Source: a virus. From it: 64,000 bases of DNA. This document shows positions 1-64,000 of the stretch, piece by piece. How positions within the stretch are numbered: position 1 is the first letter of the stretch; the number at the start of each line of letters is the position of its first letter. Made by a program: the position numbers and the translations under genes. The DNA is taken from positions 19,165 to 83,164 of IMG/VR virus record IMGVR_UViG_3300009790_002068; one strand, given 5' to 3'. The notes under the pieces were generated by a model. That model saw nothing but the letters and a program-made list of their open reading frames with translations. It searched no databases and was not told the origin of the DNA.

Positions 1-1
1 G

Positions 2-718
2 AAAGATGCTTTTCATTGTCCAAAAGAGAATGGTTTAATTATTCAAGGTGGTAGAGAGATTGTTGCTATTAAAGGTTTGTATATAACTAAGAAACGTTAT
101 GCCGCTTTGATATATGATTTAGAAGGTTCTCGTTTAGATCGTAATGGTCCAGGTAAAGTAAAAGCTATGGGATTAGATCTTAAACGTAGTGATACACCTA
201 AAGTAATACAAGAGTTTTTAAGTGACATATTGTTAGGCGTATTAACAGGTGATGAAAGAGATACTGTAATTGAAAAGATTAGAAACTTCAAACAAGACTT
301 TAAACACAGACCTGCTTGGGAAAAAGGTTCACCAAAACGTTGTAACAACTTAACAAAGTTTACTGAAGCAGAAAGACGTGAGGGTAAAACAAATATGCCT
401 GGACACGTTAGAGCAAGTATGAATTGGAATACATTGTGTAAAATGAATCACGACAAGTATAGTGGTGAAATTATGGATGGACAGAAAGTTATTGTTTGTA
501 AGTTAAGACCAAATCCATTAGGAATGAAAAGTGTAGCATATCCAACAGATCAATTACACTTACCTAAATGGTTTAAAGAATTACCATTTGATGATAGTGA
601 AATGGAACAAACAGTAATAAGCAACAAAGTAGACAACTTATTAGGTGTACTTGATTGGGATTTAGTTAGTGATACTGATACCTCAACTACATTTGATGAT
701 TTGTTTAGCTTTAATTAG
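2..718 (+). CDS. 43: T4-type family B DNA polymerase (gp43), C-terminal part, 5' truncated
   Basis: The reading frame is open from the window edge and runs to a TAG at 716-718; the true start lies outside. Residues after the KKRY motif match, from memory, the palm-thumb part of T4 gp43 (KKRYA, YDLEG, MGLDLKRSDTPK). The protein ends in an acidic, aromatic tail (DDLFSFN), like the gp43 C-terminal peptide that binds the sliding clamp. A candidate clamp gene follows at 2295, which fits. It would replicate the phage genome. An internal TTG at 77 is not a real start, because the homology begins upstream of it. The call is strong for family, partial for length. Confidence 0.9.
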   Translation, partial: KDAFHCPKENGLIIQGGREIVAIKGLYITKKRYAALIYDLEGSRLDRNGPGKVKAMGLDLKRSDTPKVIQEFLSDILLGVLTGDERDTVIEKIRNFKQDFKHRPAWEKGSPKRCNNLTKFTEAERREGKTNMPGHVRASMNWNTLCKMNHDKYSGEIMDGQKVIVCKLRPNPLGMKSVAYPTDQLHLPKWFKELPFDDSEMEQTVISNKVDNLLGVLDWDLVSDTDTSTTFDDLFSFN

Positions 719-725
719 GAGATAT

Positions 726-1457
726 ATGAAAGTAAGTGTAACAGGTAGTAGAGGATTTATAGGCAGTAGGCTTGTAGAACTCTTAAAAGAATCTGGACAC
801 GAAGTAGTAGAATGGGACAAGCTAATTAGCGAAGATCATGATATAGCTAATTGGAGACCCGAAGACTGTGACGTGTTAATTCATTTGGCAGGATTAGCCA
901 ATGTAAGAAAAAGTTTAGAACAACCTGAGGAATACTGGTATACAAATGTTGAGTTAAGTAAGAGCTTATTCTTTTTAGCATTGTCAAGTAATATGAGAGT
1001 AATATATGCTAGTAGCTCTTGTGCTAAACGTTGGTGGTTATCTCCTTACGGTACAAGTAAGAAAGCAATGGAATCGATAGCACCGCCTAGAAGTTTAGGT
1101 ATGAGATTTACAACTGTATACGGACCTGGTAGTAGAAAAGATATGTTAATAGGTCGTATAAGAGATAACAAGTTAGAATATGTTACAGATCATACTAGGG
1201 ACTTTATTCACGTAGATGATGTGTGTAGTGCTATTATAAAAAACCTAAATAACACTATACTATCTGGTGTAATTGATGTAGGTACTGGTGTTGGTACTAG
1301 TGTTCAAGAACTATCACAAATAGCTGGAATGGAAGTTCCATTAAAAGAAGGCGAACCTTGTGAAGCATCAGAAAATGTAGCAGATACAAGACCTTTACTT
1401 GCTACAGGCTGGAAGCCTAAATACAATGTAAAGGATTATGTGGAATCAATAATATGA
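726..1457 (+). CDS. NAD-dependent epimerase/dehydratase (extended SDR)
   Basis: The start at 726 is chosen because AGGAGA sits just upstream; the longer frame from 669 has no ribosome site and overlaps the polymerase. The 243-residue protein opens with a Rossmann glycine motif (TGSRGFIG, residues 6-13) and carries the SDR catalytic pair Tyr108-x3-Lys112 (YGTSK). It probably acts on a nucleotide sugar such as UDP- or GDP-hexose. Its stop overlaps the start of the UDP-glucose-dehydrogenase-like gene by 4 bp (ATGA), so the two are co-translated. It may supply sugars for DNA or surface glycosylation, for instance for the glycosyltransferase at 7245. The substrate is unknown. Confidence 0.85.
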   Translation: MKVSVTGSRGFIGSRLVELLKESGHEVVEWDKLISEDHDIANWRPEDCDVLIHLAGLANVRKSLEQPEEYWYTNVELSKSLFFLALSSNMRVIYASSSCAKRWWLSPYGTSKKAMESIAPPRSLGMRFTTVYGPGSRKDMLIGRIRDNKLEYVTDHTRDFIHVDDVCSAIIKNLNNTILSGVIDVGTGVGTSVQELSQIAGMEVPLKEGEPCEASENVADTRPLLATGWKPKYNVKDYVESII

Positions 1458-2245
1458 AATTTATAGTAGCAGGATATGGATTTGTTGGAAGTGCTATAGG
1501 TGATTTACTAGCTAAAAATCACGAAGTAATTCCAGTTGATCCTAGACTTAATAAAAATAAAATAGAAGATCACATACACAGTTCCGATGGATTGATAATT
1601 GCTGTTAGCACACCAGAAGGAACAGATGGTAAGTGTGATGTATCAAATGTTTGGAATGTTTTACAACAAGTTCGTTGGCCAAAAGACTATGAAGCTAACT
1701 TTGAATATCAAATTCCAATATTAATTAAAAGTACAGTACCTTGGACAGAGTTGGCTAATATGGAAAGGTTTAAGGTAACATACTATCCAGAGTTTTTGAG
1801 AGAAGCAACGGCTAAAGAAGATTTTGTTAACCAGAAGTATTGTATACTTGGAGGTGAGGACACAACGTTTTGGACTGACTTACTTTACAAATCTTTACCT
1901 TTAGTCAAACATATTCACAACTGTACAATAGAAGAAGCAAGTATTGTAAAGTATATGGCTAATAGTTTTCTAGCAACAAAGCTAACGTTCTTTAATGAAC
2001 TGTTTGAACTATGTAGCAAAACAGGAGCCAATTACGATACAGTAAGCAACTTATTGGGATTGGATACAAGAATTGGAACAGGTCATACTACAGTACCTGG
2101 GCCAGACGGCAAATATGGTTGGGGAGGTCATTGTTTTCCAAAAGACACCCAAGCATTACTAACTGTAGCGAAAGATTTAGATGTCAATCTTTCGTTATTA
2201 AAATCGGCGATTGAATCGAATAAAAATCACCGAAAAAAGACTTGA
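1454..2245 (+). CDS. UDP-glucose/GDP-mannose dehydrogenase family, C-terminally short
   Basis: This is an NAD-dependent oxidase of nucleotide-sugar C6. It shows an N-terminal Rossmann motif (GYGFVG, residues 7-12), the FLREATA signature near 114-120, and the catalytic cysteine Cys227 in GGHCFPKDT. At 263 residues it is much shorter than usual family members (about 390-450). The whole C-terminal UDP-binding domain seems to be missing, since the frame stops about 30 residues after the catalytic motif. It may be a compact phage version, may need a partner, or may use another substrate. It overlaps the upstream epimerase by 4 bp. An early-type promoter begins inside its last codons. Confidence 0.85.
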   Translation: MKFIVAGYGFVGSAIGDLLAKNHEVIPVDPRLNKNKIEDHIHSSDGLIIAVSTPEGTDGKCDVSNVWNVLQQVRWPKDYEANFEYQIPILIKSTVPWTELANMERFKVTYYPEFLREATAKEDFVNQKYCILGGEDTTFWTDLLYKSLPLVKHIHNCTIEEASIVKYMANSFLATKLTFFNELFELCSKTGANYDTVSNLLGLDTRIGTGHTTVPGPDGKYGWGGHCFPKDTQALLTVAKDLDVNLSLLKSAIESNKNHRKKT

Positions 2246-2271
2246 CATATAGGCATGGTTTAAGTTATAAT
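2242..2271 (+). promoter_or_regulatory. Sigma70-like early promoter for the clamp gene
   Basis: TTGACA (2242-2247), an 18-base spacer and TATAAT (2266-2271), 24 bases before the clamp start. TATAGGCATG occurs twice, at 2248-2257 and 2271-2280, 23 bp apart on either side of the -10, and could be a tandem protein site. The -35 box overlaps the stop codon of the preceding gene. Confidence 0.8.
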
Positions 2272-2294
2272 ATAGGCATGAATGGAGAAAATCA

Positions 2295-3026
2295 ATGAAA
2301 GATTATTTACAAGATATAGTGTTACATACACACGGACTAGGTTTTATTGATCTAGTTAAGATTGAAGGCACTGACGAGGCAACAACATTAGAAGGTTTAG
2401 CAGAAGACCGTAGTGTTATTGTTAAAGCAACCTTTAAAAATACAGTAGCAGAGTTTATAGGTACGTTTGGTATGCCAAACTTAAACAAGTTAGACTTGCT
2501 ATTGAAAATACCAGTTTACAAAGATAAAGCTAAACTAGAATTGTTACGTCAAGAACGTAATGGTACAGATGTTCCAGTAGGAATTCATTTTGAAAACGAA
2601 ACAGGTGACTTTAAAAATGATTATCGTTTTATGACAAGCGAGATTATTAATGAGAAACTAAAGTCAGTTAAGTTTAAAGGTGTTGAATGGAATGTAACTG
2701 TACAGCCAACTGTAGCATCAATACAACGTTTGGCATATCAGGCTCAAGTTCATGCTGAAGAAACAACATTTATTGCTAAAACAGAAGATGGACATCTTAA
2801 GTTTTACTTTGGTGATCATTCTACTCATGCTGGTAACTTTGTATTCCAACCAGATGTAGAAGGTAAAATGACACATGGTTGGGCATGGCCTGTATTACAA
2901 TTACAACAAATTCTAAAACTGCCAGGTGATAAAACTATGATGTTTAGTGATCAGGGTGCCGCTCAAATTAATGTTGATAGTGGTATTGCTGTTTACGAAT
3001 ATATTCTTCCAGCACAGAGCAAGTAA
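2295..3026 (+). CDS. 45: Sliding clamp, T4 gp45-like (DNA polymerase processivity factor)
   Basis: The 243-residue size, the position just after gp43, and the stretch of alternating strands ending in GIAVYEYILP suit a gp45-type trimeric clamp. Similarity is to marine T4-like versions as I remember them; the match to T4 itself is weak by eye. The clamp tethers gp43 to DNA and, in T4, also activates late transcription, which matters here because late-type promoters are present. It has its own early promoter at 2242. I see no clamp-loader genes (44/62) beside it. A profile search is needed for certainty. Confidence 0.6.
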   Translation: MKDYLQDIVLHTHGLGFIDLVKIEGTDEATTLEGLAEDRSVIVKATFKNTVAEFIGTFGMPNLNKLDLLLKIPVYKDKAKLELLRQERNGTDVPVGIHFENETGDFKNDYRFMTSEIINEKLKSVKFKGVEWNVTVQPTVASIQRLAYQAQVHAEETTFIAKTEDGHLKFYFGDHSTHAGNFVFQPDVEGKMTHGWAWPVLQLQQILKLPGDKTMMFSDQGAAQINVDSGIAVYEYILPAQSK

Positions 3027-3031
3027 GTACT

Positions 3032-4495
3032 ATGAGTGACTTACCCACTAATCTAACAGAATCACAAAAAGATTATGCTATCTTTTTGCCTGCTTTAAGC
3101 TCGTTTTATTCTACGTTTGTTGGTAAGCAACGTTACGAAGAATACACAGCCAACAATAGAATTCCATCTAATATGAATGGACTTGTTGAAAGTGGCAACT
3201 GGTTAGAACCAGCGGCCGGCTTATGGCAATATAAATGGAGCCTATACTCGGCAGGACACGCCAATTTAGATATTGGACAAGTACCAAAAGAAGATATGAC
3301 CAGGAACAGAGACCGTGACAACAGTTGGTTGTTAGGTGACTCAGGTGGCTTCCAAATTGGTAAAGGTAAGTGGGAAGGTGACTGGAGAGCTAATAGCGGT
3401 TGTGCTAAAGCACAAAAGAAACGTGAACAAGTGTTGGCATGGATGGACGAGTACATGGACTATGGAATGGTACTTGATATTCCAGCCTGGGTATCACGTT
3501 CTCCAGAAGGTGCTAAAGCTAGTAATATTAGTTCCTATCAAGAGGCTGTAGAAGGCACAAAATTTAATAACGAATACTTTATTAAAAATCGTAACGGTAA
3601 CTGTAAGTTCTTAAATGTATTACAAGGTGAGAACTTTGCTCAAGCAGATGACTGGTACGAACAAATGAAACACTTCAGTGATCCTAAAGTTTATCCAGAC
3701 AATCATTTTAATGGTTGGTCAATGGGTGGACAGAATATGTGTGATATACATCTAGCATTGAAACGTTTAGTAACATTACGTTTTGATGGTTTACTTGAAC
3801 AAGGTAAACAAGACTTCATGCATTTCTTAGGAACTTCTAAATTAGAATGGGGTGTTATGTTAACTGCCGTCCAACGAGCTGTACGAAAATATCACAATCC
3901 AAGTTTTACAATAACTTATGATTGTGCTTCTCCGTTCTTATGTACAGCTAATGGACAGCAATATACTAATTGGCGTTTGGATCACAAAGGTAAATGGTCT
4001 TACATTATGGAGCCTGCTCCAGATGATAAAGGCTTTGCTCAAGATACAAGACCTTGGGATGAAGAGTGTGAGAAACATCATACAAACTGGTTTCCTAGCC
4101 CACTATCAGAGGGACTGAAAGTTAATGATGTTTGTATATATGCTCCAGGTGATACAAACAAAAATAATAAAGAAGGCAAGACAAGTTGGGATAGCTTTAG
4201 CTATTTCTTAATGATGAATCATAATGTGTACACACATATTAGATCAGTACAAGAAGGCAATAAAGCAATGGACTCTGGTTCATATCCTGCTTGGCTTGTT
4301 AATGAAACGATCACACGTGAATCAGTAGCAGAAGCAATAGATCAAGTATTTGCTATTGACAATCGTGACGAGGCATTAGCCTTTATAGATCACAATACAA
4401 AACTTTGGATGAGAGTTCCTGGTACAAGAGGTGCTATAGGTAAGAAGACAATTAATGCTTCATCTCAATTCAATGCTTTATTCGAGGAGGAATAA
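3032..4495 (+). CDS. DpdA-like tRNA-guanine transglycosylase homolog for 7-deazaguanine DNA modification
   Basis: This 487-residue protein carries the TGT-family signature DSGGFQ (residues 103-108) and a later GWSMGG and HFLGTS. These resemble the phage DpdA branch, which swaps guanine in DNA for preQ0 or a derivative, rather than host tRNA Tgt (about 375 residues with a C-terminal Cys3His zinc site, not seen here). The window also encodes FolE, QueD, QueE, two QueC and a queuosine-precursor transporter, so its substrate can be both made and imported. It starts 5 bp after the clamp stop. The role in DNA rather than RNA is inferred from context and family branch. Confidence 0.8.
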   Translation: MSDLPTNLTESQKDYAIFLPALSSFYSTFVGKQRYEEYTANNRIPSNMNGLVESGNWLEPAAGLWQYKWSLYSAGHANLDIGQVPKEDMTRNRDRDNSWLLGDSGGFQIGKGKWEGDWRANSGCAKAQKKREQVLAWMDEYMDYGMVLDIPAWVSRSPEGAKASNISSYQEAVEGTKFNNEYFIKNRNGNCKFLNVLQGENFAQADDWYEQMKHFSDPKVYPDNHFNGWSMGGQNMCDIHLALKRLVTLRFDGLLEQGKQDFMHFLGTSKLEWGVMLTAVQRAVRKYHNPSFTITYDCASPFLCTANGQQYTNWRLDHKGKWSYIMEPAPDDKGFAQDTRPWDEECEKHHTNWFPSPLSEGLKVNDVCIYAPGDTNKNNKEGKTSWDSFSYFLMMNHNVYTHIRSVQEGNKAMDSGSYPAWLVNETITRESVAEAIDQVFAIDNRDEALAFIDHNTKLWMRVPGTRGAIGKKTINASSQFNALFEEE

Positions 4496-4500
4496 TGATA

Positions 4501-4692
4501 ATGGCAACTGGCAGAAACACTAAAAAAGCTAAAAAGTTATCAGCAGTTTTTGATCACTTTAGTAAAAAAGAAATAGACAATATGACTACTGAAAAGAAAG
4601 ATCAGTGGAATCGCTATTTTGAGAAAGGTGGTAAAATTGAAAAACTACCTTCTCATATAACAAAAGATATGTTAGAAAAATGGAAGTTTTAA
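4501..4692 (+). CDS. Small basic protein, unknown
   Basis: 63 residues, rich in Lys, with the segment DHFSKKEIDNMTTEKKDQW. I chose ATG 4501 because AGGAGG at 4485-4490 is ideally spaced from it; ATG 4495 is only 4 bases away. It sits between the DpdA-like gene and another unknown gene and ends one base before the next start, so it is co-translated with that module. No function is recognised. Confidence 0.7.
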   Translation: MATGRNTKKAKKLSAVFDHFSKKEIDNMTTEKKDQWNRYFEKGGKIEKLPSHITKDMLEKWKF

Positions 4693-5214
4693 GTGAAACG
4701 TGAGTATTCAGGTACAGTTAAAAACAATGTAAACCTTTTTGTAGGCACAGAAGTTGAAAAGACTATTGCTTATGAAAAACGTACATTATTTGTAGTTGGT
4801 ATTCAAAATATTGATTATCTAGAGAAAGTATACGAACAAGAAAAGTGTGAACACATATTCTTTGGTGCTAACCATTCTTTAAGATCACGTGATGGTGACT
4901 GGGAAAGGTGGGAATCAATGATTACACATTTTCTTAAGAAAGGTATATTATGTTCTCTAGATATTCCATACGAAGGTTCAAGTTATATACTTGATACGGC
5001 AGTAGTTAAGTATGATAATTTCATTCCACAATTAAGAGTACCTATTCCACACATTCAAGAATGGCCTGCTAATACTATGGTTAAGATTGATGATATAGGT
5101 TATGACCAAACTAATCCCGGTGTATGGTGTCACAGTTTAGAAGACTTAATGGATGGCAACAAATTTACTTGTTGGGACAGATACACTAAAGACAAGGAGA
5201 TTGAAAATGAGTAA
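4693..5214 (+). CDS. Conserved-looking phage protein of the deazaguanine module, unknown
   Basis: 173 residues, starting with GTG directly after the previous stop. The N-terminus (VNLFVGTEVEKTIAYEKRTLFVVG) suggests a compact alpha/beta domain, with HIFFGANHS and WCHSLEDLMDGNKFTCWDRY further on. It lies directly downstream of the DpdA-like gene, so a role in base modification or its regulation is possible, but that is context only. It overlaps the next gene by 8 bp. Confidence 0.7.
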   Translation: MKREYSGTVKNNVNLFVGTEVEKTIAYEKRTLFVVGIQNIDYLEKVYEQEKCEHIFFGANHSLRSRDGDWERWESMITHFLKKGILCSLDIPYEGSSYILDTAVVKYDNFIPQLRVPIPHIQEWPANTMVKIDDIGYDQTNPGVWCHSLEDLMDGNKFTCWDRYTKDKEIENE

Positions 5215-5404
5215 AGTAAAAACTCGAATTAGAAGTTTACAAGAAAAGCATAAAGAACTTGATCGTCTAACAACAGACGCTGAACAAGAACGTAATGCTG
5301 ATCGATCAACTAAAGGCAAATGGAATTTAGTAGAACTTAAAAAAGAAAAGTTGGCAATTAGAGACGAAATTAATCGTTTAAGATTATCGGAGAAAGACGA
5401 CTAG
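5207..5404 (+). CDS. Small coiled-coil protein, YdcH/DUF465-like
   Basis: The start at 5207 follows AAGGAG at 5193-5198; the longer frame from 5153 lies inside the previous gene. The 65-residue product is almost all helix with heptad-like Leu/Ile spacing and ends in LKKEKLAIRDEINRL, close to the YdcH (DUF465) pattern. YdcH-type proteins are small cytoplasmic helical hairpins of unknown role. Confidence 0.65.
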   Translation: MSKVKTRIRSLQEKHKELDRLTTDAEQERNADRSTKGKWNLVELKKEKLAIRDEINRLRLSEKDD

Positions 5405-5412
5405 GTACATAA

Positions 5413-5718
5413 ATGAGTATGTATATGAAAGTCCGTAAGATAGATAATCGTAACAAACTATACGGCGAGTTTGACTATCAAATAAGAGTTCCAGTAAATA
5501 TGTTTTTAGAAATTAGAGCTTGGTGTTGGGAAACTTGGGGACCTTCAATAGAATACTTTTGGTATAATGATTACCGAAGAAGTTATGAATGTAATAGTAG
5601 TTGGTGCTTTGATACAGGATATTCAAACACTAGATTAAGAACAGGTATAATATACCTAGCAACTGACGTAGAAATAAATCTATTCTATTTAAAGTTTGGA
5701 AACAGAAAGAATAGATGA
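5413..5718 (+). CDS. Hypothetical protein, aromatic- and cysteine-containing
   Basis: 101 residues with many Trp and Tyr (WCWETWGPSIEYFWYNDYRRSYE) and two Cys in the middle. There is no signal peptide or membrane helix. It overlaps the next gene by 4 bp (ATGA). Function not recognised. Confidence 0.6.
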   Translation: MSMYMKVRKIDNRNKLYGEFDYQIRVPVNMFLEIRAWCWETWGPSIEYFWYNDYRRSYECNSSWCFDTGYSNTRLRTGIIYLATDVEINLFYLKFGNRKNR

Positions 5719-6053
5719 GCTGTTTATCTTTATTAGTAGCATTGTCGTTACACGTCGGCCTTGAAGGAAATTACAATAATTTTCACCCTCACGCCAGATG
5801 TCAAGTAGACAATCAATTATATGGAGTATACTATAATAGTGAAGAAACAATTTCAGCTTATGGTGGATTGGAATTTAATGCTCCATTTGAAAGTACACTT
5901 GAGGTTGGTTTGGTAACAGGTTACTCTGGAGCACCGGTTGTTCCAATGGCACGATTAACTAAAGACAATTGGTTTGTTGCTCCGTCATATGAAGTAGCAC
6001 CTGGTGATAATAATTGGGGGATAACTTTTGGATATGAATTCAAAATATGGTAA
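5715..6053 (+). CDS. Exported beta-rich protein, possibly a small outer-membrane-like barrel
   Basis: 112 residues. A short hydrophobic start (MSCLSLLVALSLHVGLEG) could act as a signal peptide. The rest alternates polar and aromatic residues and ends in NNWGITFGYEFKIW, a terminal aromatic strand like those of outer-membrane barrels. Two cysteines are present. It closes the transcription unit before the promoter at 6062. The function could be host-surface modification, but this is a guess. Confidence 0.55.
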   Translation: MSCLSLLVALSLHVGLEGNYNNFHPHARCQVDNQLYGVYYNSEETISAYGGLEFNAPFESTLEVGLVTGYSGAPVVPMARLTKDNWFVAPSYEVAPGDNNWGITFGYEFKIW

Positions 6054-6061
6054 CATAAAGG

Positions 6062-6090
6062 TTGACATTTGTATTACAATTTAGTATACT
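6062..6090 (+). promoter_or_regulatory. Sigma70-like early promoter
   Basis: TTGACA (6062-6067), exactly 17 bases, TATACT (6085-6090), only 7 bases before the ATG of the next small gene. The transcript would be nearly leaderless for that gene, which has no clear Shine-Dalgarno sequence. Confidence 0.8.
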
Positions 6091-6097
6091 ATAGACA

Positions 6098-6271
6098 ATG
6101 AAACGTAAAGTATCAAAAAAAGAAACAACTCAAGAACAATGGCTTAAAGGCTATTGGAAATGGAAAAATAAGAATTTAATACACATAGCAGATGACGGAA
6201 CAGTAGTTGAACACAAAGATTGGGTTTGGTTACAAGAACATAAAAAGAAAAACAAAAAGCGAGGGAAATAA
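6098..6271 (+). CDS. Small basic Trp-rich protein, unknown
   Basis: A 57-residue frame directly behind a strong promoter. It starts MKRKVSKKETTQEQWLKGYW and ends in a Lys/Arg-rich tail. Its stop overlaps the next start (TAATG at 6269-6273). The promoter, basic composition and coupling suggest an early host-takeover or nucleic-acid-binding protein, but no family is recognised. Confidence 0.65.
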   Translation: MKRKVSKKETTQEQWLKGYWKWKNKNLIHIADDGTVVEHKDWVWLQEHKKKNKKRGK

Positions 6272-6747
6272 TGGAATCACAGATGAGACAAGTAGCAATG
6301 GCAGAAACCAGTAGCGACATTAAACAAAAAGCTAAAAAAATGGTCTGGGTTACGTTTAAAAAGGAAGGTATTCATAAATACCCTGCGGCATTGGACGATC
6401 CAAAGCTGGCAACAGGAGATTGGGACGATGTATCGTTTCTTGGCTATCCTCACCGTCATATTTTTCATTTCAGGGTGTGGATCGAAGTGTTCCACGACGA
6501 TAGAGATATCGAATTCATCCAGTTCAAAAGATGGCTCGAAAGACTCTACTCTACAGGAACAAGTAGTAACGGAGATAAAGGAGAGGGCTCAGCCGACTCT
6601 GAAGTGCTCCTACTAGACTACAAATCATGTGAAATGATTTCAGACGAACTTTTTGACAAAATTACTGAACGCTATCCAGGTCGTTCAGTTTGGATCGAAG
6701 TCTCCGAAGATGGAGAGAACGGTTCTTTTATTCCTTACAACATATGA
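6271..6747 (+). CDS. Conserved-looking phage protein, unknown
   Basis: 158 residues. The core has strongly patterned sequence (RHIFHFRVWIEVFHDDRDIEFIQF, LLLDYKSCEMISDELFD, VWIEVSEDGENG) and looks like a soluble alpha/beta enzyme-like fold. I remember similar sequences in marine T4-like phages but cannot name a function. A second frame with a lipoprotein signal lies inside it (6428-6616). Bases 6440-6620 are richer in C-ending codons than the neighbours, as expected for dual coding. Confidence 0.75.
   Translation: MESQMRQVAMAETSSDIKQKAKKMVWVTFKKEGIHKYPAALDDPKLATGDWDDVSFLGYPHRHIFHFRVWIEVFHDDRDIEFIQFKRWLERLYSTGTSSNGDKGEGSADSEVLLLDYKSCEMISDELFDKITERYPGRSVWIEVSEDGENGSFIPYNI
6428..6616 (+). CDS. 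Possible overprinted lipoprotein (o-spanin-like) nested in another frame
   Basis: This 62-residue frame lies wholly inside the 6271-6747 gene. It has its own AGGAG at 6414-6418, 9 bases before the ATG. It has a hydrophobic signal segment (residues 3-15) and a lipobox ending at Cys17 (FISGC), then a Ser-rich, Gln/Glu-containing tail. Small lipoproteins encoded out of frame inside another gene are typical of Rz1-type outer spanins that help lysis. The host frame is not an inner spanin, which is unusual. Chance is still possible. Confidence 0.4.
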   Translation: MYRFLAILTVIFFISGCGSKCSTTIEISNSSSSKDGSKDSTLQEQVVTEIKERAQPTLKCSY

Positions 6748-6766
6748 TAGACAAAGGATTTAAAAA

Positions 6767-6985
6767 ATGGAAAAGCAAGTTGAACAGGTCTTCAGTGACC
6801 TCGATGGATACAAACGATTCTGTATTCAATTTGGCTGGGTATTTAACGAAGCAGACTTGTACAATAGTAACAAAAAGTCTTACAAAAGCTATATGGACTT
6901 TAAAGAAGGTAAAAGGGTTCCTAACAACTGGGTTAAGGACCAAAAAAACATTGGTAAACGTAAATGGATTATAAAAAAGAAATAG
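6767..6985 (+). CDS. Small hypothetical protein
   Basis: 72 residues with a DLDGYKRFCIQFGWVFNE start and a Lys-rich end. It overlaps the next gene's start by 22 bp. The overlapping frame from 6690 was judged a shadow because of its weaker composition. No function recognised. Confidence 0.6.
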   Translation: MEKQVEQVFSDLDGYKRFCIQFGWVFNEADLYNSNKKSYKSYMDFKEGKRVPNNWVKDQKNIGKRKWIIKKK

Positions 6986-7248
6986 TGCTGGATATTTCTA
7001 AATACAGTAATAGACATCCATGGAATACAGATGCCCAAGGTAATAGCATTGAGGGAGGTGCCCTTAATGCCAATTATACATTAGTTGATGCTGTTGGTAA
7101 CGTATGTAACCAACTAGGTAAACATGGTTATACATATGGCAAAGACTTTGTATGGGACGATAATGCTTGGACAGATGATATGGACGATGCTATATCAGTC
7201 AAGTATAATGATCCTAAAATAGAAACTTTATTAGGTATAAAAGGATGA
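6964..7248 (+). CDS. Hypothetical protein upstream of the glycosyltransferase
   Basis: 94 residues, acidic, with NRHPWNTDAQGNSIEGG and a C-terminal WDDNAWTDDMDDAI. It overlaps the following glycosyltransferase-like gene by 4 bp (ATGA), so translation is coupled. No family recognised. Confidence 0.65.
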   Translation: MDYKKEIVLDISKYSNRHPWNTDAQGNSIEGGALNANYTLVDAVGNVCNQLGKHGYTYGKDFVWDDNAWTDDMDDAISVKYNDPKIETLLGIKG

Positions 7249-8312
7249 CAGTATACATTGTAGACATTGAGGCTGTAGATACTCGTTACACTAAACAGTG
7301 GAAAGAGCATTTACCTAAACAACTAGGTGAACACTATAACGGCGGCGATGTTGTAGTAATTAGTGGAGGAGAAACTCCACAAGCAACTACACCAGGTGCT
7401 TTTTTAAACTTTGGTGGAACAAATGTTTACAAGTCTAATCAATTAGAACAAATTGGTACTATGTTTTGTGAAGGTAAAATCAAAGATGGTGATTACTTTT
7501 TATATACAGATGCTTGGAATCCTACAGTAATACAGTTAAAGTATATGGCGTCATTACTTGGTGTTGATATTAGAATTGGTGGTATGTGGCACGCCGGCAG
7601 TTATGATCCACAAGACTTCTTAGGTAGACTAATTGGAGATGCTTCGTGGGTTAGAAATGCTGAAATGAGTATGTATGAATGTTATGATGATAATTTCTTT
7701 GCTACAAAGTTTCATATTGATTTATTTACAAATACATTTTGGAATGATGACAGAGATATAGATAGACAACTGTTACACAGTATTAAACAAGTTGGTTGGC
7801 CTATGGAGTATTTAAAAGAAACTCTTGAGCCATATAAAGGTGCTCCAAAATATAATACTATTGTATTCCCACACAGAGTAGCACCAGAAAAACAACCAGA
7901 AATTTTTAAAGATTTGGCAGAGAGTATGCCACAATATAATTGGGTAATAGCACAAGACAAGCAATTATCTAAAGATGAATACCATAAACTACTAGCTACA
8001 AGTAAATTAGTCTTTAGTGCTAATTTACAAGAAACATTAGGTATAAGCTGGTACGAGGGTTCTTTGGTAGGTACACTACCATTAGTACCCGACAGGTTAA
8101 GTTACAGTGAAATGGCGACACCTGATGTATTATATCCTAGCGAATGGACAGAGTCGTGGGATAGTTACATAAAACATAAAGACAAGCTAATAGCACATAT
8201 TGATAAAATGATGACACTAAATGATTATGAATCAGTATGTGATCAATTAGCAAAGAAAGTAGATAAGTTTTTTGATGGCAAAAGACTTTATGAAGCAACA
8301 GAAACCTTTTAA
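7245..8312 (+). CDS. Glycosyltransferase-like protein (GT-B, GT4-type)
   Basis: 355 residues. The C-terminal half has the layout of a GT-B donor domain: FPHRVAPEKQPEIFKDL near 208-225, then VFSANLQETLGISWYEGSLVGTLPLVPD near 258-285, where Glu residues would hold the nucleotide sugar. It follows an epimerase/UGD pair by 5 kb and precedes FolE by 34 bp. Targets could be modified bases in phage DNA, as in T4, or host surface sugars. Linkage to the deazaguanine genes makes DNA worth testing, but the sequence alone does not decide. Confidence 0.65.
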   Translation: MTVYIVDIEAVDTRYTKQWKEHLPKQLGEHYNGGDVVVISGGETPQATTPGAFLNFGGTNVYKSNQLEQIGTMFCEGKIKDGDYFLYTDAWNPTVIQLKYMASLLGVDIRIGGMWHAGSYDPQDFLGRLIGDASWVRNAEMSMYECYDDNFFATKFHIDLFTNTFWNDDRDIDRQLLHSIKQVGWPMEYLKETLEPYKGAPKYNTIVFPHRVAPEKQPEIFKDLAESMPQYNWVIAQDKQLSKDEYHKLLATSKLVFSANLQETLGISWYEGSLVGTLPLVPDRLSYSEMATPDVLYPSEWTESWDSYIKHKDKLIAHIDKMMTLNDYESVCDQLAKKVDKFFDGKRLYEATETF

Positions 8313-8345
8313 TGGCAATCCACTGCCTTAACATCGGAGTAATAA

Positions 8346-9032
8346 ATGAAGAAAAGTGAAGAAATAAAACAAAGACTAAAAGACTCAAATACAAAATTTT
8401 GGGCTGGCGACAATATTAGTGAACATTTAGAAGAAGGAGATAAACAAGCTCTTATCGAAGAGGCAACTGTAGCCTTTGAAAATGTTTTAGACAGTTTAGT
8501 AATTGATCGTGAAAACGATCCAAACAGTATGGACACTGGAAGACGTATGGCTAAGATGTATATCAATGAGATTATGTCTGGTCGTTATAATCCAATGCCA
8601 AATCCGAATTCCTTTCCTAACTATGTAGAAGATGGTTATGAAGGAATGTTAGTAGTAAGAAGTGAACTAAAAAGTCTTTGTTCACATCACCACCAACCAG
8701 TACAAGGTGTAGCTTATATTGGTATTATTGCTGGACCTAAATTATTAGGGTTAAGCAAGTATACTAGAATAGCTCAATGGTGTGCTATGAGGGGGACATT
8801 ACAAGAAGAACTTAATGTAATGATCGCTAACGAAATACAAAAGCATACAGGTTCAAAAGACGTGGGTGTTTATGTACAAGCAACACATGGCTGTTGTGAA
8901 AATAGAGGAATAAGAGCTAAAAGTAGTTTAACCCAAACTACGGTTCTTAGAGGCGACTTTAAAGATGTTTCAGCTACTAAAAAAGAATTTATGGATAACA
9001 TCAAATTACAACAAGAGTTTGCCAAAGACTAA
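8346..9032 (+). CDS. folE: GTP cyclohydrolase I
   Basis: Converts GTP to 7,8-dihydroneopterin triphosphate, the first step of both folate and 7-deazaguanine synthesis. The 228-residue protein keeps the zinc site: Cys112 and His115 in SLCSHHHQP, and Cys183/184 in THGCCENRG. The family LGLSKYTRIAQWCAMR segment is also present. It is followed 15 bp later by a YhhQ-type transporter, and QueD and QueE lie at 17-19 kb. This argues for preQ0 rather than folate as the product. Confidence 0.92.
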   Translation: MKKSEEIKQRLKDSNTKFWAGDNISEHLEEGDKQALIEEATVAFENVLDSLVIDRENDPNSMDTGRRMAKMYINEIMSGRYNPMPNPNSFPNYVEDGYEGMLVVRSELKSLCSHHHQPVQGVAYIGIIAGPKLLGLSKYTRIAQWCAMRGTLQEELNVMIANEIQKHTGSKDVGVYVQATHGCCENRGIRAKSSLTQTTVLRGDFKDVSATKKEFMDNIKLQQEFAKD

Positions 9033-9046
9033 ACCAAAAAGGAGGA

Positions 9047-9694
9047 ATGATGATAAAATCATTATTAGAAGGTGTTGATACTAAACTAGTTAGAAATTTA
9101 GTAATCTTACACACATTAGTAATTGCTGTTAGTAATTACTTGGTTACCATCCGGTTCAATTTATTTCCGGGTGCCGACTTACCATTGTTTGGTGAGTTTC
9201 CACTGGCGGCGGCGGCATTTACGTTTCCGATCGTTGTGGTAGCAACTGACCTAACAGTTAGGCTAGTTGGTAAAGAAGCAGGAAGAGCCGTTGTAGCAAT
9301 GGCTATTATTCCGGCTATTATTGCCTCGGTGCTTGTATTATTGGCACTAGGTGATGAACACGCCTACAGAGTAGGTTTAGCAAGTGGTACGGCTTATGCT
9401 ATTGGTACTATGCTTGACGTGTACGTTTTCCAATATATTAGAGAGAAGTATACTGATATGTGGTGGGCGGCACCGGCTATTTCAACTATCGCGGCCAACA
9501 TCATTGACACTTATGCTTTCTTCTTTACAGCATTCGCTGGTTCAACAGATGCTGAAGGAAACTTAACGTGGATAGGCGAAAACTGGCATATAGTGGCACA
9601 AAACAACACACTAACTAAAATTGTAGTTGGTTTAATTGTGTTCCTACCAGCTTATGGCGTATTACTCAATTACTTAAAAAATAGAGTAAAATAA
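9047..9694 (+). CDS. yhhQ: Queuosine-precursor transporter, VUT/YhhQ family
   Basis: 215 residues with about six membrane helices in the inner membrane. FPIVVVATDLTVRLVGKEAGR (about 60-80) and AYAIGTMLDVYVFQYIRE (about 115-133) are characteristic of the VUT family, which imports preQ0/preQ1. AAGGAGG precedes the start. Placed right after FolE, it suggests the phage can scavenge a 7-deazaguanine as well as make it. I infer the substrate from family knowledge and context. Confidence 0.85.
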   Translation: MMIKSLLEGVDTKLVRNLVILHTLVIAVSNYLVTIRFNLFPGADLPLFGEFPLAAAAFTFPIVVVATDLTVRLVGKEAGRAVVAMAIIPAIIASVLVLLALGDEHAYRVGLASGTAYAIGTMLDVYVFQYIREKYTDMWWAAPAISTIAANIIDTYAFFFTAFAGSTDAEGNLTWIGENWHIVAQNNTLTKIVVGLIVFLPAYGVLLNYLKNRVK

Positions 9695-9707
9695 TATACA
9701 CAGATAA

Positions 9708-9733
9708 GAATAGGGGGCTTTAGCCCCTTATTC
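9708..9733 (+). terminator. Strong stem-loop after yhhQ
   Basis: GAATAGGGGGC pairs with GCCCCTTATTC around a TTTA loop, giving 11 bp with one G-T pair. There is no long T run, so it may end or protect transcripts. It separates the FolE/YhhQ unit from the peroxiredoxin gene. Confidence 0.7.
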
Positions 9734-9777
9734 AACTAAATACAGTTATAATAAAATGACAATCCGGAGAGTTAACA

Positions 9778-10326
9778 ATGGCACATAAAGAAGGACATAA
9801 CGTTCCTTTCATTCAGTGGAAGATGAGAACAGACGGTGAGTGGGATTCAGTAGATTCAGATTTTTGGTTTAAGGATAAGACAGTAGTAGTATTCAGTTTA
9901 CCAGGAGCATTTACTCCAACTTGCTCAACTCAGCAACTTCCAGGATACGAAGATAGATATCAAGAGTTTCTTGACGAAGGAATAGACGATATCTACTGTA
10001 TATCAGTAAACGATGCTTTCGTTATGAATGCTTGGGCAAAAGACCTTGGCATTGAAAACGTTAAGATGTTACCAGATGGTAACGGTATGTTTACTAAACG
10101 TATGGAACAGTTAGTAGATAAACAAGATAAAGGTTTTGGACCAAGATCATGGCGATATGCTATGGTAGTTAAAAACCAAAAAATTATTAAACAATGGGTA
10201 GAAGAAGGTAAAACGGATAACACACCAAACGATCCGTATTCAAACACAGACCCTGGTACTTGTATCAATTGGATCAAAGGTCCATATGGTCAAGACAAGT
10301 TGAATAAAGAAGAAGATAAAGAGTAA
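9778..10326 (+). CDS. Peroxiredoxin, Prx5-like (redoxin)
   Basis: Reduces peroxides with a thiol donor in the cytoplasm. The 182-residue protein has the peroxidatic Cys49 in PGAFTPTCS, preceded by VVVFSLPG, as in the Prx5/AhpE-like group. A second Cys near the C-terminus (GTCINWI) could act as resolving residue. CGGAGAG precedes the start. The gene stands alone between two stem-loops, so it seems to be its own unit. It would protect an infected surface-ocean cell against oxidative stress. Confidence 0.88.
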   Translation: MAHKEGHNVPFIQWKMRTDGEWDSVDSDFWFKDKTVVVFSLPGAFTPTCSTQQLPGYEDRYQEFLDEGIDDIYCISVNDAFVMNAWAKDLGIENVKMLPDGNGMFTKRMEQLVDKQDKGFGPRSWRYAMVVKNQKIIKQWVEEGKTDNTPNDPYSNTDPGTCINWIKGPYGQDKLNKEEDKE

Positions 10327-10365
10327 AACACTTTACCAAACCTACCAAATGATGAACAAATTGAT

Positions 10366-10393
10366 AAGGGCGATTAATTCGCCCTTTCTTTTT
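10366..10393 (+). terminator. Rho-independent terminator after peroxiredoxin
   Basis: AAGGGCGA and TCGCCCTT form an 8-bp stem with a 5-base loop, followed by TCTTTTT. It is a classical intrinsic terminator on the plus strand. Confidence 0.85.
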
Positions 10394-10409
10394 GGAGAAA
10401 TTTCTCCAA
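10392..10409. repeat. 18-bp perfect palindrome upstream of an early promoter
   Basis: TTGGAGAAA followed directly by TTTCTCCAA, between the terminator and the promoter at 10427. A loop-free palindrome suits a dimeric DNA-binding protein better than an RNA hairpin. It ends 17 bases before the -35 box. Confidence 0.55.
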
Positions 10410-10426
10410 TCTTTCCGTATAAAAGG

Positions 10427-10455
10427 TTGACCTTAGGTTTAAAGTTTGCTATAAT
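10427..10455 (+). promoter_or_regulatory. Sigma70-like early promoter
   Basis: TTGACC (10427-10432), a 17-base spacer and TATAAT (10450-10455). It drives the HTH gene at 10531 and the small genes after it. Confidence 0.78.
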
Positions 10456-10530
10456 GTATGGACTATGTTAGAAATGTTTTCTTTACATAATATTAGTAAA
10501 CTATATAAAAACCTATGGAGGGTAATAACA

Positions 10531-10785
10531 ATGGCTAATACAAAAACAATCAATCAAAGAGTTCTAGAAGCTTTCGAAAAGGGACAAGAACTTACAAGTG
10601 CTCAAATCAAATCTAGATTTGGTGCTGGTAACCCACAATCAGTAGTACAATCACTAAGATTTGCTGGCTACCCAATTTATCTTAATTCTAAGAAAACTGG
10701 TGCTAGTAAGTACAGATTAGGTACTGCTTCACGTAGAATTATTTCTGCTGGTTACAAAGCAATGGCTTCAGGAATTGATGCCTAA
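10531..10785 (+). CDS. Small helix-turn-helix protein
   Basis: 84 residues from ATG 10531, which has GGAGGG upstream; the longer frame from 10465 crosses the leader and lacks a ribosome site. It shows a winged-HTH pattern: RVLEAFEKGQELTSAQIKSRF, then NPQSVVQSLRFAGYPIYLN. Similar proteins occur, as I remember, in cyanophages. It may regulate phage or host genes. Its stop overlaps the next start. Confidence 0.75.
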   Translation: MANTKTINQRVLEAFEKGQELTSAQIKSRFGAGNPQSVVQSLRFAGYPIYLNSKKTGASKYRLGTASRRIISAGYKAMASGIDA

Positions 10786-11107
10786 GGCTGAAAAGTCAAG
10801 AACTATTAAAGGTAAAGCGGTTTCGGCCGCTTTACCTGATTTTCACCTTCCGGTAAAAGAGTTCGACTACTATGTATGCTACTGGAAGGATATTGAGTCA
10901 GATCCTAGCTGGCGTGAGTTGAAGGAAATTCAAGCGTCAAAGCCTGCGACTTGTATAAGTACAGGATGGCTAGTAAAGAAAGATAAAGACGTTCATGTTT
11001 TCATGAGTGACTTTAATTTTAACAAAGAAGGGCTAATAGGTGAAGGTGGATCAAGTACGGTAATACCTACTTCTTGTATCCTTAAACTTATTAAGGTAAA
11101 AATTTAA
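10778..11107 (+). CDS. Hypothetical protein
   Basis: 109 residues from ATG 10778, which overlaps the HTH gene end; a TTG at 10775 is a less likely start. The sequence has FDYYVCYWKDIESDPSWRE and a C-terminal strand-rich half (HVFMSDFNFN, STVIPTSCILKLIKV). No signal or membrane segment. Function not recognised. Confidence 0.65.
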   Translation: MPKAEKSRTIKGKAVSAALPDFHLPVKEFDYYVCYWKDIESDPSWRELKEIQASKPATCISTGWLVKKDKDVHVFMSDFNFNKEGLIGEGGSSTVIPTSCILKLIKVKI

Positions 11108-11379
11108 TGAAAGAATTCATTACTTTTGCGACGGCTTTCAGAACAATAGTTTTAGGACTATTGATCTACATCAGTGTTGTCATGACTGATATGAGGCATA
11201 AAATACATGACTTAGAATCGTATTTAGATTCGTTATATTTAGAAGTTAACATTTTATCAAATGAACTTGAACATCAAATTGACGACGCTAACTACTCAAC
11301 AAGATTCTTGTTTGATCTATTACAACAAACGTATAGATTGGAACAAGAAGAACAACTAAACGAACAAGGAACAGAATGA
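11107..11379 (+). CDS. Small membrane-anchored coiled-coil protein
   Basis: 90 residues. One N-terminal membrane helix (about 8-27, TAFRTIVLGLLIYISVVM) is followed by an acidic helical domain. It overlaps both neighbours (TAATG at 11105, ATGA at 11376), so it is tightly coupled to the cold-shock gene. Role unknown. Confidence 0.65.
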   Translation: MKEFITFATAFRTIVLGLLIYISVVMTDMRHKIHDLESYLDSLYLEVNILSNELEHQIDDANYSTRFLFDLLQQTYRLEQEEQLNEQGTE

Positions 11380-11579
11380 ACACAGGAAAAATAAAATGGT
11401 TTAACCCTACTAAAGGGTTCGGTTTTATTGAAACTGGCGAAGAAGGTAAAGACTTGTTCTTACACATTTCAGCTTTACAAGAAGCTAATATTGATCAGAT
11501 CACAGAAGGTGAATCTGTATCGTATGAAATAGGTGAGAATAAAGGTAAGCCAATCGCTATCAATATCAAAAAACTATAA
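11376..11579 (+). CDS. Cold-shock domain protein, CspA family
   Basis: 67 residues, the full length of a bacterial Csp. It has both RNA-binding motifs, KGFGFIE (RNP1) and LFLHIS (RNP2-like). It would bind single-stranded RNA or DNA, melt mRNA structure, and help phage translation or replication. It is the last gene of the unit that starts at the 10427 promoter. Confidence 0.92.
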   Translation: MNTGKIKWFNPTKGFGFIETGEEGKDLFLHISALQEANIDQITEGESVSYEIGENKGKPIAINIKKL

Positions 11580-11604
11580 TATATAAAAAACTTTAATAAA
11601 GTGG

Positions 11605-11632
11605 TTGACTTTTGGCTTTAAGATGCTATACT
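11605..11632 (+). promoter_or_regulatory. Early promoter with inverted repeat over the -10
   Basis: TTGACT (11605-11610), a 16-base spacer and TATACT (11627-11632). CTATAC-TATAT-GTATAG (11626-11642) is a perfect inverted repeat over the -10 and start region. The same repeat is found at the promoter at 23971. Confidence 0.78.
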
Positions 11633-11662
11633 ATATGTATAGTTAATAAAAAGGAGCAAAAG

Positions 11663-12034
11663 ATGGCATACATTAATAAAGAAGACGTTCAAGCAATTCG
11701 TAAAGAACTTAAAGCAACATTTCCAAAATGTAAGTTCGGAGTTCGTAAAGATCATAGCTCATCTGTGAGTGTTACACTTAAACAGAGTCCGTTTAGTTTT
11801 AATGAAGATTACATACAAGTAAATCAATACTGGATAGATCAACATCATCCAGATCACAAATCATTTTTTAATAAGGTTATTGAAATAATCAAAACAGCAC
11901 CAATCCGTGGAGATGGTTATAATAAAAACGGTTGGTATGACAATAGTGATGCTATGACTGATTATTTCGATACTGCTTATTACTTCAATTTCAATGTTGG
12001 TTCATGGAATCAACCTCATATCCAATCTAGTTAG
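11663..12034 (+). CDS. LPD29-like domain protein
   Basis: 123 residues from ATG 11663, which has AAGGAG upstream. The sequence AIRKELKATFPKCKFGVRKDHSSSVSVTL resembles LPD29, one of the large polyvalent protein-associated domains found in phage and mobile-element proteins. Molecular function is unknown. It sits alone behind an early promoter, which suggests a host-directed role. Confidence 0.65.
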   Translation: MAYINKEDVQAIRKELKATFPKCKFGVRKDHSSSVSVTLKQSPFSFNEDYIQVNQYWIDQHHPDHKSFFNKVIEIIKTAPIRGDGYNKNGWYDNSDAMTDYFDTAYYFNFNVGSWNQPHIQSS

Positions 12035-12048
12035 AAAAGGAATACATT

Positions 12049-12144
12049 ATGGAAGTTTTACTTACTCTGTGGGTCGCCGAATGGATCTTAGCTAACATAA
12101 GTCAGGAATTATTGTACGTCTGTGTCACAGGCTGTACTTCTTAA
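12049..12144 (+). CDS. Possible 31-residue membrane peptide
   Basis: ATG 12049 has AAAAGGA 8 bases upstream. The product is mostly hydrophobic (LLTLWVAEWILANISQELLYV) with two Cys at the end. It stops 5 bases before tRNA-Leu. The ribosome site and composition support it; length makes it uncertain. Confidence 0.35.
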   Translation: MEVLLTLWVAEWILANISQELLYVCVTGCTS

Positions 12145-12149
12145 CAATA

Positions 12150-12236
12150 GCCCTCGTGGTGAAATAGGTAAACACAACGGACTTAAAATCCGTCGCCGAA
12201 TTAGGCTTGCCAGTTCGATTCTGGCCGAGGGCACCA
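12150..12236 (+). tRNA. tRNA-Leu (UAA)
   Basis: Acceptor GCCCTCG pairs with CGAGGGC, followed by A-CCA encoded in DNA. The anticodon loop holds TAA (CTTAAAA), a long variable arm is present, and the T loop is TTCGATT. First of three clustered tRNAs. Confidence 0.93.
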
Positions 12237-12238
12237 AT

Positions 12239-12313
12239 ATGGGTGTGGTGCTAATGGTAACACAGCGGTCTCCAAAACCGAAGATGAGGGTTCGATTCCT
12301 TCCACCTGTGCCA
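12239..12313 (+). tRNA. tRNA-Trp (CCA)
   Basis: Acceptor ATGGGTG pairs with CACCTGT, with two G-T pairs, then discriminator G and encoded CCA. The anticodon loop CTCCAAA holds CCA. G73 is usual for bacterial tRNA-Trp. The top anticodon-stem pair is a mismatch. It begins 2 bases after tRNA-Leu. Confidence 0.88.
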
Positions 12314-12320
12314 AAAAAGA

Positions 12321-12398
12321 CTGCCCGTAGCTCAGCAGGATTAGAGCAACAGTCTTCTAAACTGTAGGTCGTAGGTTCGAATCCTACCGGGCAGGCCA
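12321..12398 (+). tRNA. tRNA-Arg (UCU)
   Basis: Acceptor CTGCCCG pairs with CGGGCAG, then G-CCA. Anticodon loop CTTCTAA reads TCT, decoding AGA/AGG. AGA is the common Arg codon in this AT-rich phage, so this tRNA would directly help its translation. Confidence 0.92.
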
Positions 12399-12407
12399 AT
12401 ATGTAGC

Positions 12408-12466
12408 AAAAATAGGCTTAAAATGTCGCTGTTTTATTGACGTTTTTTGCCTATTTTTCTACTATT
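12408..12466 (+). terminator. Terminator after the tRNA cluster
   Basis: AAAAATAGGC (12408-12417) pairs with GCCTATTTTT (12449-12458), with a second T-rich run (TATTTTTT) behind. The loop is large and could fold further (AAAA/TTTT). Confidence 0.7.
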
Positions 12467-12472
12467 TTTTGG

Positions 12473-12503
12473 TTGACATATTCTGTAAAGATGTTATTAT
12501 AAT
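12473..12503 (+). promoter_or_regulatory. Early promoter before the small membrane protein
   Basis: TTGACA (12473-12478) and TATAAT (12498-12503) with a long 19-base spacer. The stretch AAAGATGTTATTATAATAGTATA is nearly the same as at the 25787 promoter, so this is a promoter family within the genome. Confidence 0.7.
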
Positions 12504-12535
12504 AGTATAAAGTTAACAAAAAGGAGCAAAAAACT

Positions 12536-12712
12536 ATGAAAACTACAATTTACGGAGTTTTATTTTTAATGTGTATGATATTTGCCGTTGGTTCAATTGA
12601 CGGTCCTACAGGTTATGAAAGCAATAACTGGTTAGGTTGTTTAGGATTTGCCATTGCTGGTATTTTCTTTGGACTACTTACACTAAAATCACAAGTTAAC
12701 GAAACTGAATAA
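12536..12712 (+). CDS. Small two-helix membrane protein
   Basis: 58 residues behind AAGGAG. Two membrane helices (about 4-19 and 32-51) flank a short conserved-looking loop, SIDGPTGYESNNW. I remember similar small proteins in marine phages, but with no function. It precedes the S8 protease gene by 19 bases and shares its promoter. Confidence 0.7.
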   Translation: MKTTIYGVLFLMCMIFAVGSIDGPTGYESNNWLGCLGFAIAGIFFGLLTLKSQVNETE

Positions 12713-12731
12713 TTTATTAGGAGGTTATACT

Positions 12732-15700
12732 ATGTTTAAATTTAAATCAATTTTAATAATAGGTCTAGTATTTCTTTTAACTGCCTGTGGAGGCGGTGGT
12801 GGTGGAACACCTAGTGGTGTTTCTATTAGTCCTAATAACACAACAGTATTAAGTACAAACATTCAAAACAATATAAGTGCTATTGACCATGCCTTAGAAA
12901 CTTTAACAAGTGTAAATGGTATTAGTGCTACAAGTGTTGATAAATCAAAATTCAAATCAATGAAAGATGGCTTTGATGCTATCAAAAGTTTAAAGACAGA
13001 GTACGATAGTTTAAGTAGTGCTGATAAACTTATACTAGCAAACGTTATGGTTCAAGTAGACCTTGCTGGTTGTAAAACAGGAAGTGGTGCTCAAACATCT
13101 TGTCAGAAGTCAATGGCATTAAGTGAAGTTATAGATTTTGGTTATAATATGTATACTAGATATTACGAGCCATATCAAAACTTTTGGACTGACGGTGCTA
13201 CTACAGGTTATGTAGATGAAACATCATCAGAGTTTGCTAGTATTAAAGCAAGAGTAGAAGCTGACGAATTAAAAAGTAGAGATGATTTAGTATATAATGT
13301 TAACGAAGGAAGTGATCCTGTTAAGACAGGTGATCCTGAACACGTTATAGTAGAATATACAGAAGATAAAAAAATTGTAGTAAGTACAGGTTCAACTAGA
13401 ACTGTTACAATTAAAACTGAAACAGTAACTTATAGTGCTGGTACAGTTTCTGATTATTGGCCAACAGACTTTGACGAAACAACTGCTTCAGGATGTAACT
13501 GTTCTAAAACATATACAAACAAGTATACGGCAACTGAAACTTATAATACTCATAGAATAGATACAATCACTTATAAAAGAACTGATACAAAACATACTTG
13601 GACTGATGGAAAGGTTACAACTGAATATGGTGAGCCAACAGTAACTAAAACTGTAACAGGTGACGTTGTAGAAACAGATGTTGTTCAATCAAACTTTAAT
13701 ACAACTTCTACACTTCAAAATACAACTAGTAATGCCGTAACTGAAACAAGTCAAGAAAGTATAGTAGTTCCAAATTATGATGTTGTAGAAAAGGTAATTA
13801 TTTCTACAGATGGTACAAGAATTAAATCAACATATGATTCAACTGTAGTTGAAGTAACTGGTACTGTTACTAAAACATATACAGACACATACCAAATCAC
13901 AACAACTTATAGTTCATATAGAGAAGATACAGTAACTTATAAAAGAACTGATACAAAAATTAATTATAGCGACGGAACAAGTAAAACTATAACTGGTACT
14001 GCTGAAAAGGTTAGTACTGTAACAGGTAACGTAGTAGAACATGACGTAACTGACAGTGAGCCTGTTAGAACTGCTAGGGTATTAATATCAACAGTTGATT
14101 CGAATAGTGTTGCTTATACAGACTCAGATGAAAACTTAGGTACTAAAACAATAGGCTATTCAAATAATGCTAATGACTTTTTAGATAGTGAAACAAGAGC
14201 ATATTGTGGTAGTTCATATAGTGCTTGTTCATTAGATAGTTTAACAGTTTTCACAGATGACAATCTTGCTAACGGTACAGGTACAAGTTTTCAACATATA
14301 GCAGAAGCAGGTATTAATGATGCTTGGGCTAGAGGTTGGACTGGTAAAGGTGTTAATGTAGGTATTATTGATACAGGTGTTAATATTCATCACGATGAAT
14401 TAGATGGACAAATAGGCGGTGTATACAATAACGGTTCAACAGACTGGGACGGACACGGTTCACACGTTGCTGGTACTATTGTTGCTAAAAAAGATGGCAA
14501 AGGTACAGTAGGTGTAGCATTTGATTCTAAATTGTATGTTGTTAGAGAAACAGGTTTGAATTACAATAAAGAAGAGTATTGGAATTACTTTAAAGAAAAT
14601 AACGTTGATGTAGTTAACGTTAGTATAAATGGAAGATGGGACTATAATGTTACATTCGACGACAGTTATGTTGTTGGTAGTGATGTTAATAATCAAAACG
14701 ACACTTATAAATCATTATCACTTATTGATGGTAATAAAAACTTATACAAGTGGAACAAGACATTATTCCAAAACGGTTCATACCACAATGTTAATACAAA
14801 GATAGCAATGGATGATGACGGAAACATACTTTACGGAGGCATAGACAGTATAGAAGCATTGAGTACATTTATGTCAGGAAGTGAAATTATATTTGTTAAT
14901 AGTGCTGGTAACCAAGGTTATAGTGTGGCGGCGACTCCGGGTTGGTATGCTACTGTAACAGACGACAATGGCGATTTAATGCTAGACGGAAGAATGATTA
15001 TAGTTGGTTCATATGATCCTGCTAGTGGTACAAACAATAGCTATTCAAATGGTGCTGGACATATTTGTAGAGAAGTAGTAAATGATGTTTGTCAAGATGA
15101 TTATACAGTAAGTGACTTTTATATTAGAGCACCAGAGGCGTTTACATCATTAGATAATGTTGGTAATGGATATATTGATATGTCAGGTACTAGTATGGCG
15201 GCTCCTGTTGTAACAGGTAGTATTGCTTTAGTTAGACAGATGTGGCCACATATGACAGGTGAGAACACAGTTAAATTAATTTTACAAACTGCTGATAAAA
15301 GTTATGACGGATATGATGTAGGTGTAGACGGACAAGGTAGATTAGATATGGACAAAGCTACACAGCCAGTAGGTGCTACAGGTATTCCAACAGATGGTAG
15401 AACAACTGGTAATACTATTAGTTCAACAGGATACATAGCAGGTGGTAGTTCAATACCAAATGAAGTTAGTTCGTTGATTGTAGAAATTGATGAAGCTAGT
15501 TTTAATAGAGAATGGTTAGTGCCAATTGCTGAAGCTCACGTTAATATAGATACTGCTTTCCATAGCTTTACAAATTATGCTGGTATGACTGCTATTGGTA
15601 CAAATGACTTTGCTTTACATTTAACTGAAAATGATACAAACAAAATTGCTGTCACATTAGACGGTACTACATTTGGTTATATCAAAGAAGAAGGACAGTA

Positions 15701-16187
15701 TCTAGGAAAATACTTTAATGGTATGTTTGATATTGGTGAAACACAAACGGCTTTCTTACAAAAAGGTAATACTTGGCAGACAGGTAACAATACTTGGTTA
15801 AGTGCTAATGTAAATTTAGGATATACTCAAGTTGAAACAGTAGGACATTCGCTAATTAACAGTTCAGATGATTTATTAAGTTACGGTTGGAGTACTCAAG
15901 TTAATCATAATGTTGATGAGAATTGGTCACTTACAAGCTTCTTAGCACAGCCTGTTAGTGTTGTTTCCGGAGACATGAACATTAATGCTCCTACAAGTAG
16001 AAATGGTGATACAGTAAGCTATACAGATACAACGTATAGTCAAAAGGTTCAAACAGAAACTGATATTGGTATTACTGCTAAATTTGTAAAAGAAAACTTT
16101 AACTTTAGTATTGGTGGTGTTAGTAGATTTAATACAGTAAATGGCGACACTTATAACGTAACTACTTCCGTTGGTTGGAAGTTTTAA
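12732..16187 (+). CDS. Subtilisin-like (S8) lipoprotein protease, autotransporter-like
   Basis: 1151 residues. The signal ends in a lipobox (LLTAC, Cys19) followed by a Gly run, so it should be lipid-anchored at the cell surface or periplasm. Residues about 250-455 hold two degenerate copies of a Thr-rich module (each with TVTYKRTDTK or TITYKRTDTK and GDVVE/GNVVE). The S8 domain follows with a full triad: Asp547 (GIIDTG), His575 (DGHGSHVAG) and Ser821 (SGTSMAAP). The last ~230 residues are strand-rich and end in VGWKF, like an autotransporter barrel. It may degrade host surface proteins or help release. It is the largest gene here. Confidence 0.88.
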   Translation: MFKFKSILIIGLVFLLTACGGGGGGTPSGVSISPNNTTVLSTNIQNNISAIDHALETLTSVNGISATSVDKSKFKSMKDGFDAIKSLKTEYDSLSSADKLILANVMVQVDLAGCKTGSGAQTSCQKSMALSEVIDFGYNMYTRYYEPYQNFWTDGATTGYVDETSSEFASIKARVEADELKSRDDLVYNVNEGSDPVKTGDPEHVIVEYTEDKKIVVSTGSTRTVTIKTETVTYSAGTVSDYWPTDFDETTASGCNCSKTYTNKYTATETYNTHRIDTITYKRTDTKHTWTDGKVTTEYGEPTVTKTVTGDVVETDVVQSNFNTTSTLQNTTSNAVTETSQESIVVPNYDVVEKVIISTDGTRIKSTYDSTVVEVTGTVTKTYTDTYQITTTYSSYREDTVTYKRTDTKINYSDGTSKTITGTAEKVSTVTGNVVEHDVTDSEPVRTARVLISTVDSNSVAYTDSDENLGTKTIGYSNNANDFLDSETRAYCGSSYSACSLDSLTVFTDDNLANGTGTSFQHIAEAGINDAWARGWTGKGVNVGIIDTGVNIHHDELDGQIGGVYNNGSTDWDGHGSHVAGTIVAKKDGKGTVGVAFDSKLYVVRETGLNYNKEEYWNYFKENNVDVVNVSINGRWDYNVTFDDSYVVGSDVNNQNDTYKSLSLIDGNKNLYKWNKTLFQNGSYHNVNTKIAMDDDGNILYGGIDSIEALSTFMSGSEIIFVNSAGNQGYSVAATPGWYATVTDDNGDLMLDGRMIIVGSYDPASGTNNSYSNGAGHICREVVNDVCQDDYTVSDFYIRAPEAFTSLDNVGNGYIDMSGTSMAAPVVTGSIALVRQMWPHMTGENTVKLILQTADKSYDGYDVGVDGQGRLDMDKATQPVGATGIPTDGRTTGNTISSTGYIAGGSSIPNEVSSLIVEIDEASFNREWLVPIAEAHVNIDTAFHSFTNYAGMTAIGTNDFALHLTENDTNKIAVTLDGTTFGYIKEEGQYLGKYFNGMFDIGETQTAFLQKGNTWQTGNNTWLSANVNLGYTQVETVGHSLINSSDDLLSYGWSTQVNHNVDENWSLTSFLAQPVSVVSGDMNINAPTSRNGDTVSYTDTTYSQKVQTETDIGITAKFVKENFNFSIGGVSRFNTVNGDTYNVTTSVGWKF

Positions 16188-16200
16188 TTAAGGAGAAAAA

Positions 16201-16395
16201 ATGGATTGGTATACAACTGGATGGCTACTTGCTGTTTATACTATAGGAACATTATTTGGTTATAGAATGGCTTATAGAAAGAACTTTGTTATTATTTCAG
16301 AAACTATAGACGGCCTAAGACGTGCTGGCTTTCTAAAAGTTAAAGAAACAGGTGATGACAATTATGAAATATTAAAGGTAAAACAAAATGATTAA
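16201..16395 (+). CDS. Small single-helix membrane protein
   Basis: 64 residues with one N-terminal membrane helix (about 5-22) and a soluble tail (ETIDGLRRAGFLKVKETGDD). AAGGAG precedes it. It overlaps the phosphoribosyltransferase start by 8 bp. Function unknown. Confidence 0.65.
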   Translation: MDWYTTGWLLAVYTIGTLFGYRMAYRKNFVIISETIDGLRRAGFLKVKETGDDNYEILKVKQND

Positions 16396-16867
16396 GAAGA
16401 AAATTTATACTTGGCGTGACGTTGAAAAAATGTGTTCACAATTACTTGTACAACTTTACAATAGTGAATGGAGACCTGACTACATTGTAGGTATTACACG
16501 TGGCGGTAATGTACCTGCTACAATTTTAAGTAATATGACAGGTATTAGATGTGAGGCTGTTAAGGTTGCTTTACGTGATGGCGAAACAGGTAAGTCTGGG
16601 GACAGTATTGCTTGGATGGCCGAAGATGCTAAACTAGGCAAAAATATTTTAGTAGTAGATGATATAAATGACACTGGTGCTACATTTGAATGGTTATCAA
16701 AGGACTGGGGTCTTAACGGTGGCGACAATGTTCGTTTTGCTACACTAACTGAAAACTTATCAAGTAATTTCGACGGTGTTGATTATTACTGTGATGAAGT
16801 TAACAAAGCTGAAGAAGATGTTTGGCTTGTTTATCCTTGGGAAAATGTAGGAGAATACAATGGATAA
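16388..16867 (+). CDS. Purine phosphoribosyltransferase-like protein
   Basis: 159 residues with the PRPP-binding loop ILVVDDINDTGAT (about 93-105) and an N-terminal GITRGGNVPAT loop. This is the pattern of hypoxanthine/guanine/xanthine phosphoribosyltransferases, which recycle purine bases into nucleotides. DpdA-type exchange releases free guanine, so a salvage enzyme would be useful; that link is my inference. Base specificity cannot be read. Confidence 0.82.
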   Translation: MIKKKIYTWRDVEKMCSQLLVQLYNSEWRPDYIVGITRGGNVPATILSNMTGIRCEAVKVALRDGETGKSGDSIAWMAEDAKLGKNILVVDDINDTGATFEWLSKDWGLNGGDNVRFATLTENLSSNFDGVDYYCDEVNKAEEDVWLVYPWENVGEYNG

Positions 16868-17120
16868 GACTCAATACAAAACTTACACTTGTACATATAA
16901 AGTAGAATGGCCTATAGATGAATTTGGTCGAATTGGTGGTATGTACAGTTTAGCCGACTTGCCAATCGCTGGCTATGTCGAAATGGAACGAAAGGGTACT
17001 TTGCTATCCCAAGATTCTAAACGTGAAATGTATCAAGTACAAGATTCAGAAAGAATGTTTGTTAAAAGAGTAGTTCCTTTTGACAAGGTCACAGATATTA
17101 AAGAGTTGGAAAATGGGTAG
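16860..17120 (+). CDS. Hypothetical protein
   Basis: 86 residues, beta-rich by eye (YTCTYKVEWPIDEFGRIGGMYS, IAGYVEMERKG). It overlaps the phosphoribosyltransferase gene by 8 bp. No recognised domain. Confidence 0.65.
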   Translation: MDKTQYKTYTCTYKVEWPIDEFGRIGGMYSLADLPIAGYVEMERKGTLLSQDSKREMYQVQDSERMFVKRVVPFDKVTDIKELENG

Positions 17121-17130
17121 GATAAATATA

Positions 17131-17160
17131 TTGACAACCCCCCATATTATCTGTTATAAT
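17131..17160 (+). promoter_or_regulatory. Early promoter for the queD-clpP-queE unit
   Basis: TTGACA (17131-17136), an 18-base spacer and TATAAT (17155-17160). GATAAATA at 17121-17128, a late-like box, lies just upstream, so the unit may be read both early and late. Confidence 0.78.
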
Positions 17161-17166
17161 AATGAC

Positions 17167-17238
17167 ATGAAACTAGACGTCTACAATGGGATCATCCGTC
17201 TTAAAAAATTCTGCTCCTTAATTAGAGAGGAAAAATAA
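17167..17238 (+). CDS. Possible 23-residue leader peptide before queD
   Basis: A short frame starts 7 bases after the -10 box and its stop overlaps the queD start (TAATG at 17236-17240). It lacks a clear ribosome site. It could couple or attenuate queD translation. I searched this leader for preQ1-type riboswitch motifs and saw none. Confidence 0.3.
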   Translation: MKLDVYNGIIRLKKFCSLIREEK

Positions 17239-17723
17239 TGGCTTATCAAAGTACAAAAACATATGGTAATGACAGAGGCTTTTCATGTGCTTTTAGGCAA
17301 TGGAGTGCTGACAGTCATTGTAATTTAATTCACGGATACTCATTAGGGTTTAAATTTATATTTGAAGCTGAAGAGCTAGACGAACGTAATTGGGTTTACG
17401 ATTTTGGCAACTGTAAATGGATCAAAGAATGGATAGAAGATACATTCGATCATAAAACGGCTGTTGATATTAACGATCCTTATATTGAAACTTTTAGAGA
17501 ACTAAACAAAGCAGGACTAATTGATTTAAGAGAAATGGATGGTGCTGGTTGTGAGAAATTTGCTGAACATACTTTTTCATTTGTTGCTCCTAAAGTATTA
17601 GAAGGCACAGGCGGTCGTGTAAGACTAAAGAGTGTAGAAGTATTTGAACACGGAGCCAATAGTGCTGTCGTAGAAGATTTAATTCTACCAGAACATATTA
17701 ACGAAAGTAGAGAGGTACATTAA
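17238..17723 (+). CDS. queD: 6-carboxytetrahydropterin synthase QueD, variant metal site
   Basis: Second step of preQ0 synthesis: makes 6-carboxy-tetrahydropterin from dihydroneopterin triphosphate. 161 residues. Cys28 in SHCNLIHGY matches the catalytic Cys. The usual zinc ligands appear changed: FxAAH reads FSCAF (His to Phe19) and HGH reads HGY (Tyr34), while His27 and His32 remain. [14 protein letters not shown] near 110 supplies the usual C-terminal acid/His region. From memory this variant also occurs in other marine phages and alphaproteobacteria. AGAGAGG precedes the start, and the stop overlaps clpP. Confidence 0.85.
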
Positions 17724-18307
17724 TGGCATTAATTCCAATAGTTATTGAACAAACAAGTAAAGGTGAAAGAAGTTATGATATCTATTCACGTTTAATGAAA
17801 GATAGAATTATAATGTTAAGTGGTGTTGTAGAAGAAAACATGGCTAACATTATAACTGCTCAACTTTTATTTTTAGAGAGTCAAGACCCTGATAAAGATA
17901 TTACACTTTATATTAATTCACCAGGCGGTAGTGTAACTGATGGAATGAGTATGCTTGATACTATGAACTTTGTTAAATGTGATATATCAACAGTAGTAAT
18001 GGGCCAGGCTTGTTCAATGGGTTCATTGTTAGCAAGTTCAGGTACTAAAGGCAAACGTTTTATGTTACCTAATGCTAGGCACATGATACATCAACCTTTA
18101 GGTGGGTTTAGTGGTCAAGCTACTGACGTAGAAATTAGAGCAAACGAATTGTTACGTTGGAAGAAAGTATTAACTGAAGTGTATGTTACTAACACAGGTA
18201 AAGACTTTGATACGTTATCTAAGGATATGGATAGAGATAACTTTATGACAGCAGAAGAGGCCGTAGCTTACGGACTTGCTGATAAAATTGTTGAGGAGAG
18301 AACATAA
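17723..18307 (+). CDS. clpP: ATP-dependent Clp protease proteolytic subunit ClpP
   Basis: 194 residues, the full length of bacterial ClpP, with the complete triad Ser98 (QACSMGS), His123 ([10 protein letters not shown]) and Asp172 (DRDNFM). It would form the 14-mer proteolytic chamber in the cytoplasm and dock with host ClpX/ClpA. No phage ClpX or ClpA is seen here, but ClpS is encoded at 63463. It lies between queD and queE, joined by overlaps. It may redirect host protein turnover during infection. Confidence 0.95.
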
Positions 18308-18546
18308 TGCCAATACCAGAAAAAGTAATTATGCCAGCAAGTAAAGACCCAGGTAAAGGACACTTTTACGTTAGTTTAATAAAGAGTGCTATTAGAATTG
18401 GTGCTGGTGTAGGACTAATACTAGCCGGTATGGCATTTAGTAGTCATAATGGAGACCTTTGGCCTGATATTGCTTATTGGTTAAAGTTTGCTGGTGCTGG
18501 CTTTATACTTGCTGAAGCATTAGGAATTTTAGAAGAGATTGTTTAA
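18307..18546 (+). CDS. Small two-helix membrane protein
   Basis: 79 residues with two membrane helices (about 25-43 and 55-74) after a soluble, Lys-rich start. It overlaps both clpP and queE (TAATG). Function unknown; the position suggests co-expression only. Confidence 0.65.
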   Translation: MPIPEKVIMPASKDPGKGHFYVSLIKSAIRIGAGVGLILAGMAFSSHNGDLWPDIAYWLKFAGAGFILAEALGILEEIV

Positions 18547-19475
18547 TGGCAAATTTTGCTCAACATGATTTTAGTAAGACAGTAGAAAAGAAGTTTTATT
18601 ACTCTGAAATATTTCACAGTATTCAAGGTGAAGGACATTATACAGGTGTGCCTACTGCTTGGATTAGATTCTTTCTATGTAACTTACAATGTAATGGCTT
18701 TGGACAAATAGATCCAACTAACCCAGACACATATGAACTACCATTTGAGGACTTTGATGTTAGTTCTGTAAAGCGAGTTGAAGACTTGCCTGTATGGGAT
18801 AAAGGCTGTGATAGTTCTTATACTTGGGCGAAGAAGTTTAAAGACCTTATGGGACAAGAAACTCCTACTGCTATGGCAAATAAAATTGTTAATATAATGA
18901 AATGTGATAGCAACCCAGATGGATTATTTTTACATCCAATAAGTAAAATGAAGCAACACTTATGTTTTACAGGTGGCGAACCTTTAATGGTAACAGGGCA
19001 GACAGCTAGTGTTGGAATATATAAAGAATTAGAAAGACAAGGTAACTTACCAAGTTCAATGACATTTGAAACTAATGGTACACAAAAACTAAGACCTGAA
19101 TTTATAGACTGGGCAAGTAGTATACCAGAAGAAGTATTCTTTTCTTGTAGTCCTAAACTGTTTACAGTATCTGGAGAGAAACCAGAGAAAGCTATTAAAC
19201 CTGAGATAGTAGGTGAATATAGAAAAGCATCTGCTAAAGGACAATTAAAATTTGTTGTTGGCGATAAAGATCGCGAATGGGACGAAATGGAATCAGCAAT
19301 AGCTAAATTTAGAGATGCTGGTGTTGATTGGCCTGTATGGGTTATGCCTACAGGAGCAAGGGAAGAAGAACAAACTGCTGGTGCTGGCAAAGTGGCGGAA
19401 CGAGCATTTAAACGAGGATATAATGTGGCGGCTAGAGTACACGTTTATCTATTTGGTAATGCTATAGGAACTTAA
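18546..19475 (+). CDS. queE: 7-carboxy-7-deazaguanine synthase QueE (radical SAM) with split Cys motif
   Basis: Third step of preQ0 synthesis: a radical SAM ring contraction. 309 residues. It has SIQGEGHYTGVPTAWIR (25-41) and the cluster ligands Cys45 and Cys49 (CNLQC). The third Cys, normally two residues later in WCDT, seems to be Cys88 in KGCDSSYTW, giving CX3CX38C. The SAM motif CFTGGEPLM follows near 139. This is far longer than the canonical loop. The start overlaps the previous stop. Confidence 0.88.
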   Translation: MANFAQHDFSKTVEKKFYYSEIFHSIQGEGHYTGVPTAWIRFFLCNLQCNGFGQIDPTNPDTYELPFEDFDVSSVKRVEDLPVWDKGCDSSYTWAKKFKDLMGQETPTAMANKIVNIMKCDSNPDGLFLHPISKMKQHLCFTGGEPLMVTGQTASVGIYKELERQGNLPSSMTFETNGTQKLRPEFIDWASSIPEEVFFSCSPKLFTVSGEKPEKAIKPEIVGEYRKASAKGQLKFVVGDKDREWDEMESAIAKFRDAGVDWPVWVMPTGAREEEQTAGAGKVAERAFKRGYNVAARVHVYLFGNAIGT

Positions 19476-19478
19476 ATT

Positions 19479-19790
19479 ATGGACTTAAAAACTATTTGGT
19501 TTTCGGCAGAGGAGATCGCTTTAAAATTTACTCAACAATCCTTTTTAAAAAATACAGCCGAACTACTAATCAAAGTATTACATACAATTATTTTATTTGT
19601 TTTATGTGTATGTGTGTTTACATTTCTTATACTTAAATCTTGTTATGAGATGATAAGAGATAGGAGTAAAACAAATGTCGAAGAGGATGAGCCAATGGAA
19701 CACGAACCTTTACCTTACAAACTGAAAGGTAAACACGAAGAAGATGGCGATCCTGAATTTGTTAAACGATTAAGAGATAGAGGAATATAG
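19479..19790 (+). CDS. Single-helix membrane protein
   Basis: 103 residues. A hydrophobic segment (about 31-53, VLHTIILFVLCVCVFTFLILKSC) is followed by a charged cytoplasmic tail with GDPEFVKRLRDRGI at the end. It begins 4 bases after queE. Unknown role. Confidence 0.6.
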   Translation: MDLKTIWFSAEEIALKFTQQSFLKNTAELLIKVLHTIILFVLCVCVFTFLILKSCYEMIRDRSKTNVEEDEPMEHEPLPYKLKGKHEEDGDPEFVKRLRDRGI

Positions 19791-19798
19791 GAGAAGTT

Positions 19799-20164
19799 AT
19801 GGAAAACCCATTTAAAAAACTTTTTAGTAAAGAGAGTAAAGCAAAGACTAAAAAAGAACATAAGTCTGATAAAGATCTTGCTACTGAAAAAGAGTTACCC
19901 TATGTTAACGTTATTGGATTTGATTTAGATAAAAATAATCCAAGCCAAGGTGCTTTCGAATTAGATTGGAACATTTATTTTATAAACCAATTAAGAGGCG
20001 AAGGTTATCAAGGAAAAACAGATGAAGATGTTGTAGACAACTGGTTTCAAAAAGTATGTAAGAATGTAGCTTTAGAAACTTGGGAAAACTATGACGCTGA
20101 TCCTGATAATAGAACAACTGTTAACAAGGTTAAACGTGACGATGGCAAGACTGAGGTTAGTTAA
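19799..20164 (+). CDS. Conserved-looking phage protein, unknown
   Basis: 121 residues. A Lys-rich start leads to LPYVNVIGFDLDKNNPSQGAF and LRGEGYQGKTDEDVVDNWFQ. I remember similar sequences in T4-like cyanophages. AGGAG precedes it, and its stop overlaps the next start. Confidence 0.65.
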   Translation: MENPFKKLFSKESKAKTKKEHKSDKDLATEKELPYVNVIGFDLDKNNPSQGAFELDWNIYFINQLRGEGYQGKTDEDVVDNWFQKVCKNVALETWENYDADPDNRTTVNKVKRDDGKTEVS

Positions 20165-21150
20165 TGTTTTTTCTTAATTTTGGAAATGGACAACCTGGTG
20201 GTGTAGGTACTGTTACTAATTACAGAACTGCTGATGAAGATGGTGCTTGGGTTGGTATGGAACGTTATGTACACCCCACAGACGCTCAATACTCGTGGAT
20301 AAATAGATTAGCTGAGCTTTATTCAGCTAGAACTAAAAACTTCTGTAGACACGAAGCAACTACAGACAGAATCTTACAAGAAGTTAGAGAAAATTTAAAC
20401 ACATACAACTTTGATGAATGTTATGTTTTTATAGCATTATCGGGTGTAAGCCCTAGACTGTTTTCTATATATGGAGACTGGGGTAGTGCTAAAGACAGCC
20501 ACTGGAGTAAGTATTATGACGAGTGGGGCATAGAGTGTAGAATGGACGGTACTGATTTCGACTACAAAAGAGGTAGAGAACTAATCTTTAATGTACTAAA
20601 AACAAATGGCGTTAAAAAAGGCGACACTACATTTACATCTTACGTTGATCAACATTTTAGAGGCTTCTTAAACGAAGAAGGACTAAATTTAAACGATACT
20701 GACAATCCTTTAAATTCCTTTCATCCTGATAATGCTATCTATACTGACATTATTAATAAATGGTTAGAACTAAAAGAAAAAGATTACTTAAAAGAATGTA
20801 AGAGAATTGATTCTATGAAAGAAACTGCTGAAAGGCACGAATGGTATCAAGATGAACTTAAAGAAACTATGAAAGCTATTAAAGGATCAGAACATAAGTT
20901 TTTCTTTTACTGGTCAGATGATATGCCTGGACAAGGTAACATACCCGAAAATGTTGGTTTGGGCGATTTGGACGATAAGGTAAAAATTGATCAACCCAAT
21001 ACATATTGGTTTTGGGGAATTAGTATGTCAAACTTTTTTAATAACATGAATATATCTCCAAGATTTTTAAAGTACTTTCAACACGAAGCTCATTTTGAAT
21101 TTTACAAATATATGAGAAATAAGTTGACAGACTCTAAATTGATGCTATAA
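20164..21150 (+). CDS. Large hypothetical protein
   Basis: 328 residues, soluble, acidic and aromatic-rich (DSHWSKYYDEWGIECRMD, FFFYWSDDMPGQGN). It has no signal or membrane segment and no motif I recognise. Its 3' end contains the promoter of the exonuclease gene. Confidence 0.7.
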   Translation: MFFLNFGNGQPGGVGTVTNYRTADEDGAWVGMERYVHPTDAQYSWINRLAELYSARTKNFCRHEATTDRILQEVRENLNTYNFDECYVFIALSGVSPRLFSIYGDWGSAKDSHWSKYYDEWGIECRMDGTDFDYKRGRELIFNVLKTNGVKKGDTTFTSYVDQHFRGFLNEEGLNLNDTDNPLNSFHPDNAIYTDIINKWLELKEKDYLKECKRIDSMKETAERHEWYQDELKETMKAIKGSEHKFFFYWSDDMPGQGNIPENVGLGDLDDKVKIDQPNTYWFWGISMSNFFNNMNISPRFLKYFQHEAHFEFYKYMRNKLTDSKLML

Positions 21151-21151
21151 T
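21124..21151 (+). promoter_or_regulatory. Early promoter for the 5'-3' exonuclease
   Basis: TTGACA (21124-21129), a 16-base spacer and TATAAT (21146-21151), 28 bases before the start codon and inside the end of the previous gene. Confidence 0.78.
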
Positions 21152-21178
21152 GTATATAATATTTGAACGAGGAACAGA

Positions 21179-22165
21179 ATGAAGTATTTAATTGTAGACA
21201 CAGCCAATACATTTTTCCGTGCTAGGCACGTTGCCTTTCGTGGTGCTAATTTAGATGAGAAGGTAGGCCTTAGTATTCATATTACTATGAATAGTGTTAA
21301 TAAGGTGTATCGTAAGTTTCAAGCAGACCATGTAGTATTTTGTTTAGAAGGTCGTAGTTGGCGTAAAGACTTCTATGATCCTTACAAAAAGAATCGTGTA
21401 GTAGCTCGTCAGGCTTTAACAGAAGCAGAACAAGAAGAAGATAAAGTATTTTGGGAAACATTTGATGATTTGTGTACATTCTTAAGAGATAAAAGTAATT
21501 GTACAGTTATTCGTAATGAAATAGCAGAAGCAGATGATTTAATTGCTAGGTTTATACACCAACACCCAGATGATGAACATTATATTATTAGTAGTGATAC
21601 AGACTTTCATCAACTGTTAGATAACAACGTACATCAGTACAATGGTATTACAAATGAATTACATACTATTGAAGGTATATTCGACGACAAAGGTAAGGCT
21701 GTAATAGATAAGAAAACAAAAGAACCTAAAGCAATACCTGACCCTAAATGGTTACTATTTGAGAAATGTATGAGAGGCGATACTAGTGATAATGTCTTTA
21801 GTGCTTTCCCTGGTGTTCGTAAAAAAGGTACAAAAAACAAAGTAGGATTACTAGAAGCTTTTGAAGATAAAGATCGTAAAGGTTTCAATTGGAATAATAT
21901 GATGCTACAACGTTGGGTTGATCACAATGAAGTAGAACACAGAGTATTAGATGATTATCAACGTAATGTTACATTAATAGATCTTACAGCTCAACCAGAT
22001 GAGATTAAAGATTTTATCGACGAAACTATTAAATCAATTAACAGTAAAAACAATCCCATGGTAGGTGCCCAGTTCTTAAAATTTTGTGGCAAATACGACT
22101 TACAAAAGATTAGTGAACATATAGAAAGTTATGCTCACTTCTTACAGTCAGGATATAAGGAGTAA
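21179..22165 (+). CDS. rnh: 5'-3' exonuclease / flap endonuclease (T4 RNase H-like)
   Basis: 328 residues of the FEN/PIN fold. Acidic metal-binding motifs are in place: an N-terminal IVDTANTFFR, IAEADDLIARF (about 121-131), SSDTDFHQLL (about 140-149) and the H3TH-like RGDTSDNVFSAFPGV (about 200-214). It would remove RNA primers and flaps during lagging-strand synthesis. Size and motifs agree with T4 RNase H or T5 FEN; the choice between these is not certain. CGAGGA precedes the start. Confidence 0.87.
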   Translation: MKYLIVDTANTFFRARHVAFRGANLDEKVGLSIHITMNSVNKVYRKFQADHVVFCLEGRSWRKDFYDPYKKNRVVARQALTEAEQEEDKVFWETFDDLCTFLRDKSNCTVIRNEIAEADDLIARFIHQHPDDEHYIISSDTDFHQLLDNNVHQYNGITNELHTIEGIFDDKGKAVIDKKTKEPKAIPDPKWLLFEKCMRGDTSDNVFSAFPGVRKKGTKNKVGLLEAFEDKDRKGFNWNNMMLQRWVDHNEVEHRVLDDYQRNVTLIDLTAQPDEIKDFIDETIKSINSKNNPMVGAQFLKFCGKYDLQKISEHIESYAHFLQSGYKE

Positions 22166-22167
22166 AT

Positions 22168-22665
22168 ATGACAGTTAAACTCAAAACAATAATTAAAAAT
22201 AACTTTTGGATTATGGAAGAAGACGGAACCAAAGTAGGTACTGTAAATAAAATGGACCAAAAGAACTATCAAATTTTTAGTAGACATTCTGAACGCCCTG
22301 TAAAATATACAATGAATGAAATTATTACCAAGTGGGGCGAAGATTGTTTTAAAGATCCAGTAGAAGTTGATGTAGCTCAAAATATTACCAAAGATGGTAA
22401 TCAATATATGTTATTTGGATATCCGTGTGCTAACGAGCCAACTAACGAAATGTATGAAGTACAAAGAAAGCTACCTTTGTATACTAAAAACAATAAATCA
22501 AATAGTGTTCATTCAGCAGGATATTATATTGTAGAATATCCAAGCAACGGTTGGACTAGAAGTTTTTGTCCTAAACTAGTAACACTAGAACGTTATCCAT
22601 ATAGAGGGCCATTTAAAACAAAGGCTGATATGGCAATGGCACTTAAACAAAGCAGAGTTAAATGA
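22168..22665 (+). CDS. Conserved-looking phage protein, unknown
   Basis: 165 residues. The second half has a marked pattern (RKLPLYTKNNKSNSVHSAGY, FCPKLVTLERYPYRGPFKT), which I remember from marine T4-like phages. It follows the exonuclease by 2 bases and may aid replication. No catalytic motif seen. Confidence 0.7.
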   Translation: MTVKLKTIIKNNFWIMEEDGTKVGTVNKMDQKNYQIFSRHSERPVKYTMNEIITKWGEDCFKDPVEVDVAQNITKDGNQYMLFGYPCANEPTNEMYEVQRKLPLYTKNNKSNSVHSAGYYIVEYPSNGWTRSFCPKLVTLERYPYRGPFKTKADMAMALKQSRVK

Positions 22666-22889
22666 GTATACACATAGAAAACTTTAGAGCATTAGTACAA
22701 GCAAACCAACAGAAAAATGCTTCTACGACGACCTTAGAGACCTCTGTAGCGTCGAATGTTGTTCATAGTATAACACAACTCCAGAACAAATTAATAGACG
22801 TACAAGAACAACTGATACAAGCTCAACGTAAAATTATAGAGCAACAAACTGTTGAAGTTGAAATGGATGGCGAAAACTGGTCCAGTTAA
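22662..22889 (+). CDS. Small coiled-coil protein
   Basis: 75 residues, Gln-rich helix (LQNKLIDVQEQLIQAQRKIIEQQ) with an acidic end. It overlaps the previous gene by 4 bp (ATGA). Unknown role. Confidence 0.6.
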   Translation: MSIHIENFRALVQANQQKNASTTTLETSVASNVVHSITQLQNKLIDVQEQLIQAQRKIIEQQTVEVEMDGENWSS

Positions 22890-22913
22890 AGCATCATATA
22901 AAAACCATTAACT

Positions 22914-22944
22914 ACTCATAGAAAGAAGATAAATACTCATAGAA
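22914..22944 (+). repeat. Tandem ACTCATAGAA repeats around a late-like box
   Basis: ACTCATAGAA at 22914-22923 and 22935-22944, 21 bp apart (two helical turns), flank GATAAATA at 22928-22935. The arrangement suits a protein bound on one DNA face beside a late promoter. Confidence 0.45.
22928..22935 (+). promoter_or_regulatory. Candidate T4-type late promoter
   Basis: GATAAATA lies 22 bases before the GTG start of the next gene, with CAGGAG between. Close to the T4 late consensus TATAAATA. Confidence 0.5.
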
Positions 22945-22957
22945 CAGGAGTATCGAA

Positions 22958-23245
22958 GTGAGTAGACCTAAACCAGTAATACTGTTGGAAAAGACAGATA
23001 ACAAAAGTTACCAGACAGATCAAGTCTTGGCCAGTGAAGGCATATGGGCCGTGTACTATGAGGATCGTCCGATCAACTTGAAAACATTTAATATGCTAGT
23101 AAGTTATCCAGGACCTAAGTATAAGAAAGTATCATTTTCCAATCCAGGCCATGCTATCAACCTAGCAAAGAAATTAAATTCTAAATATGCTACTGATAGA
23201 TTTACTGTAGTTAAACTAGACCGTGGCGAAAACGTTCCCCTCTAA
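22958..23245 (+). CDS. Conserved-looking phage protein, unknown
   Basis: 95 residues from GTG 22958 (CAGGAG upstream). LASEGIWAVYYEDRPINLKT and YPGPKYKKVSFSNPGHA are strongly patterned and remind me of a protein common to T4-like cyanophages. Small soluble fold; possibly DNA metabolism. Overlaps the next gene. Confidence 0.7.
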   Translation: MSRPKPVILLEKTDNKSYQTDQVLASEGIWAVYYEDRPINLKTFNMLVSYPGPKYKKVSFSNPGHAINLAKKLNSKYATDRFTVVKLDRGENVPL

Positions 23246-23609
23246 TAAAATTGAGATTACAAATTCTCTCGTAAAGCATCTTGACAATACAACTGAAGAA
23301 GAAGCGATTTCCACTTGGTGGCGTAACACTAGAGCACATTCAGGTTTACGATTAACAGAAGAAGGATTTAAAGCATTTACTCAGCAACTGTTCGTTAAAC
23401 GATACACAATATCCATACAAGAATCAGTTAAGGCAATAAAACATAATCCTAGATTGTTATTACAACTAGATCATCATATAACTTGCCCATACTACTTTCC
23501 ACCTAGAAAACAATCAATAATCGTATTTGGTGAACAAGAAGCTAATATGATTTCCTTATATAATGGTGACCTCAAATTATATATGGCTAATACCGACGCT
23601 TGGTATTAA
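23223..23609 (+). CDS. Conserved-looking phage protein, unknown
   Basis: 128 residues from GTG 23223. The segment ISTWWRNTRAHSGLRLTEEGFKAF and HHITCPYYF resemble, from memory, a conserved protein of cyanophages. The WWR...GLRLTEEG part could be a small HTH. No clear function. Confidence 0.65.
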   Translation: MAKTFPSNKIEITNSLVKHLDNTTEEEAISTWWRNTRAHSGLRLTEEGFKAFTQQLFVKRYTISIQESVKAIKHNPRLLLQLDHHITCPYYFPPRKQSIIVFGEQEANMISLYNGDLKLYMANTDAWY

Positions 23610-23614
23610 TTCGG

Positions 23615-23643
23615 TTGACAAACACCACTAGATATAGTATACT
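23615..23643 (+). promoter_or_regulatory. Early promoter with operator-like inverted repeats
   Basis: TTGACA (23615-23620), 17 bases, TATACT (23638-23643). ACTA-GATA-TAGT lies in the spacer (23627-23638). A longer copy, GACACTA-CATC-TAGTGTC, lies in the leader (23657-23674). Two related repeats suggest a repressor site. Confidence 0.75.
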
Positions 23644-23656
23644 GTACACATAATAA

Positions 23657-23674
23657 GACACTACATCTAGTGTC
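23657..23674. repeat. 18-bp inverted repeat in a leader
   Basis: GACACTA and TAGTGTC are perfect 7-bp arms around CATC, starting 13 bases after the -10 box. It may be an operator or an RNA hairpin controlling the small membrane protein gene behind it. Confidence 0.55.
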
Positions 23675-23693
23675 ATAACACAGGAGAAAACAC

Positions 23694-23936
23694 ATGAATA
23701 CACTTTTTATTAAGAGATTTGCTATTAATATTGGCATTGTACTAGCAAGTATGGCCGGAATAATGATATTATACACAGGAGGAGAATACTTCTTTTCCAA
23801 TGGTGCCTATGGAATTATGGCTGGTTTGGTAGCATATTTGCTATTTTGGATAGTAGATATGAGCTATTTTCAAGCGAAATCTGAGTACTATGATAAGCAA
23901 TATGACGAGATCTCTAAGAAACATGGCATAAAATAA
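23694..23936 (+). CDS. Two-helix membrane protein
   Basis: 80 residues with two membrane helices (about 7-27 and 36-57) and a charged C-terminal tail. CAGGAG precedes it. Its own early promoter and possible operator suggest controlled, perhaps toxic, expression. No family recognised. Confidence 0.65.
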   Translation: MNTLFIKRFAINIGIVLASMAGIMILYTGGEYFFSNGAYGIMAGLVAYLLFWIVDMSYFQAKSEYYDKQYDEISKKHGIK

Positions 23937-23970
23937 AGCAAAAAAAGATGAAAAAAAGACGTCTTTTTGG

Positions 23971-23998
23971 TTGACTTTTGGCCTTATGATGCTATACT
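23971..23998 (+). promoter_or_regulatory. Early promoter with inverted repeat, before moxR
   Basis: TTGACT (23971-23976), a 16-base spacer and TATACT (23993-23998). The CTATAC-TATAT-GTATAG inverted repeat (23992-24008) is identical to that at 11626. A TTTTTGG run and AAAAAGACGTCTTTTT palindrome just upstream may end the previous transcript. Confidence 0.78.
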
Positions 23999-24054
23999 AT
24001 ATGTATAGTTAGAAAAAGATGAGTAATAATTTAAACAACGAAACGGAGAAAAAT

Positions 24055-25167
24055 ATGTCCTCAACAATTACAGAACACCGTACAGTAACTTCAGAAGGAG
24101 CTCGTAGGAGCATTGTTAAGGCGTTTGCTAAAAAACGTCCTATCTTCCTTTGGGGTCCTCCCGGTATTGGTAAATCAGAATTAGCACAAGGGATCACTGA
24201 TTCAGGTGATATTGGTAATGCCTTGTTAATCGATCTACGTATGGCACTTATGGAGCCTACAGATATTAAGGGTATTCCTTATTATAATAAAGAAACAGGT
24301 ACAATGGACTGGGCACCACCAGTTGATTTGCCAACTGAAGAACTTGCTAAACAATATGACACTATTGTCGTATTTTTAGATGAGCTTAACTCGGCTCCTC
24401 CAAGTACACAGGCGGCGGCCTACCAATTAGTTCTTAACCGTAAGGTAGGTAATTATACATTACCCGAAAACGTTGTTATTATCGCGGCTGGTAACCGTGA
24501 AACTGATAAGGGTGTTACTTACAGAATGCCGGCACCATTGGCTAACAGATTCCTACATTTGGAAATGAGAGTTGATTACGAAAGCTGGTTAGATTGGGCT
24601 GTTAACAATAATATCCATTCAGATGTTATTGGACACATTACAGTTCATAAACAAGATTTATATGACTTTGATCCAAAAGGTTCAAGTCGTTCATTTGCTA
24701 CTCCACGTTCGTGGACATTTGTTTCAGAGCTAATCTCAGATGATGATTTAGACGATGAAACATTTACTGATTTAGTATCAGGAGCCGTTGGTGAAGGTAT
24801 TGCCGTTAAGTTTATGGCAACTAGGAAGGCTAGAAATAAACTTCCTAATCCAACAGAGATCTTAGAAGGTAAGATTAAAACGTTAGATGCTCAAGTTGAA
24901 ATGAGTGGTAGGTACTCACTTACTATGTCAATGTGTTATGAGCTACGTGAAAAAGCTGAAAAGAATAAAGCTGGTTCACAGAAGTACGTTGAAAACTTCC
25001 TAAGGTTTATGATGGATAACTTCGATGCTGAACTTACAGTTATGGGAGCTCAGACTGCCATAGTAAGATATGGTATAGCGGTTAAGCCAAAAGAATTAAA
25101 GAGCTTTAATGAGTTCCATGAGAGATTTGGCAAGTACATTAGAAAAGCTCGTTCATTGGATTCGTAG
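24055..25167 (+). CDS. MoxR-type AAA+ ATPase
   Basis: 370 residues from ATG 24055, which has CGGAG upstream; ATG 24019 would add 12 residues but lacks a ribosome site. Walker A is GPPGIGKS (34-41), Walker B is VVFLDELN (105-112), and an Asn sensor lies in IIAAGNRE. MoxR ATPases work as chaperones with VWA-domain partners to insert metals or remodel proteins. Such a partner, carrying a metallopeptidase motif, is encoded at 25846. Only a 2OG-oxygenase-like gene lies between them. Confidence 0.88.
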   Translation: MSSTITEHRTVTSEGARRSIVKAFAKKRPIFLWGPPGIGKSELAQGITDSGDIGNALLIDLRMALMEPTDIKGIPYYNKETGTMDWAPPVDLPTEELAKQYDTIVVFLDELNSAPPSTQAAAYQLVLNRKVGNYTLPENVVIIAAGNRETDKGVTYRMPAPLANRFLHLEMRVDYESWLDWAVNNNIHSDVIGHITVHKQDLYDFDPKGSSRSFATPRSWTFVSELISDDDLDDETFTDLVSGAVGEGIAVKFMATRKARNKLPNPTEILEGKIKTLDAQVEMSGRYSLTMSMCYELREKAEKNKAGSQKYVENFLRFMMDNFDAELTVMGAQTAIVRYGIAVKPKELKSFNEFHERFGKYIRKARSLDS

Positions 25168-25202
25168 GACTTAGGTCCTACTAACCAGGGGTAAATATTT
25201 TT

Positions 25203-25790
25203 ATGAGCCACTTTAAGCAATTACATTTTCCGAAATTTGACCTAGCTGATGCTTGGTCGAATACCACAGACTTGACTTTTGGGAGAGAGGACACTCCCGG
25301 AGGTCAGGTTTGTATTAATACTGTAAAGGGTCATGAAGATGATCCTTTTTACGGTTATGGTGGGTTATGGAAAGATTGGGCTAATAAGAAAACTATTACC
25401 TACGACAATGGTACTAAAGAAACTATTGTACCATGGAGAGCTGAAGGTTTAAAAGAAGAAGAATTTACAGAAGTTTGTACTCAATTTAAAGGTACTGTAT
25501 TTGAAGAAGCTTATAATGTTTTAAATGATAAGTTTGTATTAGGTCGTGTTAGGGTAATGACTTTAGAGAGCAAAAAATGTCTTACTTGGCATTGTGATAC
25601 TAGTCCTAGAATACATTATCCAATGATTACTGATATAGGTAATCTTATGGTAATTGAAGATGAAGTTAAACACTTGCCAAAACATACTTGGTGGTTAACA
25701 GATACTACCAAAAACCATACCGCCCTAAACGGAGATACCAAATCTAGGGTACATTTAGTGGCAGTAATACTGGATAAAAAAAGTGGTTGA
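25203..25790 (+). CDS. 2OG-Fe(II) oxygenase-like (aspartyl/asparaginyl hydroxylase type)
   Basis: 195 residues. LTWHCDTSPRIHYPM (about 123-137) gives the His-x-Asp and Arg, and a distal His and Arg follow in KNHTALNGDTKSRVHLV. This is the layout of Asp/Asn beta-hydroxylases. It would hydroxylate a protein side chain or small molecule using Fe(II) and 2-oxoglutarate. It lies between MoxR and its VWA partner, so metal loading by that pair is an attractive idea but unproven. Confidence 0.72.
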   Translation: MSHFKQLHFPKFDLADAWSNTTDLTFGREDTPGGQVCINTVKGHEDDPFYGYGGLWKDWANKKTITYDNGTKETIVPWRAEGLKEEEFTEVCTQFKGTVFEEAYNVLNDKFVLGRVRVMTLESKKCLTWHCDTSPRIHYPMITDIGNLMVIEDEVKHLPKHTWWLTDTTKNHTALNGDTKSRVHLVAVILDKKSG

Positions 25791-25817
25791 CTTTTTGGCT
25801 AAAGATGTTATTATAAT
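25787..25817 (+). promoter_or_regulatory. Early promoter for the VWA protein
   Basis: TTGACT (25787-25792), a 19-base spacer and TATAAT (25812-25817). The -35 box overlaps the previous stop codon. The downstream part matches the 12473 promoter. Confidence 0.7.
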
Positions 25818-25845
25818 AGTATAGTAATTAAGAAAAGGAGCAAAA

Positions 25846-27153
25846 ATGGCACAGACAAATACAGCAGATAAAAAAATCCAAGCAGGTTGTGAAGTTGGAT
25901 TTAAGACTGATTCTGCTTTAGATCTACAATGTCGAGAAAGGCTAATTCAAGCTAGAATTGGACTTCTTATTTTACATCCTTTTTACGGAAATCTTGCTTT
26001 AAGGCTTCAGCTTGTTAATGCTGATGCTTGGTGTCCAACCGCGGCCACTAACGGTAAGAACTTCTTTTACAATACAAAATTTATTGAAAGACTATCAGAC
26101 GGAGAACTATTGTTCTTGTTTGGTCATGAATTACTTCACGTTGTTTATGATCACTTAGGTCGTAATGATGGTAGAAATGCTATGTTGGCTAATATTGCCG
26201 CCGACTATTGTGTTAACGGAGATTTAGTACAAAATAAAGTTGGTACTCCTATTCAGGTTGTTCCTATTTTACACGAAACAAAATATTATGGTTGGTCATT
26301 TGAAAAAGTATATGATGACCTTTATGAGCAAGTCGAAAAGAAATATGTTGATATGGACGACTTGATGGACAAAATTTTAGACGAACATTTAGATGAAGAT
26401 GGTTCAGGTCAAGGTGATGCTAACGGAGAACAGGAACTAGACGAAAATGGTAATCCTGTTAGTAAGAGCAAACCTAAAATGACTGAAAAAGAACGTAGAG
26501 CTCTTAAAGACGAAATGAAAGAAGCTGTCTTAAATGCCGCTCAGGCGGCGGGTGGTGCTCAAGCTGGAAATATGCCAGCTGGTATTAAACGTTTAATTGA
26601 GCAATGGACTCAACCTAAGATGGATTGGAGAGAGTTACTTCAACAACAAATTCAGTCAACAATTAAAAATGATTTTACTTTTATGAAACCAAATCGTAGA
26701 AGTTGGCACATGGACGCCGTTCTTCCAGGTATGGATTTTGATGAAAAAATTGATATTAGTCTTTGTGTTGATATGTCAGGTTCAATCAGCAATAAAATGA
26801 TTAAAGACTTCTTTAGTGAAGTTAAAGGTATTACTGATATGTACGAAGATTACAGGATTCAAATTTGGACTTTTGATACAGCCGTATATGGTTACAAAGT
26901 ATTTGATCCTACAAACATTGATGAGTTAATGGACTACGAACCTATGGGAGGCGGGGGAACCGACTTTGATGTTAATTGGGAGTTCATGAAAGAAAATGAA
27001 ATTGAACCTAAGAAGTTTATTATGTTTACAGATGGTTACCCTTGGGGTTCATGGGGTGATGAAAACTACTGTGATACAGTTTTTATTATTCACGGTGATA
27101 AGAGTATTAAAGCACCATTTGGTGTTACTGCTCATTACGAGGAGGCGGCATGA
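25846..27153 (+). CDS. VWA-domain putative metallopeptidase, partner of MoxR
   Basis: 435 residues. The N-terminal domain has a zinc-protease motif HELLH (94-98). A charged, Gly-rich linker follows (about 175-215). The C-terminal VWA-like domain has the metal site DMSGS (about 306-310) and FTDGYPWG (about 396-403). This is the DUF2201 architecture usually paired with MoxR ATPases. AAGGAG precedes the start. A phage copy may cleave or remodel host or virion proteins. Confidence 0.85.
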   Translation: MAQTNTADKKIQAGCEVGFKTDSALDLQCRERLIQARIGLLILHPFYGNLALRLQLVNADAWCPTAATNGKNFFYNTKFIERLSDGELLFLFGHELLHVVYDHLGRNDGRNAMLANIAADYCVNGDLVQNKVGTPIQVVPILHETKYYGWSFEKVYDDLYEQVEKKYVDMDDLMDKILDEHLDEDGSGQGDANGEQELDENGNPVSKSKPKMTEKERRALKDEMKEAVLNAAQAAGGAQAGNMPAGIKRLIEQWTQPKMDWRELLQQQIQSTIKNDFTFMKPNRRSWHMDAVLPGMDFDEKIDISLCVDMSGSISNKMIKDFFSEVKGITDMYEDYRIQIWTFDTAVYGYKVFDPTNIDELMDYEPMGGGGTDFDVNWEFMKENEIEPKKFIMFTDGYPWGSWGDENYCDTVFIIHGDKSIKAPFGVTAHYEEAA

Positions 27154-27227
27154 TCTTAACTGGAATCATTTATAGTTTTTTAATATTAATAGCTTATTTG
27201 GTATCGGAAACTGAATATGGAAATTAA
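27150..27227 (+). CDS. Possible 25-residue membrane peptide
   Basis: The ATG overlaps the VWA stop (ATGA) and GGAGG lies 5 bases upstream. The product is a single hydrophobic helix (LTGIIYSFLILIAYLV) with a short polar end. It overlaps the next start by 11 bp. Confidence 0.45.
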   Translation: MILTGIIYSFLILIAYLVSETEYGN

Positions 27228-27516
27228 TCCACTCAATGCTTTAAACAAAAGAATAGTAGATATTCTTCCACCACATTTTGAAAAAATTGTTCTGCCTGTT
27301 CATTCGAGTTGGGCTATGAACGAAAATATTAGACGTATGAAATATTGGATTTTAAAGAACTTAGAAAATAGGTTTTTTATATCCGAAAGTGAAAACTCTA
27401 TATCAACCTTTACTAATCCAGATGCTAGTATAGTAGTAGGCTTCGAAGATCACTCCGAAGCCACATATTTTAGTATAGCATATCAGGATAATTCAACCGA
27501 AGAAGAACCTTTTTAA
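27217..27516 (+). CDS. Hypothetical protein
   Basis: 99 residues, soluble, with NENIRRMKYWILKNLENRFFISESEN and an acidic end. It converges with the minus-strand gene at 27513, sharing 4 bp. No family recognised. Confidence 0.6.
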   Translation: MEINPLNALNKRIVDILPPHFEKIVLPVHSSWAMNENIRRMKYWILKNLENRFFISESENSISTFTNPDASIVVGFEDHSEATYFSIAYQDNSTEEEPF

Positions 27517-28145
27517 AGGTCTGTTGAACCTGGATTAGAATCCAAAGTTTTTCTCCAACCTGATTGTTTTACAAAACAATCCGAAGTCCATTTTGCTAAT
27601 GTCATTACAAACTGTTCAGGTGGGGTTTGAGCATGACTCATCCAAAAATTATTCCATATTTTAGAATAAACCTTATAATCTTCTTGTTCTAAAATGGCAA
27701 TTATCTCTGCCCTGTCCTCTTCTGAATATTCAGCTTCTGGTACTGCTAACTCTTTAAGATCAGATAATATTACTGTTAATCCTTCAAATGAATTAGTTAG
27801 ATAAGTCCTGTAATCATTGACAGTTTTATCCAATTTTTCCGATTCAGCTGGATCAGATGATAACCCAAATAATTTGTTAGTGTAAATTACGTCTAATAAT
27901 ATACGATCTTGTACTGTATATGTCGCTTGACATCCAATTACAGGATATGCTAATTGGAAATACATATCAGGATCTATCTTATTAGGTGCTTCTAGCTTTG
28001 GTTCTTTATCTAAATTATCTTCCGTTGGAGTACTAGCGAACAAAATGTCCCTAGCAATAACGGTACCTGGAGTACTAGCAAAGACGTAGAAAGGAAATAA
28101 TGTCAGAAATATAATTAAATAAATCTTTTTATAGTAAATAAACAT
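27513..28145 (-). CDS. Exported (periplasmic) protein, unknown
   Basis: 210 residues with a clear signal peptide (hydrophobic 9-22, cleavage likely after FA). The mature part is acidic and helical with two Cys (VIGCQ, SDCFV), which could form a disulfide. It is the only minus-strand gene inside the plus-strand block, so it may be a later insertion with its own control. Function unknown. Confidence 0.7.
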   Translation of the reverse strand: MFIYYKKIYLIIFLTLFPFYVFASTPGTVIARDILFASTPTEDNLDKEPKLEAPNKIDPDMYFQLAYPVIGCQATYTVQDRILLDVIYTNKLFGLSSDPAESEKLDKTVNDYRTYLTNSFEGLTVILSDLKELAVPEAEYSEEDRAEIIAILEQEDYKVYSKIWNNFWMSHAQTPPEQFVMTLAKWTSDCFVKQSGWRKTLDSNPGSTDL

Positions 28146-28207
28146 AGTATATAATGACTCCTTTCTTAATGGTCATATATGTACTTATCATAAGGAGATA
28201 TCACAAA

Positions 28208-28585
28208 ATGACAACTGAAGAAACAAATAAAGACAATGTGAACACAGAAGCACCGGCAACTGATGCCACTGCTTCTACAACTACTGCCCCAAAAGAAGGA
28301 CAGCCAGGCGCTGGACAGGCGGCAGGATTAACTATTGGCGATTTACGTTTAATGGCTAGACTTGTACAAATATCTAGTGAACGTGGAGCCATTAGAGCAG
28401 ACGAAATGGCAACTGTAGGAGACTTGTATAACAGACTATCACAATTCTTAAATACAGTAGCACCTGTGGCACCTGCTCCACAACCAGCTGACAGTACAGC
28501 ACCAGAATCAACTGATGCTCCAGCTGAAACAAATGAGGAATCTGTAGAAGGTACTGAAAGTACAGAAGGCTCTCAAGGAGAATAG
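28208..28585 (+). CDS. Conserved-looking phage protein with Ala/Thr-rich arms
   Basis: 125 residues from ATG 28208, with AAGGAGATAT upstream. A compact core (LTIGDLRLMARLVQISSERGAIRADEMATVGDLYNRL) sits between low-complexity arms. I remember this core from T4-like cyanophages; role unknown. An upstream start at 28154 lacks support. Confidence 0.72.
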   Translation: MTTEETNKDNVNTEAPATDATASTTTAPKEGQPGAGQAAGLTIGDLRLMARLVQISSERGAIRADEMATVGDLYNRLSQFLNTVAPVAPAPQPADSTAPESTDAPAETNEESVEGTESTEGSQGE

Positions 28586-28587
28586 TA

Positions 28588-29223
28588 ATGGCCGTAAGTG
28601 TAAAACACGTAGGTACTCACAATGGTAAAAAAATTGTAGTCCTATTTAGACAGACTCCAAACGAAGATCATATGGCGTTGGTTGTATACTCAGATAGTAT
28701 GCCATCAATAGTTCATGATGCCGTAATGGAATCTGTACAAAGTGATGTAGGTCAACAAGCTGAAAATCTTGCTGATGCTCTTCAAAGAAAAACTATGCCT
28801 GATGGTAGAGTAGCTTTAACAGTACTACACCAAGAAGGGTATATTAAAAAAGTACAGACTAATCAAGTTATAATGACACCAAATGCTAAATCTACAGTAA
28901 GATTAGATGAGCTAAATGATGTTGTTAATAAATTAAAAGCAGGCGGTGAAGCCGCTGATAAAATGAGAGAACTAGATCAAAATGCTGGTATGGTCTCGCC
29001 ACAACCTCGTGGTAGAGATGTAGGTGAACCGTCAAACGTTCCATCTGCTTCAAATAACCAAGCACTAGACGACTCTCAATTGGCTGATAGTTTACTAAAC
29101 CAGGCTAAAGGATTTGAAGATGAGGCGGTGAAGTTAAGAGAACAGGCGTATGATTTAAACCCTGACCTTAGACCACGTCGCGGTCGACCAAGTAAGAAGA
29201 CCACGTCTGATGCCACAGCCTAA
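28588..29223 (+). CDS. Conserved-looking phage protein, unknown
   Basis: 211 residues. The N-terminal half is well ordered (VKHVGTHNGKKIVVLFRQTPNEDHMALVVY). The C-terminal half is Gln/Asp-rich and ends in a basic RPRRGRPSKKT tail that could bind DNA through an AT-hook-like RGRP. It overlaps the next gene by 14 bp. Confidence 0.68.
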   Translation: MAVSVKHVGTHNGKKIVVLFRQTPNEDHMALVVYSDSMPSIVHDAVMESVQSDVGQQAENLADALQRKTMPDGRVALTVLHQEGYIKKVQTNQVIMTPNAKSTVRLDELNDVVNKLKAGGEAADKMRELDQNAGMVSPQPRGRDVGEPSNVPSASNNQALDDSQLADSLLNQAKGFEDEAVKLREQAYDLNPDLRPRRGRPSKKTTSDATA

Positions 29224-29536
29224 CGAAGATAAGAACTACGATAAAATAGTTCAAAGCCAGTGGGACCTACTTCTAAAAGAAGTATCTATGGAAGATGTGC
29301 CATTGGAATTGCTGAACCAAGTTTTAATACATTTTAAAGATGGTACAGTTAAGTCAGTTGATATTTCCAAAATTGCTGACTCTAAAACAGACTATCGTAA
29401 ATTAGAGTCAGCACTTCAACGGCAACTTGATAAGATGTCACACAAGATTACTCACGTAGATTGGTTAATGGATAGTAAAAAGATTATTGACCAAGTTGAG
29501 TCAGCTAAAGACGAATTGTTTAAAGACAGAAAGTAG
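29210..29536 (+). CDS. Hypothetical helical protein
   Basis: 108 residues, mostly helical. The part VLIHFKDGTVKSVDISK is a beta hairpin typical of small phage proteins. It is translationally coupled to the preceding gene. Unknown function. Confidence 0.65.
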   Translation: MPQPNEDKNYDKIVQSQWDLLLKEVSMEDVPLELLNQVLIHFKDGTVKSVDISKIADSKTDYRKLESALQRQLDKMSHKITHVDWLMDSKKIIDQVESAKDELFKDRK

Positions 29537-29570
29537 GGCTACAACTCCGGAGCGGGAGACGTACAACTAT

Positions 29571-30104
29571 ATGAAATCGAAATCACAAACTATTAGATTA
29601 AATGATCCAAATGTCTTAAAAGACTTTTTAGAGCTTTGTAGGCACATGGGCTTCTTAAACAATTCTAGTTTATCAGCAATTAAATGGCAATGGTTATTAG
29701 ACAACGGTGGTAGTTGGTGGGCTACACAGGTTGGCGATCATATAGCATCTATTAGTGGTATCCATCCTTTCAAAGATGGTTACAGAGCTTTGTTTAGAGG
29801 CGTTCAAACATACCAAAGGCCAGCAGGATTAAATAAATATCATATGTCAAGTTATCCGTTTGCTGAGCATTTACCTTTACAAATGGAATGGGCCGAAATA
29901 ATGACAGACAATTCGGAAGTTCCAATATATATTACAACTAATGTAGAAAATGATGCTAGTGGTAAAATGCTAAGAATCAATAAAGTATTCCATTTACTAG
30001 AAAAGTCAAAAATAGTTGACTTTGTAGGTGAAGAGGATGTATACTATACTAAACAATCAATATGGAAGGTAAACAAAGAAGAATATCATGGACATAGATC
30101 TTAA
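29571..30104 (+). CDS. GNAT-like protein
   Basis: 177 residues from ATG 29571. The order SWWATQVGDHIASISGIHPF, YRALFRGVQT and MEWAEIMTD... fits an acetyltransferase-like core as annotated in marine phages, though the CoA-binding Q/RxxGxG/A loop is not evident. It precedes a membrane protein and an ANL-type ligase, so acyl-group chemistry is possible. Confidence 0.5.
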   Translation: MKSKSQTIRLNDPNVLKDFLELCRHMGFLNNSSLSAIKWQWLLDNGGSWWATQVGDHIASISGIHPFKDGYRALFRGVQTYQRPAGLNKYHMSSYPFAEHLPLQMEWAEIMTDNSEVPIYITTNVENDASGKMLRINKVFHLLEKSKIVDFVGEEDVYYTKQSIWKVNKEEYHGHRS

Positions 30105-30315
30105 ACATTTAAAGAAAATTAAATCAGGATATTTTAAGCATTTTGCTTATGCTACCTATTATAATTTTTTAGCACTATTAGTTTTTATTACAGGAACTAT
30201 TCATAGTATCTTTCCGTTTATGTTTGCCCTTACACCTTATAAACTAGCAAAGATGATAACAGATGGAACTGAAAGAAACTTTATCAAACATTCTAAAGAA
30301 CGGGACGACTCTTAA
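30088..30315 (+). CDS. Single-helix membrane protein
   Basis: 75 residues with one long hydrophobic segment (about 20-45). It overlaps the GNAT-like gene by 17 bp and the ANL-like gene by 53 bp. Such long overlaps show extreme packing. Function unknown. Confidence 0.55.
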   Translation: MDIDLKHLKKIKSGYFKHFAYATYYNFLALLVFITGTIHSIFPFMFALTPYKLAKMITDGTERNFIKHSKERDDS

Positions 30316-30973
30316 GAGTTCTGGAACTACCGGTCCCCAAAAAGAAATTTTCCAATCTCCTGAAAAGTTATACCATGCTAATGCTATAGCCGTTAACTCT
30401 CAGAACATAACAGAAAAATCTAAAATTTATACCGTGTGTAAAATGGCTCATGCCGGAGGACTACTTGCCCAAACATTACCAGCATTTTCTATTGGTGCTA
30501 GTGTGACCGTCGTAGACTTTAATGCTTACAAGTTTTTAAAAGATATAACAAACTATACCCACACACATTTAACACCAACACACGGGCGTATTTTAGCCCT
30601 TACAAAGGGTTTTAAACACCTCGACTTAACAGGTATCCATGTTACTTGTGGTAGTGATCCTGTGCCTTGGGAAATGATAGAATCATTTGTTTCTAAAGGT
30701 GCTACGTTTACTACTAATTGGGGAATGACAGAAATAGGACCATGTGCTATTAATACTACCTTTACTAGTTTGGAACAAATTGAAGATTATAAATCTAGAG
30801 AACTAGTAGGTGCTACATTTTTGGGCGATCGAACGTATTGTTATGTAGATATTAAAGACGGCGAATTATATGTCAAAGGAGACATAAGTGTATACGGTAA
30901 TGAATGGTTTGCTACAGGAGACAATGTCGCTGTAAACAGCAACGGCGAGTTTTATTACTATGGACGAATCTAA
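30263..30973 (+). CDS. Minimal ANL adenylate-forming domain
   Basis: 236 residues. It keeps the core motifs of acyl-CoA synthetases: the P-loop SSGTTGPQKE (about 19-28), TNWGMTE (about 152-158) and ATGDNV (about 216-221). It lacks the N-terminal third and the mobile C-terminal domain with the catalytic Lys, so it is half normal length. The neighbour at 30960 or the full-length ANL at 37252 could complete it. It might bind rather than activate substrate. Confidence 0.7.
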   Translation: MELKETLSNILKNGTTLKSSGTTGPQKEIFQSPEKLYHANAIAVNSQNITEKSKIYTVCKMAHAGGLLAQTLPAFSIGASVTVVDFNAYKFLKDITNYTHTHLTPTHGRILALTKGFKHLDLTGIHVTCGSDPVPWEMIESFVSKGATFTTNWGMTEIGPCAINTTFTSLEQIEDYKSRELVGATFLGDRTYCYVDIKDGELYVKGDISVYGNEWFATGDNVAVNSNGEFYYYGRI

Positions 30974-31727
30974 ATTAATCTTTGTAAGTTTTGAACAATC
31001 CACTGGCGGATACGGAATAGCTAGAACTATTTGTTCCTTGCCAGATGTGTATTGGTATAGTCATCCAGATAACGGAAAACAACCCTGGAATATTCATTTG
31101 GATATGGATACATTTTACGATTCAGACACTTATGTTAAACAAAGACTAGTAACTCCAAGACACTTTGATCGCTGGATAAATGGTGTTAAATTACCCCCAA
31201 CTTGGGACTATGTAAAAGACTATTTTCCTGATCATGAAGGTTATTTAAGAGCCATCTTTTTTCCTGCCATTGAAAAAGCACAGCGACAGACGTCTAAGAA
31301 GCTGGTTTTTACCACACATTTAAGCACTTTTCAGTTAAGGCAGTACTTTGGTACTAGTGCCTGCTTAAACGTGCTGTACGACCCTTTAAAAGCGTTTAAA
31401 CGCCATATTTTAACCACTAGTAAGTTCTTAGCATATAACGTAATGCCTGGTTTAGCAGACCCTAATAACGAATATGTTAAATTTTTGGAAACCATAAGAA
31501 CCAAAAAACCAGACTTTAATAATGCTGATGTTTGGGCTATGAAAAAGCACTATGAACTATATGATGACGAGAAACATAGAGCACAATATCATGCTGAAAT
31601 TTTAGAAGAAAAAGAAACCCGATTAGCTGTAAGAAAAATATTGGGTGAAAAGGATAATACTATCTGTACTATCCATCAAGATAAAGTAGATTGGAAAAAA
31701 GTTAAGACTTATTTGAATTCGTTATAG
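30960..31727 (+). CDS. P-loop sulfotransferase-like protein
   Basis: 255 residues. The start LIFVSFEQSTGGYGIARTICSL looks like a 5'-phosphosulfate-binding loop region, and KKLVFTTHLSTFQLRQYFG resembles the family's second block. The fit is by eye only. Its end converges with UvsE, overlapping 19 bp. A role in sugar or peptide decoration is possible. Confidence 0.45.
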   Translation: MDESKLIFVSFEQSTGGYGIARTICSLPDVYWYSHPDNGKQPWNIHLDMDTFYDSDTYVKQRLVTPRHFDRWINGVKLPPTWDYVKDYFPDHEGYLRAIFFPAIEKAQRQTSKKLVFTTHLSTFQLRQYFGTSACLNVLYDPLKAFKRHILTTSKFLAYNVMPGLADPNNEYVKFLETIRTKKPDFNNADVWAMKKHYELYDDEKHRAQYHAEILEEKETRLAVRKILGEKDNTICTIHQDKVDWKKVKTYLNSL

Positions 31728-32719
31728 AATTTAATACTAGCAAGATTTTTCATTTTGCTTTCACACATAATATCAAAATCTTTAGTAAATGTCCAAGCCC
31801 ATTCATTAACAGGCTTGTTCCAATAGTAATCAGAATGGCCACGTAACTTGCCTTTCTTGTAACCACTTTCAAGTAGTTTATTATAATCGGGTTTTACGTC
31901 GATCGGATGATCGATAATATAGTTTTCACGACTAATGCTATAATGGCAAACAGGCCGAACGCCACGCCAAGAATCAATAACACGTCTAATCCTGTCGTCG
32001 CTTGGAGTAATATATTCTCCGGCACTATGAACCCAGTGGTGGTGTATGTCGACAACTAATGCTACCTCCTTTTCAAGTTCGAGTGAGGCGTCGAGGCCCC
32101 ACGAGTTTTCATCGTTTTCAATAGTAAGTGTGTTTCGTGCTTCTGTAGACAATCTTGGAAGGACGGCTTTGATACCGGCTGGACCTTGTCTGCCTGAGAT
32201 GTGGACGTTACACTTGAAGTCCTGCCAGTTTTTACCGTAACCCATGTACCTGATGAGATCCGCATGATATTCAAACTCCTCTATACTTCTATTTACTATA
32301 TCTGGATTGTCACTTGCTAATACTGTAAATTGTCCAGGATGAAATGACAATCGAACATTGTGTTTTCTAGCTAGGTCGCCTACCTTAATAAGATGTTTCT
32401 GACAATAAGCAATTACATCTGGCTTGGTCCAATAGTAAGACCAATCAGGATGTGTATATACAGGAAGACAATCTGAGCCTAAACGTACCATTCTAAGTTC
32501 TGGCTCTAGTGTTGTAACATACTCTACAAGATTGTAATACGATTGGATATTATGTACCATAATATCCCACAGACGGTCTTCAGCAACTTCTTTAGTTTGC
32601 CTATTAAGCCATTGTACGGTTGTAGATCTAGTATTCAACGGACGCTGAATATCTTCTAGTAGTTTTTTCTTTTGTGATTGATCTGGGTGTAAATATTTAC
32701 AAGCAAAGCCTATCTTCAT
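31709..32719 (-). CDS. uvsE: UV damage endonuclease UvsE/UVDE
   Basis: 336 residues of TIM-barrel fold. It nicks DNA 5' of UV photoproducts to start repair. Metal-site motifs are present: SFHPGQFTV (about 155), NVHISG (about 197), TIENDEN (about 222) and DIHHHWVHS (about 243), with the family end GHSDYYWN. It has its own promoter at 32748. It suits a phage of sunlit water. Confidence 0.92.
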   Translation of the reverse strand: MKIGFACKYLHPDQSQKKKLLEDIQRPLNTRSTTVQWLNRQTKEVAEDRLWDIMVHNIQSYYNLVEYVTTLEPELRMVRLGSDCLPVYTHPDWSYYWTKPDVIAYCQKHLIKVGDLARKHNVRLSFHPGQFTVLASDNPDIVNRSIEEFEYHADLIRYMGYGKNWQDFKCNVHISGRQGPAGIKAVLPRLSTEARNTLTIENDENSWGLDASLELEKEVALVVDIHHHWVHSAGEYITPSDDRIRRVIDSWRGVRPVCHYSISRENYIIDHPIDVKPDYNKLLESGYKKGKLRGHSDYYWNKPVNEWAWTFTKDFDIMCESKMKNLASIKFYNEFK

Positions 32720-32747
32720 TAGTATACCTAACTTAAATTATAGTAAA

Positions 32748-32776
32748 ATTATACTACAATTAAATAGGATAGTCAA
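32748..32776 (-). promoter_or_regulatory. Sigma70-like promoter for uvsE
   Basis: On the minus strand: TTGACT (32776-32771), 17 bases, TATAAT (32753-32748). It sits at the 3' end of the preceding gene and 29 bases before the uvsE start. Confidence 0.75.
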
Positions 32777-33386
32777 CCAAAAATGATTCTAAGCCTTCGT
32801 ATGTATCTTTACTCCAATTTGTATATTTGTCCCACTCTTCTGGTGATTTCCATTCTGGAGAATTAATAAAAACAAATTGTGTTTCTGGAAAATGCTCAAA
32901 TAGTTTAGCACTATGGTAAATCCAAAACTGTGGATCTACAGCATCATCTGATTTTTTCTTATACCCATTTGTATCTGAGTATATATTGTTTTGTTCGTTA
33001 TGGGCGTTGCCCCATAAATCAAAACCTAAGTGTATAATAATTTCGTGTCCTTTTAAACAGGCTAATAAAGCCGAATAATGTCCACTTCCCCAATGCTCTG
33101 GTTTGTCTGCTTTGTTTGGACCTAAGTAAGGTAAGTCAGGAACAACTTGAATTGAAGGATCGTTATTATTTTCCTTCCATCTAGCCCTAGTATGTAAGAA
33201 GCTAGTTTTTTCTACTCTCCGACTAACAGCTTCCCCCAACATAATCTTATCACAACAAACAAGATAGTCAACGTGCTGTTCTCTATGAATAGCATTAGAG
33301 CCATATGTAACTCCTGCTACATTTAAGCGTCTAATATCAAATCCTATTCTACTTCTTCCGTTACCTATTACGAATCCAGGTCTCAT
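32760..33386 (-). CDS. DUF115/MptE-like or sugar-related phage protein
   Basis: 208 residues. FVIGNGRSRIGFDIRRL and the block GSGHYSALLACLKGHEIIIHLGFDLWG look like the DUF115 (MptE-like) group. Members act on pterins or in glycan-related settings. It overlaps nothing vital and follows a small membrane protein. Function in the phage unknown. Confidence 0.5.
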   Translation of the reverse strand: MRPGFVIGNGRSRIGFDIRRLNVAGVTYGSNAIHREQHVDYLVCCDKIMLGEAVSRRVEKTSFLHTRARWKENNNDPSIQVVPDLPYLGPNKADKPEHWGSGHYSALLACLKGHEIIIHLGFDLWGNAHNEQNNIYSDTNGYKKKSDDAVDPQFWIYHSAKLFEHFPETQFVFINSPEWKSPEEWDKYTNWSKDTYEGLESFLVDYPI

Positions 33387-33578
33387 TTACTCTCCAAATG
33401 TTGACATTAAAGCAGGCCCAAATGTTGTAAAAGCATACGTCAAAGCTACGATTGTTATTACACCAAATATTAACCATTTCATTTTAAAATCATCAACTAC
33501 CATTTTAAAACCTATAAGTTCGTTACCTAATACTCTTACAGACATTTCAATTTTGCCTTCATCTTCTTTATTACTCAT
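33387..33578 (-). CDS. Small tail-anchored membrane protein
   Basis: 63 residues: an acidic, strand-like start (EMSVRVLGNELIGFKMVVDDFKMKW) and a C-terminal membrane helix (about 36-56). I remember close relatives in T4-like cyanophages. Its stop is adjacent to the DUF115-like gene start. Confidence 0.68.
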   Translation of the reverse strand: MSNKEDEGKIEMSVRVLGNELIGFKMVVDDFKMKWLIFGVITIVALTYAFTTFGPALMSTFGE

Positions 33579-33711
33579 CTACTTCATCCTCGGTTAATAT
33601 ATTTCCATAGTTTGGCCATCCATAATCATCAGGACTTTCGCCAACGTATCTCCAACGGATTACTCCGGTGTCTGGATTACGTTCATAAATTTTTTCTCTC
33701 TCATCAATCAT
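33571..33711 (-). CDS. 46-residue acidic protein
   Basis: The ATG at 33711 overlaps the fibre-like gene's stop, and its end overlaps the next start by 8 bp, so translation is coupled. The product has NPDTGVIRWRYVGESPDDYGWPNYG. Reading-frame coupling on both sides supports it. No function known. Confidence 0.65.
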   Translation of the reverse strand: MIDEREKIYERNPDTGVIRWRYVGESPDDYGWPNYGNILTEDEVDE

Positions 33712-35155
33712 CTTCTACTACTCCAAATTTAGCCCATCTACTGTTTTCTAAACATATCCACCCAACAGGTTCGCCTATTGAAGGTTTAGAATTCCAATGA
33801 ATGTCACCAAAGACTCCACTATGTCCTGGGACCGAAGGTCCGTCTGTGTAAGTTCTACTATTTAGAACTGGATTTTTAATAATAGTTTGAGAAGGAGTAA
33901 TAGTAACTTTAGTTTCTTTATTAACTCCTATCTCTAAATTGTGATCTCTATTAGTTCCAAGCCAACCTGTACGATTCTTGTTCTTCCCAACTGTAACTTG
34001 GACCTCTTCATCCCATATATCTAATGGTGCTGTGGGTTCGTCGGTATTAACACCTATTCGACCTAATGGTGAAAAGTATATAGTATTTGCTAGTCTACTT
34101 TCTCCAGCAACTTCTAATTCTCTTAAAGTTCCTACTTTTCTTAAATTACTTGATATAACTGTACCACCTAAAGTATTTTCATCTAGAACAGTTCTTTTTC
34201 CTATTTGTATACTTCCGCCTTCTGGAATTATACTTTCTAAATTTACTCTAGTATTCATATATTCTACTAAATGGTCTTTTAATGTGTCAGGAATAACCAT
34301 ATTACCTCTAACTTCTAAACCATCTAATACAGTTAGCTTACCATGAACATCTACGTTCTTTCCTGCTAACACGTTATTGTGTAATTCTGTTTGTCCTTTT
34401 AGTATAGTTTCGTTTTCAACTTGTAAACTATCTGAACTTGATTTGCCATGAACTGAAATACTAGTACCTTCAATTTTTCTTGCTGAAAAATTATCAGATG
34501 TTATAGATGTCTGTTCATTGTTAACAGTAATTCTTGTTTCACTAGCATTATCTGTTATACCTTGGCTTTTAAATTCTTTTAATGGACCAGGTTGAATTTG
34601 ATCTTGTGGGATTTGGAATCCTGACCAGTCAATAGCACCATGTGGTATTTGACTAGGATTAAATTCTACTTCAATTCCTCTAGAAAACTTTGCTGGACCT
34701 TTAAATTCTGTTGGACCTATAAATTCGTTATCGCCTTTAGTAGTTAACTTACCAAGCATAAGTGTATCACCACTTAATAAAGACGAGCCAACAATGTCTA
34801 ATATTTTTGCTCGTAATTGTTTGCCTGCTTCTATGCTATCTGCTACTTTAATGTTTTTAGATGTAAGATTGTTTTCAACTACTACGTTATCTTTTGAAAC
34901 TCTAAGCTGTAAGTTTTCACTAGTATCTTCTATGCCCGTTGACATAAAATCTCTAAAACTATATGCTGAAAAGTTTACCTTATTTGCCGGAATATAACCA
35001 TTATTATAAATGTCATCAAGTTCTCTTTTAGGAATCTGCTCTTTGATAATGTTTTGAACAGTTTCTTGAAAATTAATACTTCTAAGGGCTACTAATACCG
35101 CACTTTTAACCGACTTGGATACCGTTTCCTCTACTAGTTCTTCTGTTGTTTTCAT
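33704..35155 (-). CDS. Tail-fibre-like structural protein
   Basis: 483 residues. The middle (about 110-350) is a run of short strand-turn repeats (ENNLTSKNIKVADS, KLTTKGDNEFIGPTEFKG, NNVLAGKNVDVHGKLTVLDGLEVRG), typical of trimeric beta-helix fibres. It ends with a GDIHWNSKPSIGEPVGWICLENSRWAKFG module seen in phage fibres. It likely helps host recognition. No fibre chaperone gene is seen next to it; the next three genes are small or unrelated. Confidence 0.72.
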   Translation of the reverse strand: MKTTEELVEETVSKSVKSAVLVALRSINFQETVQNIIKEQIPKRELDDIYNNGYIPANKVNFSAYSFRDFMSTGIEDTSENLQLRVSKDNVVVENNLTSKNIKVADSIEAGKQLRAKILDIVGSSLLSGDTLMLGKLTTKGDNEFIGPTEFKGPAKFSRGIEVEFNPSQIPHGAIDWSGFQIPQDQIQPGPLKEFKSQGITDNASETRITVNNEQTSITSDNFSARKIEGTSISVHGKSSSDSLQVENETILKGQTELHNNVLAGKNVDVHGKLTVLDGLEVRGNMVIPDTLKDHLVEYMNTRVNLESIIPEGGSIQIGKRTVLDENTLGGTVISSNLRKVGTLRELEVAGESRLANTIYFSPLGRIGVNTDEPTAPLDIWDEEVQVTVGKNKNRTGWLGTNRDHNLEIGVNKETKVTITPSQTIIKNPVLNSRTYTDGPSVPGHSGVFGDIHWNSKPSIGEPVGWICLENSRWAKFGVVEDD

Positions 35156-35163
35156 TGATTTTC

Positions 35164-35934
35164 CTATTCATAATTAATTGAAATAACGTGTTCAAATGTT
35201 TTATTAATTAGCGGTTTATAAAACACACTCTTATGGATCGTGAATCCCGTTGATCCAGCATCTGTGCTAAATTTCGCTAATTGTTTAAAGAACATCGTTC
35301 TCCTTGCTGTTGTACAACTATTAACCAAATTAGATTCTTCTAAATGAACCCAGTGATTTATGTACGTTTGTCTGTCCATCATTCCCCAGCTTCTGTGATT
35401 GATAAACAAATTCTGTTTTCCATTAATATTAATTGTTAAAGGTAAGTCTGACATTCTGCTTTGGCTTGATTGATTTTTATAATCAACTAAACTAGTAACA
35501 AATCTGCCTTTAGTTACTTTAGCAATCATTCCTATAAACTGTCTTTGCTCTTCTTCGGTATTAAAGTATGTTAGTATTTGATCTAAACCTAATACAACGT
35601 CATATGTATTGCCATTTGCTACTTCTTTTTCTAAACCATCTTCGTCCATGTTTATTGAAAGATTGAGGTCTTTAAAAGTAGTAGAATATACTTCGTCACA
35701 AACATCAGTACATAATATAGCTTTAACGTTATGGCCTCTTTGAGCTAAACCCATTGTAACTAAATTACAGCCTAAACTTAAAACATTATAAATTTTAGGA
35801 TGTGTTCCTTTAGCATAACCCAATACAGAGTCTATTATCTGGGTTTTGACTTCAGCTATTTCTAGTGTTTTCTTAGGGTTCGCTTCTATAACTCTTTTTA
35901 ATGCTTTGTTATAGACTTTATCAGGTATGTTCAT
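35164..35934 (-). CDS. Class I SAM methyltransferase-like protein
   Basis: 256 residues. NVLSLGCNLVTMGLAQRGH (about 49-67) resembles motif I, AILCTDVCD the second strand, and DVVLGLDQILTYF the post-II segment. The Gly-rich loop is atypical (GCNLVTMG). It lies directly upstream of the fibre gene in the transcript. Substrate unknown. Confidence 0.55.
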   Translation of the reverse strand: MNIPDKVYNKALKRVIEANPKKTLEIAEVKTQIIDSVLGYAKGTHPKIYNVLSLGCNLVTMGLAQRGHNVKAILCTDVCDEVYSTTFKDLNLSINMDEDGLEKEVANGNTYDVVLGLDQILTYFNTEEEQRQFIGMIAKVTKGRFVTSLVDYKNQSSQSRMSDLPLTININGKQNLFINHRSWGMMDRQTYINHWVHLEESNLVNSCTTARRTMFFKQLAKFSTDAGSTGFTIHKSVFYKPLINKTFEHVISINYE

Positions 35935-35970
35935 ATTTTTATCTTTTTCTTGAGTTAACTTTATATAATA

Positions 35971-36573
35971 TTATTTATCTGATTTTGGCTTTCTAAATAC
36001 AATCATATTGTGGTATTGTTTCTCGCCCTCAGGCGTTGTTAAACTGTGAACAGGCTGGATTGTAACAACTTCTAAGTCTTTTTGTGAACTCCAACCACCA
36101 TCAAAGAACCAATCACCATCGTGTTTAGTCATGCTACAATAAAGCAACCCATCATCAGTTAAACTATCAGCTATATTCTTTGAAGCACTAGCATCAACGT
36201 GGCCTTTTGTTAATACACCAATAGCTGTTATACATTTGTACTTTTTAGGAAGTGGTGCTTTAGTTATATCGTGTATTTGTGTTGATCTATAATTTTGTGC
36301 TATAAATCTATCAAGCATTGGTTGATTAATATCGTACCCGTCTAATAGGTAAAGTCCTTGATTTATAGCAAATCCTACTTGTCCGTTACCACAGCCAATG
36401 TCAGCTACTTCTGTACCGTGTGGAAAGTTATTAATAATCCATTCAGATGCTAATGTATGGCACTTCCAACCTAGTTCTTCAATCACTTGTTCGTTATAGT
36501 TTACCCAGTTATCGTATAACTCGCTGTTGGTTTTACCATATACTTCATCTAACCATTTTTCATTATCACTCAT
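35971..36573 (-). CDS. Class I SAM-dependent methyltransferase
   Basis: 200 residues with a canonical motif I, VADIGCGNGQVGFAI (about 57-71), and motif II YDINQPMLDRF. It groups by eye with small-molecule methyltransferases. It overlaps the nitroreductase gene by 8 bp, so the two are co-translated. It may form a pathway with the ANL enzyme, nitroreductase and TauD-like oxygenase. Confidence 0.8.
   Translation of the reverse strand: MSDNEKWLDEVYGKTNSELYDNWVNYNEQVIEELGWKCHTLASEWIINNFPHGTEVADIGCGNGQVGFAINQGLYLLDGYDINQPMLDRFIAQNYRSTQIHDITKAPLPKKYKCITAIGVLTKGHVDASASKNIADSLTDDGLLYCSMTKHDGDWFFDGGWSSQKDLEVVTIQPVHSLTTPEGEKQYHNMIVFRKPKSDK
35972..35979 (-). promoter_or_regulatory. Candidate late promoter
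   Basis: GATAAATA on the minus strand, 38 bases before the 35934 start and overlapping the end of the previous gene. It could give the methyltransferase and fibre genes a late transcript. Confidence 0.4.
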
Positions 36574-37255
36574 AATATCTAACCATTTTGTTAAGGGCTT
36601 GTCTTTGTGTTCTATACTTATTGATTATATTCTTAGTATCTTCATACCCAATACTCATACCACATAATACTATTTTATCTTTGTACTCAGGTAGTTCTTG
36701 TCTTACAATATCAGCATATTCTCCTAACGAACCCTGTGGGCAGGTTGCTAATCCTTTTTCTGTTGCTAATAGCATAATAGATTGTAAAAACATTCCATAA
36801 TCTACATACGAACCTTTTCCTAGTTCTTTGTCAATAAAAAATAACAGCATAGCTGGAGCATCAAAGGCTCTATAATTTTTAGCATATAACAAACTTTTAC
36901 GCTCTGTCATTTCTCTAGTAATACCTAGTTGGTTATATAAAGCTAACCCACAAGCCTTTCTATTTTCTTTATATGAGCCAAACCATTCTGTTTCTTTTTC
37001 ACTGTTTTTATATTGAGGATAATATTCATAGTCCATAGCAGGTTCTATACCAGAACGAAATGCTTCTTCTAACTTGCTACACAAATTCTTTTTTGCTTCA
37101 CCTGTTAATACTGCTATTTGCCAAGGTTGATGATTATCTCCACTAGGTGCCTTTTTGGCTTGTTCTAAAATAGAGTTTATAATATCAATTGAAACTGGAT
37201 TCTTTAAAAAAGCTCTAGTTGACTTACGTTTTTCTAAAGCGTCACTAACGATCAT
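36566..37255 (-). CDS. Nitroreductase-family flavoprotein
   Basis: 229 residues. KRKSTRAFLKNPV at the start and PSGDNHQPWQIAV (about 37-49) are the FMN-binding signature, and GYEDTKNIINKYRTQRQ closes the fold. It uses NAD(P)H to reduce quinones, nitro groups or enones, or to dehalogenate or oxidise azolines in peptide pathways. It overlaps the ANL ligase by 4 bp and the methyltransferase by 8 bp, which argues for one pathway. FMN-dependent, cytoplasmic. Confidence 0.87.
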   Translation of the reverse strand: MIVSDALEKRKSTRAFLKNPVSIDIINSILEQAKKAPSGDNHQPWQIAVLTGEAKKNLCSKLEEAFRSGIEPAMDYEYYPQYKNSEKETEWFGSYKENRKACGLALYNQLGITREMTERKSLLYAKNYRAFDAPAMLLFFIDKELGKGSYVDYGMFLQSIMLLATEKGLATCPQGSLGEYADIVRQELPEYKDKIVLCGMSIGYEDTKNIINKYRTQRQALNKMVRYYE

Positions 37256-38670
37256 ACCCTTGAATGATCCTTTATAGTAACTTTACCTATAATATGAGGA
37301 GGGCTACTAGCTTGGACAATGTCTGGTAGTTTACTTTTTTGTAATTTGTTTGGTCCTGAAAAATATAACTGCTCTGTAACGTGATATATGTCATGGGGTC
37401 TTTTAGATTCTTGAGCTTCTTCTATGTAATGTTTAGCAACTTCATTTATGTTTGCTGTTCCTGTATAAATCAAGTGATGTATTTCACCTTTTTCACAACT
37501 AGCAACATTTTCAACTCCCTCAACTTCAAGTGCCAATGCTTCAACTAGTCTTGTAAAAATTTTAACACCACCTTTCATAAAAATAACGTCATCAAATGCT
37601 CTACCCTGGAAATACCACATACCATTTTTGTTTTCAAATTTGTCACCATCTGTGTGCCAGTCTAGTGTTCCGTATTTGTACCAAAGAATACCTCTTTCGT
37701 CTAGTTTAAGCTCACCGTTATATATTCTGTGTTTAAATCCATAAAAGTTTTCTGTCGGATCACCTCGTCTATACTCTGCCCTTGAATGACAATCTGCTTC
37801 TGTACTTGCCATCATATTGTATATTACTTTAAACTTAAATTTCTGCTCAATAGACTTAAGAACTACTTCAGGTGTATGACCTCCCGAACATTCCCAATAG
37901 TCAATTGTCCAATTAAAATCATCTGGGCAAGAGTCTACTATCTTTTTAATAGCATTTGGATAAGAAATACAACAATTAGGTTTTGCTTTTTGTATTTCTC
38001 CTGGTATATCATCACCGTAGTTTAAGAAATGTAAACTACCACCTATATAATACATTCTAAGTAAATTATAAGGATTGTAAGTTGATGTAAATCCGTGTGT
38101 ACAAAGTACTTTAGGTCTTTCTGTTCCTTTATTAAACTCTGGTGCAACAGCAAACAAATGATTTGTGGAGGCGTGTGCTGTACAGCCTAATAATGTTTCA
38201 CCGTTTACAATAGCATTTTCATGATCTTCGTAATCCCAAAAGAAAGGATACATTTCAAAAATTTCTTTAACAGTAGTTCCGCTTGTTTGGCCTCTGAATA
38301 TTTCTAATGGGTGTAAAATTGTTGGTCCTGTTTCAGCAGGATCAGTTAACATTTCTATTTTGTTTGAACGTATAATACAAGTTGGTTTACAAGTAGCAAT
38401 TAAACTATCTAATTCTAATTTAGATTGTCTAGCTTCTGCGTTTGTTGCCGAGCCACCATTTTTAATACTAGCTAATACCCACAGATAGTCGTCTATTGTA
38501 ACTTGGTCTTCTGTTAAGATAAAAACAACGTGCTGGCCAATGCCATGTTCTTTTAACTTTTCTACTTTAGCGTCTAAATTGGCGTGAAGTTCGCCCCACG
38601 TAATTTGTTCTGTTGATGAACTTAAAAATACTTGATTGCTATCTAATGGTTCTTGATATTGCTTTAACAT
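37252..38670 (-). CDS. ANL-superfamily adenylate-forming enzyme
   Basis: 472 residues. Motifs: FRGQTSGTTVKE (about 144-155), NMMASTEADC (about 286-295), WHTDGDKFE (about 334-342) and a C-terminal PNKLQKSKLP (about 444-453), whose Lys would be catalytic. Thus it is full length and could adenylate a carboxylic acid for CoA, peptide or amide transfer. The P-loop deviates from TSGTTGxPK (TTVKE). It is joined to nitroreductase, methyltransferase and oxygenase genes. Confidence 0.8.
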   Translation of the reverse strand: MLKQYQEPLDSNQVFLSSSTEQITWGELHANLDAKVEKLKEHGIGQHVVFILTEDQVTIDDYLWVLASIKNGGSATNAEARQSKLELDSLIATCKPTCIIRSNKIEMLTDPAETGPTILHPLEIFRGQTSGTTVKEIFEMYPFFWDYEDHENAIVNGETLLGCTAHASTNHLFAVAPEFNKGTERPKVLCTHGFTSTYNPYNLLRMYYIGGSLHFLNYGDDIPGEIQKAKPNCCISYPNAIKKIVDSCPDDFNWTIDYWECSGGHTPEVVLKSIEQKFKFKVIYNMMASTEADCHSRAEYRRGDPTENFYGFKHRIYNGELKLDERGILWYKYGTLDWHTDGDKFENKNGMWYFQGRAFDDVIFMKGGVKIFTRLVEALALEVEGVENVASCEKGEIHHLIYTGTANINEVAKHYIEEAQESKRPHDIYHVTEQLYFSGPNKLQKSKLPDIVQASSPPHIIGKVTIKDHSRV

Positions 38671-38682
38671 AATATTACTTAT

Positions 38683-39498
38683 TTAACTGTAATCAAAGAC
38701 CTTAGTATAATCGAATGCTACACGCCAAAGCAACCGTGATTTATTCACTACTGGCGAACGTCTGTGTAACGTAGATAACTGATCCATGATTAAGATATCT
38801 CCTTTTTTAAATACAAAATGTTTTTGATAAATTGATCTATCTAATGTAGCTTTGAGTTTTTCTTTAATTTCTTCTACATCAGTAGGCTCGCCATCTTTCC
38901 ATGCTTTTTCTATTAATGGTGGTTGCCAGTATAAGAATTTTTTGCCATCTACTGGGTGGCTATTTACTACAGGCATTCTGTCATCACCTTCATGACGATC
39001 CATTTGTACATATTCATCTAAGCTACCTTCTGCTTGTGGCTGTGCTTCACCATATATACCTGTACCTAAATTGTTTAGCTGTATATCAATAGTACTCCAA
39101 TAATCTTTTTCACGAGAATCAAGGTCATCATATGCTTGTTTACAATTTAATATACTGAATACTGTATCAACACATTCGTTTTCACAATATAAAGCTATTA
39201 GTATTTCTTTAAACTCACCAATATGAAATACTGTACCATTACTATGCCAATGTAAATCACTGTGTCCAAAAAGTCCTGTAGGTCCCGGTGTTACTCTAGT
39301 TACATCTGGATTTTCTTTAGGATTAAAAGCCATATACCCTAGCTTATCGTCATCTGTATTACCTATACGTCTACAATAATCTACAACCTCAAACTGATCC
39401 ATATCTTGTTCATGATGTAATGTATAACCATCATCTAGAATCTTTTGTGCTTCTTGTTTTATTTGGGTATCTGTGAAATTTTTTACTTGAATAGTCAT
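38683..39498 (-). CDS. TauD/TfdA-like 2OG-Fe(II) dioxygenase
   Basis: 271 residues. The segment GHSDLHWHSNGT (about 79-90) holds the first metal ligands. By alignment with WHtDxT the acid may be replaced (HSN), or HSD just upstream may serve. HPVDGKKFLYW and the C-terminal LHRRSPVVNKSRLLWRV give the distal His and 2OG-binding Arg. It starts the ANL/nitroreductase cluster in transcript order. Substrate unknown. Confidence 0.78.
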   Translation of the reverse strand: MTIQVKNFTDTQIKQEAQKILDDGYTLHHEQDMDQFEVVDYCRRIGNTDDDKLGYMAFNPKENPDVTRVTPGPTGLFGHSDLHWHSNGTVFHIGEFKEILIALYCENECVDTVFSILNCKQAYDDLDSREKDYWSTIDIQLNNLGTGIYGEAQPQAEGSLDEYVQMDRHEGDDRMPVVNSHPVDGKKFLYWQPPLIEKAWKDGEPTDVEEIKEKLKATLDRSIYQKHFVFKKGDILIMDQLSTLHRRSPVVNKSRLLWRVAFDYTKVFDYS

Positions 39499-39516
39499 CT
39501 ATATTACTTTTCTTTT

Positions 39517-39592
39517 TGGTGGAGGATAGCAGGATCGAACTGCTGACCTCCTGAATGCAAATCAGGCGCTCTCCCGGCTGAGCTAATCCCCC
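39517..39592 (-). tRNA. tRNA-Ala (UGC)
   Basis: Acceptor GGGGGAT pairs with ATCCTCC, then A-CCA. The anticodon loop TTTGCAT reads TGC. T loop TTCGATC. 76 bases with encoded CCA. Confidence 0.93.
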
Positions 39593-39676
39593 ATAGGATT
39601 ATAATGATATTTATTTTTTGATCAGAAGCTAACCGTGGCTTCTGGCGTGTGTATTAGGTCACAACCCCATTGAGTA

Positions 39677-40054
39677 CTAATTGTCTAGTTTTATTTCTGT
39701 AAGATCGTTCTCACGGTCAATAAACTTGTACTCTAATTTCGTAGGTTCAAACTGTTTTAGTTCTTCAAATATGACTTCAGGATTTAGCTCTGAACAAGTG
39801 TATACGTCTAACTGTAACAATCCTGGGTCCATTTCGTCCCAACAATGTAGAGCTATATGACTTGTTTCAATGATAACTAAACCAGTGAGTCCTTTATTGC
39901 CTGGCATATCCACATACGTTGTGATGGGGCCTTGGCATATTTTCATCTCTATTTTTTGAACTAGTTCAGTTAACCATCTATGACACCAACTTTGAGATTT
40001 AGGAGTCTTTTTAGTCTCCGCTCTAATAATTAAGTGTTTGTGCCTACTAGTCAT
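39677..40054 (-). CDS. speD: S-adenosylmethionine decarboxylase proenzyme
   Basis: 125 residues, the short bacterial type. IETSHIALHCWDE holds the self-cleavage site before Ser65, which becomes the pyruvoyl group, with His66 and Cys71 as catalytic residues. It makes decarboxylated SAM for spermidine. Known in cyanophages. It lies between two tRNAs, 4 kb from an arginine-using amidinotransferase. Phage DNA packaging or host polyamine control are possible roles. Confidence 0.9.
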   Translation of the reverse strand: MTSRHKHLIIRAETKKTPKSQSWCHRWLTELVQKIEMKICQGPITTYVDMPGNKGLTGLVIIETSHIALHCWDEMDPGLLQLDVYTCSELNPEVIFEELKQFEPTKLEYKFIDRENDLTEIKLDN

Positions 40055-40079
40055 ATTACCCTTTGGCTTTACTTATACT

Positions 40080-40325
40080 TTACTGGAAGAATCTCTTTAG
40101 AACGTCAATTCTGTCCATGTGTGTTGCTATAATATCTAATTCTTTTTGTACTGTTTCTAAAATATCTGAATGCTCTCCAATGCCTACTGTCTTTGATAGA
40201 TATACTTCTACGTTAGTTTTATGTAGAGCAATTTCACCTTCAGCATGAGCGATCAATCCAGCTACAATTTTCTCTCTCATTTCTATTTCTGACATATTCC
40301 CTCTCCTATAATGGTGCCGCTTCAC
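40080..40325 (-). CDS. Small helical protein
   Basis: 81 residues, mostly helix (REKIVAGLIAHAEGEIALHKTNVEVYL, then SDILETVQKELDIIATHMDRIDVL). A start at MSEIEMREK (about 40295) with GGGA upstream may be more likely, since the first ten residues fall in the tRNA-Thr end. Function unknown. Confidence 0.55.
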   Translation of the reverse strand: MKRHHYRRGNMSEIEMREKIVAGLIAHAEGEIALHKTNVEVYLSKTVGIGEHSDILETVQKELDIIATHMDRIDVLKRFFQ

Positions 40326-40387
40326 GGATTCGAACCGCGCACCTACTGATTACAAATCAGTTGCTCTACCAAATGAGCTAAAGCGGC
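40312..40387 (-). tRNA. tRNA-Thr (UGU)
   Basis: Acceptor GCCGCTT pairs with AAGCGGC, then A-CCA. The anticodon loop TTTGTAA reads TGT. T loop TTCGAAT. 76 bases. Confidence 0.93.
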
Positions 40388-40408
40388 CTTCATTACTTAC
40401 TTATTAAG

Positions 40409-40975
40409 CTAAATTAATTCCTTTAAAATGTCTGGTAGACTTTTATCTATTTTAGCAATCCAAGTATCAATACTATAGCATTCATTTTCTCTTTTGTCAA
40501 GAGTTCTTTTGTCAGCATATTTAAAATCAAAGGCTTTTATTTTGCCATTCTCATTGCCACATATATTAGCCATAGCATTATTAAATTTGTATACATTTTT
40601 TTCCTTAAAAAACAAAAAGAGGTCGGTTATTTGCTCTTTTATATTGGGGAAGTGGGTATGTAATGTACCATTCGAATAGTATTCAAGCAACGTAGGGCCA
40701 CCATATTCTTGTATACAGTAGAATCCTTCTTCGTCTTTTAGCTTACCATGTTCATATAACCTTACTACTTTGTCAGACTGTAAACGATATAACCATTTAC
40801 ACTCATTAGTATACATAGTTTCTATTTCTTTTATGTCTTGGAATAATGGAGGTTTGTTTTTAATTGTTATTCCTGTTGGCTTGTATATTTTTTTAACTAG
40901 TTTAGCTTCTTCGTCTATCCAAACTTCTGCTAGAGATCCTCTAGAACTATTGTCGTTAAGATATAGCTGGTACAC
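40409..40975 (-). CDS. Protein-kinase-like protein, degenerate active site
   Basis: 188 residues. EAKLVKKIYKP looks like the ATP-lysine strand, YTNECKWLYRLQSDKVVRLYEH like helix C and the next strands, and IQEYGGPTLLEYY like the hinge. The catalytic loop reads VYKFNNAMANIC (Asn where Asp is usual), followed by IKAFDFKYA in the DFG position. It may be a pseudokinase or small-molecule kinase. It overlaps the next gene by 20 bp. Confidence 0.55.
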   Translation of the reverse strand: MYQLYLNDNSSRGSLAEVWIDEEAKLVKKIYKPTGITIKNKPPLFQDIKEIETMYTNECKWLYRLQSDKVVRLYEHGKLKDEEGFYCIQEYGGPTLLEYYSNGTLHTHFPNIKEQITDLFLFFKEKNVYKFNNAMANICGNENGKIKAFDFKYADKRTLDKRENECYSIDTWIAKIDKSLPDILKELI

Positions 40976-41654
40976 TTTTTACCTCTCTATAATACTCTAA
41001 CAATAGTAATTCAGCTTTAATAGTTTTGCTTTCGTCGAAGTCTTTACCAAGATGTTTTCTAAACCAATCTATAATTTCGTTTGTCTTTTTATTAACTAGC
41101 ATATTACAAAAATCTACACTTATTTCACACTCTGCTGTATTCCAACTATCAAGATGTTTATCCCAATCATTATTTGGATAAAATTTCTCTGCTCTATTAC
41201 GTTGATACTCACAACTCTCCCACGTTTTAGATTGTAATACTATTCTTTTAATATTTTTATGTACTGTCTGCCAAGGTATTTCGTTCCAGCTATGTAAATG
41301 ATAAACTATCCTGTTGTTCTCTACAGGTGAATTCCAAGTAGGATAAAATTCTGTATTGTTACCACACCAAAACAATTCCATTTGCCTACAAGCTAATAAT
41401 GTTGTTCCTAAGAATTCAAAGAAAGTATTGTAGTCTTGATCTTTAGGTTTATTTTGTTCTAGAAAAAAGTTTACAATACGTTTAGGCAACATTGTATCAT
41501 AATAAACTTCTCCGTTTTCTCTCATAGTTCTTTCATCATCATAGTTTTGGTGCTTATCTAACTCACACCAAAGTCGAGAAAAAAACTGGCCACTAGAGCC
41601 AGGTATGTAATCTATTATTACTAGTTCATTGTTATCTAAAAATTTATATTCCAT
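40956..41654 (-). CDS. P-loop protein, sulfotransferase-like
   Basis: 232 residues. The start VIIDYIPGSSGQFFSRLWCEL fits a sulfotransferase-type phosphate loop, and KNIKRIVLQSKTWESCEYQRNRAEKFYP fits the second block. Evidence is pattern only. It overlaps both the radical SAM and kinase-like genes, suggesting a joint pathway. Confidence 0.45.
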   Translation of the reverse strand: MEYKFLDNNELVIIDYIPGSSGQFFSRLWCELDKHQNYDDERTMRENGEVYYDTMLPKRIVNFFLEQNKPKDQDYNTFFEFLGTTLLACRQMELFWCGNNTEFYPTWNSPVENNRIVYHLHSWNEIPWQTVHKNIKRIVLQSKTWESCEYQRNRAEKFYPNNDWDKHLDSWNTAECEISVDFCNMLVNKKTNEIIDWFRKHLGKDFDESKTIKAELLLLEYYREVKSVPAIS

Positions 41655-42804
41655 GCTCTAAATATTCCATATACAATTCTACATCTTCATCTAAGTCTTG
41701 TATATTAACTCCTCTTATTGTATTACATTGTTTGATCCAGCCTAAGGTTTTTCTGAGTTTTCTTTCTTCATCTTCTTGTGTATAATTTGTAAGTGAACTA
41801 ACAAACGATAACTTATCTTCATGGGTACAAAACTCTGAAATGTCTAACTCTTTAATTTCGCTTATAGTATCTCTTAATAACTCGTGTGGTATATTTTTAA
41901 TAGAACAGTAGTCAGGTCCGTGTACAAAATTATTAAGTTTAATCTTTGTTTTACTACCCCATTCCTTTGATAATAACCATCTTAACAAGTTTGGTATTTG
42001 CCAAACATTAAACACACTAAACACAGGCATTATTATAAGCTGAATACCGGCGTCTTTTAGCTTCATTAAGTTATCTTCTACAGTATTAAAGTTATAGTTC
42101 CTAATGTAACTATACATAGGTCCTACAGCGTCAATACTAGGGCAAATATGAACGTTTAGCTTCTTAACTACGTCTACAATCGAGTCTGTTATAATCGTAC
42201 AATTACTAGTCATAGCTACTTCGTTCGGCATATTATTTTCAGCCATTTGCTCAAGTAAGTAGACTCCTTCTCTGTTAAAAAATGGCTCTCCGCCAATTAG
42301 CTCTATCTTTAACGAGGGATTAATTTTCATCTTACTTAATAGATCGTCTATAAATGGCCTATCAATTTTAAAGTTTATCTTTAGTAACTCTTTTCTATCA
42401 GCAAACATTTCAGGCATTTGCTTATCATACTGTCGCCAGCCAGTAGAAAAATCACTACCACAAGTAACACAGGCAACATTACATTGATTGCCTAATGCTA
42501 ACTCTACAAATTTTGGTGATATATTTTTTTTGGTAAAAAGTTGACTAGCATTGTTTAAGTTATACTTTTCTCTTTTAGATCTATTGCCTAAATCTTCTTG
42601 TTCCCAACAAGAACGGCATCCTGGATGTTGTAAATCTTTATCAAAAGAATCAATAACTTCTTTTCTAAAATCTGATTCCCAATATTCTGAAATAGTTTTG
42701 TGATTGCCTGCTTTAGTATTATCAAAAGCACAACAGGGTATAAGATTACCCATTGAGGATACAGCTACAGCTTCATATGGCATCCTACAAAACTTGGAAG
42801 GCAC
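41644..42804 (-). CDS. Twitch/SPASM-type radical SAM protein
   Basis: 386 residues. The N-terminal FCRMPYEAVAVSSMGNLIPCC (Cys6, 24, 25) with Cys63 and Cys66 (GCRSC) looks like an auxiliary iron-sulfur domain placed before the core. The radical SAM core has Cys108-x3-Cys112-x2-Cys115 and ELIGGEPFFN. Such twitch proteins are frequent in marine phages but have no known substrate. Peptide or small-molecule modification is likely. The gene begins 4 bases after the amidinotransferase. Confidence 0.85.
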   Translation of the reverse strand: MPSKFCRMPYEAVAVSSMGNLIPCCAFDNTKAGNHKTISEYWESDFRKEVIDSFDKDLQHPGCRSCWEQEDLGNRSKREKYNLNNASQLFTKKNISPKFVELALGNQCNVACVTCGSDFSTGWRQYDKQMPEMFADRKELLKINFKIDRPFIDDLLSKMKINPSLKIELIGGEPFFNREGVYLLEQMAENNMPNEVAMTSNCTIITDSIVDVVKKLNVHICPSIDAVGPMYSYIRNYNFNTVEDNLMKLKDAGIQLIIMPVFSVFNVWQIPNLLRWLLSKEWGSKTKIKLNNFVHGPDYCSIKNIPHELLRDTISEIKELDISEFCTHEDKLSFVSSLTNYTQEDEERKLRKTLGWIKQCNTIRGVNIQDLDEDVELYMEYLEHGI

Positions 42805-42807
42805 AAT

Positions 42808-43992
42808 TTAAACTCCGTAATCTTCTTGTCCACCTTCACGTTCAATATCTAATGTAATACAATGCCATCCAGCGTCCCAGAAATGTCTGTGTCTGTTTGG
42901 TACATGGATCATCTCAATTCCTTGAGCATTAAACTTTTTCTCAAGTTCGGCATTCTCGGCGTTTACTATTGCTGTCTTTTCATCAAGCATTAATAAGTTT
43001 ACATCAAATACTGTTTCTTCTACAAATCCTACCCAATCTTCTAACCAAGTTTCAACAAAGTCAGTAAACTCGTTGTTATCTTCTTCACCTGGCATCCACC
43101 ATTTTCCTTCATTATGTCTTTTAATTTCTAAGAAAGGTCTTACTTGGTTTAAATTACTATCAGGGAGATAAATTTTCTCCCATCCTGGGAACGATTCAGC
43201 ATAGTGGCCAATATCTTCTGTTGTTAATAATACTCCTGGCTTTAATACATTGAATACAGCATCATTATGACCTCCGATGAATACTCCTTTGTAATTAAAT
43301 TGAGGATATGCTAGTTCCATATAATCAGCAATATCTACAGCTTGTTGAGTATCACAAAAACAAGTCTTACCTACTCTTGTTAACTCTGGGGCACAAAATC
43401 CTGTCATCCTATCTTGTGTATGCTGTTCAGCTTCAAGCTCTAATAATGTATCAATGTCACTATCTTTAACACCTAGTCTACCTAATCTGTTTCTATGATT
43501 AGCTGTAGTTCTAGTAAATTTCTTTTTATCTCTGACAATACTCCAATCAAATTTGTCACCAAACCATTTTTCAAAAAGAGGAACCCAAGGTTTAGATTCA
43601 AAAGCACTTCCTGTCATTACTACTTGGTTACCCATAGTAACAAAATCATCACGCGGATTAAGAGGAGGTACAGGAAGCTGATTACGACCTTTTTCGTGTT
43701 GACCATGCTTATCGCTACCCATTCCCATTTTGCCTTCGTCATCTAGGTAGTCCATAATGCTAGTTTTATACCCTAGCTCTTCTGTAGTTGAAGTATAAGT
43801 TTTTACGCCTTTATCTTCACATACTTTTTTAAGGTTGTCAAGGTCTTCAAGTGTTTCACTTGCTATACGTTGGAGGCAGTCTCTGGCTTTAGGGTTCTTT
43901 ACATCTTCAAAGAACTCTGGAGGGTAAGTAGTGCCAATTACTAACTGCTTTAATGGTTGGAATTCACTCCAGGAATTTACATTATTTGTCAT
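42808..43992 (-). CDS. Arginine:glycine-type amidinotransferase
   Basis: 394 residues with the family's opening NVNSWSEFQPLKQLVIG and all active-site parts: Asp in NPRDDFVTMG (about 112-121), His in GGHNDAVFNVLKPG (about 241-254) and the nucleophilic Cys in AGWHCITLDIERE (about 376-388). It moves the amidino group of arginine to an amine, giving ornithine and a guanidino product. The acceptor is unknown. It overlaps the DUF6614-like gene by 11 bp and precedes the radical SAM gene. Confidence 0.85.
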   Translation of the reverse strand: MTNNVNSWSEFQPLKQLVIGTTYPPEFFEDVKNPKARDCLQRIASETLEDLDNLKKVCEDKGVKTYTSTTEELGYKTSIMDYLDDEGKMGMGSDKHGQHEKGRNQLPVPPLNPRDDFVTMGNQVVMTGSAFESKPWVPLFEKWFGDKFDWSIVRDKKKFTRTTANHRNRLGRLGVKDSDIDTLLELEAEQHTQDRMTGFCAPELTRVGKTCFCDTQQAVDIADYMELAYPQFNYKGVFIGGHNDAVFNVLKPGVLLTTEDIGHYAESFPGWEKIYLPDSNLNQVRPFLEIKRHNEGKWWMPGEEDNNEFTDFVETWLEDWVGFVEETVFDVNLLMLDEKTAIVNAENAELEKKFNAQGIEMIHVPNRHRHFWDAGWHCITLDIEREGGQEDYGV

Positions 43993-44344
43993 TTATATTC
44001 TCTTTATGTTCATTAATATTATCAGGGAAATCTCTATAAAGGAAATGCTGAATTGTTTCAACATCAACTAGTTGGTTAAAGCCAACATGGTCTTTTTCTA
44101 TGTTCTTTTCATTTGTTACTACACTTGACATAGCATTATCTAACTGTGTCATGTTTTTAAACTCCATATCAATACGGAATTCTGGTAAATCCATACTTCT
44201 AAAACCTAGCTTCATTCTTGTAATTCTATAAGTTTCCATTCTACCTAGTTCAACCATATGATCTAGGAACTTACTCATATTTTTTACGAAGGCAAAAGCA
44301 TTAGTGTCTTCAGTATGATCAGCGTAAATTGTATAAATGTCCAT
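43982..44344 (-). CDS. DUF6614-like protein
   Basis: 120 residues. The pattern YTIYADHTEDTNAFAFVKNMSKFLDHMVELGRMETYRITRMKLGFRSMDLPEF plus a terminal LYRDFPD recalls, from memory, DUF6614, a predicted dimeric alpha-beta barrel. AGGAGG lies before the start. Overlap with the amidinotransferase suggests it binds or cyclises a product of that enzyme, but this is inference. Confidence 0.6.
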   Translation of the reverse strand: MDIYTIYADHTEDTNAFAFVKNMSKFLDHMVELGRMETYRITRMKLGFRSMDLPEFRIDMEFKNMTQLDNAMSSVVTNEKNIEKDHVGFNQLVDVETIQHFLYRDFPDNINEHKENINDK

Positions 44345-44360
44345 CCAGGACCTCCTTTTA

Positions 44361-44368
44361 TATAAATA
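44361..44368 (+). promoter_or_regulatory. T4-type late promoter
   Basis: TATAAATA, an exact T4 late consensus, 32 bases before the plus-strand ATE-like gene at 44401. Confidence 0.6.
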
Positions 44369-44400
44369 ATTATCATAGCATATAACTCGAAAGTTAATTC

Positions 44401-45087
44401 ATGAAAATATACTACGATCACGTTTATGGTACAATGGAAAAACTTGATATCCGTTGTTCCGAAATTCTAGCAAAACACGTTAAACCAGAAGAGGAATTAA
44501 AAGCCCTCGACATGGGTTTCCTATGGCATAGCGTAGAAGGTGATTACGACATATGGTATAATTCACGTTCTGTTAGGGTTGATTTAAGCACTTGGAAAAC
44601 CAAAAGGAAAAAACCTGTATGGCATAACGTGAAAGAACTTAAACGTAACGACCCTCGTTGGCTTCCTATGTACAGCAAGTACATAAAAAGCAAAAACTTA
44701 TACCCGTATCCAGGAGATGATGAAGTACACAAAGAAAACAAACTGCTAGGATACTTTGACGATAGCGACAAACTAATAGGCATCTCTAAAATTCGCGAAT
44801 ACGTTGGTGCTTGGGAAACTTGTATATTTGCCCACGATCATTCTATTCCTCATTTTGGCAGAATGACACTTGACCACGAAATTCATCTTGCTTCACAACT
44901 AGGACACAAACATCTTTACATAGGTTCTGGTTATGAAAAAACTTGTATATACAAAGGCAAGTTAAAAGGTTTTGAATTTTGGACTGGCGAAAAATGGAAT
45001 AGCAACAAAGAGGATTATATTAAACTTTGTCAACGTGATAGTTTAATTAAATCTCTTCAAGATCTTCATGATGTTGTCTCCAATTAA
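44401..45087 (+). CDS. ATE/Bpt-like aminoacyl-tRNA-protein transferase domain (GNAT fold)
   Basis: 228 residues. The C-terminal half resembles the ATE/Bpt C-terminal domain: LLGYFDDSDKLIGISKIREY, then HEIHLASQLGHKHLYIGSGYEKTCIYKGKLKGFEFWTGEKW (about 160-200), matching the LG..YLG.Y....YK arrangement. Such enzymes add Arg or Leu to protein N-termini, marking them for ClpS. ClpS and ClpP are both encoded in this window. Alternative: another GNAT. It stands alone on the plus strand behind a late promoter. Confidence 0.5.
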   Translation: MKIYYDHVYGTMEKLDIRCSEILAKHVKPEEELKALDMGFLWHSVEGDYDIWYNSRSVRVDLSTWKTKRKKPVWHNVKELKRNDPRWLPMYSKYIKSKNLYPYPGDDEVHKENKLLGYFDDSDKLIGISKIREYVGAWETCIFAHDHSIPHFGRMTLDHEIHLASQLGHKHLYIGSGYEKTCIYKGKLKGFEFWTGEKWNSNKEDYIKLCQRDSLIKSLQDLHDVVSN

Positions 45088-45562
45088 CTACATCATCTAA
45101 ATTCTCTTTACTCCAAACATCATAGTAACCTTTCTTTTTAAGAAACCCACTAAACATTTGTATTTTACTTAAACGTTGCATCAGTACTATAGGATATTTT
45201 CCGTTGTTCATTATTACACCGTTAATATTTTCTTCATCGTCTGGATGGTCTTCTAATGCTACAAAATTATTACCCATTAAGTAACGTTTATTAATACTAT
45301 CTACTAATCTGCTTAATTCTTTTGATGATACGCCTGGAACAAATATAACACATACATCAATATCTTCATTCCATAATTCTGCTTTTTTAATCAAGAATAA
45401 ATCAATATCTACATTTGCTACATCATAAGCTACCTTGTTATCAATTATGGCCTGTTTAGCATAAGGGCAAGGTGGAAAGTTATTCAAGTTTGGGTTTGGT
45501 TGTGTAACAAAATCATTAATCCATGATTTTATATAACCTGTTGCTTCTTCTAAATCAAACAT
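45047..45562 (-). CDS. Unknown protein with PPCPYA motif
   Basis: 171 residues. NNFPPCPYAKQAIIDNKV near residues 26-43 is a distinctive motif that I remember in uncharacterised marine proteins. Its end overlaps the ATE-like gene by 41 bp (converging), and it overlaps the upstream gene by 8 bp. Function unknown. Confidence 0.6.
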   Translation of the reverse strand: MFDLEEATGYIKSWINDFVTQPNPNLNNFPPCPYAKQAIIDNKVAYDVANVDIDLFLIKKAELWNEDIDVCVIFVPGVSSKELSRLVDSINKRYLMGNNFVALEDHPDDEENINGVIMNNGKYPIVLMQRLSKIQMFSGFLKKKGYYDVWSKENLDDVVNWRQHHEDLEEI

Positions 45563-46502
45563 GAATATTTACATCTCCAAATGTACTTTTTATTATGTCG
45601 TTATTTTCAAAAGTGTATCCGTATAAAATAGAGTTTGGTGTTGCCATCATACTTTTAGCAACTTTCTCTAACCTATAATGTCCATAACGCCACCATGCCT
45701 CAGGAAGTGTTAATTTTAAACCAAATAGCCACGTAACATTATCTCTTTCTTCTTGTATAATTTTTTCTAATTCTTCTATAGTATCAAATTCTAATGAAAC
45801 ATCATAATGACTCTTAAATTCGCTTGGTATATTCATTCCTTTATAATATACTAAAGTTTTTGTTCTAAAAGATAAAATTTCTTCACGCTCAGAAGCTGTC
45901 ATATTTTTAATTTGCTCTGTATATTGTCCAGCAAATTCATTATCCTTCCATACCTCTGCTTTATCTACCCATTCTAAAAAGTCTTTTCTATTTTCTTCGT
46001 ACTTGTCTTTCTCTAAGAATAACGATTCCTTTTGCTCTACTACTTCTACTTTTAAGTTATTTGCTTTACACTTTTCTTCCCATTCTTCTATAGTACTACC
46101 TTGAAAGCAATCATTGTGTACGGGGTTTAAGATAGCAAAATGTCCTAAACTAGATTTCATCATGCCCCAGTCATATTCAGTATTAGAATCATTCTCAAAT
46201 TTTTCCTGCATTTGGTTTGATATATTATCTAGTGTTTCAAAATACATAAGTGACCCAGGTTTAACCCAAACAACTTTAGGAGCGCCTGGCATCGTAGAAA
46301 CGTGCCATAGTATTCTGTTTAATGGTTCTTTACCGTCATTAATAATAACACTATTCTTATGTTCAGCTGAAAACTTCACTTGTAAAAAAGATTCAGTAAA
46401 AGAACATTTTGATCTAGTATTAGAATCTTGCTCTGGAGACCAACAACAAAAAATTAGTCCGTTAGTGTGTGCTGATGACCCTAAAATATACTTTAGTAAC
46501 AT
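45555..46502 (-). CDS. Unknown protein
   Basis: 315 residues. A P-loop-like start (YILGSSAHTNGLIFCC) might bind a phosphate, as in the other sulfotransferase-like genes here. The long middle part is acidic and helical. It overlaps both neighbours by 8-10 bp. No confident family. Confidence 0.55.
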   Translation of the reverse strand: MLLKYILGSSAHTNGLIFCCWSPEQDSNTRSKCSFTESFLQVKFSAEHKNSVIINDGKEPLNRILWHVSTMPGAPKVVWVKPGSLMYFETLDNISNQMQEKFENDSNTEYDWGMMKSSLGHFAILNPVHNDCFQGSTIEEWEEKCKANNLKVEVVEQKESLFLEKDKYEENRKDFLEWVDKAEVWKDNEFAGQYTEQIKNMTASEREEILSFRTKTLVYYKGMNIPSEFKSHYDVSLEFDTIEELEKIIQEERDNVTWLFGLKLTLPEAWWRYGHYRLEKVAKSMMATPNSILYGYTFENNDIIKSTFGDVNIHV

Positions 46503-46885
46503 ACTAATAGTGTTCCTTCAGCAAGTGTTGTATCTTCATCAATGTATTCTTCTTTATCATATGTGATTAAATATTCTCTCTGTCGATACTTTTTGTTATT
46601 TTTTAAAACTACTTTGTTACTAACATAAAAGCATTTTTTAAAATCTGTTATTTCTATCTCTCTAGGTGATGCTGTATTATACAACATTATTCGTTCAATG
46701 TCAAACTTTTTTATGTGTGAATCTAAAACATCTTTTCCATTTTTTAAATCTGTTTTCCATTTTTTGTCATAGATAACTGTTCCTTCTCTGGGTGTAATTT
46801 TTGAGAGTTCTTGTAGCTCTTTTTTACAACCAGCACTGATGGTGGGAACATAAAAGTGGTTATCGAGAGATGATTTATTATCCAT
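46493..46885 (-). CDS. Unknown protein
   Basis: 130 residues, Lys-rich, strand-rich second half (IEITDFKKCFYVSNKVVLKNN). No signal or membrane helix. It overlaps the following gene by 10 bp. No family recognised. Confidence 0.55.
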   Translation of the reverse strand: MDNKSSLDNHFYVPTISAGCKKELQELSKITPREGTVIYDKKWKTDLKNGKDVLDSHIKKFDIERIMLYNTASPREIEITDFKKCFYVSNKVVLKNNKKYRQREYLITYDKEEYIDEDTTLAEGTLLVCY

Positions 46886-46901
46886 TAATTGTCTTTATAA
46901 G

Positions 46902-47831
46902 TTAAGCGGCGATTGGTGCGGCTTGGAATCGTTTACCAAATATGTTATCTGTAAATAACTTCCAATCAGCATCTTTAGGATGCCATTCTTTCTTTTCAAT
47001 TTGGTGTGTAGCCAATTGCCAGATCCAACTACCAACACAACAAGCTTCAGCATAGTGCCAAGCACTTGCTCCTTGTGTTGCTGGTACTCTTGTGTAATAT
47101 ATATCACATTGGGATTGTCCAAACTTTTTCCCATTAATATTACAAAATATATCCAAATAACTATCCTGGTGGTTATATAACTTCTTAGCCGATCTAACAA
47201 TATCTCTATAACCTTTACTTAGGTATAACCAATTTAAACTATAATCATGTGGATGATATGGAAGGTATAAAGCATGACTAATAGCTTCTGATACATAATT
47301 CCTACTTCTTAAACTAACTTCACTAAAATGATCTTTACCGCTGTTAACAATGTCTTGATATAGCTTTGGATCTATATTTGGAGCAATAGCTGTTTTACCG
47401 TCCCACATATTTGGATTCATTCCAACATAATAATCTAAGCGATCAACTGTTGAAAACTCTGACATCATCACTGCTGACATCATATCCATTAATCCTGAAA
47501 ATACACCAACTCCGTCTACTATATTTTTACCTGTACCATGAAACATATCAGTTCTATTAACAGTAATTAAACAATTTTGATCTGGTAAAGCGTTGGCTAT
47601 AGCGTGAGTAGTTGGAAATTCACTGTTTGTTACTATGTAATCGTGATTTTCAGCTATTTCCTGTGGCGTGTAATTAGCAAATGGTAAAGCACCCTGTGAT
47701 AGTGTTTGACCTACTTGAGAGTCGTCAAACCACGTTATATCAAGTCCTATATGAAATCTATTCTTCTGTCTTAGGAGTACACTCCTTATTGCAGACCCTA
47801 ATTGACCGTTACATACTATAGCTATCTTCAT
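46902..47831 (-). CDS. Unknown protein, Rossmann-like start
   Basis: 309 residues. MKIAIVCNGQLGSAIRSVLL suggests a nucleotide-binding Rossmann beta-alpha unit (GxxGxxI). YHPHDYSLNWLYLSKGY and WHYAEACCVGSWIWQLATHQ follow. It may act on a nucleotide or sugar. A late-like box, GATAAATA, lies upstream on the minus strand. Confidence 0.55.
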   Translation of the reverse strand: MKIAIVCNGQLGSAIRSVLLRQKNRFHIGLDITWFDDSQVGQTLSQGALPFANYTPQEIAENHDYIVTNSEFPTTHAIANALPDQNCLITVNRTDMFHGTGKNIVDGVGVFSGLMDMMSAVMMSEFSTVDRLDYYVGMNPNMWDGKTAIAPNIDPKLYQDIVNSGKDHFSEVSLRSRNYVSEAISHALYLPYHPHDYSLNWLYLSKGYRDIVRSAKKLYNHQDSYLDIFCNINGKKFGQSQCDIYYTRVPATQGASAWHYAEACCVGSWIWQLATHQIEKKEWHPKDADWKLFTDNIFGKRFQAAPIAA

Positions 47832-47849
47832 TTGAACACCTTCTATTTG

Positions 47850-47863
47850 TATAAATATTTATC
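47850..47863. promoter_or_regulatory. Overlapping divergent late promoters
   Basis: TATAAATA on plus (47850-47857) and GATAAATA on minus (47863-47856) share bases. Plus transcription would enter the small membrane-protein island at 47878; minus would enter the gene starting at 47831. Confidence 0.55.
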
Positions 47864-47877
47864 GTAAAGGAAGGTCA

Positions 47878-48159
47878 ATGAGTAATTTTTTCTATCTAAT
47901 AGGGGAAGTAGGTTTCCCAATAGCAGGCGCCATAATAGCTGGTATTTTCATATACATTGTTATTAAATTCATTTTGGCGAGTGTTACCCAAACAGTAACT
48001 ACTATGCAAAGTATGATTAAAGCTCTAGACAACAGAGTTCAAACAATGAACAACGATTTAGTCAAAATTGACACTTTACTATCTCACGTTGCTGGTGTAA
48101 GACCGGACGTGTCCAGAATAGCCGCGAATGAAGGCAAAGAAGATGCAAGGAGAGATTAA
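47878..48159 (+). CDS. Membrane-anchored coiled-coil protein, copy 1
   Basis: 93 residues: a membrane helix (about 10-33, GFPIAGAIIAGIFIYIVIKFIL) and a helical tail with MIKALDNRVQTMNNDLVKIDTLL. It is a paralog of the 48515 product, which shares GFPI...G and the LDNR/LDNDM helix. AAAGGAAGG precedes it. Topology suits holin-, spanin- or tape-like accessory roles; none proven. Confidence 0.68.
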   Translation: MSNFFYLIGEVGFPIAGAIIAGIFIYIVIKFILASVTQTVTTMQSMIKALDNRVQTMNNDLVKIDTLLSHVAGVRPDVSRIAANEGKEDARRD

Positions 48160-48296
48160 TGGCAGAAGGTGATGTACAAGCAGGAATAGAATTTATATAT
48201 CATATGAGAGAACATCTAATTGATATTGGTATTGCTACAGTATATGGCTTGGCCGTTTATGCCTTGGTACTTTGGATCAAGAAAAAGTTAGGATAA
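48159..48296 (+). CDS. 45-residue membrane protein
   Basis: ATG 48159 overlaps the previous stop, with AGGAGAG upstream. One membrane helix (about 21-39, IGIATVYGLAVYALVLWI) is followed by a KKK cap. Member of a four-gene membrane cluster. Unknown role. Confidence 0.62.
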   Translation: MAEGDVQAGIEFIYHMREHLIDIGIATVYGLAVYALVLWIKKKLG

Positions 48297-48302
48297 ACTA
48301 GG

Positions 48303-48506
48303 ATGTTATGGGTAGATTATACAATCAGCCAAGCTGGAGAGAATTTTAAAGTTGAAGGTGATTGGCCTGGTGAAGTAATGGGCGTAAGTAATAAAGAGGG
48401 CGATAAACAAAAAGAAAGTTATTTGTATCAGCCCGGAGATATTTTTATAGTAAACGAAGATGGTTGGCTTGTGAAACAGCAAAGAAAGGCCAATAAAATC
48501 TTATAA
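48303..48506 (+). CDS. Small soluble protein in the membrane island
   Basis: 67 residues. KVEGDWPGEVMGVSNKEGD and YLYQPGDIFIVNEDGWLVKQ suggest a small beta domain. It lies between the two coiled-coil paralogs. Unknown function. Confidence 0.6.
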   Translation: MLWVDYTISQAGENFKVEGDWPGEVMGVSNKEGDKQKESYLYQPGDIFIVNEDGWLVKQQRKANKIL

Positions 48507-48514
48507 GAGATGTT

Positions 48515-48823
48515 ATGGGTATAGAAGATTTAGTCGAAGTCATTAACAAATACGGCTTTCCCATAGTGGCGGCCGTAGGCATGGGCTACTTTATATGGTT
48601 CATATACCAATGGGTAACTAAAACTATTAAACCTGTACTTTCATCTACAACTGTAACGTTAATTGCTCTTATCGATAGAATAAGAATGTTAGACAATGAT
48701 ATGATTCGTTTAACAGTAAAACTCAATATGATATTAGAAGGTCTTGAGGAGAAAGAAAAACGTGATAATGATAAACAAAAAAATGGACGAAGCGGAAGCA
48801 AGGGCGTGGAAAAGTCTAGATAG
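48515..48823 (+). CDS. Membrane-anchored coiled-coil protein, copy 2
   Basis: 102 residues: membrane helix (about 14-35, GFPIVAAVGMGYFIWFIYQWV), then a coiled coil (LIALIDRIRMLDNDMIRLTVKL) and a basic tail. It is related to the 47878 product, suggesting local duplication. It overlaps the next gene by 56 bp. Confidence 0.68.
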   Translation: MGIEDLVEVINKYGFPIVAAVGMGYFIWFIYQWVTKTIKPVLSSTTVTLIALIDRIRMLDNDMIRLTVKLNMILEGLEEKEKRDNDKQKNGRSGSKGVEKSR

Positions 48824-48929
48824 ATCATTAGGTGGCGTTATATGGAGCCACTGTGATATGTGTAAATCTTTTGTTATTGGAACAATTTTAGGATTTGCTA
48901 CTTGTCTAATTTTAATAGCTATTTTGTAG
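48768..48929 (+). CDS. Small tail-anchored membrane protein
   Basis: 53 residues from ATG 48768, inside the end of copy 2. CDMC pairs two Cys before a C-terminal membrane helix (about 34-53). It converges with the cyclase gene, overlapping 11 bp. Unknown function. Confidence 0.55.
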   Translation: MINKKMDEAEARAWKSLDRSLGGVIWSHCDMCKSFVIGTILGFATCLILIAIL

Positions 48930-51021
48930 TAGCTACATATACACCATCCCAATCTTTAGGCGGTGGATTAATTTTATAATCTTTAATTCGATCAGTTATA
49001 ATAGTATAATAACTATCTAACTCTCCGGAAAACTTACCCATTAGGTTATCGATAGCATCTTCACAGAACTTCCAGTTCTGCTTAACATAATTTTCTCTTA
49101 ATTTACAATGTAAATCAACAAGGTGATGTAGTTGAGCAATTTCTTCTAGTTTAACAATGTCAGGATCAACAACAGTATAAATCGCTACTGGTTCTTTTTT
49201 ACCTTTAACAGCAATAGAATCTAATTCTAAAATTGTGTGCTTACCTGTTAAAGCCTTTGCTGTTTCTTGTCCAAATAATATTTTCACACCGTATCCTTTC
49301 GTTTGTCCTTCTAGTCTGGCCGCTAAATTAACAGCGTCACCTAAACAACTATAATCAAATCTTTGATCTGAACCCATGTTACCTACAACAGCATCGCCTG
49401 TATTAAGACCAATTCCTATGTTAATTGGTAACATCTTTTCTTTAGTTAACTGAGTATTTAACTCTTTTAAGCCCTTTAACATACTAATACTGGTATCAAC
49501 AGCTTTATCGGCCTGTTGTTCTACATCTAAAGGAGCATTCCAAAACGCCATAATACAGTCACCCATATACTTGTCAACAGTACCTTCATTTACCATAATA
49601 ATATCCGTCATTGGTGTTAAGAACCTATTAACTAATTCCGTTAGTCCTTGTGGGTTAGTTTTAAATTGCTCTGATATAGGAGTAAACCCTCTAATATCAC
49701 AGAACAATAAAGTTAACTGTCTAGTATCACCACCCAATTTCAATAAGTCTGGATTCTTCTGGAGCTTTTTAACCATTGCCGGAGCTAGATAATGTTCAAA
49801 CTGTTTCTTGATTTGTTGTTTAAGCATAAACTCTTTTACAAATCTATTAAAGACAGCATGAAATCCAACAACAAAAATCATTACTGCTGGCATAGTAGGA
49901 TCTATTAGCCAAAGTTTAGTGTTAAACAAATATGTTACTCCATATCCAATACCACCCAAACTAGAAATAATTAGTATACCACTAAACCAATAAGGAGCAA
50001 AAGCAATAACAACAACAAGTAAAAGTCCAATAGCAAGTATTCCACCAAGTTCGTATAAGTCAGCCCACATAGGACGCTCTACAGTTTCGCCTAATATAAT
50101 TGTGCTTAATGTACTACCTATAATTTCGTGTGGATACTTTTCACCTAAAGGTGTAGCAACCGGATTGCCTAATCCTTCTGCTGTTAATCCTATAATAACA
50201 GTTTTACCTTCAATGCCTTCTAAACCATCTACTGTATAATTAAGTGTTGGTATGTCAGCATTCCAACGTAAAAATAATCTACCTCTATCGTCAGTTTTAA
50301 TAATTCCTCTGTTAATAGGAAAGCCTTTTACTCTAACACTATGAATTCCGTATGGTGTAGTTTTCATTTGATAACTGTCTACACCCATCATTACTCTTAA
50401 TGTTTCTATTGCTATATTAGGATACAAATCTCCTTGTACGTTAATAAGCAAAGGAACACGTCTTACAACGCCATCTACTTCTGGTGCTGTACTAATAACA
50501 CCTACACCATCTACTACGTCAGCTAACGAAGTTAGAGGCCCTAGCATACCTGGATATGTAAATAAATTGTTGGCCGCATCTTTATTACCACCAACCATAC
50601 TAACGCCACGAGGTATACCCGTTGTGCTTTTTTGTATGCTACCTGTCTGTGCTATAACTACACCATTTTGGTAAAGCATTTCCATAAACTCTTGATCTTT
50701 ATTAAACCTATCTGCTTCACTAAACAATACAGGTAAAACAATTACTCCAGCACCGGCCATTCTTAATTCTAATATTAATTGTGCTATCTTATCTCTAGGC
50801 CAAGGCCATTGTCCGTTTGACTCTATACTTGCTTCGCCTAAAGTTACATAAACTAAATTATTATCTTGGTAAACTGTTTCATTTTGTAGTTGGTAATCAA
50901 AACTCTTTAACTTTGCTGTTTGAACAACCCAAGGATTAACAAACACCATATAAGCTATAGCAAAAACTGTAAGGAATGGAATAGTCCAATGTGTTAAAAT
51001 CTTACTTAACTTTGTTTTCAT
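48919..51021 (-). CDS. CHASE2-domain class III adenylate cyclase
   Basis: 700 residues. An N-terminal membrane helix (about 12-29), an extracytoplasmic CHASE2 sensor (about 35-330), three membrane helices (about 335-400) and a C-terminal cyclase (about 430-610). The cyclase keeps both metal Asp residues (LFCDIRGFT and DKYMGDCIMAF), the Lys of DKYMGD, and GDAVNLAARLEG with the Asp that favours ATP. It is the last gene of the csg operon. A transmembrane sensor making cAMP in a phage is very unusual. Confidence 0.9.
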   Translation of the reverse strand: MKTKLSKILTHWTIPFLTVFAIAYMVFVNPWVVQTAKLKSFDYQLQNETVYQDNNLVYVTLGEASIESNGQWPWPRDKIAQLILELRMAGAGVIVLPVLFSEADRFNKDQEFMEMLYQNGVVIAQTGSIQKSTTGIPRGVSMVGGNKDAANNLFTYPGMLGPLTSLADVVDGVGVISTAPEVDGVVRRVPLLINVQGDLYPNIAIETLRVMMGVDSYQMKTTPYGIHSVRVKGFPINRGIIKTDDRGRLFLRWNADIPTLNYTVDGLEGIEGKTVIIGLTAEGLGNPVATPLGEKYPHEIIGSTLSTIILGETVERPMWADLYELGGILAIGLLLVVVIAFAPYWFSGILIISSLGGIGYGVTYLFNTKLWLIDPTMPAVMIFVVGFHAVFNRFVKEFMLKQQIKKQFEHYLAPAMVKKLQKNPDLLKLGGDTRQLTLLFCDIRGFTPISEQFKTNPQGLTELVNRFLTPMTDIIMVNEGTVDKYMGDCIMAFWNAPLDVEQQADKAVDTSISMLKGLKELNTQLTKEKMLPINIGIGLNTGDAVVGNMGSDQRFDYSCLGDAVNLAARLEGQTKGYGVKILFGQETAKALTGKHTILELDSIAVKGKKEPVAIYTVVDPDIVKLEEIAQLHHLVDLHCKLRENYVKQNWKFCEDAIDNLMGKFSGELDSYYTIITDRIKDYKINPPPKDWDGVYVATTK

Positions 51022-51220
51022 CTTCTTTTTTCCATCTTAATTTTTCTCTTGTTTCTAATTGATTTTTGAACCAACCGGTTACCTCTTCACTATCACAACA
51101 TTGAACCATAAACTTAATACCCACATAACCATCTCCCTGAAACATAAGCTGGCCGTCTTTATAAAATCTACTTTTCCCGTCGTCTAGTACTAGACGATAA
51201 TTTTCATGTTCGTATAACAT
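51002..51220 (-). CDS. Small protein between curlin and cyclase genes
   Basis: 72 residues: YENYRLVLDDGKSRFYKDGQLMFQGDGYVGIKFM suggests a small beta sheet; the tail is Lys-rich. Two adjacent Cys (QCCDSE). It overlaps the cyclase start by 20 bp. No family recognised. Confidence 0.55.
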   Translation of the reverse strand: MLYEHENYRLVLDDGKSRFYKDGQLMFQGDGYVGIKFMVQCCDSEEVTGWFKNQLETREKLRWKKEDENKVK

Positions 51221-51232
51221 AAAAGTATTTAA

Positions 51233-52723
51233 CTAATTTTGTGTCACAGAAGTAGTACACCCAGAACTATTAGTACAGTCTTGTGTAAGTGTATAATTTT
51301 GGTCTGTACTGCTGTTTTGGTCTAATGTTACAGTACTTGATCCACCTGAATTTGTTAAATCTATTCTAGCACCGTGGTCACCTGACCCTCGCTGTGTTGC
51401 TGTAACTGTATGTCCGTTTCCGTTAATATCCAAATCTAAATAATGATTTCCAGTTTCTTTTTGGTCTGTTGATATAGTATTACTACTTCCATCTAAGTCT
51501 ATAAACAAGTCTTTTGAATTATTATTTCTTTGATATGATGTTACTGTATTTTGTCCGCCTGTAATATCAATGTGTGAGAAATGGCTAGAAGTATTACCAC
51601 CATCATTATATTGATAAAGTGTTAAACTATTAGTATCGCCTGTTACATTTACTTTTGCTTTATGTCCGCCAGTATCACTATTACCCATTGTTCCTTGTCT
51701 AATCATTACAGTATTAGCATCTCCGTCTACGTCTAGTCCAATACCATTATTATTAGATGCTCCTAAACTCGAACCTTGCTCTAGTGTTATGTCTAAATTA
51801 TCACCAGTAAGTGTAGCAACAGAACTAAAATCACTTCCTTCAATAAAGTTATTGTCACCTTTTTGAATAATATCTAAATCTAAATTTCCGCCACTTTGTG
51901 TAATTCTTATTGTGTTGGTACTATATGTTCTACTTGTTGCTGTAGACTTTATTGTCGATTGACTAGATGTTATAGCAACAGAAGACGCTGACCTTGTTGT
52001 TGCTGTAGAAACAGCAACATCTGATTGTAGTGAATCAATCCATGCTTGGTCACCACTATTATAATAACTTGAATGAGAAGCATAGTTAATATCTAATACT
52101 ACAATAACTTTACCATTAGCATAACTGCTCATAGCGTCACCGTCCCATAAAGCACCAACTACTTTACTTGTATTACTTGGGTCTCTTATTAACCATTTAC
52201 CATTTGTTCCTATGTTATCAAAATAACCAGAAGCAACAACTGTCATGTCATCACTACTAGAATAACTTGTCATAATATCTCTGTTTTCGTCCATTGAATA
52301 CCCAGAACCACTACCACAACAAGATTGACCAGAATGTGATATGTTGTTATCACCTGTAACTTCTTGTAAGAAAGCAACAATTCCATCATTCCTAGCGTCG
52401 AAGTTACCGTTCTCACCTACTAGGTATACAGTACCTCCATTTGATAATACTGTTTTAAATCTGTCTTTATCTGCTGTTGAGTAACTAGAGTAAGAATATC
52501 TTATATCATAAACTTGGTCATAGTTAGATGCTGTATAAGAATATGATGAACTTGTATTCTGCATGGTCACAGTATGACCAGCATTTTCTAATCTGTTTTT
52601 ATGTTTGCTATGTGTATTACCGTAGTTTTGGTGGATAATTAAAACATCATCTGCTAATACTGATGTTGTAAAGAAAATCAAAAATAGAAAACAAAATATA
52701 CTACTGAGCTTGGTAAATGACAA
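51233..52723 (-). CDS. Secreted two-domain protein: ThuA-like domain plus curlin-type repeats
   Basis: 496 residues. A signal peptide (cleaved after LA, about 24). Residues about 25-235 form an alpha/beta, GATase/ThuA-like domain (VLIIHQNYGN, NGGTVYLVGENGNF). Residues about 270-496 are strand repeats with curlin-like Q-x-G-x-x-N units (ITQSGGNLDLDIIQKGDNNF). A curlin domain fused to a sensor-like domain is not a known Csg component. It overlaps the FecR gene by 23 bp. Confidence 0.75.
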   Translation of the reverse strand: MSFTKLSSIFCFLFLIFFTTSVLADDVLIIHQNYGNTHSKHKNRLENAGHTVTMQNTSSSYSYTASNYDQVYDIRYSYSSYSTADKDRFKTVLSNGGTVYLVGENGNFDARNDGIVAFLQEVTGDNNISHSGQSCCGSGSGYSMDENRDIMTSYSSSDDMTVVASGYFDNIGTNGKWLIRDPSNTSKVVGALWDGDAMSSYANGKVIVVLDINYASHSSYYNSGDQAWIDSLQSDVAVSTATTRSASSVAITSSQSTIKSTATSRTYSTNTIRITQSGGNLDLDIIQKGDNNFIEGSDFSSVATLTGDNLDITLEQGSSLGASNNNGIGLDVDGDANTVMIRQGTMGNSDTGGHKAKVNVTGDTNSLTLYQYNDGGNTSSHFSHIDITGGQNTVTSYQRNNNSKDLFIDLDGSSNTISTDQKETGNHYLDLDINGNGHTVTATQRGSGDHGARIDLTNSGGSSTVTLDQNSSTDQNYTLTQDCTNSSGCTTSVTQN

Positions 52724-53801
52724 TTTCGTTTCCTCCAGTTCCTCCTAATTCATAATCGAAAACTTCGAAGTCTTGTTGCTTTACATTAATAGTATAGTTA
52801 TTATCGTTAGTTAATTCTAAGTCGATTGTATTATTGCCGTCAACTCTTCTGCTCCAGTTCCAGCTATCATCTCTCACAATTAATATAATACCACGTTCAT
52901 CTATAGATGATTTTTCTTTTTTCTTTATACCTGCTAAAGCGTCTTTGCTTAATAATTTAATAAGTTCTGCGTTAACTTGTTCTAAGATATCTGGTAATAG
53001 GTCAAAGTCTAACCAGTTAATAGCCAATTCGTCAAATTCTTCTTCTACTTCTAAAGCATCAACATCTAATTCTTTAAACTCTAAAAAATCAATATCAAGT
53101 AAGTCAACAACTTTTTGTCTTGCTAAGGCGTCTTCGTCCTCAACAATAGGTTTACTTCTTATTAATAATAAGTTATTAATTAAACTTTCATCTATTTCTA
53201 ACTGTACAACTGGTGACGGTGAACGTTCTCGAGAACTAGTAGATGTTGCCTGAAATGCCTGGGTAAGAAGAACAAAACCTGCATCGGTTTCTACACTTAT
53301 CTCACCTACATAACAAGCACCGGAAATATCACAAGAGGGGAGCAATATGATTGTACTGCCGCCGAGCTCGTCCACTGTCATAGTAAAGTCAGTACCCCTT
53401 ACTCCAATAGTTGAAGTAGGAGTTTCTATTTTAACATTTTGCCTAAAGTTTTTTGCCAGTTTGCCTGAAGCATATCTAATTGTGCCTAATTTAGCCTGTA
53501 AGTTCAAGGAGCCTTCATTATTACTTGGATCATATACATAATCGTCAATAGTTAATAAAGACTGAGGAGTCATATCTACGATAGTTTCATCTATGAACGT
53601 AAGTCTATGAGCTCCTTGAAATGTTTCAATTCTATCCATCATTTCTAATGGAGTATTTTCTTCAGTTTCAAGAGAAGTCCCACCTTCTCTTTCTAATAAT
53701 CCAGAGCTTTCAGCCGCACTAACTATACCGATAGATTTATCATCAGCTATAGCTACTGAGCTAAAGAGGAGCGAAAACACGATTATTAGCTTGTATAACA
53801 T
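52701..53801 (-). CDS. Exported FecR-domain protein
   Basis: 366 residues with a signal peptide (cleaved after IA, about 19). The FecR domain spans about 40-165: IETFQGAHRLTFIDETIVDMTPQSLLTID and STIGVRGTDFTMTV. FecR domains sense or bind at the envelope and often occur with CHASE2 cyclases in bacteria, as here. The C-terminal part is acidic and ends strand-rich. It may link surface fibre state to the cyclase. Confidence 0.82.
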   Translation of the reverse strand: MLYKLIIVFSLLFSSVAIADDKSIGIVSAAESSGLLEREGGTSLETEENTPLEMMDRIETFQGAHRLTFIDETIVDMTPQSLLTIDDYVYDPSNNEGSLNLQAKLGTIRYASGKLAKNFRQNVKIETPTSTIGVRGTDFTMTVDELGGSTIILLPSCDISGACYVGEISVETDAGFVLLTQAFQATSTSSRERSPSPVVQLEIDESLINNLLLIRSKPIVEDEDALARQKVVDLLDIDFLEFKELDVDALEVEEEFDELAINWLDFDLLPDILEQVNAELIKLLSKDALAGIKKKEKSSIDERGIILIVRDDSWNWSRRVDGNNTIDLELTNDNNYTINVKQQDFEVFDYELGGTGGNEIVIYQAQ

Positions 53802-53808
53802 AAACGCC

Positions 53809-54498
53809 TTAGTCTGTTTGACTTATGTCAACGTCGTGACTAGCACCTGATGTAATCAAGTTTGTATTAGCATCATTAGTTCCACTTACAACAACATCAA
53901 AGTTTCCTGAAGATCCTGTGTGATGCATAGTTACACTATGACCAGCACTATCACCGTCGCCGTCAACATCAATGTTAAATGTATTTGTTGAACCTACTAT
54001 TGTTAATGAAGTTGGAGCACTAGCACCATCAACATCAATATTAGCTGTGTTAGTATCGCCTGTAATCTGTAATGTAACGTCTGAGTCAGCAGAGTTTCTA
54101 ATTGTACCTACATCAATGTCAATGTCGTTACTATCACCTGTTGAACCAGAATCAGTTACGTCAATATCAACGTTCCAGTTATCACAGTTATAGTTTCCAG
54201 TAGCATCACAATTTAAAACAATGTTGTTACTGTTACCAGTTACATCTATATCAACACTAGCTGAAGCACCTTCAACGTCTGCCGCCAAAATGTTACTGTT
54301 ACCAGTTTGAGTTACACTAAATGCCATAGTAGCACCTATCAACGATGCTCTAGCACTTGATGTACCAAATACGTTATTTGTACCATCTTGGACTACGTCT
54401 AAGTTTAGACTTGCTCCGCTTTGTGTAATATAAATGTCGTTGGCCCACACAGAAGTTGAAAACAGGAAAGTTAGTAAAGTTATAATTATTTTTTTCAT
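53809..54498 (-). CDS. Secreted curlin-like amyloid subunit
   Basis: 229 residues from ATG 54498, which has AAGGAT upstream; the longer frame reaches into csgG. Signal peptide MKKIIITLLTFLFSTSVWA. About ten imperfect strand repeats follow, opening with the curlin-type ITQSGASLNLDVVQDGTNN and FSVTQTGNSNIL, then Asp/Asn/Thr-rich units (TGDTNTANIDVDG). It would be the CsgG substrate, a CsgA/CsgB analogue, but is more acidic than known curlins. Confidence 0.75.
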   Translation of the reverse strand: MKKIIITLLTFLFSTSVWANDIYITQSGASLNLDVVQDGTNNVFGTSSARASLIGATMAFSVTQTGNSNILAADVEGASASVDIDVTGNSNNIVLNCDATGNYNCDNWNVDIDVTDSGSTGDSNDIDIDVGTIRNSADSDVTLQITGDTNTANIDVDGASAPTSLTIVGSTNTFNIDVDGDGDSAGHSVTMHHTGSSGNFDVVVSGTNDANTNLITSGASHDVDISQTD

Positions 54499-54511
54499 AA
54501 TATCCTTTTCC

Positions 54512-55390
54512 TTATCTATTAAAAGTGTCTGGAACCCAACTATCAACAATGACTTTTTCTTCTTTTAGTTCTGTCTTTATTTCTTGTTTAGATTCTTTCA
54601 CTTCGTTTACTTTCTTATAAGCCCAAAGATTTTTTTGTTTACCTTTTTCAATCAAGTTACAGACTGCTAATTCAATAGCAAGTCTTGTAGCTACATTTAC
54701 TGGTTCGTTAAGTGCCGTTCCTATTTCTGCTTCAAGTGGTTCTGTTCCAGCATCCATCCAACGGAAAACATCACCTTGTGTTTTTACACTTATGATTGTT
54801 TTTGTTGTAGTAGATGTTAATAAAACTTCTCCGCTTGATACAGATACTAATCTAATACTGACCGTTACTGTATCTCTTGTGTATTGAGTATTTGCTCCAA
54901 TGCCTAGCACTCGAGCTCCGTACCCGCCTGATTCAAGGTTGCTGTCGTATCCAACTATGGCTCCTTCTATTAAAACTCCAGCAAACAATAGAGGTTGTAG
55001 GACATCTTGGTCTTTATTAAGCTCTCTTGTTTGTCTTATAATTTGTCTTTCTTTTATAAGGTGATCAATACCAGTTCGTTCAACAACTTGGAACCAACTA
55101 CTATCTCCTACTTCTTTAAGAGTTTCTATTAGATAAGCACCAGCACCTTGGGTAACTGCTGAGCTTAAATGTGCTATTTGTCCAGGCTTTCTTTGGCCAG
55201 TTAAGTCACTAAACTGATATACTGCTACAGTAATCAGTGGACCATCTAGCTTTGGAAAGTTCTTGACATCTTGTGAGGCATTTTGTACACCAGCGTCAGA
55301 ATAATGCTTTTTGTAAGTATTATTACTAACTGTCGCTGTACAGCCTACCAAGAACATAGCAACTAGGATTATTGAAAATATCTTGTTCAT
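54512..55390 (-). CDS. csgG: CsgG curli secretion channel lipoprotein
   Basis: 292 residues, near E. coli CsgG (277). Lipobox ending at Cys17 (FLVGC). The conserved blocks are present: VAVYQFSDLTGQRKPGQ, SSAVTQGAGAYLIETL, SWFQVVERTGIDHLIKERQIIR, GAIVGYDSNLESGGYGAR and GIGANTQYTRDTV. It should form the nonameric outer-membrane pore that exports curlin. The C-terminal tail is Lys/Glu-rich and longer. It overlaps csgF by 1 bp. Confidence 0.93.
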   Translation of the reverse strand: MNKIFSIILVAMFLVGCTATVSNNTYKKHYSDAGVQNASQDVKNFPKLDGPLITVAVYQFSDLTGQRKPGQIAHLSSAVTQGAGAYLIETLKEVGDSSWFQVVERTGIDHLIKERQIIRQTRELNKDQDVLQPLLFAGVLIEGAIVGYDSNLESGGYGARVLGIGANTQYTRDTVTVSIRLVSVSSGEVLLTSTTTKTIISVKTQGDVFRWMDAGTEPLEAEIGTALNEPVNVATRLAIELAVCNLIEKGKQKNLWAYKKVNEVKESKQEIKTELKEEKVIVDSWVPDTFNR

Positions 55391-55848
55391 TAGAATGCAA
55401 AATCTCCTACAGGTACTGACATTGTTGTAACAGTTCCATCGGACTCTGTAATCCTAATGTTAATGTTATCTCCAACTTTTTCCCAGTAAATGATGTTGTC
55501 TTCTATTTCGGCAGTACCACTTGTAGCACTACCTTCTCCAAACATATTATCAACTAACTGTTTGGATAATTGAGCATAGATACGACTTTCTACGTTGACT
55601 AAAAATTTCTTAACAGTATTTTGAGTGGCTTGTCTTTCAGCTTCTTTGGCTTCTGCTTCTGCTTTGTCTTTTACTTCTTTTTGACGTGTGAAGCGAAGCT
55701 GTTCTACTGATAAAACGTGAGATGAATAACCGTTTCCAGAATGAAAGGAAGGGTTTTTAAACCCAAACTCCAACTGTTGAGCTCTTAGGCTCGTGTTGAA
55801 ACCCACGGTGATCACTAAGACCGCGGCGATTATTATGTATCTCGTCAT
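55390..55848 (-). CDS. csgF: CsgF curli assembly factor
   Basis: 152 residues with a signal peptide (cleaved after RA, about 23). The mature start QQLEFGFKNPSFHSGNGYSSHVL matches the CsgF segment that plugs CsgG and holds the nucleator. A helical middle (VKDKAEAEAKEAERQATQN) and a strand-rich C-terminus follow. First of the csgF-csgG-curlin order. No csgE was found. Confidence 0.9.
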   Translation of the reverse strand: MTRYIIIAAVLVITVGFNTSLRAQQLEFGFKNPSFHSGNGYSSHVLSVEQLRFTRQKEVKDKAEAEAKEAERQATQNTVKKFLVNVESRIYAQLSKQLVDNMFGEGSATSGTAEIEDNIIYWEKVGDNINIRITESDGTVTTMSVPVGDFAF

Positions 55849-55868
55849 AAAACAACTCCCCGTACTAT

Positions 55869-56114
55869 TTAATTCTCAGTCGAGGTGTCTAATAAGACCT
55901 TATATTCTTCGTTAGATACACAAGCAAAGTCATACAATACGCCTTCGGTTTTGTAGAAATTGTTTACGTGGATGTTTATAGGTGTGTAATTTTGCTGAGC
56001 GAACTGGATACATTGTATTTCGTTCTCAAAACTTATATTTTTAAACTCATAGACCTCGTATGTGGTATTATCCACATTAGATACTATTGCCATTAAAATC
56101 CAGAATATTTTCAT
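55869..56114 (-). CDS. Small exported protein at the head of the csg operon
   Basis: 81 residues. A weak signal-like start (MKIFWILMAIVSNV), then FENEIQCIQFAQQNY and a second Cys (FACVSNEEY), perhaps a disulfide. Too short and unlike CsgE. A late-like box at 56132 lies just upstream. Function unknown. Confidence 0.55.
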   Translation of the reverse strand: MKIFWILMAIVSNVDNTTYEVYEFKNISFENEIQCIQFAQQNYTPINIHVNNFYKTEGVLYDFACVSNEEYKVLLDTSTEN

Positions 56115-56131
56115 ATTGACTCCTCAGCAAA

Positions 56132-56139
56132 TATTTATG
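56132..56139 (-). promoter_or_regulatory. Candidate late promoter for the csg operon
   Basis: CATAAATA on the minus strand, 17 bases before the first operon start, with GAGGAG between. The leader would be very short. Confidence 0.35.
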
Positions 56140-56144
56140 CCATT

Positions 56145-56164
56145 TCCGTAAAAATCTTTACGGA
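56145..56164 (-). terminator. Stem-loop directly after the Fis-type gene
   Basis: TCCGTAAA and TTTACGGA form a perfect 8-bp stem with a 4-base loop, starting right after the stop codon. No T run follows. It separates the regulator from the csg operon. Confidence 0.5.
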
Positions 56165-56452
56165 TCAGAGAGTATTTAAGTCGATGTCAAGCGATTTTAT
56201 TCTATGGTGTAATCGTTCCCTTGATATTCCTAAATCCCTGGCCGCCTTCGCTATTACATTATGGTTGTTTTGAAGGGCTCTTTGTATATTCTTCTTTTCT
56301 AAGTTCTTAAGATAGTCTGGTAACGGTTCACTCGGATCTGGTGTGAAGAAATCATCATCTGGAATTGAAAACTGAAGGTCGTCTAATGACTTCCATATAA
56401 ATTCCTGCTCTGTGATGTGATCAGCCGTCATAAAACTTTTTCGGTCTGTCAT
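56165..56452 (-). CDS. Fis-type HTH DNA-binding protein
   Basis: 95 residues. The C-terminus NIQRALQNNHNVIAKAARDLGISRERLHHRIKSL is the Fis/NtrC helix-turn-helix. The N-terminal half is acidic (DDDFFTPDPSEPLPDYL) and lacks an AAA+ domain, so it is a stand-alone DNA-binding factor. It lies upstream of the csg operon on the same strand and could control it. Confidence 0.85.
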   Translation of the reverse strand: MTDRKSFMTADHITEQEFIWKSLDDLQFSIPDDDFFTPDPSEPLPDYLKNLEKKNIQRALQNNHNVIAKAARDLGISRERLHHRIKSLDIDLNTL

Positions 56453-56480
56453 TTTTGGTGTTAATCCTTCTTATGCTACT

Positions 56481-56494
56481 GTATTTATAAATAC
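56481..56494. promoter_or_regulatory. Palindromic divergent late promoter
   Basis: GTATTTATAAATAC is a perfect 14-bp palindrome holding TATAAATA on both strands. It lies between the Fis-type gene (minus) and the 56522 gene (plus), 28-29 bases from each. Confidence 0.6.
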
Positions 56495-56521
56495 TACTGA
56501 CAAGACGAGAGGGGAAATGTT

Positions 56522-57001
56522 TTGGATCCAATTACGGCAGTAGCGACAGCAACCGCGGCCTTCAATACGATTAAACAAGGTTTTCAAGCAGGTAGAGATA
56601 TTGAAGGTATGGCAGGCGACTTAGGTCGCTGGATGGGTGCTGTTTCAGACATTAAAAAAGCAGAAGAATATTCTAAAAATCCTCCACTATTTAAAAAGTT
56701 ATTTAAAGCAGGTTCAGTAGAAGAAGAAGCATTAGCGGCCTTTATGGCTAAAAAGAAAGCTGAAGATATGAGAGCTCAACTTCGAGATATTATTTCATTT
56801 TCTCGAGGACCTAGTGCCTGGAATGATCTTTTAAAAACAGAAGCAGATATAAGAAAGAAAAGGCAAGATGCAATATACAATCAAAAAGAACGCCAAAGAA
56901 AGTTCTTTGAGGTTATTGCTGTTGTACTTGCCTGTCTTTTATGTGTGGCAGTAGTAGGTGGTATAGTTTATCTAATAATGTTAGATAGGGGAATGGTGTA
57001 A
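56522..57001 (+). CDS. Conserved-looking phage membrane protein
   Basis: 159 residues from TTG 56522, with GAGGGG upstream. An Ala-rich start (MDPITAVATATAAFNTIKQG), a long basic helix (WNDLLKTEADIRKKRQDAIYNQKERQRKFF) and one C-terminal membrane helix (about 131-153). I remember close relatives in T4-like cyanophages, without function. Confidence 0.72.
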   Translation: MDPITAVATATAAFNTIKQGFQAGRDIEGMAGDLGRWMGAVSDIKKAEEYSKNPPLFKKLFKAGSVEEEALAAFMAKKKAEDMRAQLRDIISFSRGPSAWNDLLKTEADIRKKRQDAIYNQKERQRKFFEVIAVVLACLLCVAVVGGIVYLIMLDRGMV

Positions 57002-57023
57002 GAGGCAGTTATCTGCCACTTAC
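56998..57023. terminator. Stem-loop at convergent gene ends
   Basis: GTAAG-a-GGCAG, loop TTAT, CTGCC-a-CTTAC: 10 pairs with one A-A mismatch. It covers the stop codons of both the plus gene and the tiny minus frame, and can fold on either transcript. No T run. Confidence 0.55.
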
Positions 57024-57056
57024 AAAATCATTCTCTTCATCTGTATAAGGCCACAT
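57009..57056 (-). CDS. Possible 15-residue peptide
   Basis: ATG 57056 overlaps the preceding stop (TAATG) and gives MWPYTDEENDFVSGR. It looks ordered, and I recall similar tiny proteins in marine genomes, but length allows only a weak call. Confidence 0.3.
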   Translation of the reverse strand: MWPYTDEENDFVSGR

Positions 57057-57220
57057 TATTTTTGTACCATTAATGCTTTAGCTTGTTTATGGTAACCCAT
57101 TCTTGCCAATTCAGCAGATGCTCTAGCTCTACCAATAGTTTCTGATGTTTCTATTACTGATTTGCCAAATTTTCTTAGTGATTCACATAAAGAACAATAC
57201 GCCATTGTTATTGTAGTCAT
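57056..57220 (-). CDS. 54-residue protein, unknown
   Basis: ATG 57220 overlaps the stop of the gene before it. CSLCESLRKFGKSVIETSETIGRARASAELARMGYHKQAKALM is helical, with a CSLC pair; the second half is faintly like DUF1127 proteins. Coupled translation on both sides supports reality. Confidence 0.55.
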   Translation of the reverse strand: MTTITMAYCSLCESLRKFGKSVIETSETIGRARASAELARMGYHKQAKALMVQK

Positions 57221-57399
57221 TATCTAATATACCTCTTATCTTTAGGACCTTTGCCTTCATTATCTAACATATATTGATAAGCATATTGCCAATCATTTCT
57301 GTATTCAGTTTTAGCATAGTCAAGGTATTCTTTGTTGATTTCTTTGATATTAGGGCGTATCAAAAACGCCGCAAGGTTAGTGAATAGTCGTTGAACCAT
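57220..57399 (-). CDS. 59-residue protein, unknown
   Basis: ATG 57399 has GGAG upstream (ACGGAGAAAAC). The product starts MVQRLFTNLAAFLIRPN and has KEYLDYAKTEYRNDWQYAYQYM. It is the first gene of a transcript with a ~185-base leader rich in structure. Confidence 0.6.
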   Translation of the reverse strand: MVQRLFTNLAAFLIRPNIKEINKEYLDYAKTEYRNDWQYAYQYMLDNEGKGPKDKRYIR

Positions 57400-57420
57400 T
57401 TTGTTTTCTCCGTATATATA

Positions 57421-57600
57421 AATTTTACTCGATGCTTAAGGAAAGCAATACCGCGGTCTTTTCCGCTGTCAGTCTGTTGTAAGGCGTAGCCACCGCCCTA
57501 GTCTTTCCTAGAGTCACTCTTTTTTTCTGAGCCGAGGACGCTCTTTGGACAAAAACAAAATGAATATTTGTTGTATCTTTATCCACCTTTATTTATAATT
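57421..57600 (-). ncRNA. GC-rich candidate structured RNA / leader
   Basis: This non-coding stretch stands out from its AT-rich surroundings. AGGAAAG (57439-57445) pairs with CTTTCCT (57503-57509). Inside are two hairpins: GCGG/CCGC (57453-57456 with 57463-57466) and GGCG/CGCC (57483-57486 with 57494-57497). GAGC/GCTC lies outside. A late promoter box TATAAATA (57597-57590) would start a minus transcript through it into the 59-residue gene. It matches no riboswitch I know. Confidence 0.45.
57590..57597 (-). promoter_or_regulatory. Late promoter for the structured leader
   Basis: TATAAATA on the minus strand, exact consensus, about 190 bases before the first ATG. An imperfect tandem repeat (ATAACAG-n-TTTC twice) lies just upstream at about 57604-57640. 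Confidence 0.55.
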
Positions 57601-57651
57601 GTAGAATAGAAATAGCTCTGTTATAGAAACAAAGCTGTTATGCTTTTTTGC

Positions 57652-58899
57652 TTAATCTAAAAGTGATGTCATTGAGAACTGGTGAGTGAATGTTCCGCCT
57701 TCTTTAAACGGAACTGTAAATTTGACAAACTCTTTTCCTGAGCTATCTTTAATAACCAATAAACAAGAAACAGTTTCTTCTTTATTAGGAAACTTCCATT
57801 CAAATTCCCAGTCTGATTTTAATGTGTCGTATAGTTCTTTAAATTTAGGACTTGTTCTACTGCTAACTGTTTTCTTTGCTTTGCCAACTTTACCTACAGC
57901 AAGATAAACATCATCTGCTCCATCAAGTCCTAGTAAGTTTAGCATTCTTTCATTGATTCTTTTCTTATTCTTTTCTGTATAAAAATAACTCCACATATCA
58001 TCAAATAGTAAAGTTCTCATACTTTGGTAGCCTTTATTAGCTGTAATATAAGCATTGGCATTTTCTCTACCAGAGCCACCTTCTTTGTACCATGGCTGGT
58101 CACTAAACTCATCTGGATTCTTTTTAATCTTTCTCCAGTTATCAGTAATGCTTAAAACATTTTCAATCTTTTCTTTATACTCGTCTGCTTTACTTTGTTC
58201 TAAAGCATCTAAGAAACTTGCTATAGCATTTTTACCTACAGGTGGATTATCATTACCTATTAGTACTCTATTAATCCATGAAGCAAACGTGGCATTATAA
58301 ACATTAACACCACTAGCAGAATTGTATAGTTTCAAACTAGCTTTAATTGTATCAACAACTTCTTCTGTGCTTTTCTTTTTAATTGTAACTGTAATATCTT
58401 CTTTACCAGAGCCCATAGCTTCTACACCATCATGCTTAATAGATACATCAATAAATGCTAGGTCGTTTGCTTCTGATAATTCTTTATATAATAATTTTGC
58501 TGTAGCTTCTGAGCCTTCTTCAGCTCTTTGAATTTCGCTTTTTACTTGAGCTTCACCTTCTTTGAAATTTTCTGTATGGTCTAAGATATATTGTCTATAT
58601 CCTTCATATGTAGCTTTTAATCCAGGACCTGGACTAGTAACATCAACGCCAGCTTCTTGTAAAGCTACGCCTAATTTATAGGCTACAGCGTGTTCGTTAA
58701 AATAGCCTATCATTCCTGTTAAGCCTTTTGGATTAATTTCTTCTTTTATCACTCTTGGTATCTTAAAACTAGTTTCCTCACCAAATCCTAGACTATTAAT
58801 AGCATTAGATACAGCACTAACAATTCTTCCATAAATCTTACGAAAGAAATCGCCAACCTTTGATAATATACCTTCAGATAAAAATTCTTTTGCTCTCAT
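57652..58899 (-). CDS. Large phage protein, unknown (MRAKEFL start)
   Basis: 415 residues. The start MRAKEFLSEGILSKVGDFFRKIYGRIVSAVSNAI is amphipathic; MRAKEFL starts recur in structural or packaged proteins of T4-like marine phages in my memory. The rest is alpha/beta with a strand-rich end (WEFEWKFPNKEETVSCLLVIKD, GGTFTHQFSMTSLLD). FNEHAVAYKLG could be a nuclease-like helix. Late box at 58926 supports late expression. Confidence 0.65.
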   Translation of the reverse strand: MRAKEFLSEGILSKVGDFFRKIYGRIVSAVSNAINSLGFGEETSFKIPRVIKEEINPKGLTGMIGYFNEHAVAYKLGVALQEAGVDVTSPGPGLKATYEGYRQYILDHTENFKEGEAQVKSEIQRAEEGSEATAKLLYKELSEANDLAFIDVSIKHDGVEAMGSGKEDITVTIKKKSTEEVVDTIKASLKLYNSASGVNVYNATFASWINRVLIGNDNPPVGKNAIASFLDALEQSKADEYKEKIENVLSITDNWRKIKKNPDEFSDQPWYKEGGSGRENANAYITANKGYQSMRTLLFDDMWSYFYTEKNKKRINERMLNLLGLDGADDVYLAVGKVGKAKKTVSSRTSPKFKELYDTLKSDWEFEWKFPNKEETVSCLLVIKDSSGKEFVKFTVPFKEGGTFTHQFSMTSLLD

Positions 58900-58925
58900 T
58901 GTTTAAACGCCTTATGTATATAGAA

Positions 58926-58933
58926 TATTTATC
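58926..58933 (-). promoter_or_regulatory. Candidate late promoter
   Basis: GATAAATA on the minus strand, 26 bases before the start at 58899, in a short gap after the queC paralog. Confidence 0.5.
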
Positions 58934-58941
58934 TAAATGTA

Positions 58942-59592
58942 TTAGCACTCGCCAGGGTCTGTTAGCCCTAGCTGGTTGAATCCCCACTCACGTTCTTTAC
59001 ACCACATACATTTATTACACCTTCCTACGGTATTTGCTGTACAACTGTGAGTTGGTTTTATTAGTTCCTCTGCTTGTAGCTTATAAAATAAGTCTATTAT
59101 ATGGTATTTGTAAAGAGGTAGAAATGGTGTTCTCACAACATCACTAATAACTCTCCACGGCCTTTCTCCTCTGCTATGCTGATCATTAAATCCAGCAAAC
59201 TCAGGGAAATCAAATCCTAATGGTATTTGATGATTAACTCCATCATATATTAATTTAAATCTGTTTGATTCTACTAATTCTTGTGTGGGTTTTAAACTGT
59301 TTTTCTCATCTGCTGTTCCAATAAGCTCTGGAGCAGAACCTGGGCGTTTTAACATTCTATAAACTGTGTCGTGTACATTATGAGAATGAGTTTTGGCATC
59401 ATCTGCCGATCTAGGAACACAAAATGTCTTAATGCTTATAGCTGGATTCATTACAGATAAAGCATAAAATAAAATAGCACTATCCATTCCACCGGATACA
59501 AATACTGCTATTTCATCTATATGTTTAGGTACAACTAAATCTATTACTCTTCGGTCCCACTTCGGACCTACAATAATTAAGTTCTCTTCCAT
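58942..59592 (-). CDS. queC: QueC-like 7-cyano-7-deazaguanine synthase, paralog A
   Basis: 216 residues. PP-loop ATPase motif SGGMDS (about 33-38). The C-terminal zinc site CTANTVGRCNKCMWCKEREWGF supplies four Cys. QueC turns the carboxylate of CDG into the nitrile preQ0 using ATP and ammonia. The central part is shorter or more divergent than in E. coli QueC (231). It abuts paralog B by 1 bp. Confidence 0.82.
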   Translation of the reverse strand: MEENLIIVGPKWDRRVIDLVVPKHIDEIAVFVSGGMDSAILFYALSVMNPAISIKTFCVPRSADDAKTHSHNVHDTVYRMLKRPGSAPELIGTADEKNSLKPTQELVESNRFKLIYDGVNHQIPLGFDFPEFAGFNDQHSRGERPWRVISDVVRTPFLPLYKYHIIDLFYKLQAEELIKPTHSCTANTVGRCNKCMWCKEREWGFNQLGLTDPGEC

Positions 59593-60288
59593 TTAATCAG
59601 TCCTGCCAAAGCCCCACTCACGTTCTTTACAAAACCAACATTCTCCACAATGGTGACTAAAGTCGGTTGTATATGCTTCACAGCTTCTTGTCTGATCAAA
59701 CAAACTGCCAGGTTCCATTAGACTAAATTGATTATAGATTTCTGCTACACCTTTTTTATCTGTATTAATAAAAGGTCTATAACCCGGATGGCACCCGTCG
59801 TTATTAAATTGATCAAATACACCATGCCTCTCATACAACAATGGATCTGTTCCATCTTCGTCAAATTGTTCGTGTACCTCTTTAGGTGGGTTTTGTGTTA
59901 AACCCATATAATGTCGTTGTACACCTGTGTGGCCTGGTTCATCATTACAAGTATTATTATATGCTTGATCTAAAATAAGATCTTGTGTATCTGAATAATC
60001 CATATCACCTGATCTCATATTTGTTATATGGTCTATTACTTTTACACTAGGAAATTCTTTTTGTAACCATTTAATAACTTTTGTAGCAAACTCTACCTGA
60101 TATGCTTTAGTATCATAATCTGTTGTTACAATAACAACTTCTACATCTAGGTTTTGTTCGTGTATAGTTTTAAATATCATATAAGATACTCCAGCACTAT
60201 CAAGGCCACCGGATACTTTAATAGCAATTTTGCTTACATCTTTTAGGCTGGTAAAATCGTATGTGTCTTGGGAAGATTTGAATATCAT
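59593..60288 (-). CDS. QueC-like PP-loop enzyme, paralog B
   Basis: 231 residues, the usual QueC length. KVSGGLDSAGVSYMIF (about 23-38) is the PP-loop, and CEAYTTDFSHHCGECWFCKEREWGF holds four Cys. Both paralogs end in the same CKEREWGF, so they come from one duplication. One may make preQ0 and the other an amide or amidine from it, as with other deazaguanine DNA bases; that is inference. It overlaps dam by 1 bp. Confidence 0.8.
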   Translation of the reverse strand: MIFKSSQDTYDFTSLKDVSKIAIKVSGGLDSAGVSYMIFKTIHEQNLDVEVVIVTTDYDTKAYQVEFATKVIKWLQKEFPSVKVIDHITNMRSGDMDYSDTQDLILDQAYNNTCNDEPGHTGVQRHYMGLTQNPPKEVHEQFDEDGTDPLLYERHGVFDQFNNDGCHPGYRPFINTDKKGVAEIYNQFSLMEPGSLFDQTRSCEAYTTDFSHHCGECWFCKEREWGFGRTD

Positions 60289-61196
60289 TATGCTCCTTCC
60301 TCGAACAGTTCGTTAAAGTTATTCATTGGTTCTACAACATCTTCTGGATTGTAATTCATTATTAATAGTTCAGTACGTTCAGGTCTTATACCTGTACCCA
60401 TTTTACCATCTTTACGAACTGCTCCTTCTTGTTTCTTAAGTCCGTTATTAGTATATGTAACTTCTTCATGCCAATAGTATTTGTTTCTAGGTAACATAGT
60501 TTCTAATTCAGGAAAATGATAATAGCTTAATGCCCATTTGCCTTTAGTATGTTTTAACATTTCTAATAATTCTATATGATCAAGTTTACCAAATTCATCT
60601 TCTGTATAATAACTTTCAAGTTTAAAATAAGGCGGATCAATATAGAAAAATGTGTCAGCATGATCATACTTTCTAATTAAATCTCTACAATCCATATTCT
60701 CAACTGTTAAGTGACTTAACTTGTCCAAGTATTTAACTTGTTGAAACTTTTCTGTAAAAGTCTTGAACTTCGGTTTATAGTTTTCGTTGTGATACATCTT
60801 TGTTGTTTTTGTTAAACCATTACCGCCACTGAATATCTGCATCTGTAATAACATATACTTCGCGGCTAAATCGTAATCTGGTATAGGAAATTTTTGATTA
60901 TAGATAGCAAATACTTCATCTCTGTATTCTATAAACTTATCTCCATCGCCTATGTCTTTATAATAGCTTAAACAAGTTTGTTCCATTTTAGCAGGATCTG
61001 TACTGCTACATAAGAACACGTTTGCTAAATGTCTATTAAAGTCATTATAAACATTAACAGTAGCAGGTAGCTTTCCGCTCATCCAGTACATCCACATAGC
61101 ACCACCAAACACTTCTATATACTTTGTAGTGTTTTCAGGAAAGAATGGATCTATCCATTTGCTGTGTTGTTTTTTACCACCTATATATGGAAACAT
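60288..61196 (-). CDS. dam: DNA adenine methyltransferase (Dam/D12 class)
   Basis: 302 residues. PYIGGKKQHSKWI (3-15) and EVFGGAMWMYW (about 28-38) form the SAM site; FFYIDPPYF (about 195-203) is the catalytic DPPY. It methylates adenine N6, usually in GATC. It sits within the same operon as the two QueC paralogs, so the phage may carry two kinds of DNA protection. Confidence 0.9.
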   Translation of the reverse strand: MFPYIGGKKQHSKWIDPFFPENTTKYIEVFGGAMWMYWMSGKLPATVNVYNDFNRHLANVFLCSSTDPAKMEQTCLSYYKDIGDGDKFIEYRDEVFAIYNQKFPIPDYDLAAKYMLLQMQIFSGGNGLTKTTKMYHNENYKPKFKTFTEKFQQVKYLDKLSHLTVENMDCRDLIRKYDHADTFFYIDPPYFKLESYYTEDEFGKLDHIELLEMLKHTKGKWALSYYHFPELETMLPRNKYYWHEEVTYTNNGLKKQEGAVRKDGKMGTGIRPERTELLIMNYNPEDVVEPMNNFNELFEEGA

Positions 61197-62335
61197 TATT
61201 CACCTGTTGTTGAGCTTTCGTAAATTGTGTTTAACTGATTTGACACTTGAATAAATGTAGCACACTTTGATAACCTTTTTAATTTATTAGCACCTACGTA
61301 GGTACAAGCACTTCTTACACCACCTAAAATATCTTGGATAGTATTATTAACTTCTCCTCTGTATGGAACTAATGCTGTACGACCTTCACTTGAACGATAG
61401 TCTTTTAATCCGTCAAAATGCTTTTCATTTGCTGTTTTTGAACTCATACCATAAAACTGTACAAACTGTTTTTCTTCTATTCGTCTGTTAGTACCGTTTG
61501 ACATTTCGTTAGTAACATATTTTTTAACAATAACTTCGCCACCACCTTCATTGTGTCCTGCTAACATTCCACCAAGCATTACAAAATCAGCACCTCCGGC
61601 AAATGCTTTTGCTACGTCTCCAGGGCAAGTACACCCACCGTCAGCAATAATATGACCACCCAAGCCGTGGGCGGCATCTGCACATTCAATAACTGCTGAT
61701 AACTGTGGATATCCAACTCCAGTTTTAAGTCTTGTTGTACAAACCGAGCCAGGTCCAATCCCAACCTTAACGATATCTGCTCCATTTAAAATTAACTCCT
61801 GTGTCTGATCTGATGTTACTACATTACCAGCAATAATAACAATCTCTGGATAGTTTGATCTAAACGTATTAATAAATTGTAAAAATCTTTCACTATATCC
61901 ATTTGCTACATCGATACAAACATATTTTAACTTGTTTCCTGTTTGCTCGTATACATCACGAAACTTTTGATGATCGTGATCTAAAATTCCAATACTCATT
62001 GCTACGTTATTTTTACGATCGTTTGTATCAACATCAAAATAACTTACAAGTTCATTAACACTATAAGTTTTAACCAAGCAAGTAAAAATACGTTGCTTTG
62101 CTAAAGTGTCAGCCATTTCAAATGTACCAACACCATCCATATTACTTGCCATTAATGGAATACCTAAAAAGTCTCCGTGTTCTTCACGTCTGCTTTTTCC
62201 TGGTTCACCCGGCTTGTAATTATGGTATGTAAATCTACGTTGTAAATCTACTGCTTTTCTAGAACCCAATGTACTACGTTTAGGTCTCATTAATACATCT
62301 GAATAATCTAGTTTAATATCTGGTTCAATTCTCAT
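61196..62335 (-). CDS. guaC: GMP reductase
   Basis: 379 residues, TIM barrel without CBS domains. [18 protein letters not shown] (9-26) and the catalytic loop [11 protein letters not shown] (Cys199) match GuaC better than GuaB. It converts GMP to IMP with NADPH. DpdA-type exchange frees guanine; the phosphoribosyltransferase at 16388 could turn it into GMP and this enzyme into IMP, closing a loop. GuaB remains an alternative. Confidence 0.85.
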
Positions 62336-62735
62336 TACACACCCTTCTTCTTAGATCACTGGAACTAAACCTGTGATCTCTTTTATTAAAGTATAATTCA
62401 ATTCCTCTTTTTTGACAAACACTTTCTCCTGTAAAGTCTTTGTCTTTATATTCAACACCTAAAATTCTAATATCAATATGGTACATTGATAAAATATCTT
62501 CTAAGTCTTGCTCTGTTTGATAAGGTATAATTTCATTAACATAACTTACTGCTTTTAATTGTGTATACCTTTCTACTAACGATTGTATTGGACTATTTTT
62601 TTCTGGTCTGTCTAATTGTGGATTTGTTTGTAAACCACAAATCAAATAATCACATTGTTCTTTTGCTTCTCTCAACATTTGTATATGACCAGCATGAAGT
62701 AAGTCAAATGTTGAACAAGTAAATCCTACTTTCAT
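62325..62735 (-). CDS. Cytidylyltransferase-like nucleotidyltransferase
   Basis: 136 residues, the size of TagD-type glycerol-3-phosphate cytidylyltransferases. [12 protein letters not shown] (10-21) holds HxGH, and [12 protein letters not shown] is the KMSKS-like end. It makes a CDP- or ADP-activated small molecule, perhaps for surface sugars or lipids. It overlaps guaC by 11 bp. Confidence 0.85.
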
Positions 62736-62923
62736 ACTGAATAACTATCCTTTGGTTTACAAATATATTCTACACTATCCCAATCTCCATCAGGTGGTAT
62801 ATCTTGAAACCTTACTAACATTGTTTCACAAGCTGTTCTATCTTCAAAGTGTTGTATGTCTTGTGATAGGCAAGTACTGCCGGCACAAACTGTTAGTAAT
62901 AAATGCCATATGATTCCTTCCAT
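62732..62923 (-). CDS. Small exported protein
   Basis: 63 residues with a short hydrophobic start (IIWHLLLTVCAGSTC) and two more Cys, so a periplasmic disulfide protein is possible. It overlaps both neighbours (4 bp and 1 bp). Similar in style to the 55869 product. Unknown. Confidence 0.55.
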   Translation of the reverse strand: MEGIIWHLLLTVCAGSTCLSQDIQHFEDRTACETMLVRFQDIPPDGDWDSVEYICKPKDSYSV

Positions 62924-63459
62924 TACTTTTTAACTCCTAAATGTTTCATACTCTGTTGGACACATTTTGCCTGATAATAACAATCAGCCAAAGCATTATG
63001 TAAATCTTGTTGTATTGCTTTACGTGGATCAACTGGCATTAAACTAAACAAAGTTCTTGAATCTCTGATTTGCCAAAAGTTCCATGGTAAAGGTGTTTCC
63101 TTTTGTCTGTATAAATGTTCAAGCATAACAATATCAAAGCAAGGACCTTGAGCCCATATATAATCTACACCTACTAAACTTTTATTAATAATTTGTAATG
63201 CTTCTGTTAATGATGTTCTACCATCATCTGTTAATGCTTCATCTCTTACTTTAGGATCTTGCTTTGACCACCAAGCCAAAGTATCTTCATCTACTTTTCT
63301 ACCTAAAGTATTTTGTTCGTCAATGTCTAATTTTAAATATTGTCCGTCATAAGGTTCGTTGTCAGAAAAAGGATCGAACTTAATAACACCTAATGATATG
63401 ATAACACTATCAGGCTGTGTGCCTAATGTTTCTAAATCTATCATGCTGTGTATAGCCAC
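62923..63459 (-). CDS. dexA: DEDD 3'-5' exonuclease, T4 DexA-like
   Basis: 178 residues. Exo I MIDLETLGT (6-14), Exo II QGPCFDIVMLEHL (about 105-117) and Exo III HNALADCYYQA (about 153-163) give the four acidic residues and a His of the DEDDh type. Shorter than T4 DexA (227). It may degrade host DNA or mature RNA. It lies 3 bases after clpS in the transcript. Confidence 0.85.
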   Translation of the reverse strand: MAIHSMIDLETLGTQPDSVIISLGVIKFDPFSDNEPYDGQYLKLDIDEQNTLGRKVDEDTLAWWSKQDPKVRDEALTDDGRTSLTEALQIINKSLVGVDYIWAQGPCFDIVMLEHLYRQKETPLPWNFWQIRDSRTLFSLMPVDPRKAIQQDLHNALADCYYQAKCVQQSMKHLGVKK

Positions 63460-63462
63460 TTA

Positions 63463-63771
63463 CTACTCCCTTTCTACTTTTACTTGTAAAGGAAATCCTC
63501 TTCCCCTAGCAAGTACAGTTACTTCAATACCTTTCTGTTCTGCTAACTCAAAAGGCAATAGAGCTACAACGGCTGAACCGTCATCATGAATTTTTACTGT
63601 AATTTCTTCTGCCGAGGTTGGATTATAGTCAAAAATATCTAGTAAAGTTTCAATAACAAACTCCATAGTAGTAAGCTCGTCATTGATGTAAATTACTTTA
63701 TACAAACCAGGCTCTTTTACTTCCTGATGTGATTTGGTTGTTGGTTTTTCTTTGATTTGTGTATCAGTCAT
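63463..63771 (-). CDS. clpS: ATP-dependent Clp protease adaptor ClpS
   Basis: 102 residues, full length. LYKVIYINDELTTMEFVIETLLDIF (about 23-47) holds the N-degron pocket (normally NDDxTxMexV; here NDELTTM), and VALLPFELAEQKGIEVTVLARGRGFPLQVKVE is the family end. ClpS hands proteins with Leu/Phe/Trp/Tyr N-termini to ClpAP. First gene of an early operon from the 63795 promoter. ClpP is encoded at 17723. Confidence 0.93.
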   Translation of the reverse strand: MTDTQIKEKPTTKSHQEVKEPGLYKVIYINDELTTMEFVIETLLDIFDYNPTSAEEITVKIHDDGSAVVALLPFELAEQKGIEVTVLARGRGFPLQVKVERE

Positions 63772-63794
63772 ATTTGCCTCTTAAATGTATTACT

Positions 63795-63823
63795 ATTATA
63801 GCTGATACTAGACTGAATGTCAA
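63795..63823 (-). promoter_or_regulatory. Sigma70-like early promoter for the clpS-queC operon
   Basis: On the minus strand: TTGACA (63823-63818), 17 bases, TATAAT (63800-63795). It would drive clpS through the two queC genes, which all overlap or abut. Confidence 0.82.
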
Positions 63824-63830
63824 GTAAAAA

Positions 63831-63864
63831 GATAGGGCTTAATCCAAAAAAGACTAGCCCTATC
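63831..63864 (-). terminator. Terminator after hsp20
   Basis: GATAGGGCT and AGCCCTATC form a 9-bp stem (10 with the flanking A-T) around a 16-base loop; on the minus strand TTTTT follows. It ends the Hsp20 transcript just before the clpS promoter. Confidence 0.78.
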
Positions 63865-63880
63865 TACCAAATTAAGTGAG

Positions 63881-64000
63881 TTACTTAATTTCGACTGTTC
63901 TTGGCTTTTTGGCCTCTGGAACAATCTTTTCCAATGATACCTTCAATAGGCCATCTTTCAACTCGGCTCCATTTACTACCACATCATCAGCAATCGTAAA
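63881..64000 (-). CDS. Hsp20/IbpA-type small heat-shock protein, C-terminal end (5' cut by window)
   Basis: The last 39 residues are visible: NGAELKDGLLKVSLEKIVPEAKKPRTVEIK. LKDGLLKVSLEKIVPE is the end of the alpha-crystallin domain and KPRTVEIK carries the C-terminal IxI/V-like tail. It holds unfolded proteins; Hsp20 genes are common in T4-like cyanophages. The start lies beyond the window. Confidence 0.85.
   Translation of the reverse strand, partial: FTIADDVVVNGAELKDGLLKVSLEKIVPEAKKPRTVEIK

Follow-up and report, generated by a model that had tools for sequence, protein, structure and literature searches.

A phage-borne curli-type export module with a variable second curlin gene, a FecR-CHASE2 cyclase pair and two small membrane proteins as candidate partners

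The stretch of DNA analysed in this work, hereafter the window, is a part of 64,000 nucleotides of a marine phage known from a linear IMG/VR virus record 83 kb in length, and carries on one strand six genes encoding, in order, CsgF, CsgG, a first curlin-repeat protein (curlin 1), a FecR-domain protein, a second curlin-repeat protein (curlin 2) and a CHASE2 class III nucleotide cyclase (Table 1). A preliminary description made from the sequence had named these genes, all of which are present with open reading frames as described, and had missed a convergent pair of genes for small membrane proteins (a and b). Elsewhere in the window, QueC-like, D12 DNA adenine methyltransferase and IMP dehydrogenase-like genes stand in a row (59593-62335). 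No near DNA relative of the window was found among 50,697 phage records, and within these records full-length protein matches of the pore, FecR and cyclase were confined to HTVC008M and four Melnitz isolates, whose annotated genomes show the same gene order.

Table 1. Features of the curli-type locus (window coordinates).
Feature	Coordinates	Strand	Evidence and remarks
Small membrane protein a	47878..48159	+	phrog_18771; 93-102 aa pair
Small membrane protein b	48515..48823	+	phrog_18771; convergent with the cyclase gene
CHASE2 transmembrane class III nucleotide cyclase	48919..51021	-	CHASE2 8.4e-38; Guanylate_cyc 5e-20; catalytic residues intact
72-aa protein, accessory	51002..51220	-	relatives in 17 viral loci
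Curlin-repeat protein 2, variable slot	51233..52723	-	GAT/GIFT-type head, curlin stalk, C-terminal Cys pair
Curlin 2 putative exchangeable head (about residues 25-240)	52004..52651	-	alpha/beta class I GAT-like fold
FecR-domain protein	52701..53801	-	PF04773 7.9e-8; signal peptide; no anti-sigma part; C-terminal curlin-type strand NEIVIYQ
Curlin-repeat protein 1, putative constant fibre subunit	53809..54498	-	Sec signal peptide; alignment of 36 relatives; median dN/dS 0.11
CsgG homologue, outer-membrane pore	54512..55390	-	PF03783 3.6e-49; E. coli CsgG structures 2.6e-48; lipobox LVGC
CsgF homologue	55390..55848	-	PF10614 1.3e-18; phrog_35372 2.4e-47; signal peptide; pore-binding F-x2-P-x-F type N-terminus
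Small protein (81 aa), local accessory	55869..56114	-	export unsupported
Fis-type HTH protein, first gene of unit	56165..56452	-	HTH_8 1.9e-8; found in 7 viral loci
T4-type late promoter TATAAATA	56482..56489	-	located 30 bases ahead of the Fis-like start, within a palindrome that serves either direction

Curli-type genes have been reported from such phages before. csgF and csgG, together with a curli-associated gene, were described in pelagimyophages in 2020, with "sibling capture" as the proposed process (PMC7029224); a 2022 study of Melnitz described the pore, denied the presence of csgA/B and proposed a role in lysis (PMC9004378). The gene set is not new, contrary to the preliminary description, because the same order was published in 2022 for pelagiphages by Wittmers et al. 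(PMC9599517), who reported CsgF-CsgG-CsgA/B-FecR-second CsgA/B-adenylate cyclase together with a "histidine kinase" and argued for an alphaproteobacterial origin. That module, which HTVC008M and Melnitz also carry, likewise has no CsgE. The rest of the earlier interpretation is borne out as far as curli-type secretion genes, secreted curlin-repeat substrates, FecR, a CHASE2 cyclase, a late unit and the missing CsgE are concerned. What our sequence analyses appear to add to the known gene combination are exchangeable curlin-2 heads, a FecR-CHASE2 signalling pair, the a/b partners and the late promoter. We did not find the heads, the promoter or the signalling pair reported in PMC9599517, and open-licence papers yielded nothing on the heads, on the small membrane pair or on FecR and CHASE2 as partners in these phages.

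The preliminary description had proposed searching phage genomes for the whole gene order. Our survey covered 231 viral loci from three independent queries (CsgG, FecR and cyclase), with the best 80 taken per query from what for CsgG amounted to about 480 stretches overall, so that it is biased towards closer relatives. The order CsgF-CsgG-curlin 1-FecR-curlin 2-cyclase, whole or truncated at an end, fits nearly all of these loci; the exceptions were a lone cyclase (L301), a cyclase moved in front of csgF (L175) and two loci with an additional cyclase-like open reading frame (L041 and L249). A second sample, found through the membrane pair a/b, includes loci without a detected curlin 2. Every module gene is under purifying selection, with dN/dS medians of 0.11-0.14, lowest in curlin 1, and of 0.20 in curlin 2.

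As described at the outset, CsgG and CsgF keep their family blocks, with strong Pfam matches to both. The N-terminus of the window CsgF aligns to that of E. coli CsgF, and the motif F-x2-P-x-F-x-G occurs in 94 of 123 relatives. Compared with the csgBAC-DEFG system of E. coli, the module shares CsgG and CsgF homologues and curlin repeats related to 8c50 and CsgA, but has gained FecR and the cyclase and carries a different CsgG constriction loop (PGQIAHL, against PYPASNF in E. coli). The absence of CsgE, already remarked on from the sequence, was upheld by a Pfam search for PF10627, which found none in the record or in six larger relatives; CsgE is likewise lacking in alphaproteobacterial modules (PMC9599517). 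A 1.5-kb unannotated "Salmonella phage" record (OR851715.1) also matches CsgG and is probably host DNA.

Curlin 1, the true start of which is likely to lie at 54498, measures 224-251 aa in most loci and is as conserved as CsgG. Pfam curlin repeats were not detected in the window curlin 1 and remained sub-threshold in curlin 2 (E=0.003; 17.9 bits, the cut-off being 20.7). Profile comparisons nevertheless settle the identity of both proteins, called curlin-like in the preliminary description, as curlin-repeat proteins: the curlin-2 family profile matches the solved curlin-repeat protein 8c50 at 5.1e-8, and hhalign aligns this family with curlin 1 at a probability of 99.3%.

Curlin 2 ranges from 108 to 551 aa across loci, and its C-terminal Cys pair is kept in all 124 proteins compared. 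Its identity falls below 0.4 in over a third of the pairs of loci in which CsgG is 0.90-0.97 identical, and it drops to 14-30% identity, or switches length class, next to neighbours that are 90-99% identical. Alignments show the gene to be a cassette slot in which head and stalk are exchanged separately: between HTVC008M (PA14 head) and L224 (GAT head) the stalk is 93% identical and the head 20%, and between L049 and L073 the signal peptide is 100% identical and the remainder 14%. Recognised head types comprise PA14 (HTVC008M; 2.7e-6), F5/8 type C (6.3e-10; a head carried by L401), a GAT-like fold and one without a family. When 110 loci are arranged on a tree of CsgG plus FecR, the curlin-2 class changes at least 39 times, compared with 58 when shuffled, so that the slot is passed on for some time and frequently replaced. 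A large head is absent from about two thirds of the curlin-2 proteins sampled, and headless mini forms are common. The window protein had been described as a ThuA/curlin fusion, a designation that holds for ThuA at the level of fold only, since the ThuA Pfam family has no match in the window protein and only a sub-threshold one in a relative (L016; 0.043). Structure prediction, suggested in the preliminary description and run for curlin 2, gave a head model of low-to-moderate confidence (mean pLDDT 65) that Foldseek matches to class I GAT/IFT52-type alpha/beta domains at 2.0e-4 with a modest TM-score. At or beside the curlin-2 slot, several loci encode an extra secreted, possibly beta-barrel protein of 595-676 aa that belongs to no Pfam family (L058:13833-15731, L425:13654-15441, L489, L512 and L551).

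The assignments of FecR and the CHASE2 cyclase are supported by Pfam (Table 1). The FecR model matches the PupR signalling domain (7.5e-5) and includes a C-terminal beta region; its N-terminus also resembles 5ix9, a domain for anchoring at the cell surface, with a TM-score of 0.73 across 62 columns and a weak E-value. A role as anti-sigma or iron regulator was rejected on the architecture, in which the signal peptide directly precedes the FecR domain and both the cytoplasmic anti-sigma N-terminus and a membrane segment are absent. A C-terminal strand of the form hydrophobic-x-hydrophobic-x-Q is shared by FecR (135/135), curlin 1 (126/130) and curlin 2 (102/124), and is rare in the controls (CsgG 0/129, CsgF 0/123, cyclases 2/127). 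True curlin repeats in the FecR C-terminal domain were rejected on non-significant hhalign comparisons, so that just the terminal strand motif stands.

In the window cyclase the two metal Asp, the substrate Lys and the transition-state Asn and Arg are all present. Both Asp, the Lys and the Arg occur in 130 of 130 homologues and the Asn in 100; in the other 30 phage cyclases Ser replaces the Asn, and 31 of the 130 have Asp at the purine site. The Melnitz cyclase (L002:13667-15718) has both changes, and its substrate or activity may therefore differ.

Genomic context links the two proteins beyond phages. In Alphaproteobacteria, 11 of 57 FecR genes lie within 4 kb of a CHASE2 gene against 0.35 expected (a Poisson estimate, among the matches listed), about 30-fold above chance, and 10 of the 11 CHASE2 neighbours are full-length CHASE2 cyclases. 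In the BiofilmReg operon of Burkholderia, which controls biofilm (PMC5192318), a periplasmic FecR-domain protein similarly stands beside a CHASE2 membrane sensor; that system differs in its LysM-FecR and its histidine kinase output, whereas in the phages the partner of FecR is a cyclase, and both belong with curli genes. Another output for a FecR/CHASE2 pairing is seen in a SAR11-family genome, where a CHASE2-SpoIIE phosphatase gene adjoins a FecR-domain gene (G162, L388:3049-7919). The cyclic nucleotide has no known receiver, because a cAMP receptor is missing from nearly all SAR11 genomes and phages tested: cNMP-binding domains were found in 4 of 79 SAR11-family genomes and in none of the seven phage records tested, which led us to reject a cAMP receptor of the phage or of a SAR11-type host in this role. 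Class III cyclases occur in 3 of the 79 genomes, two of them on the same contigs as CsgG.

The preliminary description placed these genes in a late-promoter unit, and the T4-type sequence is indeed present, although it lies upstream of the Fis-type gene and not after it. TATAAATA occurs five times in the window against 12 expected by chance, and is hence rarer; four of the five copies stand just before open reading frames, one of them fronting the curli unit. In 116 relatives the stretch before csgF has 0.82 copies per kb, often at a constant spacing, and the interior of the module 0.055 per kb, a 15-fold difference. Placement and density together indicate that the unit is most likely expressed late. 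The Fis-type, 81-aa and 72-aa genes have few relatives and were rejected as module members, leaving them as local accessories; the 81-aa protein, earlier described as exported, does not begin with a convincing signal peptide (KD19 peak of 0.95).

The small membrane proteins a and b (93 and 102 aa) each show a single N-terminal hydrophobic segment and a helical tail. Among isolates they are present only in the six module-bearing records. In IMG/VR loci found by querying a/b and extending at least 8 kb on both sides, the pair is present in 46 of 46; CsgG/CsgF accompany it in 42, and in the remaining four it occurs with the cyclase, alone or together with further genes of the module. The pair stands either in tandem before csgF or convergently after the cyclase, so that its link to the module survives rearrangement. 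On this co-occurrence, a and b are constant, obligate and previously unrecognised partners of the module. The "histidine kinase, sometimes two" reported before csgF in PMC9599517 is probably this pair, judging from its position; Pfam finds no kinase domains (HisKA, HATPase) in either protein.

Bacterial counterparts of the full module are scarce. Of the 385 Alphaproteobacteria in which FecR had a full-length match, Hyphomonas sp. TMED17 alone provided a candidate source, in a chromosomal operon on a 705-kb bacterial contig (L090) that shares the order CsgF-CsgG-curlin-FecR-CHASE2 cyclase. It differs in having one curlin gene, no variable second curlin and a FecR that ends in ...FILE rather than ...IxIxQ. 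Curli operons of bacteria can thus include FecR and the cyclase, which is at odds with what PMC9599517 states. Other top-ranked "bacterial" matches are on contigs of phage-derived appearance. Phage-like curli contigs, probably mis-binned, occur in bins named Sphingobacteriales, Flavobacteriaceae, Rhodobacteraceae and Synechococcus (L143:9698-15345 in G002, L084, L086 and L102). On a further phage-like contig, binned as Saprospirales (L125, PAPS01000029.1), genes resembling alternative oxidase and the succinate dehydrogenase iron-sulphur subunit lie near the curli module (946-2239, minus strand).

Taken as a phage-borne curli-type (type VIII) export module turned on with the late genes, this gene set would very probably make the infected cell export curli-like fibres. 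CsgG would form the outer-membrane pore and CsgF its cap, curlin 1 would be the constant fibre subunit, and curlin 2 would be a second, fibre-compatible subunit presenting an exchangeable ligand-binding-type head on its curlin stalk. Late-infected cells or their remains would thus be decorated with adhesive fibres, the binding specificity of which could be swapped between phages. FecR would act as a partner in the periplasm or outside the cell, able to bind curlin or the export complex through its curlin-like C-terminal strand, and the inner-membrane CHASE2 cyclase would read FecR and report the state of export as cyclic nucleotide, with a/b as obligate partner. We lean towards this reading, the late display of adhesive curli-type fibres with swappable heads and a built-in FecR-CHASE2 sensor, at somewhat better than even odds; adhesion would most likely serve the capture of new host cells or particles. 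Of the uses proposed in the preliminary description, display at the surface is favoured by the exchangeable ligand-binding-type heads. Against fibre display stand the lack of clumping in cultured Melnitz-infected cells (PMC9004378), the missing CsgE, the lack of a known cyclic-nucleotide receiver, the shortness of the FecR strand motif, the modest confidence of the head model and the large share of curlin-2 proteins without a large head.

Among possible uses we infer an order of adhesive capture, superinfection block and lysis pore. The second, suggested in PMC9599517, would have fibres coat the infected cell and block the adsorption of competing phages, with head swapping following the rival phages or their receptors. 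Fast-changing heads on exported surface proteins would fit such an arms race, but protection under a late promoter would arrive late and headless mini curlin 2 is common, and we judge a superinfection block unlikely, if worth serious attention. A lesser chance attaches to the model proposed for Melnitz, in which CsgG-CsgF would be an outer-membrane pore turned to a new use, pinholin-like or as a gated secretin, and would help to time lysis, with the curlins as passengers. It accords with late expression, with the holin-like layout of the constant small membrane neighbours a/b and with the structural prediction of the Melnitz authors (PMC9004378). However, wherever the contig left room downstream for a check, no locus had CsgG/CsgF without curlin, which speaks against a lysis pore alone; together with the constraint on curlin 1, which equals that on CsgG, this also weakens the pore for release put forward in the preliminary description. 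A lysis pore would moreover leave the ligand-binding-type heads without a role. Doubtful to a similar degree is a scheme in which FecR senses fibre export at its curlin-like tail and the CHASE2 cyclase signals to a phage receiver, tuning lysis or energising export; here a phage component such as a/b would be the receiver, since hardly any host or phage genome has a classical cAMP receptor.

Two further proposals are highly improbable. An uptake system in which iron complexes or cofactors would enter through an open CsgG pore, with FecR as a ferric-citrate regulator (suggested in PMC7029224 and PMC9599517), agrees with the PupR-like fold of the FecR domain, but the architecture of FecR contradicts it, as does its pairing with a cyclase instead of a sigma factor and TonB receptor, and neither curlin nor heads would be needed. 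Virion proteins that bind receptors typically have exchangeable lectin-type heads as well, and late expression would suit curlins that decorate the virion, but both curlins carry Sec signal peptides and are linked to a secretion pore and periplasmic partners.

The module is widespread in phages of the most abundant ocean bacteria. The exchangeable heads make the question of why these phages carry curli testable, through what the PA14, F5/8 type C and GAT-type heads bind and whether their exchange alters which cells adhere to one another. The FecR-CHASE2 pair replaces the reading of FecR as an iron regulator, and a and b would give the module two unstudied obligate members. Finally, the cyclase points to a so far unrecognised receiver, cAMP receptors being nearly absent from the host.
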